The notes under the pieces are model-generated. The model saw nothing but the letters and a program-made list of their open reading frames with translations, was not told the DNA's origin and made no database searches. DNA of 50,763 bases from Clostridia bacterium (GTDB taxonomy: Bacteria > Bacillota > Clostridia > Oscillospirales > CAG-272), in assembly GCA_017463405.1 (NCBI GenBank), contig JAFTPJ010000150.1:1-50763 (forward strand), written 5' to 3'. Position numbers and translations under genes: made by a program. Positions 1 to 50,763 of this stretch are shown piece by piece (position 1 is the first letter of the stretch; every line of letters starts with the position of its first letter).

Positions 1-108
1 ATATCTCGGCAACATGCATACAAACGCCGTGTGCGCTGTTGCGCAAGATTTTATATCGGACAGAGATGTTTTTACGGAAAGATATTTCACAAAAAACAGA
101 AATGCCTA

Positions 109-137
109 TTGCAAAAACGATACAAAACTGTTATAAT
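109..137 (+). promoter_or_regulatory. Promoter of the alpha-galactosidase gene
   Basis: TTGCAA at 109-114 and TATAAT at 132-137 are separated by 17 bases, a good sigma-A-type promoter. Transcription would start about 30 bases before the start codon at 172. No operator-like palindrome is obvious next to it. This is inferred from consensus matching only. Confidence 0.6.
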
Positions 138-171
138 TTAATCACTTCCGTTTTTGAAAGGAGATTACATT

Positions 172-2046
172 ATGCACTATCAACCGATTTTGAAAAGCAT
201 CAGATATATGGCAAGCCTGCAGGGCGATTTTAATTGGCCTACGGGGGAGATCGTTGAGCGTGACGGCGGCTACTTCTTCGCCGGCGACGGCTACGAATGG
301 ACGAGCACGATCACCGCACACAAGAGCGGCGTGAACGTGCGCGTCGATAAGATCAAAAACGTCTCCGACCGCGCGATCGATTTCCGTACCATGCTGTCCA
401 GATTTTCATTCTTCGGCGGCGAGTACGAGGTGTTCACGCAGTACAACGAGTGGTGCGGCGAGGGCTACGGCAAGTGGCAGCCGCTTGTCACCGAGATTTC
501 CGCCGAGGGCGAGAGCGTGCGCAACAACAGCGGCGCATCGCCGTTCGTCGGCGTTTACAGCTGTCAGACGGGACGCGGCATGGTGTTCCACGTCGTGGCA
601 GATAGCCTGTGGACGATCAAGGTCAAAAATTACTTCCAGAGCGCCGTGGATAACACGGTCGAGGTGGAGCTCGGCATGATGTCGCGCGGACTCAACTACA
701 CGCTGATGCCGGGTGAGGAGCTGACGCTTCCGACGGTCCTGTTCTACGAATTCCGCAACAAGACCGATCTGGATTGCTACAAGCTGCACCGTTATCTCAA
801 CGACGTCTATCCCGCAAAGGGGTTGCCCATCATCTACAACACCTGGATGGGTCTGTTCGACGTTTTGAATTTTGACAGAGTCGTGGAACAGATGGTGCGT
901 GCAAAGAAGCTCGGTGCCGAGTACTTCGTCATTGACGCGGGCTGGTTCGGTCCTCCCGCGCATTGGAGCGGCAGTGTCGGCGAATGGGAGGAATCCGATC
1001 AGTCGTGCCTCGGCGGCAGAATGATCGAGATTGCCGATTTGGTGCGTGCAAACGGAATGAAATTCGGCTTGTGGTTCGAGCCGGAGCGCGCAGATCCGGA
1101 ATCGCCGTCCGTAAAAGCGCATCCGGATTATTATATCGCGGAAAAGTACTTTCGTTTCCTCGACTTCGGTAACGAGGAGGCGCGCAATTTCATCTTTGAA
1201 AAGGTTGCGAAGAATATCCGCAAGTACAATATTGAGTTTATCAAGTTCGATTTCAACGCCGAGATGGGCTATGACCGTACCGGCCGCGCGTTCACCGCGT
1301 GGTTCGAGGGCTACCGTAAGTTTGTCAAGCGCATCAACGAGGAATTCCCGAACGTGTATCTCGAAAACTGCGCCAGCGGCGGCGAGAGAATGAGCATTGC
1401 AAGCCTTGAGGGCTTCGGCTCGTTCTGGGCAAGCGACAACCACAGCATTTACAAGCAGGTGGAGATGTATAAGGGCAACATTCTGCACATGCCCTCGCGC
1501 GCTCTGGAGAAGTGGATCGCGATTCAGACCATCGGGGACTTCGGTCCCATCTATCCGTCGATGTACAACGTGGAGCTGGAGGAGCAGATCATCTCCTGCG
1601 CCGAGGCGGCATGGAGAAATCTGGAGGGCGTTCGTCGCGACTATCTGCTGTCGGCAATGATGGGCGGTCCGATCGGAATCACCTGCGACCTGACTCGCGT
1701 AGGCGACACGACGCTCGGCGTTCTGGCGGATTTCATTGCGGAGTACAAGAAGGAGCGCACGTTCTGGATGAACTCCGAGTGCCACATCCTTTGCGATACC
1801 GAAAGCATGCTGGTGCTGCAGTTCAACGACGAGGCGTATTCAAAGGTCAAGATCTGCACCTTCGCGAAAACGCCGCAGCAGTACAACATCACCGTGTATC
1901 CCGTCATCGAGGGAGACGCGACCTTCGTTGACAAGGACGGCAAGGAGTACACATCCCGTGACCTTGACAAGAACGGCACGACGATCGAGTTGGGTGGAGA
2001 TGCCGCACGCTTCCACTCCAAGACGTTGATGCTGACGAGAAAATAA
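172..2046 (+). CDS. Alpha-galactosidase, GH36 family
   Basis: Predicted retaining glycosidase that removes terminal alpha-galactose from oligosaccharides; no signal peptide is visible, so it is probably cytoplasmic. The 624-residue protein has the usual GH36 order: N-terminal beta-sandwich (about 1-260), TIM barrel containing VIDAGWFG, and a C-terminal beta domain. The predicted nucleophile is Asp360 in KFDFN and the acid/base is Asp422 in ASDN; ENCASGG lies between them. I chose the ATG at 172 because GAAAGGAG lies 8-9 bases upstream, rather than the TTG at 154. A broken second glycosidase follows directly. The exact substrate cannot be read from the sequence. Confidence 0.93.
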   Translation: MHYQPILKSIRYMASLQGDFNWPTGEIVERDGGYFFAGDGYEWTSTITAHKSGVNVRVDKIKNVSDRAIDFRTMLSRFSFFGGEYEVFTQYNEWCGEGYGKWQPLVTEISAEGESVRNNSGASPFVGVYSCQTGRGMVFHVVADSLWTIKVKNYFQSAVDNTVEVELGMMSRGLNYTLMPGEELTLPTVLFYEFRNKTDLDCYKLHRYLNDVYPAKGLPIIYNTWMGLFDVLNFDRVVEQMVRAKKLGAEYFVIDAGWFGPPAHWSGSVGEWEESDQSCLGGRMIEIADLVRANGMKFGLWFEPERADPESPSVKAHPDYYIAEKYFRFLDFGNEEARNFIFEKVAKNIRKYNIEFIKFDFNAEMGYDRTGRAFTAWFEGYRKFVKRINEEFPNVYLENCASGGERMSIASLEGFGSFWASDNHSIYKQVEMYKGNILHMPSRALEKWIAIQTIGDFGPIYPSMYNVELEEQIISCAEAAWRNLEGVRRDYLLSAMMGGPIGITCDLTRVGDTTLGVLADFIAEYKKERTFWMNSECHILCDTESMLVLQFNDEAYSKVKICTFAKTPQQYNITVYPVIEGDATFVDKDGKEYTSRDLDKNGTTIELGGDAARFHSKTLMLTRK

Positions 2047-2047
2047 G

Positions 2048-2622
2048 ATGTATACCTTTGACTAAAATGCCGAGGTCACCGTACCTCGTGAGCCGTTGCC
2101 GCTCGTAAAGGAAAACGTGTTTTTGTCGATGGCGGTTGAGGATGTGCCGGTTCCGCTGTTCGGCGAGATCAAGGGGCTGACCGCTACGGAAAATACGCAC
2201 TGTCTCACGAGATCGGCGCGCAGTATCTTGCGTCGGTCATCGAGGTGTATCGGGAGAGCGGAACCTTCTTTGAAAACTACGCGCCAGAGCTTGCAGACGG
2301 TAAGGCACCCCGCGGCAATCTTGCGGGAAAGAACTTTGTGGGATGGACGGGGCTTGCTCCCATAACCGTTCTCTTTGAATACGTATTCGGTATCAAGCCA
2401 CATGCGGAGCAGAATCGGATCGTGTGGCACGTAGAGCTGCTTGATCGGCACGGCGTAAAGAAATACCCGTTCGGTAACGATGGGGAGCTGACGCTGCTGT
2501 GCGAAGCCAGAGCGAGCGCGGACGAGATGCCGCGCATCACACTGGAAGGCAATATTCCCGTAGAGCTGGAGGTCATTTGGGGGAAGAAAGGCGAGACGCA
2601 GTCGATGCTTCTTTCCCGGTGA
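2048..2622 (+). pseudogene. Remnant of a GH63/MGH1-like glycoside hydrolase (C-terminal part)
   Basis: Starting 2 bases after the alpha-galactosidase stop, a reading frame opens MYTFD, hits TAA at 2063-2065, continues as NAEVTVPREPLPLVKEN, and then shifts frame near 2170-2180. After the shift it reads YGKYALSHEIG, ESGTFFENYAPE and FVGWTGLAPI up to the stop at 2620-2622. The last motifs are characteristic of the C-terminal (alpha/alpha)6 barrel of MGH1/GH63-type hydrolases. The N-terminal several hundred residues are missing and there is an in-frame stop plus a frameshift, so it cannot make a working enzyme. The assignment of the first 40 codons to the same ancestral gene is less certain. Confidence 0.75.
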
Positions 2623-2643
2623 GGTGCATAAGTAAATAAAAAA

Positions 2644-2685
2644 CGACCGTTCCTTCCCGAAAGGGGAGCGAGCGGTCGCTTTTTT
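2644..2685 (+). terminator. Rho-independent terminator after the glycosidase remnant
   Basis: A GC-rich hairpin at 2644-2678, with arms beginning CGACCG and ending CGGTCG around a GAAA loop, is followed by a run of T at 2680-2685. It would end transcription from the alpha-galactosidase promoter. Confidence 0.85.
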
Positions 2686-2716
2686 GCAAAAAACGAAAAG
2701 ATTTCACAAGAAAGTA

Positions 2717-2745
2717 TTGATTTTGTAAGAATAATATTATATAAT
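2717..2745 (+). promoter_or_regulatory. Promoter of the dCMP deaminase to tsaD operon
   Basis: TTGATT at 2717-2722 and TATAAT at 2740-2745 with a 17-base spacer, in an AT-rich stretch directly after a terminator. It is placed to drive the five-gene run from 2793 to 6003. Confidence 0.7.
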
Positions 2746-2792
2746 AAAAGAATAGAATGGTAAATTGTTTCTTCGGGAAAGGATAAATAAAA

Positions 2793-3281
2793 ATGGACCG
2801 TGTTTCAAAGCATAATTATTACCTGGATATCGCCGAGACCGTAGCAGAGCGATCGACATGTCTGCGCAAGATGTACGGTGCGATCATCGTCAAAAATGAT
2901 TCGATCATCTCCACGGGCTATAACGGAGCACCCAGAGGACGCAAGAATTGCTCCGATCTCGGCATTTGCATGAGAGATAAGCTGGGGATTCCGAGAGGAG
3001 AGCGATATGAGCTTTGCCGCTCGGTGCACGCCGAGGCGAATGCGATCATCGCAGCCCCCAGAGATCAGATGCTGGGAGCGACGCTGTATATGGTCTGCGT
3101 CAATTCCAAAACGCGTGAATTGGAAGCGGGGACCTCCTCCTGCATGATGTGCAAGCGTCAGGTTATCAACGCCGGCATCGCGCAGGTCGTGGTACGCGAT
3201 ACCAAGGATACGTTCCGCGTAATCGACGTCAACGAATGGATCGAAAACGATGATTCGTTGAGCGGTGTATTCGGGTATTGA
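2793..3281 (+). CDS. Deoxycytidylate (dCMP) deaminase family protein
   Basis: Zinc-dependent cytidine/deoxycytidylate deaminase, 162 residues, predicted to convert dCMP to dUMP for thymidylate synthesis. The zinc site is visible as HAEAN (His79, catalytic Glu81) and SCMMC (Cys117, Cys120). The usual PCxxC motif has Ser in place of Pro here, which is common in this subfamily. GGAAAGGA precedes the ATG. The next gene starts 5 bases after the stop, so the two are probably co-transcribed. The family also includes proteins named ComEB after their place in the B. subtilis comE operon; there is no comE context here. Confidence 0.92.
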   Translation: MDRVSKHNYYLDIAETVAERSTCLRKMYGAIIVKNDSIISTGYNGAPRGRKNCSDLGICMRDKLGIPRGERYELCRSVHAEANAIIAAPRDQMLGATLYMVCVNSKTRELEAGTSSCMMCKRQVINAGIAQVVVRDTKDTFRVIDVNEWIENDDSLSGVFGY

Positions 3282-3285
3282 TGGC

Positions 3286-4023
3286 ATGAAAAAACGAATT
3301 GTTTGCTTTTTGACGGCACTGCTGTTGGTCGCTTCGATGATCTCCTGTGCGGCACCTGCCCTGAAAAGGGAAGGAACGGTATACGTGCATGAAAAAACAG
3401 GCGTGTCATACAGCTTTGCGCCGTCGGCTTACACGGCGGAGGCTTGCGGCGAGGCGATTGCAAGGCTCTTGCGAGAGGTCGCGGGCGAGGTAGCTCTGTA
3501 CGCAGTTAACGGACAGTCAACCGAGCGTTATCTCGTAACGCCCGCGGGAAGGCTACTGTGCGCCGATGGCGTTAGGCTTCCGTCCCTGTCCGAGCTGCCC
3601 ATATCCGAGGCAAAGCTGTTCAATTACGCGTTGAATATGGCGACGGCGGCGATCGTAACGGATTACGAGCGCTTGCAAACACTGAAAACGCTTTGCATCG
3701 GGGGAGTCGCCTTTGATGCAGATCAAATCGAGCCCCAAATCACGCGGGACTCCTACGAGCTTCGCTTTATTGCCGCAGGGGAATATACGGGCTTGTTTTA
3801 TTCCTTGCAGTATTGGCAATGTGCCGAGGATGTTCTGATTTACGAAGCGCTTTCCGATTCCGATGCGGCAGAGGTGTTGTATCCGGGCGTTTCCTATACG
3901 CTTGTTGAAGAAGAGGGTGTTACCTATGCCCGATATAATTTTGGACAGTCGCTGATCTATGATCCCGTCAGCGGTACGTGCCGTGCGGCGGGGGACGTGC
4001 TGTCATCTCAAATTTCCGAGTGA
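3286..4023 (+). CDS. Putative lipoprotein of unknown function
   Basis: A 245-residue protein with a clear lipoprotein signal peptide: MKKR, a hydrophobic stretch, and a lipobox ending ASMISC with the lipidated Cys at residue 21. The mature part is mixed alpha/beta with no motif I recognise. The start at 3286 is preferred over an upstream ATG at 3265 because it gives a proper signal peptide; 3265 would overlap the deaminase gene. It lies between the deaminase and the phosphatase gene in the same operon. It is presumably anchored on the outer face of the membrane. No function is proposed. Confidence 0.85.
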   Translation: MKKRIVCFLTALLLVASMISCAAPALKREGTVYVHEKTGVSYSFAPSAYTAEACGEAIARLLREVAGEVALYAVNGQSTERYLVTPAGRLLCADGVRLPSLSELPISEAKLFNYALNMATAAIVTDYERLQTLKTLCIGGVAFDADQIEPQITRDSYELRFIAAGEYTGLFYSLQYWQCAEDVLIYEALSDSDAAEVLYPGVSYTLVEEEGVTYARYNFGQSLIYDPVSGTCRAAGDVLSSQISE

Positions 4024-4030
4024 GGCGTTT

Positions 4031-4540
4031 ATGGAGCTTACAGTTGAGAGAGAAAAGCCCATAGGGCTTTCAACCAAAGAATTGAAGATTACGCGCATCT
4101 GCTTTATTTGCACGGGCAACACTTGTCGCTCTCCGATGGCGGAGGCGGTGGCAAATGCGCTTGCCAAGGAGAAGGGCCATACCGATCTGCGCGCCTTCAG
4201 CGCGGGACTTTATGCAAACGCAAACGATCCGATTGCCCCCAATGCCGTCGCCGCACTGGAGGCGGCAGGTGTGGAAGCCGTGTACGGTCGGGATTATCAC
4301 CGCCACCTGGCACATACACTGACCGAGGCAGAGGCAAAGGAATACGATCTTCTGATTGGTATGACGGCGGGACATGCCATGGAGTTGATGATGCGCTTTC
4401 CCGCGTCGGCGGAGAAAATCTCCTGCATGCCGAGGCAGATCTCCGATCCTTACGGCGGAGACGAAAAACGGTATCGGGATTGTCTGGCAGAAATTTCGGA
4501 ATGCGTGCGTGCGATGCTGTTTGCGGAGGATGCGGAATGA
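4031..4540 (+). CDS. Low-molecular-weight phosphatase, probable protein-arginine phosphatase (YwlE type)
   Basis: A 169-residue member of the low-molecular-weight protein phosphatase fold. The P-loop reads CTGNTCRSPMAE, with nucleophile Cys27 and Arg33, and a DPYGGD segment near the C-terminus supplies the general acid Asp. The Thr at P-loop position 5 (Thr31) is the residue that in B. subtilis YwlE favours phosphoarginine over phosphotyrosine; tyrosine phosphatases usually have Ile there. I therefore favour arginine phosphatase, by family knowledge. It has an N-terminal extension of about 20 residues; a TTG at 4082 is an alternative start without a good ribosome site. It overlaps rimI by 4 bases (ATGA). 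Confidence 0.88.
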   Translation: MELTVEREKPIGLSTKELKITRICFICTGNTCRSPMAEAVANALAKEKGHTDLRAFSAGLYANANDPIAPNAVAALEAAGVEAVYGRDYHRHLAHTLTEAEAKEYDLLIGMTAGHAMELMMRFPASAEKISCMPRQISDPYGGDEKRYRDCLAEISECVRAMLFAEDAE

Positions 4541-4968
4541 CGGCTGTACGACTGGAGCGTGCGCATCTGCCCGCGGTGGCGGCGCTGGAGCGCGATTGCT
4601 TTTTTGAGCCATGGAGCGAGAAAGCGCTTGAACTACTGCTCACGGACGATGCAATCGGTATCGTTTGTCTGCAAGAGGGGTGCGTGACCGCTTACGGCGG
4701 GATGCTTTGGGCTCCCGACGAGGGGCAGATCACGAATATTGCCGTAGCACCCGACTGTCGCAGACAAGGTTATGGACAGGCGGTGCTGGAGGCTTTGATT
4801 GCGGAGGCACGGGGCAGAAATTGCGAGCAGATTTCACTTGAGGTCAGAGAATCCAACACGGCGGCGATATCGCTTTACGGAAAGTACGGCTTTTCAATCG
4901 CAGGGCGGCGCAAACGCTTTTACAAAGCGCCCGTGGAGGACGCGCTTGTGATGGTTTTGACACTTTGA
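4537..4968 (+). CDS. rimI: Ribosomal-protein-alanine N-acetyltransferase (GNAT)
   Basis: A 143-residue GNAT protein. The acetyl-CoA-binding stretch is seen in NIAVAPDCRRQGYGQAVL (R/Q-x-x-G-x-G/A), followed by LEVRESNTAAISLYGKYGF, the classic RimI signature. RimI acetylates the N-terminus of ribosomal protein S18. Its ATG overlaps the phosphatase stop codon and GGAGGA lies upstream inside that gene. It sits directly before tsaD, a very common pairing (tsaB-rimI-tsaD) in Firmicutes; tsaB and tsaE are not in this window. Confidence 0.92.
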   Translation: MTAVRLERAHLPAVAALERDCFFEPWSEKALELLLTDDAIGIVCLQEGCVTAYGGMLWAPDEGQITNIAVAPDCRRQGYGQAVLEALIAEARGRNCEQISLEVRESNTAAISLYGKYGFSIAGRRKRFYKAPVEDALVMVLTL

Positions 4969-4989
4969 AACGGAAAAGGATAGATTTTT

Positions 4990-6003
4990 ATGTATATTTT
5001 AGGAATGGAAAGCTCCTGCGACGAGACCTCGGCGGCGGTCGTGGAGATGGAGGAGGGAATTCGCAAAATCCGCTCCAACATTGTAGCATCACAGATTGAC
5101 GTGCACCGCCTTTACGGCGGCGTTGTCCCCGAAATTGCCAGCCGCGCACATATCGAGGCGATCTCGCGGATCACATACGAGGCATTGGAAACGGCGGGAA
5201 TCACCGTCGATCAGCTCGGCGCGGTTGCCGTGACGGCATTTCCGGGCTTGATCGGTGCGCTCCTTATCGGCGTAAATTTTGCAAAATCGATGGCGTATTC
5301 GAGGGGGATCCCGCTCGTCGCCGTCAACCATATTCACGGTCACGTCGCGGCGGCGTATCTGTCGCATCCCAACCTCAAACCACCGTTTCTGGCGCTGGTT
5401 GTCTCGGGAGGACACACCTCGATCTACCGTGTCGAGTCCGAAACCGAATTTGTTGAGATCGGCGCAACGCGAGACGATGCCGCGGGTGAAGCGTTCGATA
5501 AAGTTGGTCGCGTGATCGGGCTTCCGTACCCGGGCGGTGCGGCGCTGGATCAGCTGGCTTATGAGGGTGACCCCAAGGCGATTGTCTTGCCGTCCCCGGC
5601 GCTTGCGGGAGATACACTGGATTTTTCCTTCAGCGGCATTAAAACGGCAACGCTCAATTATCTGAACAGCATGGAGCAAAAGGGAATGCCTGTCAACCGT
5701 GCGGATGTCGCGGCGGCATATACCGATCGGATCGTAAAGGCGATCACGCAAAAGGCAGGACAGGCACTGGAGCAGAGTGGCATGAAAACGCTTGTGCTGG
5801 CAGGAGGAGTGGCGGCAAATTCGCATCTGCGCGCATCGCTGGAACAGCTTTGCCGGACGCGCGGCGTGTGCCTTGCCATGCCTGAACGTGTGCTTTGCGG
5901 GGACAACGGCGCCATGATTGCGGCGGCCGGATATTTCCAATATCGGATCGGTCATTTTGCGGATACCGCTCTCAATGCGTCCGCCTCTGACGACGGCATA
6001 TGA
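4990..6003 (+). CDS. tsaD: tRNA N6-threonylcarbamoyladenosine transferase TsaD
   Basis: A 337-residue ASKHA-fold enzyme that transfers the threonylcarbamoyl group to A37 of ANN-decoding tRNAs, with TsaB and TsaE. The start MYILGMESSCDETSAA is the family signature. The metal ligands His111 and His115 are in HIHGH, and SGGHT follows. GGVAANSHLR and CGDNGAMIA near the C-terminus complete the nucleotide-binding core. Length is normal for the family. GGAAAAGGA precedes the ATG, and it is the last gene of the operon that begins at 2793. Essential in most bacteria. Confidence 0.97.
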   Translation: MYILGMESSCDETSAAVVEMEEGIRKIRSNIVASQIDVHRLYGGVVPEIASRAHIEAISRITYEALETAGITVDQLGAVAVTAFPGLIGALLIGVNFAKSMAYSRGIPLVAVNHIHGHVAAAYLSHPNLKPPFLALVVSGGHTSIYRVESETEFVEIGATRDDAAGEAFDKVGRVIGLPYPGGAALDQLAYEGDPKAIVLPSPALAGDTLDFSFSGIKTATLNYLNSMEQKGMPVNRADVAAAYTDRIVKAITQKAGQALEQSGMKTLVLAGGVAANSHLRASLEQLCRTRGVCLAMPERVLCGDNGAMIAAAGYFQYRIGHFADTALNASASDDGI

Positions 6004-6073
6004 GCATGTCTTTGACACTTCAGCATTTTGAACGAAAAAATGTATCTTTATTTTGAATAAGTATGAGATTCTA

Positions 6074-6225
6074 TTTTCCACAGGACTTTCCCACAGGTTG
6101 TTGAAAACCGCATCATAACTGTAAAAAAGATTCAAAAAATCTCCGAAAATGCAAAATTTTCATCTTTTTTTGTGGATAACCGTGTGGGTTTTGTTGAAAA
6201 ACACGGCACAAGGTTCTGTGGAAAA
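6074..6225. other. Cluster of DnaA-box-like sites around an AT-rich core
   Basis: Five sites resemble the DnaA box TTATNCACA. On the + strand: TTTTCCACA (6074-6082) and TTTCCCACA (6087-6095), 13 bases apart. On the - strand: a perfect TTATCCACA (6171-6179), a weak AAACCCACA (6183-6191) and TTTTCCACA (6217-6225). The two sets point towards each other across a very AT-rich segment (about 6110-6170). This fills the 332-base gap between tsaD and rex. It could be a DnaA-controlled promoter region, a DnaA-titration site or part of an origin; dnaA and dnaN are not nearby and there is no strand switch, which argues against oriC. Confidence 0.5.
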
Positions 6226-6335
6226 ACAAATTTTTTAAGGTTTACCGAAATTTAACAATATTCGTCATGTTTCACAAAAGTGAGCCCCCGGCAGAATACT
6301 TTTGTCAATGTGACGGTGACAGGAAGAGGTTTATT

Positions 6336-7043
6336 ATGATGGATTCCGAACATAATCTGAATACGGAAAATGAAATTGAGCGCCCGCAGGTTTCTCCTGC
6401 CGTGATTCGTCGATTGCCGCGCTATTTTCGGTATTTGCGTGAACTGATTCGCGAAGGAAAGATGCGCATCAGCTCCGGTGAGCTTTCCGAACGAATGAAC
6501 GTCACCGCATCTCAGATCCGACAGGATCTCAATTGCTTTGGCGGCTTCGGTCAGCAGGGATATGGCTATAACGTCAATTATCTGTACGCCAAGATCTGTG
6601 ATCTGCTCGGCGTCAGCGCAGGACTTTCCGCAATCATCATCGGAGCGGGTGACCTCGGTCGTGCACTGACCCGCTCGACCATGTTTGAAAAGCGCGGCGT
6701 GGATATCATCGCTATGTTTGACGTCGACGAAAATCTGATCGGCAAAACGATAGGAGACGTGCTCGTTTACAGCATGAACGATCTGGAGTCGTTTTTTGAA
6801 ACCCACACGGTTGATATGGCGGTTCTGACCCTTCCAAAGGATCAGGCTGCGGTAGAGGCAGAGCGTCTGCTGGAGCTCGGTGTCAAGGGCTTCTGGAATT
6901 TCACGGGAAAAGAGCTTTCCTATGCCTCCCGTGCGATTGTGGAGAACGTTCATCTGGGGGACTCCCTGATGTTTCTCAATTACGATATCTGCCGCTTGAA
7001 GGAAGCAGAGGAAAAGACTGAAGCGGGGAGCGATCGAGTATGA
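6336..7043 (+). CDS. rex: Redox-sensing transcriptional repressor Rex
   Basis: A 235-residue NAD(H)-responsive repressor that derepresses fermentation genes when NADH rises. The N-terminal winged helix contains ISSGELSERMNVTASQIRQD and FGGFGQQGYGY. The C-terminal Rossmann domain has GAGDLG at residues 103-108 and a swapped C-terminal helix. AGGAAGAGG precedes the paired ATGs at 6336 and 6339; the longer frame back to 6267 lacks a ribosome site. TTTAACAA at 6250-6257 matches one half of a Rex operator, so autoregulation is possible but unproven. It overlaps the next gene by 4 bases. pfl at 46.9-49.1 kb is the sort of gene Rex controls. Confidence 0.95.
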   Translation: MMDSEHNLNTENEIERPQVSPAVIRRLPRYFRYLRELIREGKMRISSGELSERMNVTASQIRQDLNCFGGFGQQGYGYNVNYLYAKICDLLGVSAGLSAIIIGAGDLGRALTRSTMFEKRGVDIIAMFDVDENLIGKTIGDVLVYSMNDLESFFETHTVDMAVLTLPKDQAAVEAERLLELGVKGFWNFTGKELSYASRAIVENVHLGDSLMFLNYDICRLKEAEEKTEAGSDRV

Positions 7044-8053
7044 AGCTGAATTTTCAACAGGACGTACTGGTACTTCCCGGATCCTTGCTGACGCATTGCT
7101 CGGAGGCGGATGCCGCAACGTTGCGTGTGCTTTTGTGGCTGGCAACCGATCTTTCGCTGGCAGAAAAGCCGAAGCAATTGTCAAAGCTTGCCGATTGTGA
7201 TGTGCGCGCTGTGAAAGCGGCACTGCGTTTCTGGGAGTTTCGTGACGTGTTGGTCAAGGAGTCCGAGGAGTCTGTGCCCGCCATGGCAACGGTGTCTGCG
7301 ACGGAGGAAAAGACGGAAAAGCCAAAGGCAGCTGCGACAGAAAAGGAAAAACGTCCCCTATTGCGCCGCGCAGACGAGCTGCCGAATTATACGACGGTCG
7401 AGCTGGCGGAGCTGATGGAGCAACGCGCCGCGGTTCGGATTCTCGTTGATGAGGCTCAACGGATTCTTGGTAAGATGTTCAATCCGAGCGAGGTTAATAT
7501 TCTGGTCGGAATGATGGATTATCTCGGAATGAACGAGGAATGTATTTTGCTTTTACTGGCGCACTGTAAGCGCATCGGAAAGGTCAATTTGCGCTCGATC
7601 GAAAAGTATGCGTTTTCCTTGGCTGATAAAGGAATCACCGAGGCGGAGGCGATGGAGCAGCAGATCCGTACCGTTGAGGCGATGCATACGTTTGAGGGAG
7701 AGGTGCGTACGCTGTTTGGCATGAAGAGCCGTGCACTGACAAGCAAGGAGAGCAAAATGCTGACTGCGTGGGTATCCTTTGGATATGGGATCGACATCGT
7801 GCGTCTCGCTTACGAAATGACCGTCAGCGCGACAAACGAGCCCTCGGTTCCGTACGCCAATGCGATTCTCGAGCGTTGGAATGCGGAAGGGCTGCGCACT
7901 CTGGAGCAGATCGAGAAACACCTTGCCGAGGAGAAGGAAAAGCGGGAAGGGAAGAAGAACGGCGGAGCGGAGCTTGGCAACAGCTTTAACGCCGACGACT
8001 TTCTCGAGGCTGCTCTGCGGCGCGGGCTTGGCGATTGGAATGCTGAAAATTGA
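7040..8053 (+). CDS. DnaD-domain replication initiation protein
   Basis: A 337-residue protein with an N-terminal winged-helix-like region (about 1-75), a charged linker rich in Glu, Lys and Ala (about 80-115), and two DnaB_2/DnaD (DDBH2) helical repeats (about 120-190 and 205-290). The second carries the characteristic aromatic/Asn C-terminal stretch, YANAILERWNAEGL. DnaD/DnaB proteins remodel origin DNA and help load the replicative helicase. The ATG overlaps the rex stop codon, and the helicase loader follows at 8068, so the replication role is supported by context. Placement behind rex is less usual. Confidence 0.9.
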   Translation: MKLNFQQDVLVLPGSLLTHCSEADAATLRVLLWLATDLSLAEKPKQLSKLADCDVRAVKAALRFWEFRDVLVKESEESVPAMATVSATEEKTEKPKAAATEKEKRPLLRRADELPNYTTVELAELMEQRAAVRILVDEAQRILGKMFNPSEVNILVGMMDYLGMNEECILLLLAHCKRIGKVNLRSIEKYAFSLADKGITEAEAMEQQIRTVEAMHTFEGEVRTLFGMKSRALTSKESKMLTAWVSFGYGIDIVRLAYEMTVSATNEPSVPYANAILERWNAEGLRTLEQIEKHLAEEKEKREGKKNGGAELGNSFNADDFLEAALRRGLGDWNAEN

Positions 8054-8067
8054 GACGGAGGAGCACC

Positions 8068-9054
8068 ATGGGCTACAATAAAGACAATTATAAACGCATC
8101 CGCGCGGAATATGCGACAAAGACATTTCGCGCACAGGCGGAGGCGGATGCAAGGCGTGAGGAGCTTTACGTACAGATTCCCTTGCTGAAGGAACTGGATT
8201 CGCGCCTCTCACAATTCGGTCTGCGCATTATGAAAAGCGCATTGGCAAATGGCGATACCGTAAAGGATATCGAAAATCTTCGTGCCGAGAATGAGCGGAT
8301 TCTTCATGCGCGCGGAGAGCTGTTGAAGCGTCACGGATATCCTGTGGATTACAGTGAGCCGAAATATGAATGCGGGAAATGTCGGGATACCGGTTATGTG
8401 GGAATCAAAATGTGCGAGTGTATGCGACGCGCACTGATCGACGCAGGAATGCGCTCGTCGGGGCTTTCCGAGCTGATGAGCAAGCAGAGCTTTGACAATT
8501 TTTCCTTGGATTATTACCGTGCAACGCCGCAGGAGCAGAGCATAATGGAGAAGAATTACCGCAATCTTCGCCGATACGCGCAGGAGTTCGTTCTGGATGC
8601 AGAGCATCCGGTGCCGAAGAATCTCTTGTTCATCGGTGGCACGGGCTTGGGAAAAACGCATCTTTCTACGGCAATTGCCCGCACGGTGATCGAAAAGGGC
8701 TATGATGTGTATTATAACAGTGCGGTGGGGATGATTTCCGACTTTGAGTATCGGCGCTTCGGAAATGCGATCGCATCGGAGGGGAGCGATGATACCGCCA
8801 GATATACCGACTGTGATCTGCTGATTATCGATGATCTCGGAACCGAGGTGACCAATCAGTTCACAATCTCCTGCCTGTACCATGTGATCAATACGCGTCT
8901 CAATCTTCAAAAGCCGATCATCATCAACACGAATCTTTTACAGACAGAGCTGCGCAAAAATTATACCGACCGCTTGGTCAGCAGACTTTTTGGCGAGTTC
9001 ACTTTGGTGGGCTTTTTGGGAACGGACGTTCGAAAACAACGCTTGAAGACATGA
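8068..9054 (+). CDS. DnaC/DnaI-like helicase loader ATPase
   Basis: A 328-residue AAA+ protein of the DnaC/DnaI/IstB group that would load the replicative helicase at origins. The N-terminal part carries a probable zinc site with Cys102, Cys105, Cys116 and Cys118 (CGKC and CEC). The ATPase domain shows Walker A GGTGLGKT at 190-197 and Walker B LLIIDDLGTE near 251-260, then an NTNLL sensor region and an Arg-finger region TDRLVSRL. I use the ATG at 8068, which has GGAGGAG 5 bases upstream. It is probably the last gene of the rex-dnaD-dnaC operon. No transposase is present, so an IstB role is unlikely. Confidence 0.92.
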   Translation: MGYNKDNYKRIRAEYATKTFRAQAEADARREELYVQIPLLKELDSRLSQFGLRIMKSALANGDTVKDIENLRAENERILHARGELLKRHGYPVDYSEPKYECGKCRDTGYVGIKMCECMRRALIDAGMRSSGLSELMSKQSFDNFSLDYYRATPQEQSIMEKNYRNLRRYAQEFVLDAEHPVPKNLLFIGGTGLGKTHLSTAIARTVIEKGYDVYYNSAVGMISDFEYRRFGNAIASEGSDDTARYTDCDLLIIDDLGTEVTNQFTISCLYHVINTRLNLQKPIIINTNLLQTELRKNYTDRLVSRLFGEFTLVGFLGTDVRKQRLKT

Positions 9055-9113
9055 TTTTCTTTGAAAAAACGGGAATTTTTTCAAAAAATCGTGCTGAAAA
9101 GCGAAAAAAGGTA

Positions 9114-9142
9114 TTTACAAATTCAAAAAAAGAGTGTATAAT
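9114..9142 (+). promoter_or_regulatory. Strong promoter of the acidic-linker protein gene
   Basis: TTTACA at 9114-9119 and TATAAT at 9137-9142 with a 17-base spacer. Transcription would start near 9149, just before a perfect inverted repeat at 9155-9180. Confidence 0.75.
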
Positions 9143-9154
9143 TATAATAAGTAG

Positions 9155-9180
9155 GATGATCGGTGCCTGCACCGATCATC
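9155..9180 (+). promoter_or_regulatory. Perfect 12-bp inverted repeat at the transcript start
   Basis: GATGATCGGTGC (9155-9166) and GCACCGATCATC (9169-9180) are perfect complements around CT. The repeat begins about 6 bases after the predicted start site and is followed by GCTTTG rather than a T-run, so it does not look like a terminator. A smaller hairpin, TGCCC/GGGCA at about 9202-9213, follows. It could be a repressor operator or a 5' stabilising or regulatory hairpin. Confidence 0.55.
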
Positions 9181-9232
9181 GCTTTGAAAAGACGTGAACA
9201 GTGCCCGTGGGCATGGAAGGGACGGACGAAAC

Positions 9233-10252
9233 ATGAGTTGCAATGAAACAAAGAAAACAACATCGGATGAAAAATGCGCCGTAAAGAAGGATCTTCTCTC
9301 TGCGGCTTATACAGCGATGGATGCCGTTTTGACATCTGTTGCGGGGACCAAGGCTTTCCAAAAGGCTGTTCACGCAGTTTCACAAAAAGCACCCGATGCG
9401 GCAAAGGCACAGAAATTGAACGGTGTCATTGGCGCGGGAATTTGTACCGGCGTTTTGTTCAACGGTGATTTTATCCCTACGCTGGCACAGGCGCTTGACC
9501 GTCTGTGGGCAAAGGATGTCCCCGCGGACGAGGAAGCGGTTGTTGAAGATGCGGTTGCAGAGGCACAGGTGGAGGATGTTCCCGTTATGGCTGTCGCTGT
9601 GAGCGACGATGATGACGACGATGACGATTCCTTTGCCGGAATCAGTACGGCAGGCTTGAACTTTATCGACGTCAAGGCACAGCCCGATGAATACGCTGCC
9701 TTGCTGGAGCAGGAGAGGCGTGGCGAGATCAGAATCGTTACCCGTTACCGTCGTAGCTTCCTGTCAAGACTCATCCAGTCGCAGGGCGAGGTGCAGGAAT
9801 ACTATTCCATCATCAAAAACAAGTTCCTTTCCTACAAGGGTGTCAAGGGACGCATCAGCTGGGGACAGGAGTCCTTTAACCGTGGTAGAATCCCCGTAGC
9901 AAAGATGAATGCAAAGTCCAGGACCTTGTATCTGTATCTGGCGCTGGATCCCGCGACGGTGGAATCGTTGGAGGATGGAAAGTACAACATCATCAACGTA
10001 GGCGACAAGAAGAAATATGAGACAGTTCCCGTGCTGATGAAGATCAAGGGACCGCGTAAGCTCAAGCATGCTTTGGAGCTGATCGATATGATCTGCCGCG
10101 ACAATCTCCAGTTGCCCGACACCAAGAATTTCGAGGAGCAGGATTTTACGGTTCCGTACCGGTCCACCGAGGAGCTGGTCGAGAGCGGCGAGGTCAAGAT
10201 GCTGGTTGCGGGAATCGATATGTCCGGTGTCAGCGAAGCTACATCCGTTTGA
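9233..10252 (+). CDS. Conserved protein of unknown function with an acidic linker
   Basis: A 339-residue protein without signal peptide. Residues 1-90 are helical and contain a glycine-rich hydrophobic segment (GVIGAGICTGVLF). Residues 95-140 are a strongly acidic linker ending in eight consecutive Asp. Residues 165-310 form a compact domain (RSFLSRLIQSQ, KGRISWGQESFNRGRI, LYLYLALDP, KKYETVPVLMKIKGPRKLKHA) that I associate with widespread uncharacterised Firmicutes proteins, without a family name I can vouch for. The ATG at 9233 has GAAGGGACGG upstream; a GTG at 9194 is a poorer choice. It is a single-gene unit between its own promoter and terminator. Confidence 0.85.
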   Translation: MSCNETKKTTSDEKCAVKKDLLSAAYTAMDAVLTSVAGTKAFQKAVHAVSQKAPDAAKAQKLNGVIGAGICTGVLFNGDFIPTLAQALDRLWAKDVPADEEAVVEDAVAEAQVEDVPVMAVAVSDDDDDDDDSFAGISTAGLNFIDVKAQPDEYAALLEQERRGEIRIVTRYRRSFLSRLIQSQGEVQEYYSIIKNKFLSYKGVKGRISWGQESFNRGRIPVAKMNAKSRTLYLYLALDPATVESLEDGKYNIINVGDKKKYETVPVLMKIKGPRKLKHALELIDMICRDNLQLPDTKNFEEQDFTVPYRSTEELVESGEVKMLVAGIDMSGVSEATSV

Positions 10253-10280
10253 TTCAAAAAAATAAAAATCGCATAAAAAA

Positions 10281-10315
10281 AGAGATACGGTATATACTAA
10301 TGCCGTATCTCTTTT
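10281..10315 (+). terminator. Terminator after the acidic-linker gene
   Basis: AGAGATACGG (10281-10290) pairs with CCGTATCTCT (10303-10312), flanked by A-rich sequence on the left and TTTT on the right. It separates this gene from the coat cluster. Confidence 0.8.
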
Positions 10316-10349
10316 ACGTTTTCTCAAAATGATTTACAGGAGCTTTTAT

Positions 10350-10805
10350 ATGGCACAGGCAACGAAAACCAAGCAAACCGCAGAGCTTTTACAAGCGGTA
10401 TATAAGAATGTAAAAATGGCAAGCGATTCGATTTTGAATCTGATGCCGAAGGTCGAGGATAAGCAGCTGAAGAGCGATATGACCGTACAATTGAGTGCGT
10501 ATGAAGCGTTTGCGTCGCGCGCGGCAAAGCTGCTTGCGGAGGAGGGCGTGAAGCCCGTGGAAGAGGGAACAATGACCAAAATGGCGGCGAAGTGGGGGAG
10601 CATGATGAACACAATGCGGGATTCGACCTCCTCGCACATTGCCGAGATGATGGTGGAGGGCGCGACGATGGGAGTGAACGATATGCTCAAGCAGATTCGT
10701 GAATCGGAAAACACCGCCGTTTCGGAGAGTGCGTTGCGTTTGGCACGCGATGTTTGCCGTTTTGAAGAAAAGACGGTGGAAGAAATGCGCAATTATCTGC
10801 GCTGA
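10350..10805 (+). CDS. Putative ferritin-like helical-bundle protein (spore-coat cluster)
   Basis: A 151-residue, almost wholly helical protein with no signal peptide and only one Cys. The heptad-like pattern and length resemble ferritin-like four-helix proteins of the DUF2383 kind, but obvious diiron ligand pairs (ExxH) are not seen; this similarity is tentative. CAGGAGC precedes the ATG at 10350. It is followed after 18 bases by two small coat-like genes, so a role in the spore coat or a spore-associated structure is inferred from position only. Confidence 0.75.
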   Translation: MAQATKTKQTAELLQAVYKNVKMASDSILNLMPKVEDKQLKSDMTVQLSAYEAFASRAAKLLAEEGVKPVEEGTMTKMAAKWGSMMNTMRDSTSSHIAEMMVEGATMGVNDMLKQIRESENTAVSESALRLARDVCRFEEKTVEEMRNYLR

Positions 10806-10823
10806 TCAAAAAAGGAGGCTTTT

Positions 10824-11009
10824 ATGGCACAAATTACCTGTAAGGAATTGGCGGGACTTTCCGACCTGATGACGGTTGAAGAGAATCTGGTCGTCAAATG
10901 CAAGACGTACGCCGCTGAAACGACCGACAGCGTGCTGAAGAATCAGTACGAGCAGGCGGCACAGCGCCATCAGCGTCATTTTGACGAGCTGTATGCAAAT
11001 TTGAAGTAA
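10824..11009 (+). CDS. Small CotF-like spore coat protein
   Basis: A 61-residue helical protein resembling the short partner of clostridial CotF pairs: an N-terminal LxxLSDLMTVEENLVVKC helix and a C-terminal YEQAAQRHQRHFDEL helix. AAAGGAGG is an excellent ribosome site 8 bases upstream. It lies 18 bases after the preceding gene and 12 before the CotF gene, so all three are likely one operon. Its short length makes a family call from sequence reading alone less secure. Confidence 0.78.
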   Translation: MAQITCKELAGLSDLMTVEENLVVKCKTYAAETTDSVLKNQYEQAAQRHQRHFDELYANLK

Positions 11010-11021
11010 CGGAGAAAAAAG

Positions 11022-11300
11022 ATGGAATTCAATCAAAGCCAAAGAATGAACGATCAGGAAAAGATGACCGATCTGCTTACCACGCAGAAGTTTCTGACAA
11101 GCATGTACAATTCGTATTGCTGTGAGGCGGCAACCCCGTCGGTCAGAAGCAGTTTGTCCTCGCTTTTGCAGGACACACACCGCATGCAGGAGCAGACCTT
11201 CAACGAAATGAGCACACGTGGCTGGTATCAGACCGAGAAGGCAGAGGAGACCAAGGTCAACGCCGCAAAGCAGAAGTTCGGGAGCACGGTAAGCGTATAA
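11022..11300 (+). CDS. CotF-family spore coat protein
   Basis: A 92-residue protein matching the Coat F domain over nearly its whole length: MTDLLTTQKFLTSMYN at the start, the LLQDTHRMQEQTFNEM helix and the conserved GWYQTEKAE segment, followed by KQKFGSTV. CotF is a coat protein made in the mother cell during sporulation. GGAGAAAAAAG precedes the ATG. Together with spoIIIAH at 21.1 kb it is evidence that the organism, or its recent ancestor, sporulates. A terminator follows at once. Confidence 0.9.
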   Translation: MEFNQSQRMNDQEKMTDLLTTQKFLTSMYNSYCCEAATPSVRSSLSSLLQDTHRMQEQTFNEMSTRGWYQTEKAEETKVNAAKQKFGSTVSV

Positions 11301-11308
11301 AAAATATG

Positions 11309-11333
11309 GCAGCCCAACGTTACGTTGGGCTGC
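11309..11333. terminator. Bidirectional terminator between coat cluster and araC
   Basis: GCAGCCCAACGT (11309-11320) pairs with ACGTTGGGCTGC (11322-11333). A-rich sequence lies on the left and GTTATTTAT on the right, so it can serve both the + strand coat operon and the - strand regulator that ends at 11340. Confidence 0.85.
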
Positions 11334-11339
11334 TGTTAT

Positions 11340-12155
11340 TTATATAGGACGTTCCTCCCGATTCATATATTCGCTCGGCGTATAGCCGACGCGCTTTTTG
11401 AAGACTTTGGAGAAGTAGAGCGGGTCGGAGTATCCGCAAAGCGCCGCGATTTCCGAAATGGAGTAGGCGCGCTTGCCGATCAGCTCGTGCGCATAACGGA
11501 TGCGGAGATTATTGAGATAGCGATTGAAGCCGATGCTCATGCGTGACTTGAACAGATGGGAAATGTATTTTTCGGTATAGGAAAAAATGGCGGCAAGCTT
11601 TTTTAAGGACAGATCGGGATCACGGTAGTGATTGTCGATGTAATCCACCAGCATTTCAACCAGATTTTCGGGGTGCCTGTGCTCCTCGGTTTTCGAAAGC
11701 CCATTGTTGATAAAGGACAGCGTACATAGCAGAACGCCCTCGGAAAGCAGATTGGCGTTCTTTTCATTGACGCGCGTGATCGAACTCATCCAGAAGTCGA
11801 TCAGATGGTGAAAATCGGGATAGACCGCGGATGTGAGCGTGATCTCCAATTCGGACAGAAGTGGGGAAACGGACGCTCCCATAAAGCTGATGTAGAGATA
11901 CTTGAAGTCCTCACTGCCTGCAATGGTGAACGGAACGGCGGGGAAGGTAAAAAAGAGCGTCCCCTGCGCAAGGGGATATTCCTTATCGTAGATCCGCAGC
12001 GTCGCAGTGCCGCCCGTGACAAGATGCACGTAATAGATGGGGCGCAAAAACGGTTGCTTTAACGTATGGAAATCCGATTCGTAGACGAAATGAACGGTTT
12101 TGAGATTGCCCGTGTGATTTTTGGCGGGAATGAAATTGCAGATGCTGTTTGACAT
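11340..12155 (-). CDS. AraC-family transcriptional regulator
   Basis: A 271-residue regulator: an N-terminal cupin-like sensor (about 1-150, with LVTGGTATLRIYDKEYPLAQGTLFF) and a C-terminal double helix-turn-helix (about 165-268, with LSLKKLAAIFSYTEKYISHLF and ISEIAALCGYSDPLYFSKVF). The ATG at 12155 has GAGGTGAT upstream, and the longer open frame to 12377 is not used. It is divergent from a DMT-family transporter and an oxidoreductase (12307-14269), which are its likely targets. The cupin domain usually binds a sugar; the ligand is unknown. Confidence 0.92.
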   Translation of the reverse strand: MSNSICNFIPAKNHTGNLKTVHFVYESDFHTLKQPFLRPIYYVHLVTGGTATLRIYDKEYPLAQGTLFFTFPAVPFTIAGSEDFKYLYISFMGASVSPLLSELEITLTSAVYPDFHHLIDFWMSSITRVNEKNANLLSEGVLLCTLSFINNGLSKTEEHRHPENLVEMLVDYIDNHYRDPDLSLKKLAAIFSYTEKYISHLFKSRMSIGFNRYLNNLRIRYAHELIGKRAYSISEIAALCGYSDPLYFSKVFKKRVGYTPSEYMNREERPI

Positions 12156-12173
12156 AACGATCACCTCGGATAT

Positions 12174-12202
12174 ATGATAGCATACATTTTTGAAAAAAGC
12201 AA
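12174..12202 (-). promoter_or_regulatory. Promoter of the araC gene at 11340-12155
   Basis: On the - strand, TTGCTT (12197-12202) and TATCAT (12174-12179) are 17 bases apart. It is divergent from the transporter promoter at 12244. Confidence 0.55.
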
Positions 12203-12243
12203 TGAGAAACGGCTTTTTTTCATATAAAAAGCGAAAAAATCCA

Positions 12244-12272
12244 TTTACAAAGTCGTCGGAAGATGGTATGCT
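12244..12272 (+). promoter_or_regulatory. Promoter of the DMT transporter gene
   Basis: TTTACA at 12244-12249 and TATGCT at 12267-12272 with a 17-base spacer. Weak -10 element, as expected for an activator-dependent promoter near an AraC regulator. Confidence 0.55.
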
Positions 12273-12306
12273 ATAAGCAACGAAATCCGGTTGGAGAAAA
12301 CGGTTT

Positions 12307-13164
12307 ATGGCTTGGATATTGATTTTGATATCGGGATGCACGGGACTTATTGAGGGCGTTCTGATCAAAAAATACAACGCAAAGCATCAAAAGGGCGGAT
12401 TTATATTCACCGCATTGGTGTCCCTGTTCTCGATGCTCTTTTTCGTCTTGACCGACCGTGGCGGATTTTATTTCCCGATCGGAATTTTTCCATACGGACT
12501 GATCTCGGGCATAATGTTCTGTATGGCATCCTTCCTGACCTACGTTGCATTGGGCTGCGGACCGTTCACCGTTTCGATGCTGATCCTGTCCTACTCGGGC
12601 GTGTTTTCCATTGTTTACGGCTTGGTGTTCCTGCATGAGCAGGCGTCGGTCTTTACTTACGTGGGGCTTGTGCTGATTATGATTTCGCTCTTTCTTACAC
12701 GTGGGGAGCACAAATCGGGTGAGGACAAAAGGGTGTCCTTGAAATGGTTGATTTGCATCTCACTTTCGGTCGTCGGCAGTGGAATGTTCGGTGTCCTGAT
12801 GCGGATGCAGCAGATCGCATTCGAGGATGCCTGCACCAATGAGTTTATGATCATTACCCTCGGATTTTCCGCGCTTACGTTGCTTGTAATCGGTATTGTC
12901 AAGGATGGGCGCGATCTTCCGTACATCCTGCGACACGGTGGACTGTATGCCGCCTTGTCGGGCGTTTCCAACGGCGCGACCAATATGATGGGATTGGCGG
13001 TCAATATGATGATGGCGATTTCGATCTCCTCGCCCGTGCGTGCAGGGGTCAAGGTGATCTTCTCCTTCCTTTTGTCCAAGGTGATCTTTAAAGAAAAGTT
13101 TTTAATTCGCCAGCTCGTCGGTGTGGCGCTCGGTGGCATCGCTTTGGTGCTTTTGAATTTGTAA
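12307..13164 (+). CDS. DMT-superfamily (EamA-like) membrane transporter
   Basis: A 285-residue integral membrane protein with about ten hydrophobic helices in two repeated halves of five, the pattern of drug/metabolite transporters. A short positively charged linker (KSGEDKRVSLK, near residue 140) separates the halves. Substrates of this superfamily range from sugars to amino acids and nucleotides, so the cargo is not predictable. The Gfo/Idh oxidoreductase starts 22 bases downstream and an AraC regulator is divergent, so it may carry a sugar-derived compound. GGTTGGAGA precedes the ATG. Confidence 0.88.
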   Translation: MAWILILISGCTGLIEGVLIKKYNAKHQKGGFIFTALVSLFSMLFFVLTDRGGFYFPIGIFPYGLISGIMFCMASFLTYVALGCGPFTVSMLILSYSGVFSIVYGLVFLHEQASVFTYVGLVLIMISLFLTRGEHKSGEDKRVSLKWLICISLSVVGSGMFGVLMRMQQIAFEDACTNEFMIITLGFSALTLLVIGIVKDGRDLPYILRHGGLYAALSGVSNGATNMMGLAVNMMMAISISSPVRAGVKVIFSFLLSKVIFKEKFLIRQLVGVALGGIALVLLNL

Positions 13165-13186
13165 CAACATAGAAAGGAATTTGAAA

Positions 13187-14269
13187 ATGAGTGAAAAAAT
13201 CGTAAAGCTCGGTGTTGTGGGGCTGGGCAGAGGCTTTGGTGTTGCCAAGGATATCCTCGGAGAGAGTTGTGTTCGTCTGACCGCGATCTGCGATCGCAAT
13301 CCCCAAAAGGTGGAGGCGGCACAGAAGGTGCTGGAAGAACGCGCATACGGCGCGGTGGCATCCTATGCGGAATTCGACGATATGATCCGTGACGCGGATA
13401 TTGACGCTGTCTTTATCGCGACCGACGCGATTTATCACGTGCCGTACGTCATCCGTGCACTGGATGCGGGGAAGCACGTCATCAGTGAGATTCCCGCGGT
13501 CAACAGCGTTGAGGAGGCGAAGGCGCTCAAGGCGGCGGTCATGCGTCACCCCGAGCTGAAATATATGACGGGTGAGAACTGCTGCTACTGGGCGTTTATT
13601 CAGATGTGGAAGCAGATGTACGACGAGGGCAGACTTGGCGAGACGATCTATGCCGAGAGTGAGTATATCCACGCGCGCGACTGGAGAGAAATGAAGCCCG
13701 AAGACTATCCGCAGGAGCATTGGAGAGCCTTCAATCCCGCGATCAAGTACCTGACGCACAACCTCGGACCGCTCCTTTACATCATGGACGACTATTGCGT
13801 CAGCGTATCGTGCATGACCCCCGACGTGGTGTACAATCCCTACCGTCCGCAGAAAAACGGCGTTGCGCTGTTCAAGACGGCAAAGGGCGCGGTGATCCGC
13901 ATTCTGATCACCTTTGATTGCTTTGCGGATTTCGATCACAATTTCCGCATCATGGGTACGCGCGGCAGCATTGAGACCGACCCGACCAAAAAGCTGGAGG
14001 AGGCACACAGCTTCGCGCGACTTTCCGACGTGCCCGGTTCGATCAAGGAAAAGGTCGAAATTCCCGTAACGCTTAAGTTCGAGGGCGAGGAGGACAGCGG
14101 TCACGGCGGCGCGGACAAGAAGATGATGATGGCGTTTGTCGATTGCATCATCAACGATACCAAGCCTCCGATCGACGTCGATATGGGCATCCGTATCTCA
14201 CTTCCGGGTATTATTGCACATGAGTCGTCGGTACAGGGCGGCGCGGTGTTGGAGATTCCGCAGATTTAA
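13187..14269 (+). CDS. Gfo/Idh/MocA-family oxidoreductase
   Basis: A 360-residue NAD(P)-dependent oxidoreductase. The dinucleotide-binding loop reads GVVGLGRGFG at the N-terminus, with DIDAVFIATD further on and HVISEIPAV in the position of the usual EKP motif; the Lys is replaced by Ile-Pro, which may alter catalysis. The C-terminal domain is the alpha/beta sheet typical of the family. AGAAAGGAA precedes the ATG at 13187. Co-transcription with the transporter is likely. Such enzymes oxidise or epimerise sugars, inositols and related compounds; the substrate is unknown. Confidence 0.87.
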   Translation: MSEKIVKLGVVGLGRGFGVAKDILGESCVRLTAICDRNPQKVEAAQKVLEERAYGAVASYAEFDDMIRDADIDAVFIATDAIYHVPYVIRALDAGKHVISEIPAVNSVEEAKALKAAVMRHPELKYMTGENCCYWAFIQMWKQMYDEGRLGETIYAESEYIHARDWREMKPEDYPQEHWRAFNPAIKYLTHNLGPLLYIMDDYCVSVSCMTPDVVYNPYRPQKNGVALFKTAKGAVIRILITFDCFADFDHNFRIMGTRGSIETDPTKKLEEAHSFARLSDVPGSIKEKVEIPVTLKFEGEEDSGHGGADKKMMMAFVDCIINDTKPPIDVDMGIRISLPGIIAHESSVQGGAVLEIPQI

Positions 14270-14280
14270 AGAAAACGCAA

Positions 14281-14320
14281 AAAGAAGCAGGTGTCAAACC
14301 GATAACTGCTTCTTTTTCTT
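14281..14320. terminator. Bidirectional terminator between oxidoreductase and aminotransferase
   Basis: AAAGAAGCAG (14281-14290) pairs with CTGCTTCTTT (14306-14315), followed by TTCTTTC. It lies between two convergent genes and can serve both. Confidence 0.75.
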
Positions 14321-14325
14321 TCGTT

Positions 14326-15495
14326 TCATTTTGTACCGAACGCACGCTCCATGCGTGCAAGCGCTTCCTTGATCTGCTCATATTTGGATGCGTAGCAGAT
14401 GCGGATGTAGCCCTCGCCGTCGGGACCGAACGCGTCACCGGGCGAGGTGACAACGTGCGTCTTTTCCAGAATATACTCCGCCACCTCGCGCGAGGACATC
14501 CCGAATCCCGTGACGTTGGGGAAGACGTAGAACGCACCGCGGGGGCAGAGGCAGGAAAAGCCGTTGATGCGATTGAGCCCGTCCACGATCAAACGGCGGT
14601 TGCGGTCGTAGTATTTCACCATTTCGGCAACGTCGCCGTCGCCGTGATGGATGGCTTCGACCGCGGCGAGCTGCATCGGCTCGGGGACGCTTGCCACCAT
14701 GTTTTCGTGGAGCTTGATGAGGTTTTCGACGATGTGCTCGTTTGCGCAAATATAGCCCACGCGGAAGCCCGTCATTGCAAAGGTTTTGGAAAAGCTGTTG
14801 ATCGTCAGCACGTAGTCCTCAAGCCCCGGGATCGCCGCGAGGCTCCTTTGCTCAAAGCCGTCGTATACGAGCTTTTCGTACGGCTCGTCCGAGATGATGA
14901 AGATCTTGTGCTTTTTCACCAGCTCCGCAATCTTGAGCAGATCCTCCCAATCCAGAACGCCGCCCGTGGGATTGGAGGGGGAGTTGATGATGATCAGCTT
15001 GGTTTTATCGGTGATCAGCGGTTCGATCACATCCGCCGTCATCTTGAAATCGTTGTGTTCGTCAACCTTGGCGTATACGGTTTTTGCGTTGACCATGTCG
15101 ATCTGACCGCGGTAGTCGGGCCAGTTGGGACCTTGGATGATGACCTCGTCTCCTTTATCGACAAGTGTTGCTATCGCAAGCATCAAGCCTTGGGTGGCAC
15201 CTGCGGTGACGATCAGATTTTTGTCGGGATCGCATGCGATTCCGTTTTCTTTTCGCAGCTTATAAGCAATCGCATCGCGCAGCTCCTTGATGCCCGCATT
15301 TGGTGTATATTTCGTTTTCTTGTCGCGCAAGCCGTTAATTGCAGCTTCAATGATGTGCTCGGGCGTGGTAAAGCCCGGTTCACCGAGCGTCAGGTTGATT
15401 GCGTCGGGATAGTTCTTTGCCAGCTCAAACATGCGGCGAACCCCCGAGGGGAGCGCATTTTGCGCGGCTGTGCTTAAAATCATGTTGTGTTCCAT
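14326..15495 (-). CDS. PLP-dependent aminotransferase, class I/II (aspartate/aromatic type)
   Basis: A 389-residue fold-type I aminotransferase. The PLP-binding lysine is Lys237 in NSFSKTFAMTG. SPSNPTGG and DEPYEKLVY supply other cofactor contacts, and GYIRICYA near the C-terminus carries the carboxylate-binding Arg. The ATG at 15495 has GAGGAGA about 6 bases upstream. It lies 14 bases after an M20 amidohydrolase gene and an Lrp-type regulator heads the operon. The three together suggest amino-acid deacylation and transamination (catabolism or salvage); the amino acid is not known. Confidence 0.92.
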   Translation of the reverse strand: MEHNMILSTAAQNALPSGVRRMFELAKNYPDAINLTLGEPGFTTPEHIIEAAINGLRDKKTKYTPNAGIKELRDAIAYKLRKENGIACDPDKNLIVTAGATQGLMLAIATLVDKGDEVIIQGPNWPDYRGQIDMVNAKTVYAKVDEHNDFKMTADVIEPLITDKTKLIIINSPSNPTGGVLDWEDLLKIAELVKKHKIFIISDEPYEKLVYDGFEQRSLAAIPGLEDYVLTINSFSKTFAMTGFRVGYICANEHIVENLIKLHENMVASVPEPMQLAAVEAIHHGDGDVAEMVKYYDRNRRLIVDGLNRINGFSCLCPRGAFYVFPNVTGFGMSSREVAEYILEKTHVVTSPGDAFGPDGEGYIRICYASKYEQIKEALARMERAFGTK

Positions 15496-15509
15496 TTTTT
15501 TCTCCTCAA

Positions 15510-16661
15510 TCATTCGGTATCGCAGCGGAGTACGTAGGCGCAGAACGCGCGGATCGCATTTTTCATACCGCGCTCGTCGATCCGAAAATCACTTCTGTGC
15601 GCGGTCGCTGTGCAACCGAGGGCTTCGTTGCGTGTACCGAAGCGGAAAATCATACCGGGTACCCTTTCCAGATACCATCCGAAATCCTCGGAGGACATTC
15701 TCTGCGGGATCGGTTGTGCTGGAAGCCCGTCTGTGGCAAGTGCACGCTCGAATGCTTCAACGATCATCGGCGTGTTATATACCGCGCCGGTGCTCATGTG
15801 CCAGTCGATCTCCGTTTCGCCGCCGTATTGGATCGCAACCTCCTCGCAGATGCGGCGAACCTCGGCTTCCATGCGACGGGCGAGGTCCATGTCGTAAAAG
15901 CGGAAGGAGACGTCCATCTCGCAACGGTCGGCGACGACGTTATGCACCTGACCGCCCGAAAAACGTCCGACCGACCAGATATAACGCGCGCCGTTCGCCT
16001 CACGCTCGATCGCTTCCTTGAATTTGCAATACGCCGTTACCGCCATGGCGATGGCGTCAACCCCGGCATGGGGGAGCGCGGCGTGCGTGCTTTTTCCGAG
16101 AAAGCGGATTGTCGCGGGGATGCAAGCCGCCATGTAGTCGCCATAGCAAACGCCGATCGCCCCCGCGTCCAGCTCATTTTCGCAATGCGTGCAGAGAATG
16201 TGATCCACGCCGTCCATCACGCCGTTGTCCACCATCATTTTCGCGCCGCTGATCGCCCCCTCCTCGCTGGGCTGGAAAATCAGGCGCACGCGCACGGGGA
16301 GCTCATCCTCGTGAGATTTGAGATGTTTTGCGACGGCAAGCATGAGCGCCGTGTGCGAATCGTGTCCGCAAGCATGCATCTTGCCCGGAATTTTTGATGC
16401 ATAGGGAAGTCCCGTTTTTTCCTCCACGGGAAGGGCGTCCATGTCGGCGCGCAGAGCGATCGTTTTTTCGCCCCTGCCGATGTCCGCGACGATACTGCAG
16501 GTGCCGTACCGATCGGTGTGGGGGATGCCGAGCGCATCCAGCTCTGCGGCAACCAATGCTACCGTGCGCGGCAGGTCAAAGCCCACCTCGGGGTATTCGT
16601 GAAGCTGTCGACGGATGCGTACGGCATCGTCAAACAGCGCGTTCAATTCTTGTTCGGTCAT
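15510..16661 (-). CDS. M20-family amidohydrolase (N-acyl-amino-acid hydrolase type)
   Basis: A 383-residue metal-dependent amidohydrolase that would release amino acids from N-acyl or aminoacyl conjugates. The metal site shows as HACGHDSH (His96, His100, Asp101) and QPSEEG (Glu133 general base, Glu134 ligand). A lid/dimerisation domain occupies about residues 175-295. The ATG at 16661 lies just 3 bases after the Lrp gene stop. Close relatives are annotated as hippurate hydrolase, N-acetyldiaminopimelate deacetylase or IAA-amino acid hydrolase; I cannot distinguish these. Confidence 0.92.
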   Translation of the reverse strand: MTEQELNALFDDAVRIRRQLHEYPEVGFDLPRTVALVAAELDALGIPHTDRYGTCSIVADIGRGEKTIALRADMDALPVEEKTGLPYASKIPGKMHACGHDSHTALMLAVAKHLKSHEDELPVRVRLIFQPSEEGAISGAKMMVDNGVMDGVDHILCTHCENELDAGAIGVCYGDYMAACIPATIRFLGKSTHAALPHAGVDAIAMAVTAYCKFKEAIEREANGARYIWSVGRFSGGQVHNVVADRCEMDVSFRFYDMDLARRMEAEVRRICEEVAIQYGGETEIDWHMSTGAVYNTPMIVEAFERALATDGLPAQPIPQRMSSEDFGWYLERVPGMIFRFGTRNEALGCTATAHRSDFRIDERGMKNAIRAFCAYVLRCDTE

Positions 16662-16664
16662 GAT

Positions 16665-17126
16665 TTACTTACTTTCCTTTGTGTCGGGGAGGACGGTCGG
16701 TTGGAATTTGTGCTCCATCAAGGAGAGCATGGTGTGGCTTTTCATCACGCCCTTTTGCTTTTTCAAATGCAAAAGCTTGTTTTCCAATGTCTCCACGTCT
16801 GTGGCGCAAATTTTGATCAGATAATCGTATTCTCCGGTGACGGCATAGCATTCCAGCACGTCGGGATCGTGATCGATATAATCCATCAGCGTCTTGACAC
16901 CGTCGCCGTATTGAATGACGATGAAAATAAACGCGACAACGGGCTTTCCGGCGCGCTTTTCATCGGTGAGGATGGTGAATTTGCGGATGACGCGGTCACT
17001 TTGCAACTTTTGAATGCGTTTGTTTACAGCGGGAACCGAGAGACCCACCGTGCACCCGATTTCGGTTGAGGTTGCATACGCATTGTGCGACAGCAACTCC
17101 AATATTTGTTTATCGATGATATCCAT
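16665..17126 (-). CDS. Lrp/AsnC-family transcriptional regulator
   Basis: A 153-residue regulator: N-terminal helix-turn-helix (MDIIDKQILELLSHNAYAT, VGLSVPAVNKRIQKL) and C-terminal RAM ligand-binding domain (about 65-145, with VTGEYDYLIKICATD). These proteins sense amino acids and control their metabolism. AGGGAGG is 8 bases before the ATG. It is the first gene of a three-gene operon with the amidohydrolase and aminotransferase, so it likely responds to the amino acid they handle and may regulate itself. Confidence 0.93.
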   Translation of the reverse strand: MDIIDKQILELLSHNAYATSTEIGCTVGLSVPAVNKRIQKLQSDRVIRKFTILTDEKRAGKPVVAFIFIVIQYGDGVKTLMDYIDHDPDVLECYAVTGEYDYLIKICATDVETLENKLLHLKKQKGVMKSHTMLSLMEHKFQPTVLPDTKESK

Positions 17127-17161
17127 GTGCTTGCCTCCCTTTGAAGATTAGGTTTGAAACA

Positions 17162-17190
17162 ATTATATCATTTTACGATTTATATTTCAA
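17162..17190 (-). promoter_or_regulatory. Promoter of the lrp-amidohydrolase-aminotransferase operon
   Basis: On the - strand, TTGAAA (17185-17190) and TATAAT (17162-17167) are 17 bases apart, about 35 bases before the lrp start codon. Confidence 0.65.
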
Positions 17191-17298
17191 CGGCAATTCA
17201 AAAAATGGAGTAAAATAAAACTGATTTCTGCTTTTTGGCTTATTTTTGCTCGACAGCGTGGGGCTTGAATGAATTTATCGAAAAATCTCAAAAAAGAC

Positions 17299-17327
17299 TT
17301 GACAAATCGCGAAAAAAGGTTTATACT
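17299..17327 (+). promoter_or_regulatory. Promoter of the T-box/trpB2 transcript
   Basis: A near-consensus promoter: TTGACA at 17299-17304 and TATACT at 17322-17327 with a 17-base spacer. Transcription would begin near 17334, right at the base of T-box stem I. Confidence 0.82.
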
Positions 17328-17333
17328 ATTAAG

Positions 17334-17600
17334 GAATAAAACCGAAGAGGAAGAGGAGTAGCAGGACAGAGTGTTCTTCAGAGAGCTGCCGGCGGTGAGA
17401 GTGTAGTGTGCGCAGTCGTGTGAATGGACTTCCGAGGGCGAACCGAAATTGCATTGTAAGAGTAGGCTTCGACGGGGTATGCCCCCCGTTATCATGGCGG
17501 CGCATATGATGGTATGCGATGAGAGGAAGCGAAAGCTTCAATGAGGGTGGCACCGCGAATTCGTTCGTCCCGATTATCAGTGTGATAATGGGGCGTTTTT
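17334..17600 (+). promoter_or_regulatory. Tryptophan T-box riboswitch
   Basis: A tRNA-sensing leader. The conserved T-box sequence AGGGTGGCACCGCG lies at 17544-17557, and the competing terminator hairpin at 17566-17595 ends in a T-run (17596-17600). Stem I occupies about 17340-17450 with AGTAG near its base. The specifier codon is most likely TGG (Trp) at 17425-17427 in TGAATGGAC, which agrees with the downstream tryptophan synthase gene. Uncharged tRNA-Trp would favour the antiterminator and switch the gene on. The specifier assignment is by position and sequence, not by folding software. Confidence 0.92.
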
Positions 17601-17642
17601 GTTTTGTAATTACGATTTTTATATATTTGAAGGGGGTATGGA

Positions 17643-19013
17643 ATGATGAACAAAGAAATTCCTTACAAAATTTATCTGGAAGAGAGCGAAATGCCGCGCG
17701 ATTGGTATAACGTCCGCGCGGATATGACAAAAAAGCCCGCTCCGCTGCTCGATCCCACAACGGGCAAGCCGATCACCGCGGAGGCTTTGGGCAAGGTGTT
17801 CTGTGAGGAGCTGGTCAAGCAGGAGCTGGATGATAACAATCGCTATATTCCAATCCCACAGGAGATTATCGATTTCTATAAGATGTACCGTCCCGCGCCG
17901 CTGGTGCGCGCTTACTGTCTGGAGAAAAAGCTCGGCACGCCCGCGCATATCTACTATAAGTTTGAGGGTAACAACACCAGTGGAAGCCACAAGCTCAACT
18001 CCGCAATTGCGCAGGCGTACTATGCCAAGCAGCAGGGACTCAAGGGTGTGACCACCGAGACCGGTGCGGGTCAGTGGGGAACCGCGCTTTCCATGGCGTG
18101 CTCCTATTTTGATCTGGATTGCAAGGTGTTCATGGTCAAATGCTCCTACGAGCAAAAGCCCTTCCGCCGAGAGGTCATGCGTACCTACGGCGCGGACGTG
18201 ACGCCTTCGCCCTCCACCACAACGGCGGTTGGACGTCAGATTCTTGCCGAGTTCCCGGGAACGTCGGGAAGTCTTGGCTGTGCGATCTCCGAGGCGGTTG
18301 AGGCGGCGACCTCGCGTGAAGGATACCGCTACGTGCTGGGAAGTGTGCTCTCTCAGGTTATGCTGCATCAGTCCGTGATCGGTATGGAGACCAAGGCGGC
18401 GCTGGACAAGTACGGTGTCAAGGCAGACATCGTCATCGGCTGTGCCGGCGGCGGATCCAACCTTGGCGGCTTGATCGCACCGTTCATGGGCGAGAAGCTG
18501 CGCGGCGAGGCGGATTATCACTTCATCGCGGTCGAGCCTGCAAGCTGCCCGTCTTTGACGCGCGGAAAGTACGTTTACGATTACTGCGACACGGGTCGCG
18601 TTTGTCCCTTGGCGAAGATGTACACGCTGGGCAGTGCGTTCATTCCTGCGGCAACGCACGCGGGTGGCTTGCGCTATCACGGCATGAGCTCGACGCTCTC
18701 CGAGCTGTACGATCAGGGGCTGATGGAGGCGCGCAGCGTCAAGCAGACCGAGGTCTTTGCGGCGGCGGAATATTTCGCACGCATCGAGGGTATTTTGCCC
18801 GCACCCGAAAGCTCGCACGCGATCAAGGTTGCGATCGACGAGGCGATCAAGTGCCGCGAGACAGGGGAGTCGAAGAACATCGTGTTCGGTCTGACCGGTA
18901 CGGGTTACTTCGATATGATGTCGTATGAGAAATTCCACGACGGCAGAATGACCGATTACGAGCCGACCGACGAGGAGCTGGCGAAGGGCCTTTCCAAGCT
19001 GCCGAAGGTTTGA
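17643..19013 (+). CDS. Tryptophan synthase beta-like protein TrpB2
   Basis: A 456-residue PLP enzyme of the TrpB2 branch (longer than TrpB1, with an N-terminal extension beginning around the DWYNVRADM segment). The PLP lysine is Lys117 in SGSHKLN, ETGAGQWG is the catalytic loop and CAGGGSNLGG binds the cofactor phosphate. It would make tryptophan from indole and serine. No trpA or other trp genes are in the window, which fits indole scavenging rather than full synthesis. AGGGGGT precedes the ATG. Control is through the Trp T-box upstream. TrpB2 enzymes may prefer other partners, so the physiological substrate is inferred. Confidence 0.93.
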   Translation: MMNKEIPYKIYLEESEMPRDWYNVRADMTKKPAPLLDPTTGKPITAEALGKVFCEELVKQELDDNNRYIPIPQEIIDFYKMYRPAPLVRAYCLEKKLGTPAHIYYKFEGNNTSGSHKLNSAIAQAYYAKQQGLKGVTTETGAGQWGTALSMACSYFDLDCKVFMVKCSYEQKPFRREVMRTYGADVTPSPSTTTAVGRQILAEFPGTSGSLGCAISEAVEAATSREGYRYVLGSVLSQVMLHQSVIGMETKAALDKYGVKADIVIGCAGGGSNLGGLIAPFMGEKLRGEADYHFIAVEPASCPSLTRGKYVYDYCDTGRVCPLAKMYTLGSAFIPAATHAGGLRYHGMSSTLSELYDQGLMEARSVKQTEVFAAAEYFARIEGILPAPESSHAIKVAIDEAIKCRETGESKNIVFGLTGTGYFDMMSYEKFHDGRMTDYEPTDEELAKGLSKLPKV

Positions 19014-19030
19014 TTGGATGATGGATAATT

Positions 19031-19173
19031 ATGGGAAGAGGGGGACTTCTTAAGGAGAAGTCCCCCTCTCCCCATACCCCTCACCCTTCAAGACCTTTCA
19101 AAAAGGACACGCCCGACGGATGGACATCTGAACAATGTCCACCCGTCGGGCATGTGCGCTTCACGGAAGCGCA
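19031..19173. repeat. Cluster of three strong hairpins between convergent genes
   Basis: Three inverted repeats lie in 143 bases. (1) Two 20-base arms at 19031-19050 and 19056-19075, one mismatch. (2) Two 17-base arms at 19111-19127 and 19135-19151, starting GCCCGACGG and ending CCGTCGGGC, one mismatch. (3) TGCGCTTC (19155-19162) with GAAGCGCA (19166-19173), followed by TTTT. In the first two the mismatch becomes a G-U pair in the - strand RNA. The region lies between convergent trpB2 and the phosphoesterase gene, so at least one hairpin probably works as a terminator; the number and strength are unusual. Confidence 0.65.
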
Positions 19174-19187
19174 TTTTGTGAGTGGTG

Positions 19188-20960
19188 TTATAAGCCGTAA
19201 TAGCTTGCCAATTGATTGATATCCTCTTGTGTAAGGGCTGCGTCGAAGACCATGAATTCATCCAAGGAAGCAAACAGGCGAATACTGTCGTTTCCTGCGC
19301 CGTCATTGGCGACGTTCATATGTCCGAACGCATCCAGTGATGCATTTTGGAGGGCTTCGGGGATTTTTGTAACGGAAAATTCACCGAAGTCAATCGAAGT
19401 ACGCACCTCATTTGCCTCGCGATCCACTACGATGACGATATGCATCCATCCTTCTTCATAATCGGACGGAAGCGGTGTTACGGCGTCGAGCTTGGTGGTG
19501 CCGTCACAGAAGCTGAAACGGATATCGTGGCTGGTTCTGATCGCCATGGCGTATCCGATATTATCCGAGGATTCCCAGTCCTTATTGGAAAAAATCGCGG
19601 GATCTGCGATGACTCCGCCGAGCTTGATCCAGAAAGCTACGCTGAAGCTGTCGGTGCCGGGCTTGTGATCTTCGACCGTGACGTAGCCCTCTCCGTTGAT
19701 GACAGCAGCCTGTCCGAAGTAGCCGTCCTCATAAGAGATTGTTTCGTGCTGTGTCGTTTGTGCGTTTCCACTGATATCGTCTGTCGAATTGTCGAAGGGA
19801 AGATATACGTACAAGGGCTTATCGATAAAGTCGGTGATATAGCTTCCGCTATCCGGAGTCGGAGTAGGGGTAGATGCTTGTGTTCGGTGAGGTGTGATTT
19901 CTCCGTAAACGGGACGCTCCGCGGCGGTAACACCTTCAAACAGTCCAGACGGAACGCGCGCGGTCCAGGTTTCGGGGCACTCCAAGCCAAGTGCGTACAG
20001 CACGATAGCGGCGGTATCGCGGATCTCCATTTCACCGATTGTGCCGGGGACTACCGTTTTTCCGCAAGCCGCGAACATGATATACTTTTCTTCGTCAGTC
20101 ATGCCGCCGTGATCGGTTCCGATGCCACCGTGATCGGCAGTGACGATAAATAGTGTGTCCTCCAGAAATCCGCGCTCGGCATATGCGTCGTAAATTTTTC
20201 CGATGTATTCGTCGGTGCGGTTGATGCGCTTGAGATGCTGTGCGCCGCCGTAGCCGCTTTCGTGTCCGACGGCGTCAACCATGTTGTACTGTACGAACAG
20301 GAGAGTAGGATCGTTTTGCATGATGAAATTGCATGCCTGTGTAGTTGTGTCTATATCCGACAGTCCACTAACCTTATGAACGTCGATTGCATTTTCGATA
20401 ATGGAGTTGTTGATCGGTGCCCATCCGCTGAAGGATGCCAACGTTGCGTTCTGATCCGCCTTGCGAATGACGCGGAATATGCTGGGATATTTTGAAGCGC
20501 CGGAATAGGGCGTTGTTGTAGCATTGGTCACCCGATGCTTGACGGGTGTTACGCCGTGCAAGAGCGAGCCCCAGCACTGTGCGCTGATCGAGGGATTTGC
20601 GGTCAAAGCCTCATAGGTTACCGCTCCGTTTGTGAAGATTTCATCAAGCCGTGGTGTATCCGCGTCCTTGAAAAATGCGCCGCCGCCGTCTACGCCGATG
20701 ATGACGACACGCTGATAAGGTCCGTTGAGCGGGGAGGGGAGATCCTCCGGATCATCGATCGAGCTGGTGTTGCTTTCTGTGGGACTTGCCTCGGTGGTGT
20801 TGTTACTTGAATCGGATTCCGTGGTGCTGTCTTCCGTGGACGAATCGGTGGACTCTGTCGGGTTCTCCGATTGATTTTCGGGAGAGCAGGCGGTGAAAAA
20901 GAGAATGCTTAACATTCCGAATATTAAAAAATAAGATAAGAATTTGATTCCTTTTTTCAT
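19188..20960 (-). CDS. Lipoprotein phosphoesterase (alkaline phosphatase superfamily) with LamG-like domain
   Basis: A 590-residue surface lipoprotein. The signal peptide ends in a lipobox with Cys25 (FFTAC). A Ser/Thr/Glu-rich linker (about 27-75) precedes an alkaline-phosphatase-superfamily domain of the nucleotide pyrophosphatase/type I phosphodiesterase kind (about 90-350): VVIIGVDGGG, TADHGGIGTDHGG. A second low-complexity linker rich in Thr and Pro (about 365-380) leads to a concanavalin/LamG-like domain (about 390-585) with SFSVAFWIKLGG. The usual nucleophile is expected near the SISAQCWGSLLHG segment. It may clip phosphoester groups from host or bacterial surface molecules, held to carbohydrate by the lectin-like domain. 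GAAAGGATA precedes the ATG at 20960. Confidence 0.85.
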   Translation of the reverse strand: MKKGIKFLSYFLIFGMLSILFFTACSPENQSENPTESTDSSTEDSTTESDSSNNTTEASPTESNTSSIDDPEDLPSPLNGPYQRVVIIGVDGGGAFFKDADTPRLDEIFTNGAVTYEALTANPSISAQCWGSLLHGVTPVKHRVTNATTTPYSGASKYPSIFRVIRKADQNATLASFSGWAPINNSIIENAIDVHKVSGLSDIDTTTQACNFIMQNDPTLLFVQYNMVDAVGHESGYGGAQHLKRINRTDEYIGKIYDAYAERGFLEDTLFIVTADHGGIGTDHGGMTDEEKYIMFAACGKTVVPGTIGEMEIRDTAAIVLYALGLECPETWTARVPSGLFEGVTAAERPVYGEITPHRTQASTPTPTPDSGSYITDFIDKPLYVYLPFDNSTDDISGNAQTTQHETISYEDGYFGQAAVINGEGYVTVEDHKPGTDSFSVAFWIKLGGVIADPAIFSNKDWESSDNIGYAMAIRTSHDIRFSFCDGTTKLDAVTPLPSDYEEGWMHIVIVVDREANEVRTSIDFGEFSVTKIPEALQNASLDAFGHMNVANDGAGNDSIRLFASLDEFMVFDAALTQEDINQLASYYGL

Positions 20961-20995
20961 TTGCGTATCCTTTCTGCTATTGTAATGATATTCCA

Positions 20996-21024
20996 ATTAT
21001 AGCATAGCACTGTTTTTTTGTCAA
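20996..21024 (-). promoter_or_regulatory. Promoter of the phosphoesterase lipoprotein gene
   Basis: On the - strand, TTGACA (21019-21024) and TATAAT (20996-21001), both perfect, with a 17-base spacer. Confidence 0.85.
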
Positions 21025-21040
21025 CCCGTTTTCAAATTAT

Positions 21041-21078
21041 AAAACGCCCAAACGAATTTGACTTCGTTTGAGCGTTAA
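21041..21078 (-). terminator. Terminator of spoIIIAH
   Basis: On the - strand, AACGCTCAAACGA pairs with TCGTTTGGGCGTT and is followed by TTT; the hairpin lies just after the spoIIIAH stop codon and before the next - strand promoter. Confidence 0.8.
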
Positions 21079-21081
21079 ATT

Positions 21082-21687
21082 TTACTTTTTGATGATGGTA
21101 ACACCCGTGGGCGCGATGCCTGCCTGTTCGTAAACGATGGCATTGATTTGCGCGATCTGTGCGACCTGAAGATCATCCGCGCTGACCACGATGCTTGCGG
21201 TGTCGCCGTTGAGGACTGCCACGCACTGTTCAAAGCCCTTTGCGGTGATCAGGGACTCGATGTTCGCCTCCAGCTGAATTTCCTCCGCGATTGCCGCGAT
21301 GCTTGCAAGCGCCTCGGTCTTCATCGCCTCGGTGGAATCCACGTTGTCAACGACCGCCTGCAATACCTCCAGCGCCTCGTCTCTCGCTCTCTGGCGGCTG
21401 ACCTGCGTTGCGGAGAAGTAGGTGCTGTTGCTGTCGAGGTCGGCGTTGTCATTGCTCTGATCGTTGTTCAGATTATCGGAGATGTTGCCGCTGGGTTGAT
21501 CGTAGCCGTCGTAGCCGCCCGTGTTATCGGTTCCCGAAAAGAGGATAAAGTTGAGCCAGACGGCGGCACCGATCAGAATCACGGCACAGGCGATAATGGC
21601 GTTTCGTTTTCCGATCTTTTCAAGGATCGCGACAAATTTGTTTGTGGGCTGCTTTACTTCTGTCAATTCGGTAGATTGCTTTTTCAT
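21082..21687 (-). CDS. spoIIIAH: Stage III sporulation protein AH-like
   Basis: A 201-residue membrane protein: short cytoplasmic N-terminus, one transmembrane helix at about 31-51, an Asn/Asp/Gly-rich linker (about 53-88) and a C-terminal ring-forming domain (about 88-198) with YFSATQVSRQRARDEALEVL and CVAVLNGDTASIVV. In sporulation the mother-cell SpoIIIAH pairs with forespore SpoIIQ to form the feeding-tube channel. The gene stands alone; spoIIIAA-AG are not next to it in this window. GGAGGAG precedes the ATG. The family is diverse but the domain match is clear. Confidence 0.88.
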   Translation of the reverse strand: MKKQSTELTEVKQPTNKFVAILEKIGKRNAIIACAVILIGAAVWLNFILFSGTDNTGGYDGYDQPSGNISDNLNNDQSNDNADLDSNSTYFSATQVSRQRARDEALEVLQAVVDNVDSTEAMKTEALASIAAIAEEIQLEANIESLITAKGFEQCVAVLNGDTASIVVSADDLQVAQIAQINAIVYEQAGIAPTGVTIIKK

Positions 21688-21779
21688 GAGTATGCTCCTC
21701 CTGTTTTTCTGTGCTACAACTTATGCCGCAGAATGACAGGATATGCAAGCCAAGTGTAATTTGCCAAAAATATTTTTGA

Positions 21780-22106
21780 TCAATATTCGGTTCGGCGGAT
21801 GATTTCCTCCTGCAGGGCGGGGGAGAGCCGCACGAAGTAGTCGCTGTAGCCGCCGATGCGAACCAGCAGATCCTTGTGTGAATCGGGGTCGGTGCGCGCC
21901 TCGCACAGCGTATCCCGATCGACGACGTTGACCTGCAATTCAATCCCACCGCGGCGGATGAAGGCGCGCAAAAGACCGATGAGGATGTCGTCCTTGCCTC
22001 TTTTTAAGAAATCGGAAGCAAATTTGATGTTGACCACCATTCCGCCGAGGAATGCGTGCTCATCCCATGAGGTCATGGAGTTGATCATTGCCTCGGCATG
22101 GGAGTC
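21780..22106 (-). pseudogene. C-terminal fragment of a glycyl-radical enzyme (PFL-like)
   Basis: About 109 codons survive, from DSHAEAMINSM through DEHAFLGGMVVNIKF and the glycyl-radical loop RIGGYSDYFVRL to the stop at 21780-21782. Full-length family members have about 750-850 residues, so the N-terminal 85% is missing. Similarity ends sharply near 22106, where an AraC tail begins on the opposite strand. It is different from the intact pfl at 46897-49128 (VSGYAVNF there). It cannot be active alone, although a small radical-domain protein such as YfiD is a conceivable alternative; the lost N-terminus and lack of a start argue against that. Confidence 0.85.
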
Positions 22107-22283
22107 CACGAATATCTGACACGCTATCGCACGGTGCAGGCGTCCTATCTTTTGAAGCAGCATAGCGTTACCGAGGTGAGTTATCTGTGCGGCTTTTGCG
22201 ACAGCTCGCATTTTATCGCCGTGTTCAAGGGCTATTACGGGATCACGCCGGCGGAATATCAAAAAACGCTTTTTGACAAATAG
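22107..22283 (+). pseudogene. C-terminal fragment of an AraC-family regulator
   Basis: Only the second helix-turn-helix remains: EYLTRYRTVQASYLL, VTEVSYLCGFCDSSHF and FKGYYGITPAEYQK. There is no sensor domain and no convincing start. It begins exactly where the opposite-strand glycyl-radical fragment ends, which indicates that a deletion joined the tails of two formerly divergent genes. Confidence 0.82.
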
Positions 22284-22327
22284 AAAGCAGGGGAGACAAA
22301 TGGGAATGCATTTGTTCTCCCCGCTTT
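22284..22327. terminator. Terminator hairpin between the AraC fragment and the XRE gene
   Basis: AAAGCAGGGGAGACAAATG (22284-22302) pairs with CATTTGTTCTCCCCGCTTT (22309-22327) with small bulges. It lies between convergent reading frames and could serve the XRE gene on the - strand. Confidence 0.7.
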
Positions 22328-22341
22328 GCATAATCAAGCGT

Positions 22342-22587
22342 TTAATTCAGCAACTGTTCAATTGTAACGTTCAATGCCATGCAAAGAATTTTCAATTCAA
22401 TATCGGTTACAAACCGTTGACCGCTTTCAATGCGTTGAATTGCATTTTTATCAACGTCCATTCCCAAAAGCTGTAGTTGCTCGGCAAGTGCGCGTTGCGA
22501 CATTTTGGGAATCATAGCTTTTCGTAGGGCATATATGTTTTTTCCACAAATATTGTTTTTTCCGTCTTTCGTTTTTAGTTTAAACAT
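22342..22587 (-). CDS. XRE-family (Cro/CI-like) transcriptional regulator
   Basis: An 81-residue protein consisting of little more than one helix-turn-helix domain: GKNIYALRKAMIPKMSQRALAEQL, DVDKNAIQRIESGQRFV and LKILCMALNVTIEQLL. The ATG at 22587 has AAGGGGA 6-7 bases upstream. It is divergent from a CxxC-repeat lipoprotein gene across a region holding a palindrome and an extra copy of the half-site (22603-22674), so it very likely controls that gene and itself. Composition is more AT-rich than the surrounding genes. Confidence 0.88.
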   Translation of the reverse strand: MFKLKTKDGKNNICGKNIYALRKAMIPKMSQRALAEQLQLLGMDVDKNAIQRIESGQRFVTDIELKILCMALNVTIEQLLN

Positions 22588-22602
22588 AGAAAATCCCCTT
22601 TT

Positions 22603-22674
22603 TGACATTCAGTGCTTGATTTTTTATTTATTATATGTTATAATGGCACTGTAAATGACATTCACTAAATGTCA
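22603..22674. promoter_or_regulatory. Operator sites with TGACATTCA half-sites between xre and lipoprotein gene
   Basis: TGACATTCACTAAATGTCA (22656-22674) is a 7-bp perfect inverted repeat around 5 bases. A second copy of TGACATTCA lies at 22603-22611. The two copies bracket the + strand promoter: one just before the -35, one at the likely start site. This is the layout of a repressor operator; the divergent XRE protein is the natural candidate. Confidence 0.7.
22616..22644 (+). promoter_or_regulatory. Promoter of the CxxC-repeat lipoprotein gene
   Basis: TTGATT at 22616-22621 and TATAAT at 22639-22644 with a 17-base spacer, flanked on both sides by the TGACATTCA operator motif. Confidence 0.75.
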
Positions 22675-22706
22675 AATCAACAAAAAGAAAGGGAGAACAA
22701 AGAAAA

Positions 22707-24287
22707 ATGAAAAAAAAGTGGAGATGGTTTTTGGGAAGCGTTTTGATATTTGTTTGCGCAATGATGCTTTTCTCATGTAGCGAAGAAGAACATGTGTGCA
22801 CGCCAAATGAATCTTGGGTTACTGTCACGTCTGCGAGCTGCAGTAGCACCGGAATGAGAGTGAGACGCTGTATCAAATGCAGGATTGTGATGGAAGAGGA
22901 GATTATTCCCGAAACGGAACATACTCCCGGCGAGTGGATGATGATTTCGGATTCCGATTGTACGCAGGAGGGATTGATGGAGGCTCACTGCCAAAATTGT
23001 AATGCGATTGTTGCAAGTGAAGTTGTTCCGAAGAAAGCACATCAGCTGAGCGATTGGCAGATCAAAACCGAAGCAACTTGTGTAGAAGAGGGGATTCTAT
23101 ATCAGGAATGCTTGACTTGCCATGAATATACAGAGGAAAAAAACTATCTTGGTGAACATCATGTAATTACAGTTCCTGCGCTTCAAGCAACTTGCTTGGA
23201 GGACGGATATACCGCAATGAAATATTGTGATGTTTGTTCAATTGTACTTGCAGAACAAAAGCCGGTTGAAGCAAAAGGACACAGTTGGGTGATCGATAAG
23301 GCTGTTTTGTCTACCTGTGCGGCATACGGATATACAGAGGGTGAGCACTGCTCGTCGTGCGCGTTTGTTAAGGTGGCACAAGTCAAGCTCGATAAAGAAG
23401 AGCACGTGGTTGTAGCGGATGCTGCCGTAGAGCCGACCTGTGATACTGTGGGATATACGGAAGGAAGTCATTGTAAAATTTGCAACGAAGCGATAATTAA
23501 ACAGAAAACTGTTTCTGCTCTCGGACATGATTACAGTAAGCTGACGAATACCTGCTCTAAATGCTCGGGAAAGGAATATCCTGAGTATTGGTCGTTGGAG
23601 GAATTGGTAAATGCTTCGGATAGCGATGAAAATAAAGGGGCTGTGATATATTTTGATTATTTAGCACTTAACCCATCTTTAAGCTATACAATAACTATAG
23701 AGAAAGATTGCCCCTATATTCGTTTGGTCGGTAACATTAATTCAACCTATAATAATGTTCGGTTTGTAACTGAAGAACGTACCACCGATCTGAAAATTGA
23801 TTTGGTAAATATGAATTTAATACCTTCTATCCAAAATGATCATTTGTTTAAGATCAATTCTACTGCAACAGTACATTTTGGATTTTACGGAGATTATTGC
23901 TTCATAGAAGGAATGAACGGCAGTAAAGGTGATAACAGGACTTTGGGTACAGCAGGAAATGGTAGTGCCGGAAAGTCAGCAATCGATGCGGAAAAGGCAA
24001 CTGTTAAAATAACGATTGGCACAGAACATACCTATATTGTCGGTGGCGACGGCGGTAACGGTGGAAAAGGAAGCATGGGCGCCAGCGGCGGAAACGGTGG
24101 AAATGGCGGTGTGGCAATTTATGCAAATAAAATAGAAGTTTGTTTTGAGGAAGGTTATTCTGCATCTAACTTAACAATATTGGGTGGTGAAGGAGGAGAA
24201 AAAGGAAAAGCTTCAGTATGGCCGGGTGATGACGGCAAAAAAGGAAGCTCTGCCGAACCCACAAACGTCCCGATTATATACGAATAA
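22707..24287 (+). CDS. Lipoprotein with six CxxC modules and a Gly-rich tail
   Basis: A 526-residue surface lipoprotein (lipobox Cys24 in LFSC). From about residue 30 to 275 there are six tandem modules of about 41 residues, each with the pattern W/V...A-x-C...G-Y/I...C-x-x-C...H, then a short seventh CSKC. Each module could bind a zinc ion or carry a disulfide. A beta-rich region follows (about 290-420). The C-terminus is rich in Gly (GGDGGNGGKGSMGASGG), like a beta-roll or collagen-like stalk. One such module also occurs in the BspA-like lipoprotein at 40812. The low GC suggests acquisition by transfer. It is probably repressed by the divergent XRE protein. Function unknown. Confidence 0.85.
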   Translation: MKKKWRWFLGSVLIFVCAMMLFSCSEEEHVCTPNESWVTVTSASCSSTGMRVRRCIKCRIVMEEEIIPETEHTPGEWMMISDSDCTQEGLMEAHCQNCNAIVASEVVPKKAHQLSDWQIKTEATCVEEGILYQECLTCHEYTEEKNYLGEHHVITVPALQATCLEDGYTAMKYCDVCSIVLAEQKPVEAKGHSWVIDKAVLSTCAAYGYTEGEHCSSCAFVKVAQVKLDKEEHVVVADAAVEPTCDTVGYTEGSHCKICNEAIIKQKTVSALGHDYSKLTNTCSKCSGKEYPEYWSLEELVNASDSDENKGAVIYFDYLALNPSLSYTITIEKDCPYIRLVGNINSTYNNVRFVTEERTTDLKIDLVNMNLIPSIQNDHLFKINSTATVHFGFYGDYCFIEGMNGSKGDNRTLGTAGNGSAGKSAIDAEKATVKITIGTEHTYIVGGDGGNGGKGSMGASGGNGGNGGVAIYANKIEVCFEEGYSASNLTILGGEGGEKGKASVWPGDDGKKGSSAEPTNVPIIYE

Positions 24288-24304
24288 ATCAATTGCATAT
24301 AAAA

Positions 24305-24339
24305 AGAGATCAGTCCAATCAAGGGGCTGATCTCTGTTT
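24305..24339. terminator. Bidirectional terminator between lipoprotein and ribulokinase genes
   Basis: AGAGATCAG (24305-24313) pairs with CTGATCTCT (24327-24335), with A-rich sequence on the left and GTTTAT on the right. It lies between convergent genes. Confidence 0.78.
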
Positions 24340-24350
24340 ATAGTCAAAAT

Positions 24351-25982
24351 TTATTTCCCAATTCGCTCCATGACGCCGTTTTTCTTGCCGAAATAGTCGT
24401 GGAGCGTTTTGTATTCTTGATAGAGCGGTTGATATGCCGCCACATTTTCCGCAATGGGGTGATACACCTTGACGGGGGGCTTGGACATTTTTTCTGCCGC
24501 CGTTTGAATGTCGGGGTAGATTCCCGCTGCGATTGATGCGTAGATGGCGCTTCCGAGTGCACCCGCCTGGGTGGTTGCCGCGATCTGAATGTCGCAGTCC
24601 AGCACGTCGGCGTAGATCTGCATCATCATTTCGTCCTTTTGCGCAATGCCGCCCGCCGCGCAAAGCGTACCGACGGTAATGCCGTGGGAAGCAAATTGCT
24701 CAACGATCCGTTTCAAGCCGAATGCCGTTGCCTCGATCAGGGCGCGGTAAATTTCCTCGGGCTTTGTGGAGAGCGTCATGCCGAGGATCATTCCCGTCAG
24801 CTTGGAGTTGACCAGTATGCTTCGGTTGCCGCTCCACCAGTCGAGTGCGACCAGTCCACTCTCACCCGGGGTGAGCTTTTGCGCCTTTTCGCGCAGCAGC
24901 TTGTGAATACTGATGCCGCGCGCATTCGCCTCCGTCGTGTAGGTGGCGGGCACGCAATTTTTGACGAACCAATCGAAAATATCGCCTACGCCGGCTTGTC
25001 CCGCCTCGTAGGTGTAAAGCGAGGGGATGACGCTGTTCTTGACGTAGCCGCAGATTCCGTCGACCTGCTTTGCCGTATCGGCGTTGAGAATCAGGCAGGA
25101 CGAGGTGCCGACAATCAGCATCACATCCCCCGCACGTGTTACGTTTAACGCGGGCATAGCGGCGTGTGCGTCGATGATCGGAATCGCCATGGGTGTGCCG
25201 ATTTTCAACCCGGTGAGCTCCGCACCGCGGGCGTTGACGGTTCCCGCAATCTGCCCGATCCCCATTACCTTTGTCGAGATTTTCGTCCCGACGATACCGT
25301 CAAGGCGTGGGTCAAGTGCAGTCATGAAATCGTTGGAGGGATACCCCGTTTGCTCGTCCCATAGCCCCTTAAAGCCCGCAAAGGTGACGCTGTGCGTTTC
25401 CTCGCCTGTCAAGAAACGGGAGAGCCAATCTGCCGCCTCGATAAAACGGTCGGCTGCACGGTATATTTCGGGGGCGTGGCGGAGGGTTTCCAGAATTTTC
25501 GGGAGCATCCATTCGCACGAAATCTTACCGCCGTAGATCGAAAGCCACGATTCGCCGCGTTTGGCGGCAAGCGCGTTGATCTCGTCTGCCTCGGGCTGTG
25601 CGGCATGGTGCTTCCACAGCTTGACGTAGGCATGCTTTTCGTTCCGATATGCTTCAAGAAAACAGAGCGGTGTGTTGCTCTTGTCCACGGGGAGGAGGGT
25701 ACAGGCGGTGAAATCCATCCCCAAGCCTGCGATTTGGTCGGGGGTGACGCCTGCCTTTTGCATCGCATCGCGGATCGTGACGCGCAAAACGTCAAGATAA
25801 TCCTGCGGATGCTGGAGCGCGTACGATGACGGGAGACGCTCACCCGAGGGGAGCTGCTCGTCCATCACGGCGTGCGGATAGGGGAGTACGGACTCTGCGA
25901 TTTCCGTACCCGTGGTCGTATCCACAACCACGCATCTGCCGGAGAGCGTTCCGTAGTCGATTCCGATTACATATGTTTTCAT
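24351..25982 (-). CDS. araB: Ribulokinase (FGGY family)
   Basis: A 543-residue sugar kinase that phosphorylates L-ribulose (and related pentuloses). IGIDYGTLSGR at the N-terminus is the ATP-phosphate loop with the Ser-Gly-Arg typical of ribulokinases. GMDFTACTLLPV follows, and CAAGGIAQKDEMMMQIYADV is the C-terminal ATP site. Length fits AraB (about 540-570) rather than shorter xylulokinase. It is the last gene of an operon with two TIM-barrel isomerase-like proteins and an oxidoreductase; no araA or araD is in view, so the operon may handle a different pentulose. It starts 18 bases after the previous gene ends. Confidence 0.9.
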   Translation of the reverse strand: MKTYVIGIDYGTLSGRCVVVDTTTGTEIAESVLPYPHAVMDEQLPSGERLPSSYALQHPQDYLDVLRVTIRDAMQKAGVTPDQIAGLGMDFTACTLLPVDKSNTPLCFLEAYRNEKHAYVKLWKHHAAQPEADEINALAAKRGESWLSIYGGKISCEWMLPKILETLRHAPEIYRAADRFIEAADWLSRFLTGEETHSVTFAGFKGLWDEQTGYPSNDFMTALDPRLDGIVGTKISTKVMGIGQIAGTVNARGAELTGLKIGTPMAIPIIDAHAAMPALNVTRAGDVMLIVGTSSCLILNADTAKQVDGICGYVKNSVIPSLYTYEAGQAGVGDIFDWFVKNCVPATYTTEANARGISIHKLLREKAQKLTPGESGLVALDWWSGNRSILVNSKLTGMILGMTLSTKPEEIYRALIEATAFGLKRIVEQFASHGITVGTLCAAGGIAQKDEMMMQIYADVLDCDIQIAATTQAGALGSAIYASIAAGIYPDIQTAAEKMSKPPVKVYHPIAENVAAYQPLYQEYKTLHDYFGKKNGVMERIGK

Positions 25983-26000
25983 GCCGGTTTCCTTTTCTGA

Positions 26001-26822
26001 TCAGATCAAGGATTCCAGCAATTTCTTTGCGGAAAGAATATCCTTTTTCTGCTGATCGCCCGAGATTTCACGCTCGATGGTGATGGTACGGTCGTAGCCC
26101 AACTCCTTGAGACGTGCTACCAAAGCGGGGAAGTTGACCTTGCCCTCGCCCATCGGTGTTTCCATGCCGAGATCGTGACCGTTGGTGGGGTAATTGCCGT
26201 CCTTGCCGTGAACGTCGCGGACGTACTGCCCGATGGTATCCAGCGCGTCGATGGGGTTTGCCTTGCCGTAAAGAATGAGGTTTGCGGGATCAAGATTGAT
26301 GCCGAGGTTGTCCAGCCCGATATCCTCGATCACGCGGCGCAGGGTGACGGGAGTTTCCTGTCCCGTTTCAAACAGAAAATACTGCCCGTTGGCTTTGCAA
26401 TGCTCGGCAACCTCTCGCAACGCGCAGATCACGCCGCGATAGTTCTCCGCGCAAGGATTCTCCGGCAAAAAGCCTGCGTGTGTTGCGAGCTGATCCACTC
26501 CCAGCGTTTTCGCAAAATCCGAGCCTGCCTTCAATTCCAGAATGCGCTGAAAGCGCGCGTATTCGGGAACGATGCCGAGCGTTGCGGGACCGTCGTAGAA
26601 GTTCCACACGCCCTTTCCCGTCCAGCCTGCCCAGAAGGTGGATACAGACACGCCGTAAGCCGCCATCGCCGCCTTGATTTTTTCGGCGTAGGCATCCGTA
26701 TAGCATGTGGGATCCCAGCAGGAGATCTGGCAGGACGCAAAGCCCATGTCACGTACCTCTTTGATTTTTTGTGCAATGTCGGATTGCTGATTCAGATTTA
26801 CAAGAACGCCAAGCTTTATCAT
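26001..26822 (-). CDS. Sugar phosphate isomerase/epimerase (xylose isomerase-like TIM barrel)
   Basis: A 273-residue AP-endonuclease-2/xylose-isomerase-like TIM barrel. Metal-binding acidic residues fit the FLFETGQE, LGINLDPANLIL, YVRDVHGKDG and TITIEREI strands. Members act on ketoses, inosose or related sugars with a divalent metal. It is the third of four genes in a sugar operon, 15 bases after the oxidoreductase gene. The start at 26822 gives the normal MIKLGVLVNL first strand. Specific substrate unknown. Confidence 0.87.
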   Translation of the reverse strand: MIKLGVLVNLNQQSDIAQKIKEVRDMGFASCQISCWDPTCYTDAYAEKIKAAMAAYGVSVSTFWAGWTGKGVWNFYDGPATLGIVPEYARFQRILELKAGSDFAKTLGVDQLATHAGFLPENPCAENYRGVICALREVAEHCKANGQYFLFETGQETPVTLRRVIEDIGLDNLGINLDPANLILYGKANPIDALDTIGQYVRDVHGKDGNYPTNGHDLGMETPMGEGKVNFPALVARLKELGYDRTITIEREISGDQQKKDILSAKKLLESLI

Positions 26823-26837
26823 AATGAATACTCCTTT

Positions 26838-27866
26838 TTAATTTTCTTTTGGAACGTATGCGATTTTTTCACCGCCGCATGCGGCGCTTTGCTTCATATG
26901 CTCGATGATGTGTACGGTATCCCGCGCGCTTTCGGGGGGATTGATGGTATTGGGGGCATCGGACAGAAGGACGTTGACAAAATAGTCGATTTCCGCGCGC
27001 ACGTAGTCGTCCTGCGGAAGTGCGGCAACGTACGCATCGCCTCCGTCGGGGTAAACGGTAACGGCGCCGTCGTGCAGAATCAGATTGGCATGCTCGAATC
27101 TCGCCTTATATCCCGCCGAAAAGCCGGTATTTGGCATATCGTGCCAGGAGCCATCAGCGGTGACGGTAATATTGTCGAAAAACAGGCGTGTGTTTTGCGT
27201 CTGCCAATAGGGCGGACAGTTACATTCCAGCGTACTGACCGCCAAGGGCTTTCCGAACAGAAAATGCGCGATGTCGACGTCATGAATGTGTGTGTCCAGA
27301 ATACAGCCCCCGCTTTTTTCCGCCATATGGAGCCAGTTTCCGTTGCTCCAATGCGGACTTTCGCTGGCGCGATGCATGTGAAGATCGAGAATGTTACCGA
27401 AGGGCTTCTCGTCAATGCATTTCTTCAAATACAGATACGGCACGCTGAAGCGCAGGCATTGACCGATCAGAAGCTGACAACCGCTCTCGTGCGACGCGCG
27501 GACCATTTCCTCGCAATCGGCAAAGCAGAGCGCCATCGGCTTTTCGCACAGCACGTGCTTACCCGCCCGCAAAAGCTTAACCGAAAAGTCCTTGTGCAGG
27601 TGTGTCGGAAGGCAGATGTCCGCCATGTCAAACGCCTCGCGGACAAGCATATCGTCTACGCTTGTATAGGTGTGAATATCGTCGGTAAGTATCACCGTTT
27701 GAGATGAGTTATTGATTGTGATCTGCCTGGAAAACTGCTCGATGTTGGCGTCGCAGACAGCGACCAATCGAATGGGAGCACCCTCTCGTATCAGCTTTGT
27801 ATAAGCGGCAAAATGCGAGCGGGCAATTCCGCCGAAGCCGATGAGTGCGATTTTAAGATGCTTCAT
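26838..27866 (-). CDS. Gfo/Idh/MocA-family oxidoreductase
   Basis: A 342-residue NAD(P)-dependent sugar oxidoreductase. IALIGFGGIARSH is the nucleotide-binding loop, HVLCEKPMAL carries the conserved EKP lysine, and GCILDTHIHDVDIAHFL supplies the catalytic Asp/His pair (D-x-x-x-H). The ATG at 27866 is chosen because AGGAGAGG is 8 bases upstream; a GTG 3 codons earlier overlaps that site. It is second in the operon with two TIM-barrel proteins and ribulokinase, consistent with stepwise oxidation and isomerisation of a sugar. It is not a close copy of the one at 13187, which lacks the EKP lysine. Confidence 0.9.
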   Translation of the reverse strand: MKHLKIALIGFGGIARSHFAAYTKLIREGAPIRLVAVCDANIEQFSRQITINNSSQTVILTDDIHTYTSVDDMLVREAFDMADICLPTHLHKDFSVKLLRAGKHVLCEKPMALCFADCEEMVRASHESGCQLLIGQCLRFSVPYLYLKKCIDEKPFGNILDLHMHRASESPHWSNGNWLHMAEKSGGCILDTHIHDVDIAHFLFGKPLAVSTLECNCPPYWQTQNTRLFFDNITVTADGSWHDMPNTGFSAGYKARFEHANLILHDGAVTVYPDGGDAYVAALPQDDYVRAEIDYFVNVLLSDAPNTINPPESARDTVHIIEHMKQSAACGGEKIAYVPKEN

Positions 27867-27881
27867 TTCGTCCACCTCTCC

Positions 27882-28742
27882 TTATTGGAACGTTTCATTC
27901 AACAATTGCATTCCGATCGCGGTTCCGAGCGCATAATCCGCCTCGTGATTGTTTTCAAAGGCGAACGCGCCACCGTAGCCGACGCGCTTGAGCTCGGCAA
28001 AACAGGCATCCAGATCGATGCAGCCCTGTCCGATGATCGTCTCCTTCGTCCATTTTCCCGCACGCGTGGGACTCCAACCCTTGCCAATGCCGCGCACGTC
28101 GGTCAGCACGTAATCCTTGACGTGCACGTGCTTCATCTCATGCGCGTACACGCGGAAAAATTCTGCAGGGGATTCGTCCACGAACACTGTGTTTCCGACG
28201 TCACCGCACACGCCGACAAAGGGACATTCCGCCTTGACGGCATTGTAGAATTTACCAAAGCCCGCGACGCCGTTGAAATAGGGGCCTTGATCCTCATAGA
28301 TGCAGGTGACGCCCAGCGAATGCGCATATTTTGCCACGCGGATGGCGGCGGGGACGATGTATTTCAGCGCCTTTTCCGCTGTCAAAAGGTGCTCGACGTT
28401 CATCGTCAGCGTGTGGTGCAGATAAGGACAGCCCAGTGCCGCCGCGCGCTCTGCGTATTGCATCAGCTTTTTTTCAGCCGCCGTGACGGTATCGACCGTC
28501 ATTCCGTCCTCGTAAAGTCCGACGGCGATCGAATAGCAGGCAACCGACAGTCCGCGCAAGTCCAGCACCGCGCGCATCCGTTTTGCTTCCTCTATGCTTG
28601 TGACGCGCTCCTGCCAGCCGTTGCCGATGAATTCAAAAAACTCGACAGATGAAAATCCGAATGCACGTGCCGCGTCGGCTACATTTTCAATTCCCTCATT
28701 CAGCAGAACGTTTGAAAATTTTGCATACATTGTAAAGTTCAT
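27882..28742 (-). CDS. Sugar phosphate isomerase/epimerase (TIM barrel)
   Basis: A 286-residue xylose-isomerase-like TIM barrel, first gene of the operon. Metal ligands are likely in CIYEDQGPYF, GVCGDVGNTVF, HVHVKDYV and AFAFENNHE. CCGGAGGAT precedes the ATG. A second, divergent relative is encoded at 26001, so the pathway may use two successive epimerase or isomerase steps. Transcription starts from a - strand promoter at 28773-28801, divergent from the large GH fusion gene. Confidence 0.87.
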   Translation of the reverse strand: MNFTMYAKFSNVLLNEGIENVADAARAFGFSSVEFFEFIGNGWQERVTSIEEAKRMRAVLDLRGLSVACYSIAVGLYEDGMTVDTVTAAEKKLMQYAERAAALGCPYLHHTLTMNVEHLLTAEKALKYIVPAAIRVAKYAHSLGVTCIYEDQGPYFNGVAGFGKFYNAVKAECPFVGVCGDVGNTVFVDESPAEFFRVYAHEMKHVHVKDYVLTDVRGIGKGWSPTRAGKWTKETIIGQGCIDLDACFAELKRVGYGGAFAFENNHEADYALGTAIGMQLLNETFQ

Positions 28743-28772
28743 AAATAATCCTCCGGATCATTGAATGAAAAC

Positions 28773-28801
28773 AGTATACCATATTTGTGCAAAAAACGCA
28801 A
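28773..28801 (-). promoter_or_regulatory. Promoter of the sugar operon 24351-28742
   Basis: On the - strand, TTGCGT (28796-28801) and TATACT (28773-28778) are 17 bases apart, about 30 bases before the first start codon. Part of the 321-base divergent region 28743-29063. Confidence 0.55.
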
Positions 28802-28959
28802 GTGAAGCAAATGCATAAAAAGAGTAAAAAAATCCACAGTAAATTTTTGAATTGTATTTGAAGGCACTGTTCAGTGTTGCCTATATTATAACATATCCGA
28901 GCATCGAATAGGGCATTTTTTCAAAATTTAAAAAAATCTACCAAAAGTCGATAAAAAAT

Positions 28960-29031
28960 TGGAGCTCCAGTATTGCTTTTTGTCTGCCGATATGGTAAAA
29001 TAAAACCGCAATATATCGTTATTCGATATAT
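28960..29031 (+). promoter_or_regulatory. Promoter and palindromic operators of the GH106-like/GH125 gene
   Basis: TTGCTT (28973-28978) and TAAAAT (28996-29001) form a promoter with a 17-base spacer. TGGAGCTCCA (28960-28969) is a perfect palindrome just upstream. ATATATCG and CGATATAT (29011-29018 and 29024-29031) form a perfect inverted repeat at about +4 to +24. Both sites are well placed for a repressor or activator; no LacI- or GntR-type gene is next to them, so the regulator is unknown. Confidence 0.6.
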
Positions 29032-29063
29032 AGATAAAAGAGGAAAACTATAATGGAGGGCGT

Positions 29064-32000
29064 ATGAATACCAATCCGTCTGTTGAAAAATTAAACGCCG
29101 CGTTTGCGGGGGATCTGACCGACTATCGCTCCATTCCGTTCTGGAGCTGGAACAATACCTTGGACGAGGGAGAGCTTGTCCGCCAAATCGAGGACATGAA
29201 GGAGGCGGGCATGGGCGGCTTTATCATGCACGCCCGCATCGGTCTGAAGGATGAATATTTGGGGGAAAAGTGGTTCTCCTGCATCGACGCGTGCCTCAAA
29301 AAGGCGCGTGAGCTCGGTATGAACGCGTGGGTCTACGACGAAAACGGCTGGCCCAGCGGCTTTGTCGGCGGCAAGCTTTTGGAGAAAAAGGAATTTTTAG
29401 CACAGTATCTGACGTACGAGATAAAATCCGCATTCGATCCCGAGGCGTTTGCATGCTACGAAAAGGCGGGGAATACGTACGTGCGTCTGCACGGTGCCAA
29501 GGACGGTGTTGGGGAGTATCATTGCGTCTACCGTCACTACAGCCCCGCGAATACCGACATCCTCAATCCCGACGTGGTCAGCGCGTTCATTGAGGAGACG
29601 CACGAAAAATATTACCGGAGATTTCCCGAAAGCTTCGGACGTGAGCTGGTCGGCTTTTTCACCGACGAGCCGCAGTACTACCGTTGGGCAACGCCGTTCA
29701 GCCCGTATGCCGCCAAAGCGTATGAGGAGGAGTTCGGCGGCGATATTCTGGATTCTCTGATCCATCTGTTCCACCGAAAGGCTTGCGGAAACACCTTCCG
29801 CGTGCGCTACTATACGGTGATGAACCGCCTTTACGTGGAGAATTTTTACAAGCGTCTGTACGATTGGTGCGAGGCGCACAATTGCAAGCTGACGGGACAC
29901 AGTCTCGAGGAGGCGGGAGTCCGCGCGCAGATGGCGGGCGGCGCGGGGGTCATGCCGACCTATGAGTACGAGCATATTCCCGGCATCGACTGTCTCGGAA
30001 AAGGCTGTGACCGTACGCTGATGCCGATTCAAGTCGGAAGCGTGGCAAATCAACTCGGCATCCACCAGGTGCTCACCGAGACCTTTGCCTGCTGTGGGCA
30101 TGATACTACCCCCATGGAGCTCAAAAATATAGGTGAGTTCCAGTATTTCCACGGCGTCAATCTGATGTGCCAGCATCTGTTTCCGTATTCTCTTGCGGCA
30201 CAGGGCAAGAGCGATTATCCGCCCGTGTTCTCGCGCCGGAACAACTGGTGGGAGCAGTTCAAAATTTTTAACGAGTATTTTACGAGACTCGGCTACATCA
30301 TTGCCAACACCGAGGAGGTGGTCGATCTTCTTCTCATCCATCCGTTGCGCTCGATGTACGCGGATTATACCTACGGGCAGGGCTGGGAGGACATGGAAAA
30401 GAAGTTCAACGAGCTGATCTGTCACACCTTCCGCAACAACGGCATTCGCTTCCACCTGGCAGACGAGCGCATTCTTGCGCGTCACGGAAGCACCGACGGA
30501 AAAGGTCTGACCGTCGGAAAATGCCACTATACCACCGTTGTCGTGCCCAATATGCACAACATTTCCGCATCTACGCTGAAGCTGTTGGAGCAATACACGG
30601 GAAAGCTTCTGATTCTTGGGAATCTGACGCTGGTGGACGGCGTGGAGACCGACGTGAAGCTGACCTCCAACATCACGATGGACGATCTGATCGCCGACGC
30701 AGAGATTGATTTCCGTTGCGAGGCGGGAATGCTCGATCTGACTTCCCGCCGCGGTGAGCTCGGCGATTACATCTTTATCAACAACCTCTCGCAAACCGAG
30801 AGCGGACGCTTTACGGCGAAGAATATCGCGGCGAATTACCGTGCGCTGGATCTGGAGACGATGAAGCTGCGCTTTATCAACGATACGATGACGGTGGGAG
30901 CGCGAGAGAGCCTGATTCTCGTGCGCGACGATTGCGAGAAGAAGCCTGCGATCATCTATTACGAGGAGCCGATCGCGCCCCGCTTCCACGTGGAGTCGAT
31001 CAGCGAGAACTATCTGGTACGCGATTACGGATGCATTAGCTACGACGGTGTCACTTTTGGCGAATATCTGCCGCTGCAACGCATTTTCGAGGATCTTTTG
31101 CGCGCGGATTACAAGGGCAGACTTTGGGTGAAGCAGACCTTCACGGTCAAGGACAAAATGCCGCTGACTTTGATGATGGAGAAGGGGGATTACCCCTCGG
31201 TCACGCTCAACGGAAAGGCTTTGTCGCTTGTTCATAGTACGTTCGATATTCAGTACGTCGAGGCGGACATTACCGATGCGGTGACGGTCGGGGAGAACGT
31301 GTTTGTCTACGAGGTCAATTACCGACAGCACGACGGCGTCAGCTTCGCGCTCTTTGATCCGAATGCAACCGAGAGTCTGCGCAACTGCCTCTATTACGAT
31401 ACCCATATTGAAAATATCTTTATCCAGGGCGATTTTGTCCTCAACGATGCACATGAAATTTGCACAAGAACGACGCTTCCCAACGTATTCCAACCGCTTT
31501 GCGAACAAGGCTATCCCTTCTTCAAGGGCACGCTGACCATCAAGGGCTTTTACAGCTACGACGGACACGGCGCACGCGCAATCGATCTGCGCGGTCATTT
31601 CCTGACGGCGGAGGTCACGGTAAACGGTAAGCGTACCGATTTGGTGCTGGATAGCAAAAAGGATATCACCGAGCTTTTGGTGATCGGTAAAAATGAGGTT
31701 GAGATCGTTCTGCGCTCCAGCCTGCGAAACCTGTACGGTCCGTTCCATCGAGAGACGGATCAGGATTGGGTGAACCCCGTCAGCTTCACCTTCCGCGGGA
31801 AGTGGAACGGTGGCATGGCGGCAGGGTATACCCACGAATACAGATGCGTGCCGTTCGGTCTTGACGACATGGTAATGCTTTGCGAGGATCATCTCATCCG
31901 TGTACCGAACAAGTACAATCTGGTTTATGCCGAGACACAGCCGAAGGCAATGTGCGACCGTGTCGCCGCGTATAAGGAAAAGCTGAAGGATCATCCGAAG

Positions 32001-33209
32001 CTGGCACAGCTGTACGAAAACGGCTATCTCTACTCGATCCGCACGGTCATGGATAAGTGCGAGGACGGTACATTCTACGGCTTTGGCGGTGACATTCACG
32101 GCATGTGGCTGCGTGATTCCTCGACACAGGTCACGCATTACGTTCCGCTTGCAAAGGACGAGGAGGTCGCGTCGATCATTGAGGGCGTTCTGCGCCGTCA
32201 GATGATGTACATCAAGATAGACCCGTACGCAAACTCCTTCAACCGTGCCGCAAACGGTAACGGTCATATCGACGACATGCCGTTGCAGAACGAGTGGGTG
32301 TTCGAGCGCAAGTACGAGATCGACTCACTCTGCTATCCGATGCGTCTTTTGTATCTGTATTGGAAGAAATCGGGCAGAGAGGCGCTCATCAAGGAAAAGC
32401 TGGAGGAGACCGCGCGCATCATCGTGGATCTGTGGCGCGTGGAGCAGTACCACATGGAGAAATCTCCTTACCGCTTCATCCGTCAGCATCCGCCCGTACC
32501 GTGGGATACCATCCCGAACAACGGCATGGGCAACCCCGTGGCATATACGGGCATGACGTGGTGCGCGTTCCGTCCGAGTGACGACGGCTGTACCTATGGC
32601 TACCTAACCGCCTCCGAGATGTTCGCGGTCGTGGTGCTGGGGTACATGGCGGAGATGCTGGAGACTGTGTGCGGCAACAAGGCACTTGCAAAGGAGTGTC
32701 TTGACCTGCGCGCGGAGATCGATGAGGGCATCAAGAAATACTGTATCATCGAGCATGAGACGTACGGCAAGATCTACGCCTGCGAGACAGACGGCATGGG
32801 ACATTACTCTATGATCGATGACGCGAACGTTCCGAGCCTCATCTCCATTCCGTACATCGGCTACGCGCCTGCGGACGACGAGATCTATCAGAACACGCGC
32901 CGCTTCCTGCTCAGCAAGGAGAACCCGTTCTACTTTGTCGGAAAATACGCAAAGGGCATCGGCTCGCGTCATACGCCCGACAATTACGTCTGGCCGCTGT
33001 CGCTGGTGATGCAGGGACTCACGAGCATCGATCCCGAGGAGAAGCTGGAGCTGCTCCACATGATCGCGGGCACCGATGCGGGAACGGGATATCTGCACGA
33101 GGGCGTTGACGTGGACCATCCCGAAAACTACACGCGCGACTGGTTCCCGTGGCCCAATTCGCTTTATGCGGAGTTTATTGAAAAGTGCGTCGAAGAGGGC
33201 ATCATTTAA
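29064..33209 (+). CDS. Glycoside hydrolase fusion: GH106-like N-terminus and GH125 alpha-mannosidase C-terminus
   Basis: A 1381-residue protein joining two glycosidases. Residues about 1-900 resemble GH106-type enzymes: IPFWSWNNTLDEGELVRQI, GGFIMHARIGL, AWVYDENGWPSG, FFTDEPQ (Glu202) and LTETFACCGHD (Glu339), then beta-sandwich domains with WVKQTFTVKDKMPLTL. Residues about 955-1381 are a complete GH125 exo-alpha-1,6-mannosidase: DIHGMWLRDSSTQ at about 1010, YIKIDPYANSFN, FRPSDDGCTYGY (Asp1173/1174, acid region) and YLHEGVD (base Glu1346). No signal peptide is seen, so it probably acts inside the cell on imported oligosaccharides. The two halves would remove different sugars from one glycan. 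It is followed by anSME and sulfatase genes. The specificity of the N-terminal half is unproven. Starts at ATG 29064 with GGAGG upstream. Confidence 0.87.
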   Translation: MNTNPSVEKLNAAFAGDLTDYRSIPFWSWNNTLDEGELVRQIEDMKEAGMGGFIMHARIGLKDEYLGEKWFSCIDACLKKARELGMNAWVYDENGWPSGFVGGKLLEKKEFLAQYLTYEIKSAFDPEAFACYEKAGNTYVRLHGAKDGVGEYHCVYRHYSPANTDILNPDVVSAFIEETHEKYYRRFPESFGRELVGFFTDEPQYYRWATPFSPYAAKAYEEEFGGDILDSLIHLFHRKACGNTFRVRYYTVMNRLYVENFYKRLYDWCEAHNCKLTGHSLEEAGVRAQMAGGAGVMPTYEYEHIPGIDCLGKGCDRTLMPIQVGSVANQLGIHQVLTETFACCGHDTTPMELKNIGEFQYFHGVNLMCQHLFPYSLAAQGKSDYPPVFSRRNNWWEQFKIFNEYFTRLGYIIANTEEVVDLLLIHPLRSMYADYTYGQGWEDMEKKFNELICHTFRNNGIRFHLADERILARHGSTDGKGLTVGKCHYTTVVVPNMHNISASTLKLLEQYTGKLLILGNLTLVDGVETDVKLTSNITMDDLIADAEIDFRCEAGMLDLTSRRGELGDYIFINNLSQTESGRFTAKNIAANYRALDLETMKLRFINDTMTVGARESLILVRDDCEKKPAIIYYEEPIAPRFHVESISENYLVRDYGCISYDGVTFGEYLPLQRIFEDLLRADYKGRLWVKQTFTVKDKMPLTLMMEKGDYPSVTLNGKALSLVHSTFDIQYVEADITDAVTVGENVFVYEVNYRQHDGVSFALFDPNATESLRNCLYYDTHIENIFIQGDFVLNDAHEICTRTTLPNVFQPLCEQGYPFFKGTLTIKGFYSYDGHGARAIDLRGHFLTAEVTVNGKRTDLVLDSKKDITELLVIGKNEVEIVLRSSLRNLYGPFHRETDQDWVNPVSFTFRGKWNGGMAAGYTHEYRCVPFGLDDMVMLCEDHLIRVPNKYNLVYAETQPKAMCDRVAAYKEKLKDHPKLAQLYENGYLYSIRTVMDKCEDGTFYGFGGDIHGMWLRDSSTQVTHYVPLAKDEEVASIIEGVLRRQMMYIKIDPYANSFNRAANGNGHIDDMPLQNEWVFERKYEIDSLCYPMRLLYLYWKKSGREALIKEKLEETARIIVDLWRVEQYHMEKSPYRFIRQHPPVPWDTIPNNGMGNPVAYTGMTWCAFRPSDDGCTYGYLTASEMFAVVVLGYMAEMLETVCGNKALAKECLDLRAEIDEGIKKYCIIEHETYGKIYACETDGMGHYSMIDDANVPSLISIPYIGYAPADDEIYQNTRRFLLSKENPFYFVGKYAKGIGSRHTPDNYVWPLSLVMQGLTSIDPEEKLELLHMIAGTDAGTGYLHEGVDVDHPENYTRDWFPWPNSLYAEFIEKCVEEGII

Positions 33210-33302
33210 AAACAGCTCCGACGGATGCAGACTGTTATCTTTTATACAAAAGAAAACCGAAAACGTATGGATTTTCAATCAAGGTGATGTTATAATATAC
33301 GC

Positions 33303-34427
33303 ATGAAAACGATTCGTATGATGATTAAGCCCGCATCGTCTCTTTGCGATATGCGGTGCAAATATTGCTTTTACGCGGACGTTGCCGATGCACGCGCAGT
33401 GCGTTCCTTTGGAATGATGTCCGACACAACGACGGACGCGATGCTGAAAAGCATCGCGTCCGAGCTGAACGTGGGCGATGCTGTGAGCTTTGCCTTTCAG
33501 GGCGGTGAGCCTACGCTCGCGGGTCTGGCGTTCTTTCGGCGTTTCGTCGAGAAAACAGAGACGTGGAAGGACGTCCGCGTGTCGTACGCCCTGCAAACCA
33601 ACGGTCTTCTGCTGGACGACGTATGGTGCGCGTTTTTGAAGGAGCACCGTTTTTTGGTAGGGCTTTCGCTGGATCTTTTGCCCGAGGCACACGACGGGGC
33701 AAGAGTGGACGCGCGCGGAGAAGGCACGTATCGGCGTGTTGTCGGGACGATGGAACAACTCCGTCGGTACGGCGTGGATTTCAACGTCCTTTGCACCTTG
33801 ACAAGCGACGTTGCCCGCCATCCGAAGCAGGTGTGGAATCAACTGGTGAAGCTGGAAATCGACTACGTGCAGTTCACACCGTGCCTCGGTGCGCTTGACG
33901 GGCAGTCGTCCTCTCCTTACGCGCTGACTCCACAGCGCTTTGCGTCGTTTTATACACAATTGTTCGGACTTTGGTATGCCGATTATCAAAAGGGGAAGCG
34001 CCGCAGTGTCAAGCTGTTTGACGATATCGTCAATCAGTTGGTGCTGGGAAGACCGACCGGCTGTGGAATGGACGGTGTTTGCCGCCCGCAGCTTGTGATC
34101 GAGGCGGACGGCAGTGCGTATCCTTGCGATTTTTACTGCTTGGATGAATATCGGATGGGGAATATCACCTCGGATTCGATCGAGACGCTGTTGCACTCCG
34201 ATGGGGCGAAAGCCTTTTTGTCTCGACCGCACACTGCGCCGCGTGCCTGTGCCTCTTGCCGCTTTGCGCGGTTTTGCGGCGGCAACTGCCGACGGATGCA
34301 AAGGGAGATTTGTGCGTCCGTCACCGACGAATCGTGCGGCTACAGCGCTTTTTTGGAGCAGTGCGGCAAGCCGCTTGCGCGGCTTGCGGAGCAGGTGAAA
34401 AGCACATACCTGCGCAATCAAAGATAA
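33303..34427 (+). CDS. Anaerobic sulfatase-maturating enzyme (radical SAM/SPASM)
   Basis: A 374-residue radical SAM enzyme that converts the active-site Cys or Ser of sulfatases to formylglycine without oxygen. The SAM cluster ligands are Cys15, Cys19 and Cys22 in CDMRCKYC, followed by FAFQGGEPTL. The C-terminal SPASM region binds two further clusters: CGMDGVC, AYPCDFYCLDEYRMGNI and CASCRFARFCGGNC. It is directly followed by a sulfatase with a CxPxR motif, its evident substrate. AAGGTGAT precedes the ATG with a longish spacer. Confidence 0.93.
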   Translation: MKTIRMMIKPASSLCDMRCKYCFYADVADARAVRSFGMMSDTTTDAMLKSIASELNVGDAVSFAFQGGEPTLAGLAFFRRFVEKTETWKDVRVSYALQTNGLLLDDVWCAFLKEHRFLVGLSLDLLPEAHDGARVDARGEGTYRRVVGTMEQLRRYGVDFNVLCTLTSDVARHPKQVWNQLVKLEIDYVQFTPCLGALDGQSSSPYALTPQRFASFYTQLFGLWYADYQKGKRRSVKLFDDIVNQLVLGRPTGCGMDGVCRPQLVIEADGSAYPCDFYCLDEYRMGNITSDSIETLLHSDGAKAFLSRPHTAPRACASCRFARFCGGNCRRMQREICASVTDESCGYSAFLEQCGKPLARLAEQVKSTYLRNQR

Positions 34428-34452
34428 TTCATAACATTCAGGAGGTTTTATT

Positions 34453-36039
34453 ATGGGAACGAACCCAAACAGACGCAACGTGCTCATGATCATGTGCGAT
34501 CAGCTACGTCCGGACTTTTTGGGAGCATACGGCTCGGATTTTATTCCTACTCCCAACATCGACGCTCTTGCGAGGGACGGTGTTGTATTTGACAACGCAA
34601 TTACGGCATCCACCGTTTGCGCACCCGCGCGGATGTCCTTTCTGACGGGACAGTTTGTGTCGGGACACGACGCATGGACCAACGGTATTCCTCTCAAGGA
34701 GGGCGTCGAATGCTTGCCGGAGCGCTTGAACGATGACGGATACATGACGGCGGCGGTTGGCTGCTATGAGCACTGGCCTGCCGAGAATCCGATGGGGTAT
34801 CAGTATCGCAAGCTGTTTTTGGGCGGCGAAGGTCCGTGCGATTATTCGGAATTTTTGCATGAAAAGCATCCGGAGGTAAAGGGCTGCTACCCGAATGATG
34901 GGGATCACCATTTTGCATATCCGGAGGAAGAGTTTTACGATCGCTGGAGTGCGGATTGCGCAATTGAATTTATTGAGAGCTATTCCAAAACGGGTAAGGC
35001 ACCCAACGGAGCGGCTCCAAAGGATGCGGATTCGCCCTTCTTCCTGTATTGCGGTTTCCTCTCGCCGCACGCGCCGCTGATTCCGCCGCGCGAGGTTTCG
35101 GGAACAGTGGATATTGATAAGCTGCCTCCCGTTTTGATGTTTGACCGTCCCGATGAGGACGTTCCGTCGGTGGAGCGCTACCGCCGCGCCTTTTTGAGTA
35201 CGCATGAGGAGCTGGTCGATCCGAGCACCACGCAAGAGCTTCGCCTTTACGAGCGTCTTTTGTACGGCGAGCTGATCGTGGAGGTCGATCAGCTGGTCGG
35301 ACGCGTCGTGCAGTCGCTGAAGGACAACGGCTTGTATGAGAATACCACCATCATTTTCACCTCCGATCACGGAAGCGTGGATCACGATTACGGCGTTGTT
35401 TCCAAGGGACCGTGGCCCTATCGCCCGCAGCTCTTTATCCCGATGATCATTGCCAACGATCCCCGTGCGGAGAAGGGAACGCGCTGTGACGCGCTTTGCG
35501 GAAATCTAGATATTGGCGCAACGGTGCTGGATATTGCCGATGATCACAAGGCATTTGGCGTAGCACGCTCGATGCTCGGACTTGCGGACGGAACGGTTGC
35601 GGAGCGCGAGGTCAACATGAGCGAGTTCTGCGACAGCTGTAAGACGCTGGTGGACAAGCGATATACCTTTACGTATTATCCGTTTACCGGAAGAACCTGT
35701 CTGTTCGATCGCGTCAACGATCCCGAGGAGCGGATCAATCTCGGCGGCAAGCCCGAGTACCTGGAGCTGGAGCGCAAATTCATGATGCATGTTGTGGATT
35801 TCATGGTGCTTGCCAAGGGCGTCCGCCTGGAGGCGCACGATCTTGTGCCCGACGTTACCGCAGGAATTGAGGAGAAGCATCCCAAGTTTTTGGACACCTT
35901 TGATATCGCGCATCCGCTGGCGTCGCGCGAGGAGGTCAAACGCTTGCGCTTGGCTGGACTGGACTACAATTACAATGAATTTTGTAAAACGCGCGAGATC
36001 AAATACGCGTACAGCTTGTATTTTGATGATGAGAAATAA
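34453..36039 (+). CDS. Sulfatase (Cys type), alkaline phosphatase superfamily
   Basis: A 528-residue sulfatase. The N-terminal metal site is LMIMCDQLRPDFLG. The modification motif TVCAPAR places the formylglycine precursor at Cys56 with Pro58 and Arg60, so it needs the upstream anSME. TSDHGSVDHDYGVVSKG supplies further metal and substrate residues. No signal peptide is visible, which suggests cytoplasmic desulfation of imported sugars. AGGAGG precedes the ATG, 25 bases after anSME. The substrate may be a sulfated sugar trimmed by the GH106-like/GH125 protein, as an inference from gene order; choline-sulfatase-like members are an alternative. Confidence 0.93.
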   Translation: MGTNPNRRNVLMIMCDQLRPDFLGAYGSDFIPTPNIDALARDGVVFDNAITASTVCAPARMSFLTGQFVSGHDAWTNGIPLKEGVECLPERLNDDGYMTAAVGCYEHWPAENPMGYQYRKLFLGGEGPCDYSEFLHEKHPEVKGCYPNDGDHHFAYPEEEFYDRWSADCAIEFIESYSKTGKAPNGAAPKDADSPFFLYCGFLSPHAPLIPPREVSGTVDIDKLPPVLMFDRPDEDVPSVERYRRAFLSTHEELVDPSTTQELRLYERLLYGELIVEVDQLVGRVVQSLKDNGLYENTTIIFTSDHGSVDHDYGVVSKGPWPYRPQLFIPMIIANDPRAEKGTRCDALCGNLDIGATVLDIADDHKAFGVARSMLGLADGTVAEREVNMSEFCDSCKTLVDKRYTFTYYPFTGRTCLFDRVNDPEERINLGGKPEYLELERKFMMHVVDFMVLAKGVRLEAHDLVPDVTAGIEEKHPKFLDTFDIAHPLASREEVKRLRLAGLDYNYNEFCKTREIKYAYSLYFDDEK

Positions 36040-36048
36040 ATGAAGAAT

Positions 36049-36085
36049 CCCCTTGCCCCGCATTGGCGGCAAGGGGGTTATGTCT
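36049..36085. terminator. Bidirectional terminator between sulfatase and araC
   Basis: CCCCTTGCC (36049-36057) pairs with GGCAAGGGG (36068-36076), followed by T-rich sequence on the right. It lies between convergent genes. Confidence 0.75.
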
Positions 36086-36889
36086 TTATTTATGCACCAT
36101 TCCACGGTATTCCGACGGAGTAAGTCCCGTAAATTCGCGGAAGGTCTCGCGGAAATAGGTGGTCGAGTTGAAGCCGCAGCGCTCGGCGATGCGATCGATG
36201 GATTGGTCGGTTCTGCGCAGCAGCTCGGCGGCGTTCTCCACGCGCAGCTCGTTGCGGTAGCGCACAGGGGTGGTGTCCAGCTGACTTTTGAAAATGTGAT
36301 AAAGACGCGATTCGCTGACACAGCAATGAGATGCCAGATCCTCGGTGCTGTAGTCACGATGCGCGTTCTGCTCAATGTACTCCAGCGCCACGGGAAGCAC
36401 AGGATTGTATTTGGTCGGTGCCTCGGGGCGAAGATAGGGGAGCACGTCGGCGTAAAAATCATAATATTTTCCCAGTGCACGGATCTTTTGCAGTCGCTCG
36501 TCTGTTGCAAACAACGAATAAATTTCGGCGATGCGGCGCTCGGTCTCGGGTGTGGAGAGCTCGGGGATGTGCGCCATCGCGTAGCTTTGTGCGTCGGTCG
36601 TGTCGGGACGGCGTGAGATGATCTCCATCGTGTAAAACTCCACATCGGGGGATCCGTTCCATACCGAGTGATAGCGAATGCCCTCGGGAATGTAAAAGAG
36701 ACTTCCGGGTCCCATGCGAATGCTTTTTCCGACCGACGTGAGCGTGACGCTTCCTTTGACGAGAAATCCGAAGCTGGAGTTGACACGTCCCGCACCTGCG
36801 TCGTAATAATGTGCGCGCGTGTAGTGCGTGTGTAGGAGTTTTAACTCCGTCATGCAGAGTTTTTTTGAGTATCCAAGCGTATTTTCCAT
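36086..36889 (-). CDS. AraC-family transcriptional regulator
   Basis: A 267-residue regulator with a cupin sensor (about 20-130: GFLVKGSVTLTSVGKSIRMG, LFYIPEGIRYHSV) and a double helix-turn-helix (about 165-262: TEDLASHCCVSESRLYHIF, IDRIAERCGFNSTTYFRETF). The ATG at 36889 has GGGGTGA upstream; a GTG at 36898 is the alternative. It is convergent to the sulfatase gene and divergent from a quinone oxidoreductase. The likely targets are its own promoter and one of the neighbouring operons. Confidence 0.9.
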   Translation of the reverse strand: MENTLGYSKKLCMTELKLLHTHYTRAHYYDAGAGRVNSSFGFLVKGSVTLTSVGKSIRMGPGSLFYIPEGIRYHSVWNGSPDVEFYTMEIISRRPDTTDAQSYAMAHIPELSTPETERRIAEIYSLFATDERLQKIRALGKYYDFYADVLPYLRPEAPTKYNPVLPVALEYIEQNAHRDYSTEDLASHCCVSESRLYHIFKSQLDTTPVRYRNELRVENAAELLRRTDQSIDRIAERCGFNSTTYFRETFREFTGLTPSEYRGMVHK

Positions 36890-36931
36890 CGTATTCACCC
36901 CAAAAACAGCAGAATTGTTATGTTAATTGAC

Positions 36932-36971
36932 AGTATAGCATATTTACGCCGTGTTGTCAATATGGTATAAT
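36932..36971. promoter_or_regulatory. Interlocked divergent promoters of araC and the quinone oxidoreductase gene
   Basis: Minus strand: TTGACA (36955-36960) and TATACT (36932-36937), 17-base spacer, for araC. Plus strand: TTTACG (36943-36948) and TATAAT (36966-36971), 17-base spacer, for the oxidoreductase. The two overlap, so RNA polymerase could occupy only one at a time. ATTGACA and TGTCAAT (36927-36933 and 36955-36961) also form an inverted repeat. Confidence 0.7.
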
Positions 36972-37023
36972 CTTATTGATGGAAAAATATTTCCACGATT
37001 GTGGAAGGAAAGAGGTAACAAAA

Positions 37024-38007
37024 ATGAAGGCAATTTTGGTTCAGCCCGATAAGGCTTTGACTTGGAGTGACGTTCCCAATCCCGTCGTTGGCGACGAGGA
37101 CGTTTTGGTAGAAATTCATTGCGCGGCACTCAACCGCGCCGACCTGATGCAGCGCGACGGCGATTATCCGCCTCCTGCGGGATGCCCCGAATGGATGGGA
37201 CTGGAGATCGCGGGCGTGATCGTCGAGATGGGTAAGATCGCGGCTGAAAAATCGAATTACAAGCTTGGTGACGAGGTCTGCGCACTGCTTGGCGGTGGCG
37301 GATACGCCGAGTACGTCAATGTCAAATACGATATGCTGATGCCCGTTCCGAAGGGACGCAGTCTCGTGGAAGCATCGGCAATGCCCGAGGCATATGCGAC
37401 CGCATATCTCAATCTCTTCATCGAGGGGAAGGCAAAGGCGGGCGATACGCTCCTGATGCACGCGGGGGCGAGCGGACTGGCATCCGTTGTCATCCCGATG
37501 GCAAAGGCGTTTGGTCTGCGTGTCATCACCACCGTTCTCTCGGATGAGATCGCCGAGAAGATCAAGCCCCTGGGCGCGGATCTTGTGGTTAATACAAAGA
37601 AGGAAAACATCGCTGACGTGCTCAAGGCACAATTGGAGGCAGGAACACCCGTGGACATTACCATCGACTGTCTGGGCGGTAGCTTCATGGGCGGATGTCT
37701 GCCGTATCTGGCACACGGTGCTCGTTGGATCATGATCGCGGCATTGGCAGGTCAGATCACCGAGATCGACCTGAAGAATATCTACGTCCGCAACGTGCGT
37801 ATCATCGGAAGCACGCTACGCTCCCGTACACCTGCGTTCAAGGCGGAGTTGCTTGCAAAGCTGGTCGAGGACGTATGGCCGAAGGTTGAGGCGGGCATGA
37901 TGAAGCCTTCCATTTATAAAGTTCTGCCGATAGAGGAGGCAGAGGCGGCGCACGCGATTCTGCAACGCGGTGAGAACGTCGGCAAGGTCGTTCTGACAGT
38001 AAAATAA
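37024..38007 (+). CDS. NAD(P)H-quinone oxidoreductase-like MDR protein
   Basis: A 327-residue medium-chain dehydrogenase/reductase of the zinc-free quinone oxidoreductase (PIG3/TP53I3) type. AALNRADLMQRDGDYPPPAG and GLEIAGVIVEMG are the family signatures, and HAGASGLASVVIPMAKAFG is the NADPH-binding region. Such enzymes reduce quinones or enones with NADPH. AAAGAGGTAA precedes the ATG at 37024. It is a single gene between interlocked promoters and a strong terminator, possibly controlled by the divergent AraC protein. Confidence 0.9.
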   Translation: MKAILVQPDKALTWSDVPNPVVGDEDVLVEIHCAALNRADLMQRDGDYPPPAGCPEWMGLEIAGVIVEMGKIAAEKSNYKLGDEVCALLGGGGYAEYVNVKYDMLMPVPKGRSLVEASAMPEAYATAYLNLFIEGKAKAGDTLLMHAGASGLASVVIPMAKAFGLRVITTVLSDEIAEKIKPLGADLVVNTKKENIADVLKAQLEAGTPVDITIDCLGGSFMGGCLPYLAHGARWIMIAALAGQITEIDLKNIYVRNVRIIGSTLRSRTPAFKAELLAKLVEDVWPKVEAGMMKPSIYKVLPIEEAEAAHAILQRGENVGKVVLTVK

Positions 38008-38084
38008 ACGAAATACTGGGATCACGTTTATGAGGTAGGCTCCTTTAGAGTTTCCATCCGAAGAAGTACTGATTTATTCAAATT

Positions 38085-38136
38085 CACCTCATCCGTCATA
38101 TACCGCAATCGGCAAGTGACGGATGAGGTGTTTTTT
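38085..38136 (+). terminator. Strong terminator after the quinone oxidoreductase gene
   Basis: CACCTCATCCGTCA (38085-38098) is perfectly complementary to TGACGGATGAGGTG (38117-38130), followed by six T (38131-38136). Confidence 0.88.
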
Positions 38137-38196
38137 ATCATTTCATCAGTGCTTCCCCGAGAGGGGAGCTGGCAACGAATCGTACGTTCGGTTGAC

Positions 38197-38946
38197 TTAT
38201 CCGTTCTTTCCTGCTTTCTTCGATAGTTTGATTAACTCATAGCATTTATTTGCGGAGGATATGGTGATGACGTCTCCGACAGCAAGACTGTTATAGGTGG
38301 CAAGCTCCTCCGAAATGATGCAGGAGCAGTCCTCTGTTCCCTCATCAAATACGGCGCCGCTTGTGATGGAGGTGATTCCGCTTGCAAAATCGGTCATCGC
38401 GCTGTCACTGCTGTATCCGATGAACGTAAAATCACCGGTTCGCATACCACCTATCATGCCTCCGGGGAACCCCTCGGAGGCACTATCATCCTCTAATGAC
38501 CCATCAAGCGCACCTTCTGTATCCGCATCGTTCCCACCTTCGGACTCTGTGCTGACGGGAACAAAAGCATCGGAGCCGTTAAAATATGCCGTTAATGTAT
38601 AGTAAAAATCCCGCACCGAGGACGCTTCGGCATCAATACAATATTCCTCAAGCGTCAGTGAGGATGCCGATCCCATCCTATCGGTGAATTGATCTTTGTC
38701 AAATGTCCCCATCGGGCTTTCCGCCCATGTTTTCCATGATACCGTTCATCATAGATTGCCTGTCGTACGATAGGTTGCTGTGACGGATAATCCCGCCAGT
38801 GTGCTTTTCTTGGCGTTTTCAGCGGCTTGTCGGATGGATAGACCGATGCATGCGGAAACCGCAATGACCAGGGTAATGAGTCCGATTAAAATGCTCCTGC
38901 CCACAGAACGGGTGATGCATTTGAAGGCATTTTTCACAATGTACAT
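38197..38946 (-). pseudogene. Broken ABC transporter permease (MacB/FtsX type), N-terminal part only
   Basis: The gene starts well (MYIVKNAFKCITRSVGRS, then a transmembrane helix, RBS GAAAGGA) but the frame reaches TGA at 38749-38751. The expected continuation, LSYDRQSMMNGIMENMGG, is in a second frame for about 60-70 bases, and near 38712 the original frame resumes (DKDQFTDRMG, then the periplasmic domain) up to a stop at 38197. Two compensating frameshifts thus interrupt it. The C-terminal transmembrane helices and most of the domain are also absent, since it ends after VGDVITISSANKCYEL. No ATPase gene is adjacent. Non-functional. Confidence 0.82.
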
Positions 38947-39047
38947 AAAGTGGGTCCTTTCACGTCGTTTTTTCTCATAATACTCCTGCTGTCTAAAGAC
39001 TCACCAAAGAAAAACATGAACAAGCCGTGAATTTTTGGAAAAATAAG

Positions 39048-39078
39048 AAAGGTGCTGCGTCATTTGCGCAGCACCTTT
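39048..39078 (-). terminator. Terminator of the araC gene at 39081-39926
   Basis: AAAGGTGCTGCG (39048-39059) pairs perfectly with CGCAGCACCTTT (39067-39078). On the - strand the hairpin is followed by TTCTTATTTTT, so it serves the regulator gene that ends at 39081. Confidence 0.82.
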
Positions 39079-39080
39079 GC

Positions 39081-39926
39081 TCAATGCGAACGGTACTTGT
39101 ATTCTGCGGGCGTCATGCCCGTGTGCTTTTTGAAAAAAGCGGAAAGGTAGGCAGGAGAGGAGAAGTGCATCCGCTCGGCAATTTCCACATTTGTGTATCC
39201 CTCGTCCAACAATCGCTGAATTTCCTTGATTCGTATCCGCGCAAAGTAGGAAATTGCCCCCTCGCCTGCATATACGTGAAACAGCTTTTTGATATAGCTT
39301 TGGCTGATATGGTGAAGCTGCGAAAGCTGTTCCAGGGTGAGATTTTCAGTTGCATATTGGTACATCGTACGAACGATGTTACGGTATTCCACGGCTCCTG
39401 CGCTTCTTGAGAGTGCTTCCTCAGTGGGCTCACTTTGCAAAAGCCGGAGGAAAAATGCCTCCAGACGGGAGATGCCGATGCAAGCGTCGGCGCGCAGACG
39501 TTCTGCAGACTCACCGCCGAGATCATCTTCTTTTTTCTGCCGATATACAAACGGGTAGAAAAGCCGAAAGGCGCAGAGGTATTCCTCCAGCATTTCTGCC
39601 GATAGCGTAAAAATTCCGCTTCCGAGCGAGGAGGGAAGCCTGCCCTCGTGCGCAAAACTTATGATCAGCACGTGCGGATCGGTCCCGCCTGCGCTTTTGA
39701 TGCGGTGAAATTCATTTGGCGCGTGGCAAATCATCTGTCCGCTCCCGAGCAGATAGGTGCGCCCGTCCTCAACAATTTCCACCTGCCCCGACAGCACCGT
39801 GACGACTTCCCAAAAATCATGACTCTCTCCCGAAAATGCGAAGCGGCTGTTCCAGTGAACGTCAAATGCCGAATAAAAGCCCTTGATCCGAAAATCGATT
39901 CCCGGGTTGAAAAGAGGATATTTCAT
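39081..39926 (-). CDS. AraC-family transcriptional regulator
   Basis: A 281-residue regulator with an N-terminal cupin domain (about 20-110: FWEVVTVLSGQVEIVEDGRTYLL, MICHAPNEFHRI) and a C-terminal double helix-turn-helix (about 180-280: LEQLSQLHHISQSYIKKLFHVY and NVEIAERMHFSSPAYLSAFF). The likely target would have been divergent at 40.0-40.5 kb, where only gene remnants survive, or the broken transporter at 38.2 kb; it may now be an orphan regulator. Confidence 0.9.
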   Translation of the reverse strand: MKYPLFNPGIDFRIKGFYSAFDVHWNSRFAFSGESHDFWEVVTVLSGQVEIVEDGRTYLLGSGQMICHAPNEFHRIKSAGGTDPHVLIISFAHEGRLPSSLGSGIFTLSAEMLEEYLCAFRLFYPFVYRQKKEDDLGGESAERLRADACIGISRLEAFFLRLLQSEPTEEALSRSAGAVEYRNIVRTMYQYATENLTLEQLSQLHHISQSYIKKLFHVYAGEGAISYFARIRIKEIQRLLDEGYTNVEIAERMHFSSPAYLSAFFKKHTGMTPAEYKYRSH

Positions 39927-39983
39927 AGGTCAAATCACTCCAAATCAGTATCCTAATTTATAATAACAGTGTTTTTTTAGTGA

Positions 39984-40012
39984 TTTACTGCTTAAAACAG
40001 ATAATATATAAT
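39984..40012 (+). promoter_or_regulatory. Promoter reading towards the gene remnants at 40.1-40.5 kb
   Basis: TTTACT (39984-39989) and TATAAT (40007-40012) with a 17-base spacer. The rest of the 350-base gap 39927-40276 holds a small hairpin GGTTGA/TCAACC (40029-40044) and a possible short remnant (40135-40236), nothing else recognised. Confidence 0.6.
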
Positions 40013-40134
40013 AATGGTAACACATGGAGGTTGATTTGTCAACCCCAAAAATAAAAAATCAAAGAAGATCATGCTACGGTTATTTAAAGAAAGAAAAGAT
40101 CCCGCGTCAGAATCGTAAATGAATATCGGGGAAG

Positions 40135-40236
40135 GTGAAGCGTTTGGAATTGGTGGCACAGATTGTCGGATACGTTGCGGGTGTGATTTTTTGTTCCGCT
40201 ATCTGCAAAAATATGCAGGCGTATCATCGGCTTTAA
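40135..40236 (+). other. Possible remnant of a small membrane-protein gene
   Basis: A 33-codon frame from GTG reads like the start of an integral membrane protein (KRLELVAQIVGYVAGVIFCS) and stops at TAA 40234-40236. It loosely recalls the first helix of YgjV-like proteins. The ribosome site GGGGA lies too close to the GTG. It may be a fragment rather than a gene. Confidence 0.25.
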
Positions 40237-40276
40237 TTTTACGTCCCGTATTCGCATGTAAAGGAGGATTTTCCAT

Positions 40277-40537
40277 ATGTCCGAAAAGGTCATTCTTGTG
40301 TTGGTGGACGGTATGATGCAATGCGGCAATCCGTTTGCAAAGGAGCTGATATCAAAATCCGCGTACACGCTGAACGCGCGCACCGTGTTGTCATCGGTCA
40401 CACTACCGTGCCATATGTCGCTGTTCCACTGCGTCGATCCCGATCGCCACGGCATTCTTTCCAATACCTACATGCCACAGGTGCGTTCCATCGACCTCCC
40501 GCCCGTGAAGGAATGGGAAGGAAAACCGATTGTATAA
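40277..40537 (+). pseudogene. N-terminal fragment of a nucleotide pyrophosphatase/phosphodiesterase-like gene
   Basis: An 86-codon frame with an excellent ribosome site (AAAGGAGG). It carries the first metal site and nucleophile region of the alkaline-phosphatase superfamily: VILVLVDGM, SSVTLPCHMSLFH, DRHGILSNTY. Full-length proteins have about 270 or more residues; here the frame stops just after QVRSIDLPP with an unrelated-looking tail. A terminator follows 6 bases later. Deletion of the rest of the gene is the simplest explanation. Confidence 0.78.
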
Positions 40538-40542
40538 AGAAC

Positions 40543-40576
40543 AAAAGGTGTTGTTTTTACGGACAGCACCTTTTTT
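40543..40576 (+). terminator. Terminator after the phosphodiesterase fragment
   Basis: AAAAGGTGTTGT (40543-40554) pairs with ACAGCACCTTTT (40563-40574), one G-U pair, followed by further T. Confidence 0.8.
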
Positions 40577-40595
40577 GAAAATTTATTCTGGAATG

Positions 40596-40624
40596 TTGAC
40601 ATTTGGAAAGAAATGTGGTACAAT
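40596..40624 (+). promoter_or_regulatory. Promoter of the structured leader and BspA-like lipoprotein
   Basis: TTGACA (40596-40601) and TACAAT (40619-40624) with a 17-base spacer. Transcription would start near 40631, which is exactly the first base of the long paired structure described next. Confidence 0.8.
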
Positions 40625-40630
40625 AAAAGA

Positions 40631-40736
40631 GCCAAACAAAATTCAATAAGTACCAATGGGATACGCATTTTTAGTTTCGATAAAAATGCATATGCCTGTT
40701 TTTCCGTATTCCGTTGGAAAATGAATTTTGTTTGGC
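40631..40736 (+). ncRNA. 106-nt strongly folded leader RNA (candidate riboswitch or small RNA)
   Basis: Three helices stack into one long structure. P1: GCCAAACAAAATTCA (40631-40645) with TGAATTTTGTTTGGC (40722-40736), 15 perfect pairs. P2: CCAATGGGATAC (40653-40664) with GTATTCCGTTGG (40706-40717), 12 pairs including two G-U. P3: GCATTTTTA (40665-40673) with TAAAAATGC (40681-40689), 9 pairs, loop GTTTCGA. Unpaired parts are 40646-40652, 40718-40721 and a 16-base bulge at 40690-40705. It starts at the predicted transcription start and is followed by an intrinsic terminator (40761-40796). No class of RNA that I know matches it. It contains no reading frame of note. Confidence 0.6.
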
Positions 40737-40760
40737 GACAATTGAGGCTGTGCGTTTTTT

Positions 40761-40796
40761 GTGCGTATGACTTCGGTTGTATGCACTTTTTATTTT
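40761..40796 (+). terminator. Intrinsic terminator inside the leader, just before the lipoprotein ribosome site
   Basis: GTGCGTATGAC (40761-40771) pairs with GTTGTATGCAC (40776-40786) around a C(TTCG)G tetraloop, followed by TTTTTATTTT (40787-40796). The ribosome site AAGGAG begins at the very next base. A terminator here would block the downstream gene unless relieved, the arrangement of transcription attenuation. Confidence 0.75.
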
Positions 40797-40811
40797 AAGG
40801 AGAAAAAAGAA

Positions 40812-42029
40812 ATGAAAATGTTGATGCTGTTACTGTCCGTAGTATTGTTGTTGTCTTTGACATCATGCGATTTTTTGGAGACGCTTGCGCAAAAGCAGGC
40901 GGAAACAACGGTATCGGATAACGGAACAACCGCACCACCGAATGGGGAAACAACTGCGCCGTCCGATGGAGAAGTGACATCTTCTACGCCATCCGTAGAC
41001 AAACCGGAGGATTGTGAGGGGCATGATTTTGGGGAGTGGATTGAATTGGAGGCTCCAAGCTGTGTTGCTGATGGGGTGAAAAAACACATCTGCCGAAATT
41101 GTGAATATGAAGAACGTCGTGTAATTTCCGGTGAAAATAAACATACATACAGTACCAATAACAAATGTATCTTATGCGAGCGTGAAATCATTGCATCTGC
41201 AGGTCTTGTGTATAAGGAAGTGGATGATGGTTATGAGGTTAGTGGATATGATGGGAATTTACCTACAGAGGTTGTGATTGCACCATATTATAATGGAAAG
41301 CCTGTGGTGGGCATCGGTTCAATGGCATTCGTGTTGTGCAGAACGCCTCTTATAAGCATAGAGATTCCGAGCGGTGTGACAAGCATTGGTGATATGGCAT
41401 TCTACGGTTGTGAGAGTCTTACAAACGTTATAATCGGTGATGGTGTGATGAACATCGACAATTATGCGTTTGCGGGTTGCACAAGTCTTACAAGCATCAC
41501 GATTCCGAATGGCATGATGGGTATTGGCGAGGGAGTTTTTTCCGGTTGCACAAGTCTTACTGACATCAAGATTTCGGATAGCGTGACGAGCATTGGAAAA
41601 GGTGTGTTTTCTTCTTGCGCAAATCTTACAAGTATTATAGTTGATGCAGGAAATACAGTTTATCATTCAGCAGGAAATTGCCTGATCGAAACCGAAAGTA
41701 AGATATTGCTTTTTGGATGTAAAAGCAGTATCATTCCAAACGATGGAAGCGTAACACGCATTGGTGAGTTTGCCTTCTATGGTTTCAATATTCTTACAGA
41801 TATCGTGATTCCGGATAGCGTGACGCGCATTGATGATTCTGCGATCAGCTGGTCATCCTTGACGAGCGTATACTACGGAGGTACAGCAGAGGATTGGAGT
41901 AAGATTTCAATTGGTGATGTAACGTATAAGCTTTTCGGTACTGATTATATCTACTACTATACCGAAATCGAGCCCACAGAGGATGGCAACTACTGGCACT
42001 ATGTAGACGGTGTCCCGACTAAATGGTAA
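40812..42029 (+). CDS. BspA-like leucine-rich-repeat lipoprotein
   Basis: A 405-residue surface lipoprotein. The lipobox ends at Cys19 (SLTSC). A Thr/Pro/Glu-rich linker (about 27-70) leads to one CxxC module (about 75-130, EAPSCVADGVKKHICRNC) like those in the lipoprotein at 22707. Then come at least six BspA-type leucine-rich repeats (about 150-350) of the kind SVTSIGKGVFSSCANLTSI. The C-terminal part ends with YYGGTAEDWSKI, common at the end of this repeat type. Such proteins bind host or partner-cell surfaces. The start at 40812 uses AAGGAG at 40797-40802. Its expression probably depends on read-through of the leader terminator. Confidence 0.9.
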   Translation: MKMLMLLLSVVLLLSLTSCDFLETLAQKQAETTVSDNGTTAPPNGETTAPSDGEVTSSTPSVDKPEDCEGHDFGEWIELEAPSCVADGVKKHICRNCEYEERRVISGENKHTYSTNNKCILCEREIIASAGLVYKEVDDGYEVSGYDGNLPTEVVIAPYYNGKPVVGIGSMAFVLCRTPLISIEIPSGVTSIGDMAFYGCESLTNVIIGDGVMNIDNYAFAGCTSLTSITIPNGMMGIGEGVFSGCTSLTDIKISDSVTSIGKGVFSSCANLTSIIVDAGNTVYHSAGNCLIETESKILLFGCKSSIIPNDGSVTRIGEFAFYGFNILTDIVIPDSVTRIDDSAISWSSLTSVYYGGTAEDWSKISIGDVTYKLFGTDYIYYYTEIEPTEDGNYWHYVDGVPTKW

Positions 42030-42044
42030 AACAATTTGATAAAC

Positions 42045-42082
42045 AACAACGCCGCACATCCAAGCAGATGTGTGGCGTTGTT
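42045..42082. terminator. Bidirectional terminator between BspA-like gene and dinB
   Basis: AACAACGCCGCACATC (42045-42060) pairs with GATGTGTGGCGTTGTT (42067-42082), one G-U pair. It overlaps the last base of dinB and serves both convergent genes. Confidence 0.85.
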
Positions 42083-43329
42083 TATCCATTTTTATCCTCT
42101 TCATCCTGCGCCGCTTTATGCTTTTTGCCGACGTTGCCATCGTAGCCTATTGTAGAGCCACGCACGATGGTGGACGATCCGAAGCGATGGCGAATGTCGT
42201 CCATCAGTCGGTCCAGCTCGCGTTCCCTCTCCTTTTTCTCATCGGGGAACATCGACATCTGCGTATTGTCCTCGCGCGTCAGATCGGTCAGCGCAACACC
42301 CAGAAGACGCAACGGCGTTCTGCGATCCCAAAGATCCGAAAAGAGCTTTTTCGCAACCTCAAAGATTTCCGAGGTGATGTCGGTCGGCTCCGTCAGCTTT
42401 TTCTGATGCGACTTATCACGAAAATCGTTTCCACGGATGGTAACAGATACGCAATACGTGCGACAGCCGTCCCGTCGCATACGCGACGCCACACTATCCG
42501 AGAGCGCCAGCAGAACGCGATGCGCCTCCTCAACGGTGACGATATCCTCCGCGAGCGTGGTGGAGTTGCTGTAACCCTTTGCCTCCTCCGCTACATCCAG
42601 AACGGGCGAGGTGTCGATTCCGTTTGCGTAGCGATGCAGATGTTCGCCGAGCTTGTTCCCGAACATCGCTCGCAGGCGGTCGGGATCGGTGTGCGCCAGC
42701 TGTCCGATCGTTTTGATATTGGAGGCATATAGCCGATCCGCCGTCGCATGCCCTACGGTAAACAGCTCGCGCACGGGGAGGTTCCACATTTTTGTTTTGA
42801 TCTCATGGGAGAATAGCGTGTGTATTTTGTCGGGCTTTTCAAAATCGCTTGCCATTTTTGCAAGGAGCTTGTTCGATCCGATTCCGATATTGACGGTAAA
42901 TCCCAGCGTATTGCGGATCTCGTTCTTGATCGTCTCGGCGATCGCGAGCGGATCGGGGTAAAGACGCTCGGTGCCGCTCATATCGAGAAAGCACTCGTCG
43001 ATCGAAAACTGCTCCACTACGGGGGCATATTTTTCGCACACCGCGACAAAAGCGCGCGAGCAGGTGTGATACAGATGAAAATCGGGCTTGGCGAGATAGA
43101 GGGAGGGGCATTTGCGCAAAGCATGCGCAATCGGCTCGCCCGTCTGTATGCCATACGCCTTGGCGGGAATGGATTTTGCAAGAATCACTCCGCGCCGACT
43201 TTCCCGATCCCCGCCGATGGCGGAGGGAAGCAGTCGCAGATCCGCCTCACCGTTTTTGACGCGCCTTGTTGCCTCCCACGAAAGAAAGGCGCTGTTGACG
43301 TCTACGTGAAAAATCAACCGCACACCCAT
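42082..43329 (-). CDS. dinB: DNA polymerase IV (Y family)
   Basis: A 415-residue translesion polymerase. The catalytic acids lie in FHVDVNSAFLSWEA and FSIDECFLDMSG; VNIGIGSNKLLAKMASDFEKP and the helix-hairpin-helix region TVGHATADRLYASNIKTIGQL follow, then the little-finger domain. The ATG at 43329 has AAAGGAGGTG upstream; the open frame back to 43518 is inside a repeat element and is not part of the protein. It is the last gene after murE on the - strand, but a 163-base MITE-like repeat (43350-43512) separates it from murE and may have changed its promoter. No LexA-type operator was noticed. Confidence 0.93.
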   Translation of the reverse strand: MGVRLIFHVDVNSAFLSWEATRRVKNGEADLRLLPSAIGGDRESRRGVILAKSIPAKAYGIQTGEPIAHALRKCPSLYLAKPDFHLYHTCSRAFVAVCEKYAPVVEQFSIDECFLDMSGTERLYPDPLAIAETIKNEIRNTLGFTVNIGIGSNKLLAKMASDFEKPDKIHTLFSHEIKTKMWNLPVRELFTVGHATADRLYASNIKTIGQLAHTDPDRLRAMFGNKLGEHLHRYANGIDTSPVLDVAEEAKGYSNSTTLAEDIVTVEEAHRVLLALSDSVASRMRRDGCRTYCVSVTIRGNDFRDKSHQKKLTEPTDITSEIFEVAKKLFSDLWDRRTPLRLLGVALTDLTREDNTQMSMFPDEKKERERELDRLMDDIRHRFGSSTIVRGSTIGYDGNVGKKHKAAQDEEDKNG

Positions 43330-43349
43330 CAGTAGCACCTCCTTTTTAC

Positions 43350-43512
43350 AGGCAATACCGCACAAAACCGTGACGGCAAACTTGTTTGCATAAATTCCGC
43401 CAAACTGCACAATTTCATTGGCAACAGATCCACTGTTGCCTGCATTAATTTGGTTTGCCTGACGAAATTTCTGACGGCGTAGTTGCACCGTCAGATTTGT
43501 GCGGTATTGCCT
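43350..43512. mobile_element. MITE-like inverted-repeat element
   Basis: AGGCAATACCGCACAAA (43350-43366) and its exact complement TTTGTGCGGTATTGCCT (43496-43512) form 17-bp terminal inverted repeats of a 163-base element with no gene. Inside are two further hairpins: GGCAACA/TGTTGCC (about 43423-43443) and TGACGG/CCGTCA (about 43472-43492), plus partial pairing of the subterminal GGCAAAC and GTTTGCC. A clear target-site duplication was not found (TAC or TATAC-like flanks only). The right end overlaps the murE stop codon and the left end is 20 bases from the dinB start. Mobilisation would need a transposase elsewhere in the genome. Confidence 0.65.
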
Positions 43513-44989
43513 ATACAATCACCGTTTCTTTTATGTAATCGTTGACAATTTCTTTTTCGCAAAAATATTGCTTTTCCGAGCCGATCAGCTGATACGTCTC
43601 ATGCCCCTTGCCCGCCAGCAGGAGAATGTCATTTTCTCCGAGCATCCGCAAAGCATATGTGATTGCTTCCTTACGGTCGGGAATTTTCAAATACCGCGTT
43701 TCCGATCCGTCAAACGCCTGTGCGATCTCATCGATGATATCCTCGGGCGGCTCGTGCCCGGGATTGTCAGATGTCAGAATGCAGACGTCTGCAAGGGATG
43801 CCGCCACCGCACCGAGTTCGCGACGGCGAAGCTGTGAGCGCTCACCGACCGAGCCGAACAGACAAAGCAATCGGTGCGGCGCATATTCCCGCAATGCGGT
43901 CAGAATCTGGCGCAGGCTTTCGCCGTTGTGCGCGTAATCGATCACTGCGGCACCGCCGCCGGGGAGGGAGATCCACTCGGAACGCCCATCCACCTGCACG
44001 TGAGACAATGCGTCTATCGCTTGCTGTGGCGGGATTTTCATGACCTCAATTGCAACCGCGAGCGATTGGAGTGCGTTGGAAACGTTGCACCGACCGATCA
44101 GGGGCAGATGTACGCTATAAAGCTTCTTTTTTCGGCACATCTCAAACGTAATGCCGTGTGCCGTGGCAGTATTGACGGGAAGAATGCTTTTAGCGATCAG
44201 ATCGACGCCTGTCGTCAGGGCAGACACCGTGATCTGCCGACGCGCAGAGCATCCCTCCTGCATGTCCGCATAGGTGGCATCATCCACGTTCCAGATTGCA
44301 TTGTTTGCACCGAAATCGGTAAATAATCGATGCTTGCACGCGCGATAATGCGCAAACGATGGATGCTCCAGAGGTCCTACATGATCCGAGGAGAGATTGG
44401 TGAACAGCACGGTCGAAAATCGCGTCCCATCGACGCGGTACTGCATCAGCGCCTGCGAGGAGACCTCCACGCACACTGTGCGCATCCCGCCCGCCGCCAT
44501 ATCGGCAAGCGTTTTTTGCAGGGTTACGGCATCGGGGGTTGTATTTGTTGTTGGTTTTCGAACTGCTCCATAGGCAATGCCGTTTGTACCGATGTATCCA
44601 CAGGGAATGTCGCAACGGTTGAGCAACCCCGCGAGTAGCTGTGCCGTCGTTGTTTTGCCCTTGGTGCCCGTAATACCGATAACGTGCAGCTTTTTCGAGG
44701 GATCACCGTAGAACTTACAAGCGAGCTGTGCCAGTGCGAGGCGCGTGTTTTGTGTTAAAATAACGTGAGCATCGTTGGGAAGATCGAGCGGATGCTCGGC
44801 AACAAATACCCGACATCCGTTGACATAAGCCTCGGAGGCGAGTGTATGTCCGTCTACCCGTGCGCCGCGGATGCAGACAAACAGGCTGTTTGCATCGGTC
44901 AGTCGCGTATTTTCCGTGACCGAAAGAATCTCAAGATCGGGAATCACAGCTCGCGGAAATTGCTTTCCGAGCAGTTTTTTTGCATTCAT
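43511..44989 (-). CDS. MurE-like UDP-MurNAc-tripeptide ligase
   Basis: A 492-residue Mur ligase. The ATP loop is GTKGKTTT (108-115), YRACKHRLF holds the carbamoylated-lysine region and NTTPD binds the UDP-MurNAc-dipeptide. The amino-acid-selecting motif reads DNPG (Asp408-Gly411) followed by HEPPED, whereas meso-diaminopimelate-adding MurE has DNPRxEDP; the key Arg is replaced by Gly. So it may add another amino acid, or act outside normal peptidoglycan synthesis. It overlaps the Asp/Glu racemase gene by 4 bases. Its stop codon TAG overlaps the end of the MITE-like repeat, so the last residues may have been altered by the insertion. Confidence 0.88.
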   Translation of the reverse strand: MNAKKLLGKQFPRAVIPDLEILSVTENTRLTDANSLFVCIRGARVDGHTLASEAYVNGCRVFVAEHPLDLPNDAHVILTQNTRLALAQLACKFYGDPSKKLHVIGITGTKGKTTTAQLLAGLLNRCDIPCGYIGTNGIAYGAVRKPTTNTTPDAVTLQKTLADMAAGGMRTVCVEVSSQALMQYRVDGTRFSTVLFTNLSSDHVGPLEHPSFAHYRACKHRLFTDFGANNAIWNVDDATYADMQEGCSARRQITVSALTTGVDLIAKSILPVNTATAHGITFEMCRKKKLYSVHLPLIGRCNVSNALQSLAVAIEVMKIPPQQAIDALSHVQVDGRSEWISLPGGGAAVIDYAHNGESLRQILTALREYAPHRLLCLFGSVGERSQLRRRELGAVAASLADVCILTSDNPGHEPPEDIIDEIAQAFDGSETRYLKIPDRKEAITYALRMLGENDILLLAGKGHETYQLIGSEKQYFCEKEIVNDYIKETVIV

Positions 44990-45726
44990 CGGTTCGCCTC
45001 CGTTTCAAAGGAGGCGGGGAAGCCGATCGGCGTTTTGCCGCATGCCTTGATCGTACGGTAAGCCAGCACATCGAGAGAGTCGACGAAAATTTCATCGCCG
45101 AGTCCCTCTTTTTTTAAGAGTGACAATTCGGTGCACCCGAGTACCAGCCGCTCACAGCCGCGCGCGCGAAGGTTGTCCGTCACATGGCGAAATGCTTCGC
45201 GGTCGACCGGTTTGTTTTGCTTGATTTGGTTATAAATGATTGAGGTGACCGTACGTTGCTCCTCCTCGGTCGGCGTCAAACAGATAAGTCCCGCCGCCTC
45301 ACATAAGCGGTGGTAGGAGTGCGATTTTACCGTTCCCTCGGTTGCAAGCAGTCCGAAGCGTCGGACATGGAGCGCGGAAAGATGCACGATTGTTTCCCGA
45401 ATGATGTTCAGAATCGGAGTGTGACAGCCCGCTGTCAAGCCGTCGTAAAAATAATGCGCCGTGTTGCAGGGAATTACGATCAGATTTACCCCCGCGCGCT
45501 CCAAGCGGTGTGCCTCCTCCAGCATCACGGGGAGGGGATCGTTCTTTGATTCACCGAGGATAAACGCGGTGCGATCGGGGGTGGAGGCGCGACTGCTGAT
45601 CAGCATATCGATATGATCGCCGTCGCACCGTGCCGCAGTGTGGCGGTTCAACAGCTCACAGAAATAGACCGTTGACATCGGTCCGAGACCGCCGAGCACG
45701 CCAAGCAGAATACGGGAATCAGCCAT
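44986..45726 (-). CDS. Aspartate/glutamate racemase family protein
   Basis: A 246-residue cofactor-independent racemase of the aspartate racemase group. The two catalytic cysteines are in IPCNTAH and LGCTELS, and GVLGGLGPMSTVYF is the family N-terminus. It would interconvert L- and D-aspartate or glutamate. The ATG at 45726 has GGAAAGGAG upstream and overlaps the end of the preceding gene. The 4-base overlap with the MurE-like ligase suggests its D-amino acid feeds that ligase or cell-wall cross-linking. Broad-specificity racemases of this family exist, so the substrate is open. Confidence 0.9.
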   Translation of the reverse strand: MADSRILLGVLGGLGPMSTVYFCELLNRHTAARCDGDHIDMLISSRASTPDRTAFILGESKNDPLPVMLEEAHRLERAGVNLIVIPCNTAHYFYDGLTAGCHTPILNIIRETIVHLSALHVRRFGLLATEGTVKSHSYHRLCEAAGLICLTPTEEEQRTVTSIIYNQIKQNKPVDREAFRHVTDNLRARGCERLVLGCTELSLLKKEGLGDEIFVDSLDVLAYRTIKACGKTPIGFPASFETEANR

Positions 45727-46141
45727 GGGAGATCTCCTTTCCCGACGGGAGAGGAAACTCTTCGCCGAACCACACACGGTACATTTCCTCCTTGGAGGCA
45801 ATGACGAATTTTCCTTCCAGATCCTCACAATGATTCCATACGAAATTGGCGTATTCCTCGGTACAGGGGATCAGATAGAGAATCACCTCCGCATTCCCGA
45901 GTTGATCGGCAAAATCGTACAGTGCCTGCGTCATCAGACGCTCATCGGCGGTGTGGCGGATCAGATGGAATTTCATGCAGAGTGAGAGCCGCAGGGCAAG
46001 CGGGATTTTCTCGCAAAACACGTGCGATACCACGCCGTACTCGCGGTACATGCGGTGCGCCGTTTCGTTGACTTCCTGCGACAGTCCCAATAAAACGGGG
46101 ATCAGCTCGCCCGAAAGTGCGTCTTTTTTGATGTAATCCAT
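45719..46141 (-). CDS. Conserved protein of unknown function in the pfl-murE run
   Basis: A 140-residue soluble protein, mixed alpha/beta, no signal peptide or metal motif. Recognisable stretches are SGELIPVLLGLSQEVN, REYGVVSHVFCEKIPL, AEVILYLIPCTEEYANFVW and KEEMYRVWFGEE. I do not recognise the family by name. AAGGAGCCGC precedes the ATG. It lies 19 bases after pflA and overlaps the racemase by 8 bases, so it is translated with them. The overlap ties it more closely to the racemase and MurE-like ligase than to pfl. Confidence 0.8.
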   Translation of the reverse strand: MDYIKKDALSGELIPVLLGLSQEVNETAHRMYREYGVVSHVFCEKIPLALRLSLCMKFHLIRHTADERLMTQALYDFADQLGNAEVILYLIPCTEEYANFVWNHCEDLEGKFVIASKEEMYRVWFGEEFPLPSGKEISHG

Positions 46142-46160
46142 GTGCGGCTCCTTTCTTTGA

Positions 46161-46895
46161 TTATTTTTTCTTTTTCGGATTGCGGAGACGGGATTGCAAC
46201 CGCTCCATGAGATCCTGTGTCGGTTCTTCTATTTCCGCCATCGGAAAGGGAATCCCCATGCGCTCGTACTTTGCGGTACAGAGCTTGCGGAAGGGAAGCA
46301 ATTCAACGGTGTCGATACAACTCCGTTCCTCGGCGAGCAGGGAGAGAAAATCAATGCTTTCCTCGGTATCGTTCAGTGTCGGAATGATGACTTGACGCAA
46401 TGTCGTCGGGATGTTTTGCTGATTCAGATATTGCAAAAAGCGGAGCGGTTGTACGATTCCGCAGCCAACGTGCGCACGGTAAAGCGCATCCGTCGGATAT
46501 TTGATATCCAGAAGCACGCGATCGGTGTGCGTCAGCAGGTGCTTGACCTCATCGTTGAGGATGCATCCCGATGTATCCAGGCAGGTGTTGATTCGCATCT
46601 TGTGGCATTCCTCAAACAACGCCGTGGCAAACCGTGCCTGTAGAAGCGGTTCCCCACCCGAGAGCGTGATGCCGCCGTCACGACGGAAGTATTCGCGGTA
46701 CCGCATGGCGCGGTGCACAAGCTCCTGCGCCGAAATTTCGGTGCCTGCGGACGGATTCCATGTGTCGGGATTGTGGCAGCAGCCGCACCGCAGTGGACAT
46801 CCTTGCGCGAATACGACAAACCGAACGCCCGGACCGTCAAGGGTTCCGAGCGTTTGGATAGAGTGAACGTGTCCCGTAACAGGGGAGCGATTCAT
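46161..46895 (-). CDS. pflA: Pyruvate formate-lyase-activating enzyme
   Basis: A 244-residue radical SAM enzyme that installs the glycyl radical on PFL. The cluster ligands are Cys33, Cys37 and Cys40 in CPLRCGCC (one more Cys at 39 where Tyr or Phe is usual), followed by HNPDTW. LSGGEPLLQ binds SAM, and LLDIKY and LRQVIIPTLND are conserved. The ATG at 46895 is 1 base after the pfl stop; the ribosome site GAGGTG is inside pfl. The open frame to 46985 is just overlap with pfl. Confidence 0.94.
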   Translation of the reverse strand: MNRSPVTGHVHSIQTLGTLDGPGVRFVVFAQGCPLRCGCCHNPDTWNPSAGTEISAQELVHRAMRYREYFRRDGGITLSGGEPLLQARFATALFEECHKMRINTCLDTSGCILNDEVKHLLTHTDRVLLDIKYPTDALYRAHVGCGIVQPLRFLQYLNQQNIPTTLRQVIIPTLNDTEESIDFLSLLAEERSCIDTVELLPFRKLCTAKYERMGIPFPMAEIEEPTQDLMERLQSRLRNPKKKK

Positions 46896-46896
46896 A

Positions 46897-49128
46897 TTAC
46901 AGCACCTCGTGGAAGGTTCTGCTGATGACCTCGCGCTGCTGCTCGCGGGAGAGCTTGTTGAAGTTGACCGCATAGCCGGATACACGGATGGTCAGATTGG
47001 GATATGCCTCGGGATTTTCGTACGCCTTCATCAGGGTTTCGCGGTTGAGCACGTTGACGTTGATGTGGTGTGCGCGCTTTGCAAAGTAACCGTCGAGAAT
47101 GGATACGAGGTTGTCCACACGATCCGTATCGGTTCGCCCGAGTGTTTCTGGCGTGATGGAGAAGGTGTTGGAAATACCGTCGCGGCAATCCTCGTAGCGG
47201 ATTTTTGCCACCGAGTTGAGCGATGCCAGCGCTCCGTTCGATTCGCGGTTGTGCATGGGGTTTGCACCGGGGGCAAACGCTTCGCCGGCTTTTCTTCCGT
47301 CGGGAGTCGCGCCCGTGTGCTTACCGTACATCACGTTGGATGTGATGGTCAGCACCGACAGCGTATGGATCGCATTGCGATAGGTCGGTGTCTTTCTCAA
47401 TTCAGTGATGGTCTTATAGGTCAGATCGCGTGCGATCAGATCGACGCGATCATCGTCGTTTCCGTACTTGGGGAAGTCGCCGACGGTGATGAAATCGGAA
47501 ATGTAACCGTTTTCATCCTTGATGGGACGAACGGTTGCGTATTTGATGGCGCTGAAGGAATCGGCAACCACCGACAGTCCTGCGATACCGAACGCCATAA
47601 AGCGGTCGACGTTCGTGTCGTGCAGAGCCATCTGAATCTTCTCATATGCATACTTATCGTGCATATAGTGAATGATGTTCATGGTGTTGACATACAGACG
47701 CGAGAGCCACTTCAGATAGATATCGAAGCGCGCCATGACGGTGTCGTAGTCCAGCGTGTCGCCCTCCAGCGGCGGCATCTGTGGTCCGATCTTCATACCG
47801 CTGACGGTATCGTAGCCGCCGTTGATTGCAATCAGAAGCAGTTTTGCCAGATTGCAACGCGCGCCGAAGAACTGCATCTGCTTGCCCACCTTCATGGCAG
47901 ACACACAACAGGCGATCGCGTAATCGTCACCGTAGGACGGACGCATCACGTCGTCATTTTCATACTGGATGGAGTCGGTATCAACCGAGACCTTTGCACA
48001 GAATTTCTTAAAGCCCTCGGGTAGGGAATTGGACCAGAGCACGGTCAGGTTCGGCTCGGGCGACGAGCCGAGCGTGTAGAGCGTGTTGAGAATACGGAAG
48101 GAGCTCTTGGTGACCAGCGTTCTTCCGTCCTCGCCCATGCCTCCGACGCTTTCGGTGATCCACATGGGGTCGCCGCCGAAGAGCTCGTTGTACTCGGGCG
48201 TGCGCAGATGGCGCGCCAGACGAAGCTTGATGACAAAGTCGTCAAGCAGCTCCTGCGCCTCGGCTTCGGTTATTGTGCCGTTTTCCAGATCGCGCTCAAT
48301 ATAGATATCAAAGAACGTACTGACGCGTCCGAGAGACATCGCCGCACCGTTTTGCTCCTTGATTGCGGCAAGGTAAGCGAAATATGTCCACTGAATCGCC
48401 TCCCGCGTGTTTGCCGCGGGCTTGCTGATGTCGTAGCCGTACATAAATGCCATTTCCTTGAGGTTGCCGAGGAATGCGATCTGCTGATAGAGCTCCTCGT
48501 TGAGGCGGATTTCATCCTGTGAGAAGGTTACGTCGGAGAGTGCCTGCTTGTCCTTCTTTTTTTCTTCGATCAGACGGTCGACGCCGTAGAGTGCCACACG
48601 GCGGTAGTCGCCGATGATGCGACCTCTGCCGTAGGCGTCGGGAAGTCCCGTGATGACGTGTGTTTTGCGCGCCAGACGCATCTCGTCGGTATACGCGCGG
48701 AAGACGCCGTCATTGTGCGTGGTGCGGAAGCGAAATTCTTTTTCCACCGTGTCGCTGAGTTGGTAGCCGTATGCGGCGCAGGCATTGCGTACCATACGGA
48801 TGCCGCCGAAGGGATTGACCCCGCGCTTCAAGGGCATGTCGGTCTGCAGTCCTACGATCAGCTCGTTTTCTCTGTCAACGAATCCGGGAACGTAGCTGGT
48901 CAGCGAGGAGACGGTGTTGGTGTCAATATCCAACACGCCGCCTTTTTGACGCTCCTTTGCAAACAGCTCCTGCACCTTTTTCATCAATGCATTCGTGCGT
49001 TCGGTAGCTTCTGCGAGAAAGCTGTGATCCCCTGTATATGGTCTGTAGTTTGTCTGAATAAAATCTCTGACGTTGATTTCCTTTTGCCAGTTGCCGGCTA
49101 CAAAGCCGTTCCAATTTTCATGTACCAT
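46897..49128 (-). CDS. pflB: Formate C-acetyltransferase (pyruvate formate-lyase)
   Basis: A 743-residue glycyl-radical enzyme that splits pyruvate with CoA into acetyl-CoA and formate, central to anaerobic sugar fermentation. Catalytic Cys407-Cys408 are in [13 protein letters not shown] and the radical Gly718 is in [10 protein letters not shown]. Length is normal (about 740-760). The ATG at 49128 has AAGGAGG upstream; the longer frame to 49179 is not used. It is the first gene of the run pflB-pflA-unknown-racemase-murE. Rex (6336) probably controls it in many relatives, but no clear Rex palindrome is seen in this promoter. Confidence 0.97.
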
Positions 49129-49144
49129 TGTCTGTCCTCCTTCT

Positions 49145-49226
49145 GCCGATATTCCATCTGTATCGGCGGTGCTAATCATATAATTTCTACACTAAATATT
49201 ATACACTATTCCGATTCACTTGTCAA
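49145..49226 (-). promoter_or_regulatory. pflB promoter with an inverted repeat in the leader
   Basis: On the - strand, perfect TTGACA (49221-49226) and TATAAT (49198-49203) are 17 bases apart. The leader contains GCCGATA and TATCGGC (49145-49151 and 49161-49167), a 7-bp inverted repeat just upstream of the ribosome site that could be an operator or mRNA hairpin. Confidence 0.85.
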
Positions 49227-49293
49227 GATGATTGGGTGGCAATCCGCGAAATTTATCAATAGTTTATTTTTTCACAAAATTTTAAAATATCTC

Positions 49294-49322
49294 TTGCATT
49301 TTTCCTGCTTTTCCGTTATAAT
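49294..49322 (+). promoter_or_regulatory. Promoter of the acetyltransferase gene
   Basis: TTGCAT (49294-49299) and TATAAT (49317-49322) with a 17-base spacer, divergent from the pflB promoter. Confidence 0.7.
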
Positions 49323-49352
49323 AGGAGAAGACGACGAAAAGGAAGAATATGC

Positions 49353-49949
49353 ATGAAGAAAGAAAAGATTTACCGCGTGTTCTCGCACCTGCCCGAGCTG
49401 ACGACCGAGCGTTTGACGCTTCGGAAGATGTTGGTGGCGGATACCTCGGATATGTACGAATACGCGTCGCGGCAGGATGTTACGAAATTCCTGACGTGGC
49501 AGCCGCACCCCGACAGGGATTATACAAGAGAATATTTGCAATACCTCGGCGGGCGCTATTCGGCCGGTATGTTTTACGATTGGGCAGTGGTCTACGAGCC
49601 CGATTGTAAGATGATCGGCACCTGCGGTTTCACATCATTCAACTGCTCGTCCGACAGTGCCGAGGTGGGATACGTGCTCAATCCCGAGTACTGGGGACGC
49701 GGAATTGCGGTAGAGGCGCTTGGCAGGATTCTTACGTTCGGCTTTGAGGATCTGGGGCTTCATCGCATCGAGGCAAGATTCATCGACGGAAACGACCGCT
49801 CGCGCCGCGTGATGGAGAAAGCGGGCATGACCTTTGAGGGGGTTTTGCGCGAGGGCATGCTGGTCAAGGGGAATTACGTCAACGTCGGTATCTGCTCCGT
49901 TCTGGAATCGGAGTGGAAAGAAAAGCATGCCAAGCGAAACAAAAAATGA
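49353..49949 (+). CDS. GNAT acetyltransferase (RimJ/RimL type)
   Basis: A 198-residue GNAT protein. LTTERLTLRKMLVAD is the typical N-terminus of this branch. The acetyl-CoA loop follows AEVGYVLNPEYWGRGIAVEAL, and HRIEARFIDGNDRSRRVMEKAGM is the conserved C-terminal half. Members acetylate ribosomal proteins or small molecules; the substrate is unknown. AAGGAAGA precedes the ATG. Confidence 0.9.
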   Translation: MKKEKIYRVFSHLPELTTERLTLRKMLVADTSDMYEYASRQDVTKFLTWQPHPDRDYTREYLQYLGGRYSAGMFYDWAVVYEPDCKMIGTCGFTSFNCSSDSAEVGYVLNPEYWGRGIAVEALGRILTFGFEDLGLHRIEARFIDGNDRSRRVMEKAGMTFEGVLREGMLVKGNYVNVGICSVLESEWKEKHAKRNKK

Positions 49950-49970
49950 ATATTTCACGTTTGTGCTGTC

Positions 49971-50002
49971 AAAAATCGGGATACGGGATATCCCGATTTT
50001 TT
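49971..50002 (+). terminator. Terminator hairpin between acetyltransferase and rubrerythrin genes
   Basis: AAAAATCGGGATA (49971-49983) pairs with TATCCCGATTTTT (49989-50001), ending in a T-run. It separates the two genes, though it lies only 20 bases before the rubrerythrin start, so partial read-through may supply rubrerythrin. Confidence 0.8.
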
Positions 50003-50021
50003 GAATTTCGGAGGAAAGAGC

Positions 50022-50585
50022 ATGGCAGCATATACCAAGCCCGGCGTGTTTGCCGAGAACATCGTGGGAACCGAGACCGAAAAGAATCTGCATACCGCAC
50101 TCAGCGGAGAGTCACAGGCATATCTGCGTTACAAATGGTTTGAGAACAAGGCAAAGGAGGACGGATTTGTCGAGATTTCCGAGCTGTTCCGCGATACAGC
50201 GGCAAACGAGCGGGAGCATGCCGAGATCTGGTTCAAATATCTTGGCGGTTGGTCGTCGACAGAGAAGAATCTGGATGTTGCTGCATCGGGTGAAAAATTC
50301 GAGTGGGAAACAATGTACGCCGATTTTGAAAAGACCGCCAGAGCGGAGGGATTTGATGCGATTGCCGATCTGTTTGCGCGCGTGGCAAGCATCGAAAAGC
50401 AGCACGAGGAAAATTATCGGAAGGCGCTGGAAAAGGTGAAGAACGGGGAATGCTTCACCTCAAACAGCGCCTCGACCAAGTGGATTTGTATCAATTGCGG
50501 CTATGTGGTGGAAGCCAAAGAGCCTCCCAAGATCTGTCCTACCTGTTCGCACCCGCAAGGGTATTTCAAGCAATGGAGTAAATAA
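50022..50585 (+). CDS. Rubrerythrin
   Basis: A 187-residue peroxide-reducing diiron protein. The ferritin-like domain (about 1-145) shows GESQAYLRYKWF, ANEREHAEIWF and ASIEKQHEENYRK with Glu and His ligands. The C-terminal rubredoxin-like domain (about 155-187) has CINC and CPTC for the iron-sulfur-free iron site. It protects anaerobes from hydrogen peroxide by passing electrons from NAD(P)H via rubredoxin. The ATG at 50022 has GGAGGAAAG upstream. The terminator hairpin directly before it is unusual: its own promoter is not evident. Confidence 0.95.
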   Translation: MAAYTKPGVFAENIVGTETEKNLHTALSGESQAYLRYKWFENKAKEDGFVEISELFRDTAANEREHAEIWFKYLGGWSSTEKNLDVAASGEKFEWETMYADFEKTARAEGFDAIADLFARVASIEKQHEENYRKALEKVKNGECFTSNSASTKWICINCGYVVEAKEPPKICPTCSHPQGYFKQWSK

Positions 50586-50763
50586 TTTCTTCGGAGAGAG
50601 TCTTTCTTACCGAGCCGCCTTTCCTCAACAGAGGGAGATCCGAAAAAAGCTGACTTTCTTCGAGTTGACGAAGTCAATTTTGCGGAGTGTGATAGTGAAC
50701 GTGGGATCCAACTTAAGGAGTACAATATAGTTAAGAGGGAGCCTCAAACAGACGGTTTGCGGC

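Follow-up and report, generated by a model that had tools for sequence, protein, structure and literature searches.

The window analysed here, positions 1-50,763 of contig JAFTPJ010000150.1 of the Clostridia bacterium assembly GCA_017463405.1, contains a promoter that reads into a long folded leader and a terminator just ahead of a BspA-like lipoprotein gene. This locus raises the question of what such a leader is: a regulator of the gene behind it, a small RNA in its own right, or a repeat inserted ahead of the gene. On the basis of the comparisons described below, we hold with good confidence that the element is a self-contained promoter-plus-leader unit representing a new class of cis-acting transcription attenuator.

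All parts of the window element lie on the forward strand. A motif scan placed the −35 box TTGACA at 40596-40601 and, after a 17-nt spacer, the −10 box TACAAT at 40619-40624; this promoter matches the consensus at 11 of 12 positions, has a TG before the −10 box, and is followed by a 6-nt gap to 40631, the predicted first base of the transcript. The same base opens P1, a perfect 15-bp helix predicted by folding between 40631-40645 and 40722-40736, with covariation in homologues. Within it the fold contains P2 (12 bp, 40653-40664 with 40706-40717) and P4 (9 bp, 40665-40673 with 40681-40689). Downstream, a scan identified an intrinsic terminator with its stem at 40761-40786 and its T-run at 40787-40796, and the sequence AAGGAG (40797-40802), a ribosome-binding site, follows. 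The gene behind it (40812-42029) encodes a protein of 405 aa that a simple motif marks as a lipoprotein by its lipobox-like start, and Pfam LRR_5 (E 9.1e-41) identifies a BspA-type LRR region in it. The preliminary description had proposed a promoter ahead of a leader with helices of 15, 12 and 9 bp, transcription from the first base of the first helix, and a terminator hairpin and T-run adjoining the ribosome site, and all of these were found where it had located them. The fold is far from random: when the 401 nt around it were letter-shuffled 2000 times, a perfect 15-bp inverted repeat never arose, and 40631-40811 folds at −61.1 kcal/mol, where shuffled sequences average −36.1 (z −6.4) and none of 200 is as low. 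Simple scans of the region returned promoters and terminators at about shuffle level (4 promoter matches vs 5.5 in shuffles, and 3 terminator matches vs 1.8), and the weight of these two calls therefore rests on conservation in homologues. Directly upstream of the promoter, in the segment 40277-40575, a short ORF of 86 aa that by eye resembles the start of a phosphodiesterase-type protein, with a terminator-like inverted repeat after it at about 40545-40575, is perhaps a gene remnant.

Homologues of the element are numerous. In a BLAST search, 55 of 60 relatives gave matches at E <= 1, with many strong hits and several to a genome; those near E = 1 may be chance. A pattern scan of named genomes, which required CAAWYGGRG and TTCGGYTG and hence part of the antiterminator described below, found at least 120 stretches; among the 80 matches listed, nearly all names were those of uncultured Clostridia or their kin, and many came from ruminant, deer or rabbit gut samples. 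One of the matches listed, in Microvirga (L115), was unrelated and was left out. The 28 homologues that were inspected share a common order of elements and fall into two size types, type A of about 140-180 nt, which the window element resembles, and type B of about 185-245 nt. For quantitative comparison, 338 candidate places, many of them chance, were reduced first to 179, then to 135 by filters on P1, a loose −10 box and the junction, to 134 by filters on loop, length and S1:S2 energy (< −15 kcal/mol), and to 132 by removal of near-duplicates; P1 pairing and a loose −10 box within 16 nt were thus selection criteria for this set. A length and motif rule divided the 132 into 35 of type A and 97 of type B, from which 32 and 40, respectively, were aligned.

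The distribution of the family was surveyed with R1, a covariance model of the 3′ core, counting a genome as positive at E <= 1e-4. Matches were obtained in 68 of 197 genomes of the order sample and 96 of 391 of the class sample, and the phylum sample of 299 yielded solely the window's own genome; the copy counts of the order and class scans (26 and 13 candidates scored per genome) are lower bounds. The window genome has 6 copies, and twelve genomes picked for high copy number have 7-22 each. Copies within the window genome are divergent, the next best match being 80% over 73 nt. Three of them (L163, L190 and L191, on contigs C70, C35 and C56) precede short proteins with similar starts, which by eye are apparently paralogues.

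The preliminary description had proposed a search for compensatory base changes in homologues, and such changes were found. In the 132 elements P1 has 60 double-change cells, whereas none of 2000 shuffles gave more than 18. Within type B, both partners of the inner P1 columns are altered in 17-21 of 40 sequences, as are those of P2 in type A in up to 15 of 32. P1 is also conserved in sequence (GCCAAAC/GTTTGGC) beyond what pairing needs, with at least 129 of 132 elements agreeing at five of ten positions.

A second long-range pairing joins S1, within the P1 domain (40682-40697 in the window), to S2 just downstream of P1 (40745-40759), and this pseudoknot from the P1 loop is a part of the switch that the preliminary description lacked. 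In the window the duplex has 15 bp and one bulge (−18.0 kcal/mol), and the element's own S2 ranks best for its S1 among the 132 S2 sequences. In the type B alignment 95.1% of S1:S2 cells are paired and 7 show a change in both partners; the type A figures are 96.4% and 12. Taken as wholes, the tested structures containing S1:S2 outscored every one, or almost every one, of 500 shuffles, and a displacement of 1-3 columns left 31-49% of cells paired instead of 97.8%, and 40-58% instead of 98.3%. Over the 132 elements the mean energy is −18.5 kcal/mol for own S1:S2 pairs, −15.3 for cross-pairs and −9.9 for shuffled interiors. Because the sequences of S1 and S2 are so conserved, no more than 12 of the 132 elements, the window element among them, have their own S2 as the strongest match for S1, and in some (L021, L070 and L081) the own pairing is worse than the row mean. 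Among divergent elements, one on L090 differs entirely from the rest in both S1 and S2, which nevertheless remain complementary (−20.5 vs a row mean of −7.7), and in a set of 33 divergent elements own pairs average −16.8 kcal/mol vs −12.9 for cross-pairs, being stronger than the row median in 29 of 33. This set comprises elements of tandem arrays and of other lineages, with the promoter gap as part of the choice, and 2 of 35 (L249 and L261), in which no P1 was found, were left out.

S1 overlaps the 3′ strand of P4, so that in the window the bases of S1 could pair either with S2 or, in part, with the 5′ strand of P4. In type A, P4 uses the same S1 bases as S1:S2 and covaries (88.1% of cells); as both pairings covary, the same bases keep two alternative partners, at least in type A. 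The data point weakly to a P4 in type B, where 84.6% of cells pair, 4 of 500 shuffles do as well, and shifting the helix by +1 to +3 columns yields at least as many double changes.

The second half of the switch lies around the terminator. A second GTGCG just before it (40750-40754) had been suggested in the preliminary description to compete for the 3′ arm. The repeat is real, but the competing helix is larger, joining 40738-40755, which overlaps S2, to 40763-40780, a segment made up of the terminator 5′ arm, the loop and the first part of the 3′ arm. The terminator stem itself covaries in the 132 homologues, with 185 double-change cells against a shuffle maximum of 85. In this main set 97% of cells are complementary between CAATCGGAG after P1 and CTTCGGTTG within the terminator region; however, the set adds little support for the antiterminator, since the helix hardly varies (2 double-change cells, where shuffles have a mean of 0.3 and a maximum of 3) and the search pattern demanded part of it. 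The 33 divergent elements give a clearer picture, their own duplexes averaging −19.4 kcal/mol vs −13.9 for cross-pairs and being stronger than the row median in 33 of 33. Compensatory change is seen, for example, in L255, where CAATTTGGAGCTAAG stands opposite TTTAGTTTCAAATTG; in L247 and L256 a few bases of the antiterminator strand (GATT) fall, as judged by eye, within the terminator loop and keep their complementarity. Comparison of the sequences thus shows what the parts are and how they follow one another, and compensatory change shows that P1, S1:S2, P4 of type A and the antiterminator are conserved.

Energies were compared in 127 of the 132 elements, the other 5 having no clear terminator anchor. 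The antiterminator fold is stabler than the terminator hairpin in 111 of the 127, and the difference between whole states is −7.2 ± 4.7 kcal/mol toward the stop state before the cost of the pseudoknot. As this cost is commonly taken as several kcal/mol, the two states would be near balance, as a switch needs.

We propose that RNA synthesis would begin at the first base of P1, which would enclose a domain with P2 and P4, and that the strands S1, S2, T5 and T3 (the last two being the terminator arms) would form, in this order, a relay of helices that exclude one another. For read-through, P4 would sequester part of S1, leaving the segment after P1, S2 included, free to pair with the terminator 5′ arm and loop; with this antiterminator in place, RNA polymerase would continue into the gene. 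For the stop state, S1 would leave P4 and form the pseudoknot with S2 across P1, the antiterminator would be blocked, and the terminator would halt transcription before the ribosome site. That transcription really ends there, which of the two states prevails by default, and that some cellular signal shifts the equilibrium through the P1-P2-P4 domain are inferences. The pairing order S1:S2, S2:T5, T5:T3 is that of the trp attenuator, and a ribosome translating a leader peptide might in principle set the switch; however, 6 of the 132 elements have a leader ORF preceded by a ribosome site, against a shuffled expectation of 7.5, which leaves ribosome-mediated attenuation hardly credible here.

An attenuator should stand ahead of the gene that it controls, and most of the homologues do so. 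In 123 of 132, a −10 box that agrees with the consensus at 4 or more of 6 positions is separated from P1 by exactly 6 nt, and among 124 copies with enough flanking sequence, 116 have a same-strand gene start within 300 nt, at a median of 34 nt from the terminator, whereas on the divergent side a gene start falls within 300 nt in 48 of 116. The order of promoter, folded domain, antiterminator/terminator and gene that the preliminary description had read as that of an attenuator is thus conserved, and the scatter away from genes that would have suggested a repeat did not appear. Three traits expected of an attenuator are found together: a same-strand 5′ leader, a terminator before the ribosome site, and an exclusive, covarying antiterminator.

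The alternative already raised in the preliminary description, a free small RNA with its 3′ end at the terminator, here taken to act in trans, has to be weighed against the same data. Tandem arrays of two or three complete promoter-leader-terminator units (L236 on G173:C48, L237, L238, L239, L241 and L243) are in its favour: the units, each with its own promoter and terminator (three on L236), would be superfluous in a plain leader and count against an attenuator. S1 and S2 vary between units in some of these arrays, and on L239 the flanks are duplicated too. On L242, where the first unit is incomplete, each of two units is followed by a second segment resembling S2 and the terminator. A few copies also have no same-strand gene behind them, namely both units of L239 and, among 20 further copies, L250, L259 and L264 by our rule, with L246 doubtful and probably without one. 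These copies and the self-contained tandem units fit a free RNA or a spare unit, and a minor free-RNA role is thus possible. However, the tie to a downstream gene in nearly all copies, and the conservation of an antiterminator for which a free RNA would have no need, make it improbable that this is what the element is, and the attenuator remains our preferred reading.

Terminal inverted repeats, many copies per genome and, on L239, tandem duplication including the flanks would also be expected of a mobile, MITE-like repeat inserted ahead of genes, with P1 as its terminal inverted repeat. Two pattern matches came from viral contigs, L158 and L159, the latter outside the final 132. The former, at 6412-6578 of IMGVR_UViG_3300011008_000947, is a convincing type A element within the set; it lies at the contig end beside ORFs that by eye resemble phage tail or baseplate proteins and an ISAs1-like transposase, and is, judged by eye, a phage-borne or neighbouring copy, which again would suit a mobile repeat. 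With the window element as the only query, annotated phages gave 31-nt matches in 7 Staphylococcus phage records, and a single type-B element used as the only query found no match among plasmids. Against mobility, flanking direct repeats are about as frequent as in re-paired flanks, with no target-site duplications beyond chance; copies within one genome are divergent; conservation stops at the promoter and the T-run; and the interior stems change compensatorily. We therefore regard a MITE-like origin of the family as very unlikely, and treat the element further as an attenuator.

To which signal such an attenuator might respond is suggested by the genes that follow it. The preliminary description had proposed collecting homologues ahead of LRR lipoproteins, and LRR genes are indeed among them, but the family is wider. 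By simple letter patterns, and relative to mechanically chosen control ORFs from the same loci, some of which are perhaps not genes, an N-terminal hydrophobic segment occurs in 66 of 95 downstream proteins of at least 100 aa (controls 25 of 118), a lipobox-like start in 30 of the 95 (7 of 118) and LRR repeats in 21 (1 of 118). A Pfam scan of 110 of the 118 downstream proteins found LRR_5 in 21 and an SLH domain in 1, and for 18 copies in G282 and G463, inspection by eye placed a BspA-like exported protein behind 9 and an exported-looking protein behind 13. The genes behind the elements are thus mainly those of exported or membrane proteins and not LRR genes alone, and because of this the signal probably relates to the cell surface or the surroundings.

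Two kinds of sensor within the attenuator reading can be considered. In a strict riboswitch, a sub-case of the attenuator, the P1-P2-P4 domain would bind a metabolite or ion that favours one state. A conserved folded candidate sensing domain coupled to an expression platform is present, with P4 weak in type B; the two-state relay joined to a structured upstream domain agrees with this reading, and a general signal would lead one to expect what is seen, a single leader type that recurs many times in a genome and stands in front of many unrelated genes. However, the compared copies have no obvious unpaired, invariant binding core, interior length and sequence vary between copies and between types A and B, and the downstream genes have no biosynthetic or transport theme that would hint at a ligand, so that we consider a riboswitch quite possible but stop short of calling it probable. 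A protein-responsive attenuator, in which an RNA-binding protein would read the near-invariant P1 or the CAA just after it, would account for the conservation of P1 beyond pairing need and for the CAA that persists where the antiterminator makes no use of it (one of three units of L236, both units of L239, and L240). On the other side, compensatory P1 changes to GCCACAC, GCGACAC, GCAACAC and GCGGTAC exist, and the CAA is missing in two of three units of L236; this reading we put forward tentatively.

The family appears to be undescribed so far as an RNA of gut Clostridia. At gathering cut-offs no family of Rfam 15 matched the window over the element, and a loose search of 40400-41000 gave only hits of E 3.2 or worse, far under the cut-offs; for 17 homologue loci no match up to E 1 overlapped the element. 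The view that it belongs to no known RNA class has therefore held, in that no Rfam 15 family matches it better than chance. The T-box model RF00230 does not match the element either, its only match in the window being a separate and ordinary T-box leader at 17336-17575 on the forward strand (103.9 bits). The literature searched, to the extent of the portions accessible, does not describe the element, and a 2017 list of 224 motifs may contain the family; the accessible portions of PMC2864571, PMC2965389, PMC11109978, PMC8632094 and PMC6429828 mention no such element.

If the attenuator reading is true, a quarter of the sampled class genomes (96 of 391) carry a regulatory RNA that is missing from the reference library, in up to 22 copies per genome ahead of genes for BspA-like proteins, lipoproteins and membrane proteins. 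Such surface genes probably mediate the contact of gut Clostridia with host, diet and phage, and the element would offer a handle on surface control in organisms that are mostly uncultured. Both the candidate sensing domain and the antiterminator/terminator part carry a comparative signal, which allows the complete switch to be modelled from its sequence, and a hunt for a ligand would have a clear yes/no readout, termination at the predicted site. With less than even confidence, we suggest a new riboswitch class, absent from Rfam 15, with its own promoter and a pseudoknot relay, serving in up to 22 copies per genome as a common sensor through which one small-molecule signal would set the surface-protein repertoire of gut Clostridia.

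Several known systems resemble the element in part. The trp attenuator alternates between pairings 1:2 plus 3:4 (stop) and 2:3 (read-through), and trp-type attenuators thus share with the element the alternation of stop and read-through pairings; however, the element's 1:2 pairing is a pseudoknot across P1, and no leader peptide was seen. The T-box is likewise a 5′ leader with an antiterminator/terminator choice, and the same organism has one, but the element does not match its model. Riboswitches for c-di-GMP control many surface genes, and c-di-GMP-I (GEMM) and other multi-gene riboswitches are like the element in their many copies per genome, their diverse and often membrane or surface genes, and their two-state control. 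The element differs from c-di-GMP-I in having a terminal P1 at the transcription start and the S1:S2 pseudoknot, with no Rfam match above chance. In terms of genomic context, the nearest system is the SLH motif, a riboswitch candidate with 80 examples in Synergistaceae, Clostridia and Negativicutes according to the accessible part of its report, which is likewise a leader RNA candidate ahead of surface (S-layer homology) genes, partly in Clostridia, and with which the element is compared by description (PMC6429828). Mobile attenuators, as portrayed in the accessible part of their description, also place related terminators ahead of unrelated genes, but are highly conserved and of transposon origin, whereas copies of the element diverge with compensatory change (PMC2965389). 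Among transcription attenuators and riboswitch candidates, and with the SLH motif compared by description only from the accessible part of its report, the element would thus form a class of its own, in which a promoter, a candidate sensing domain and a pseudoknot relay are combined in a single unit.
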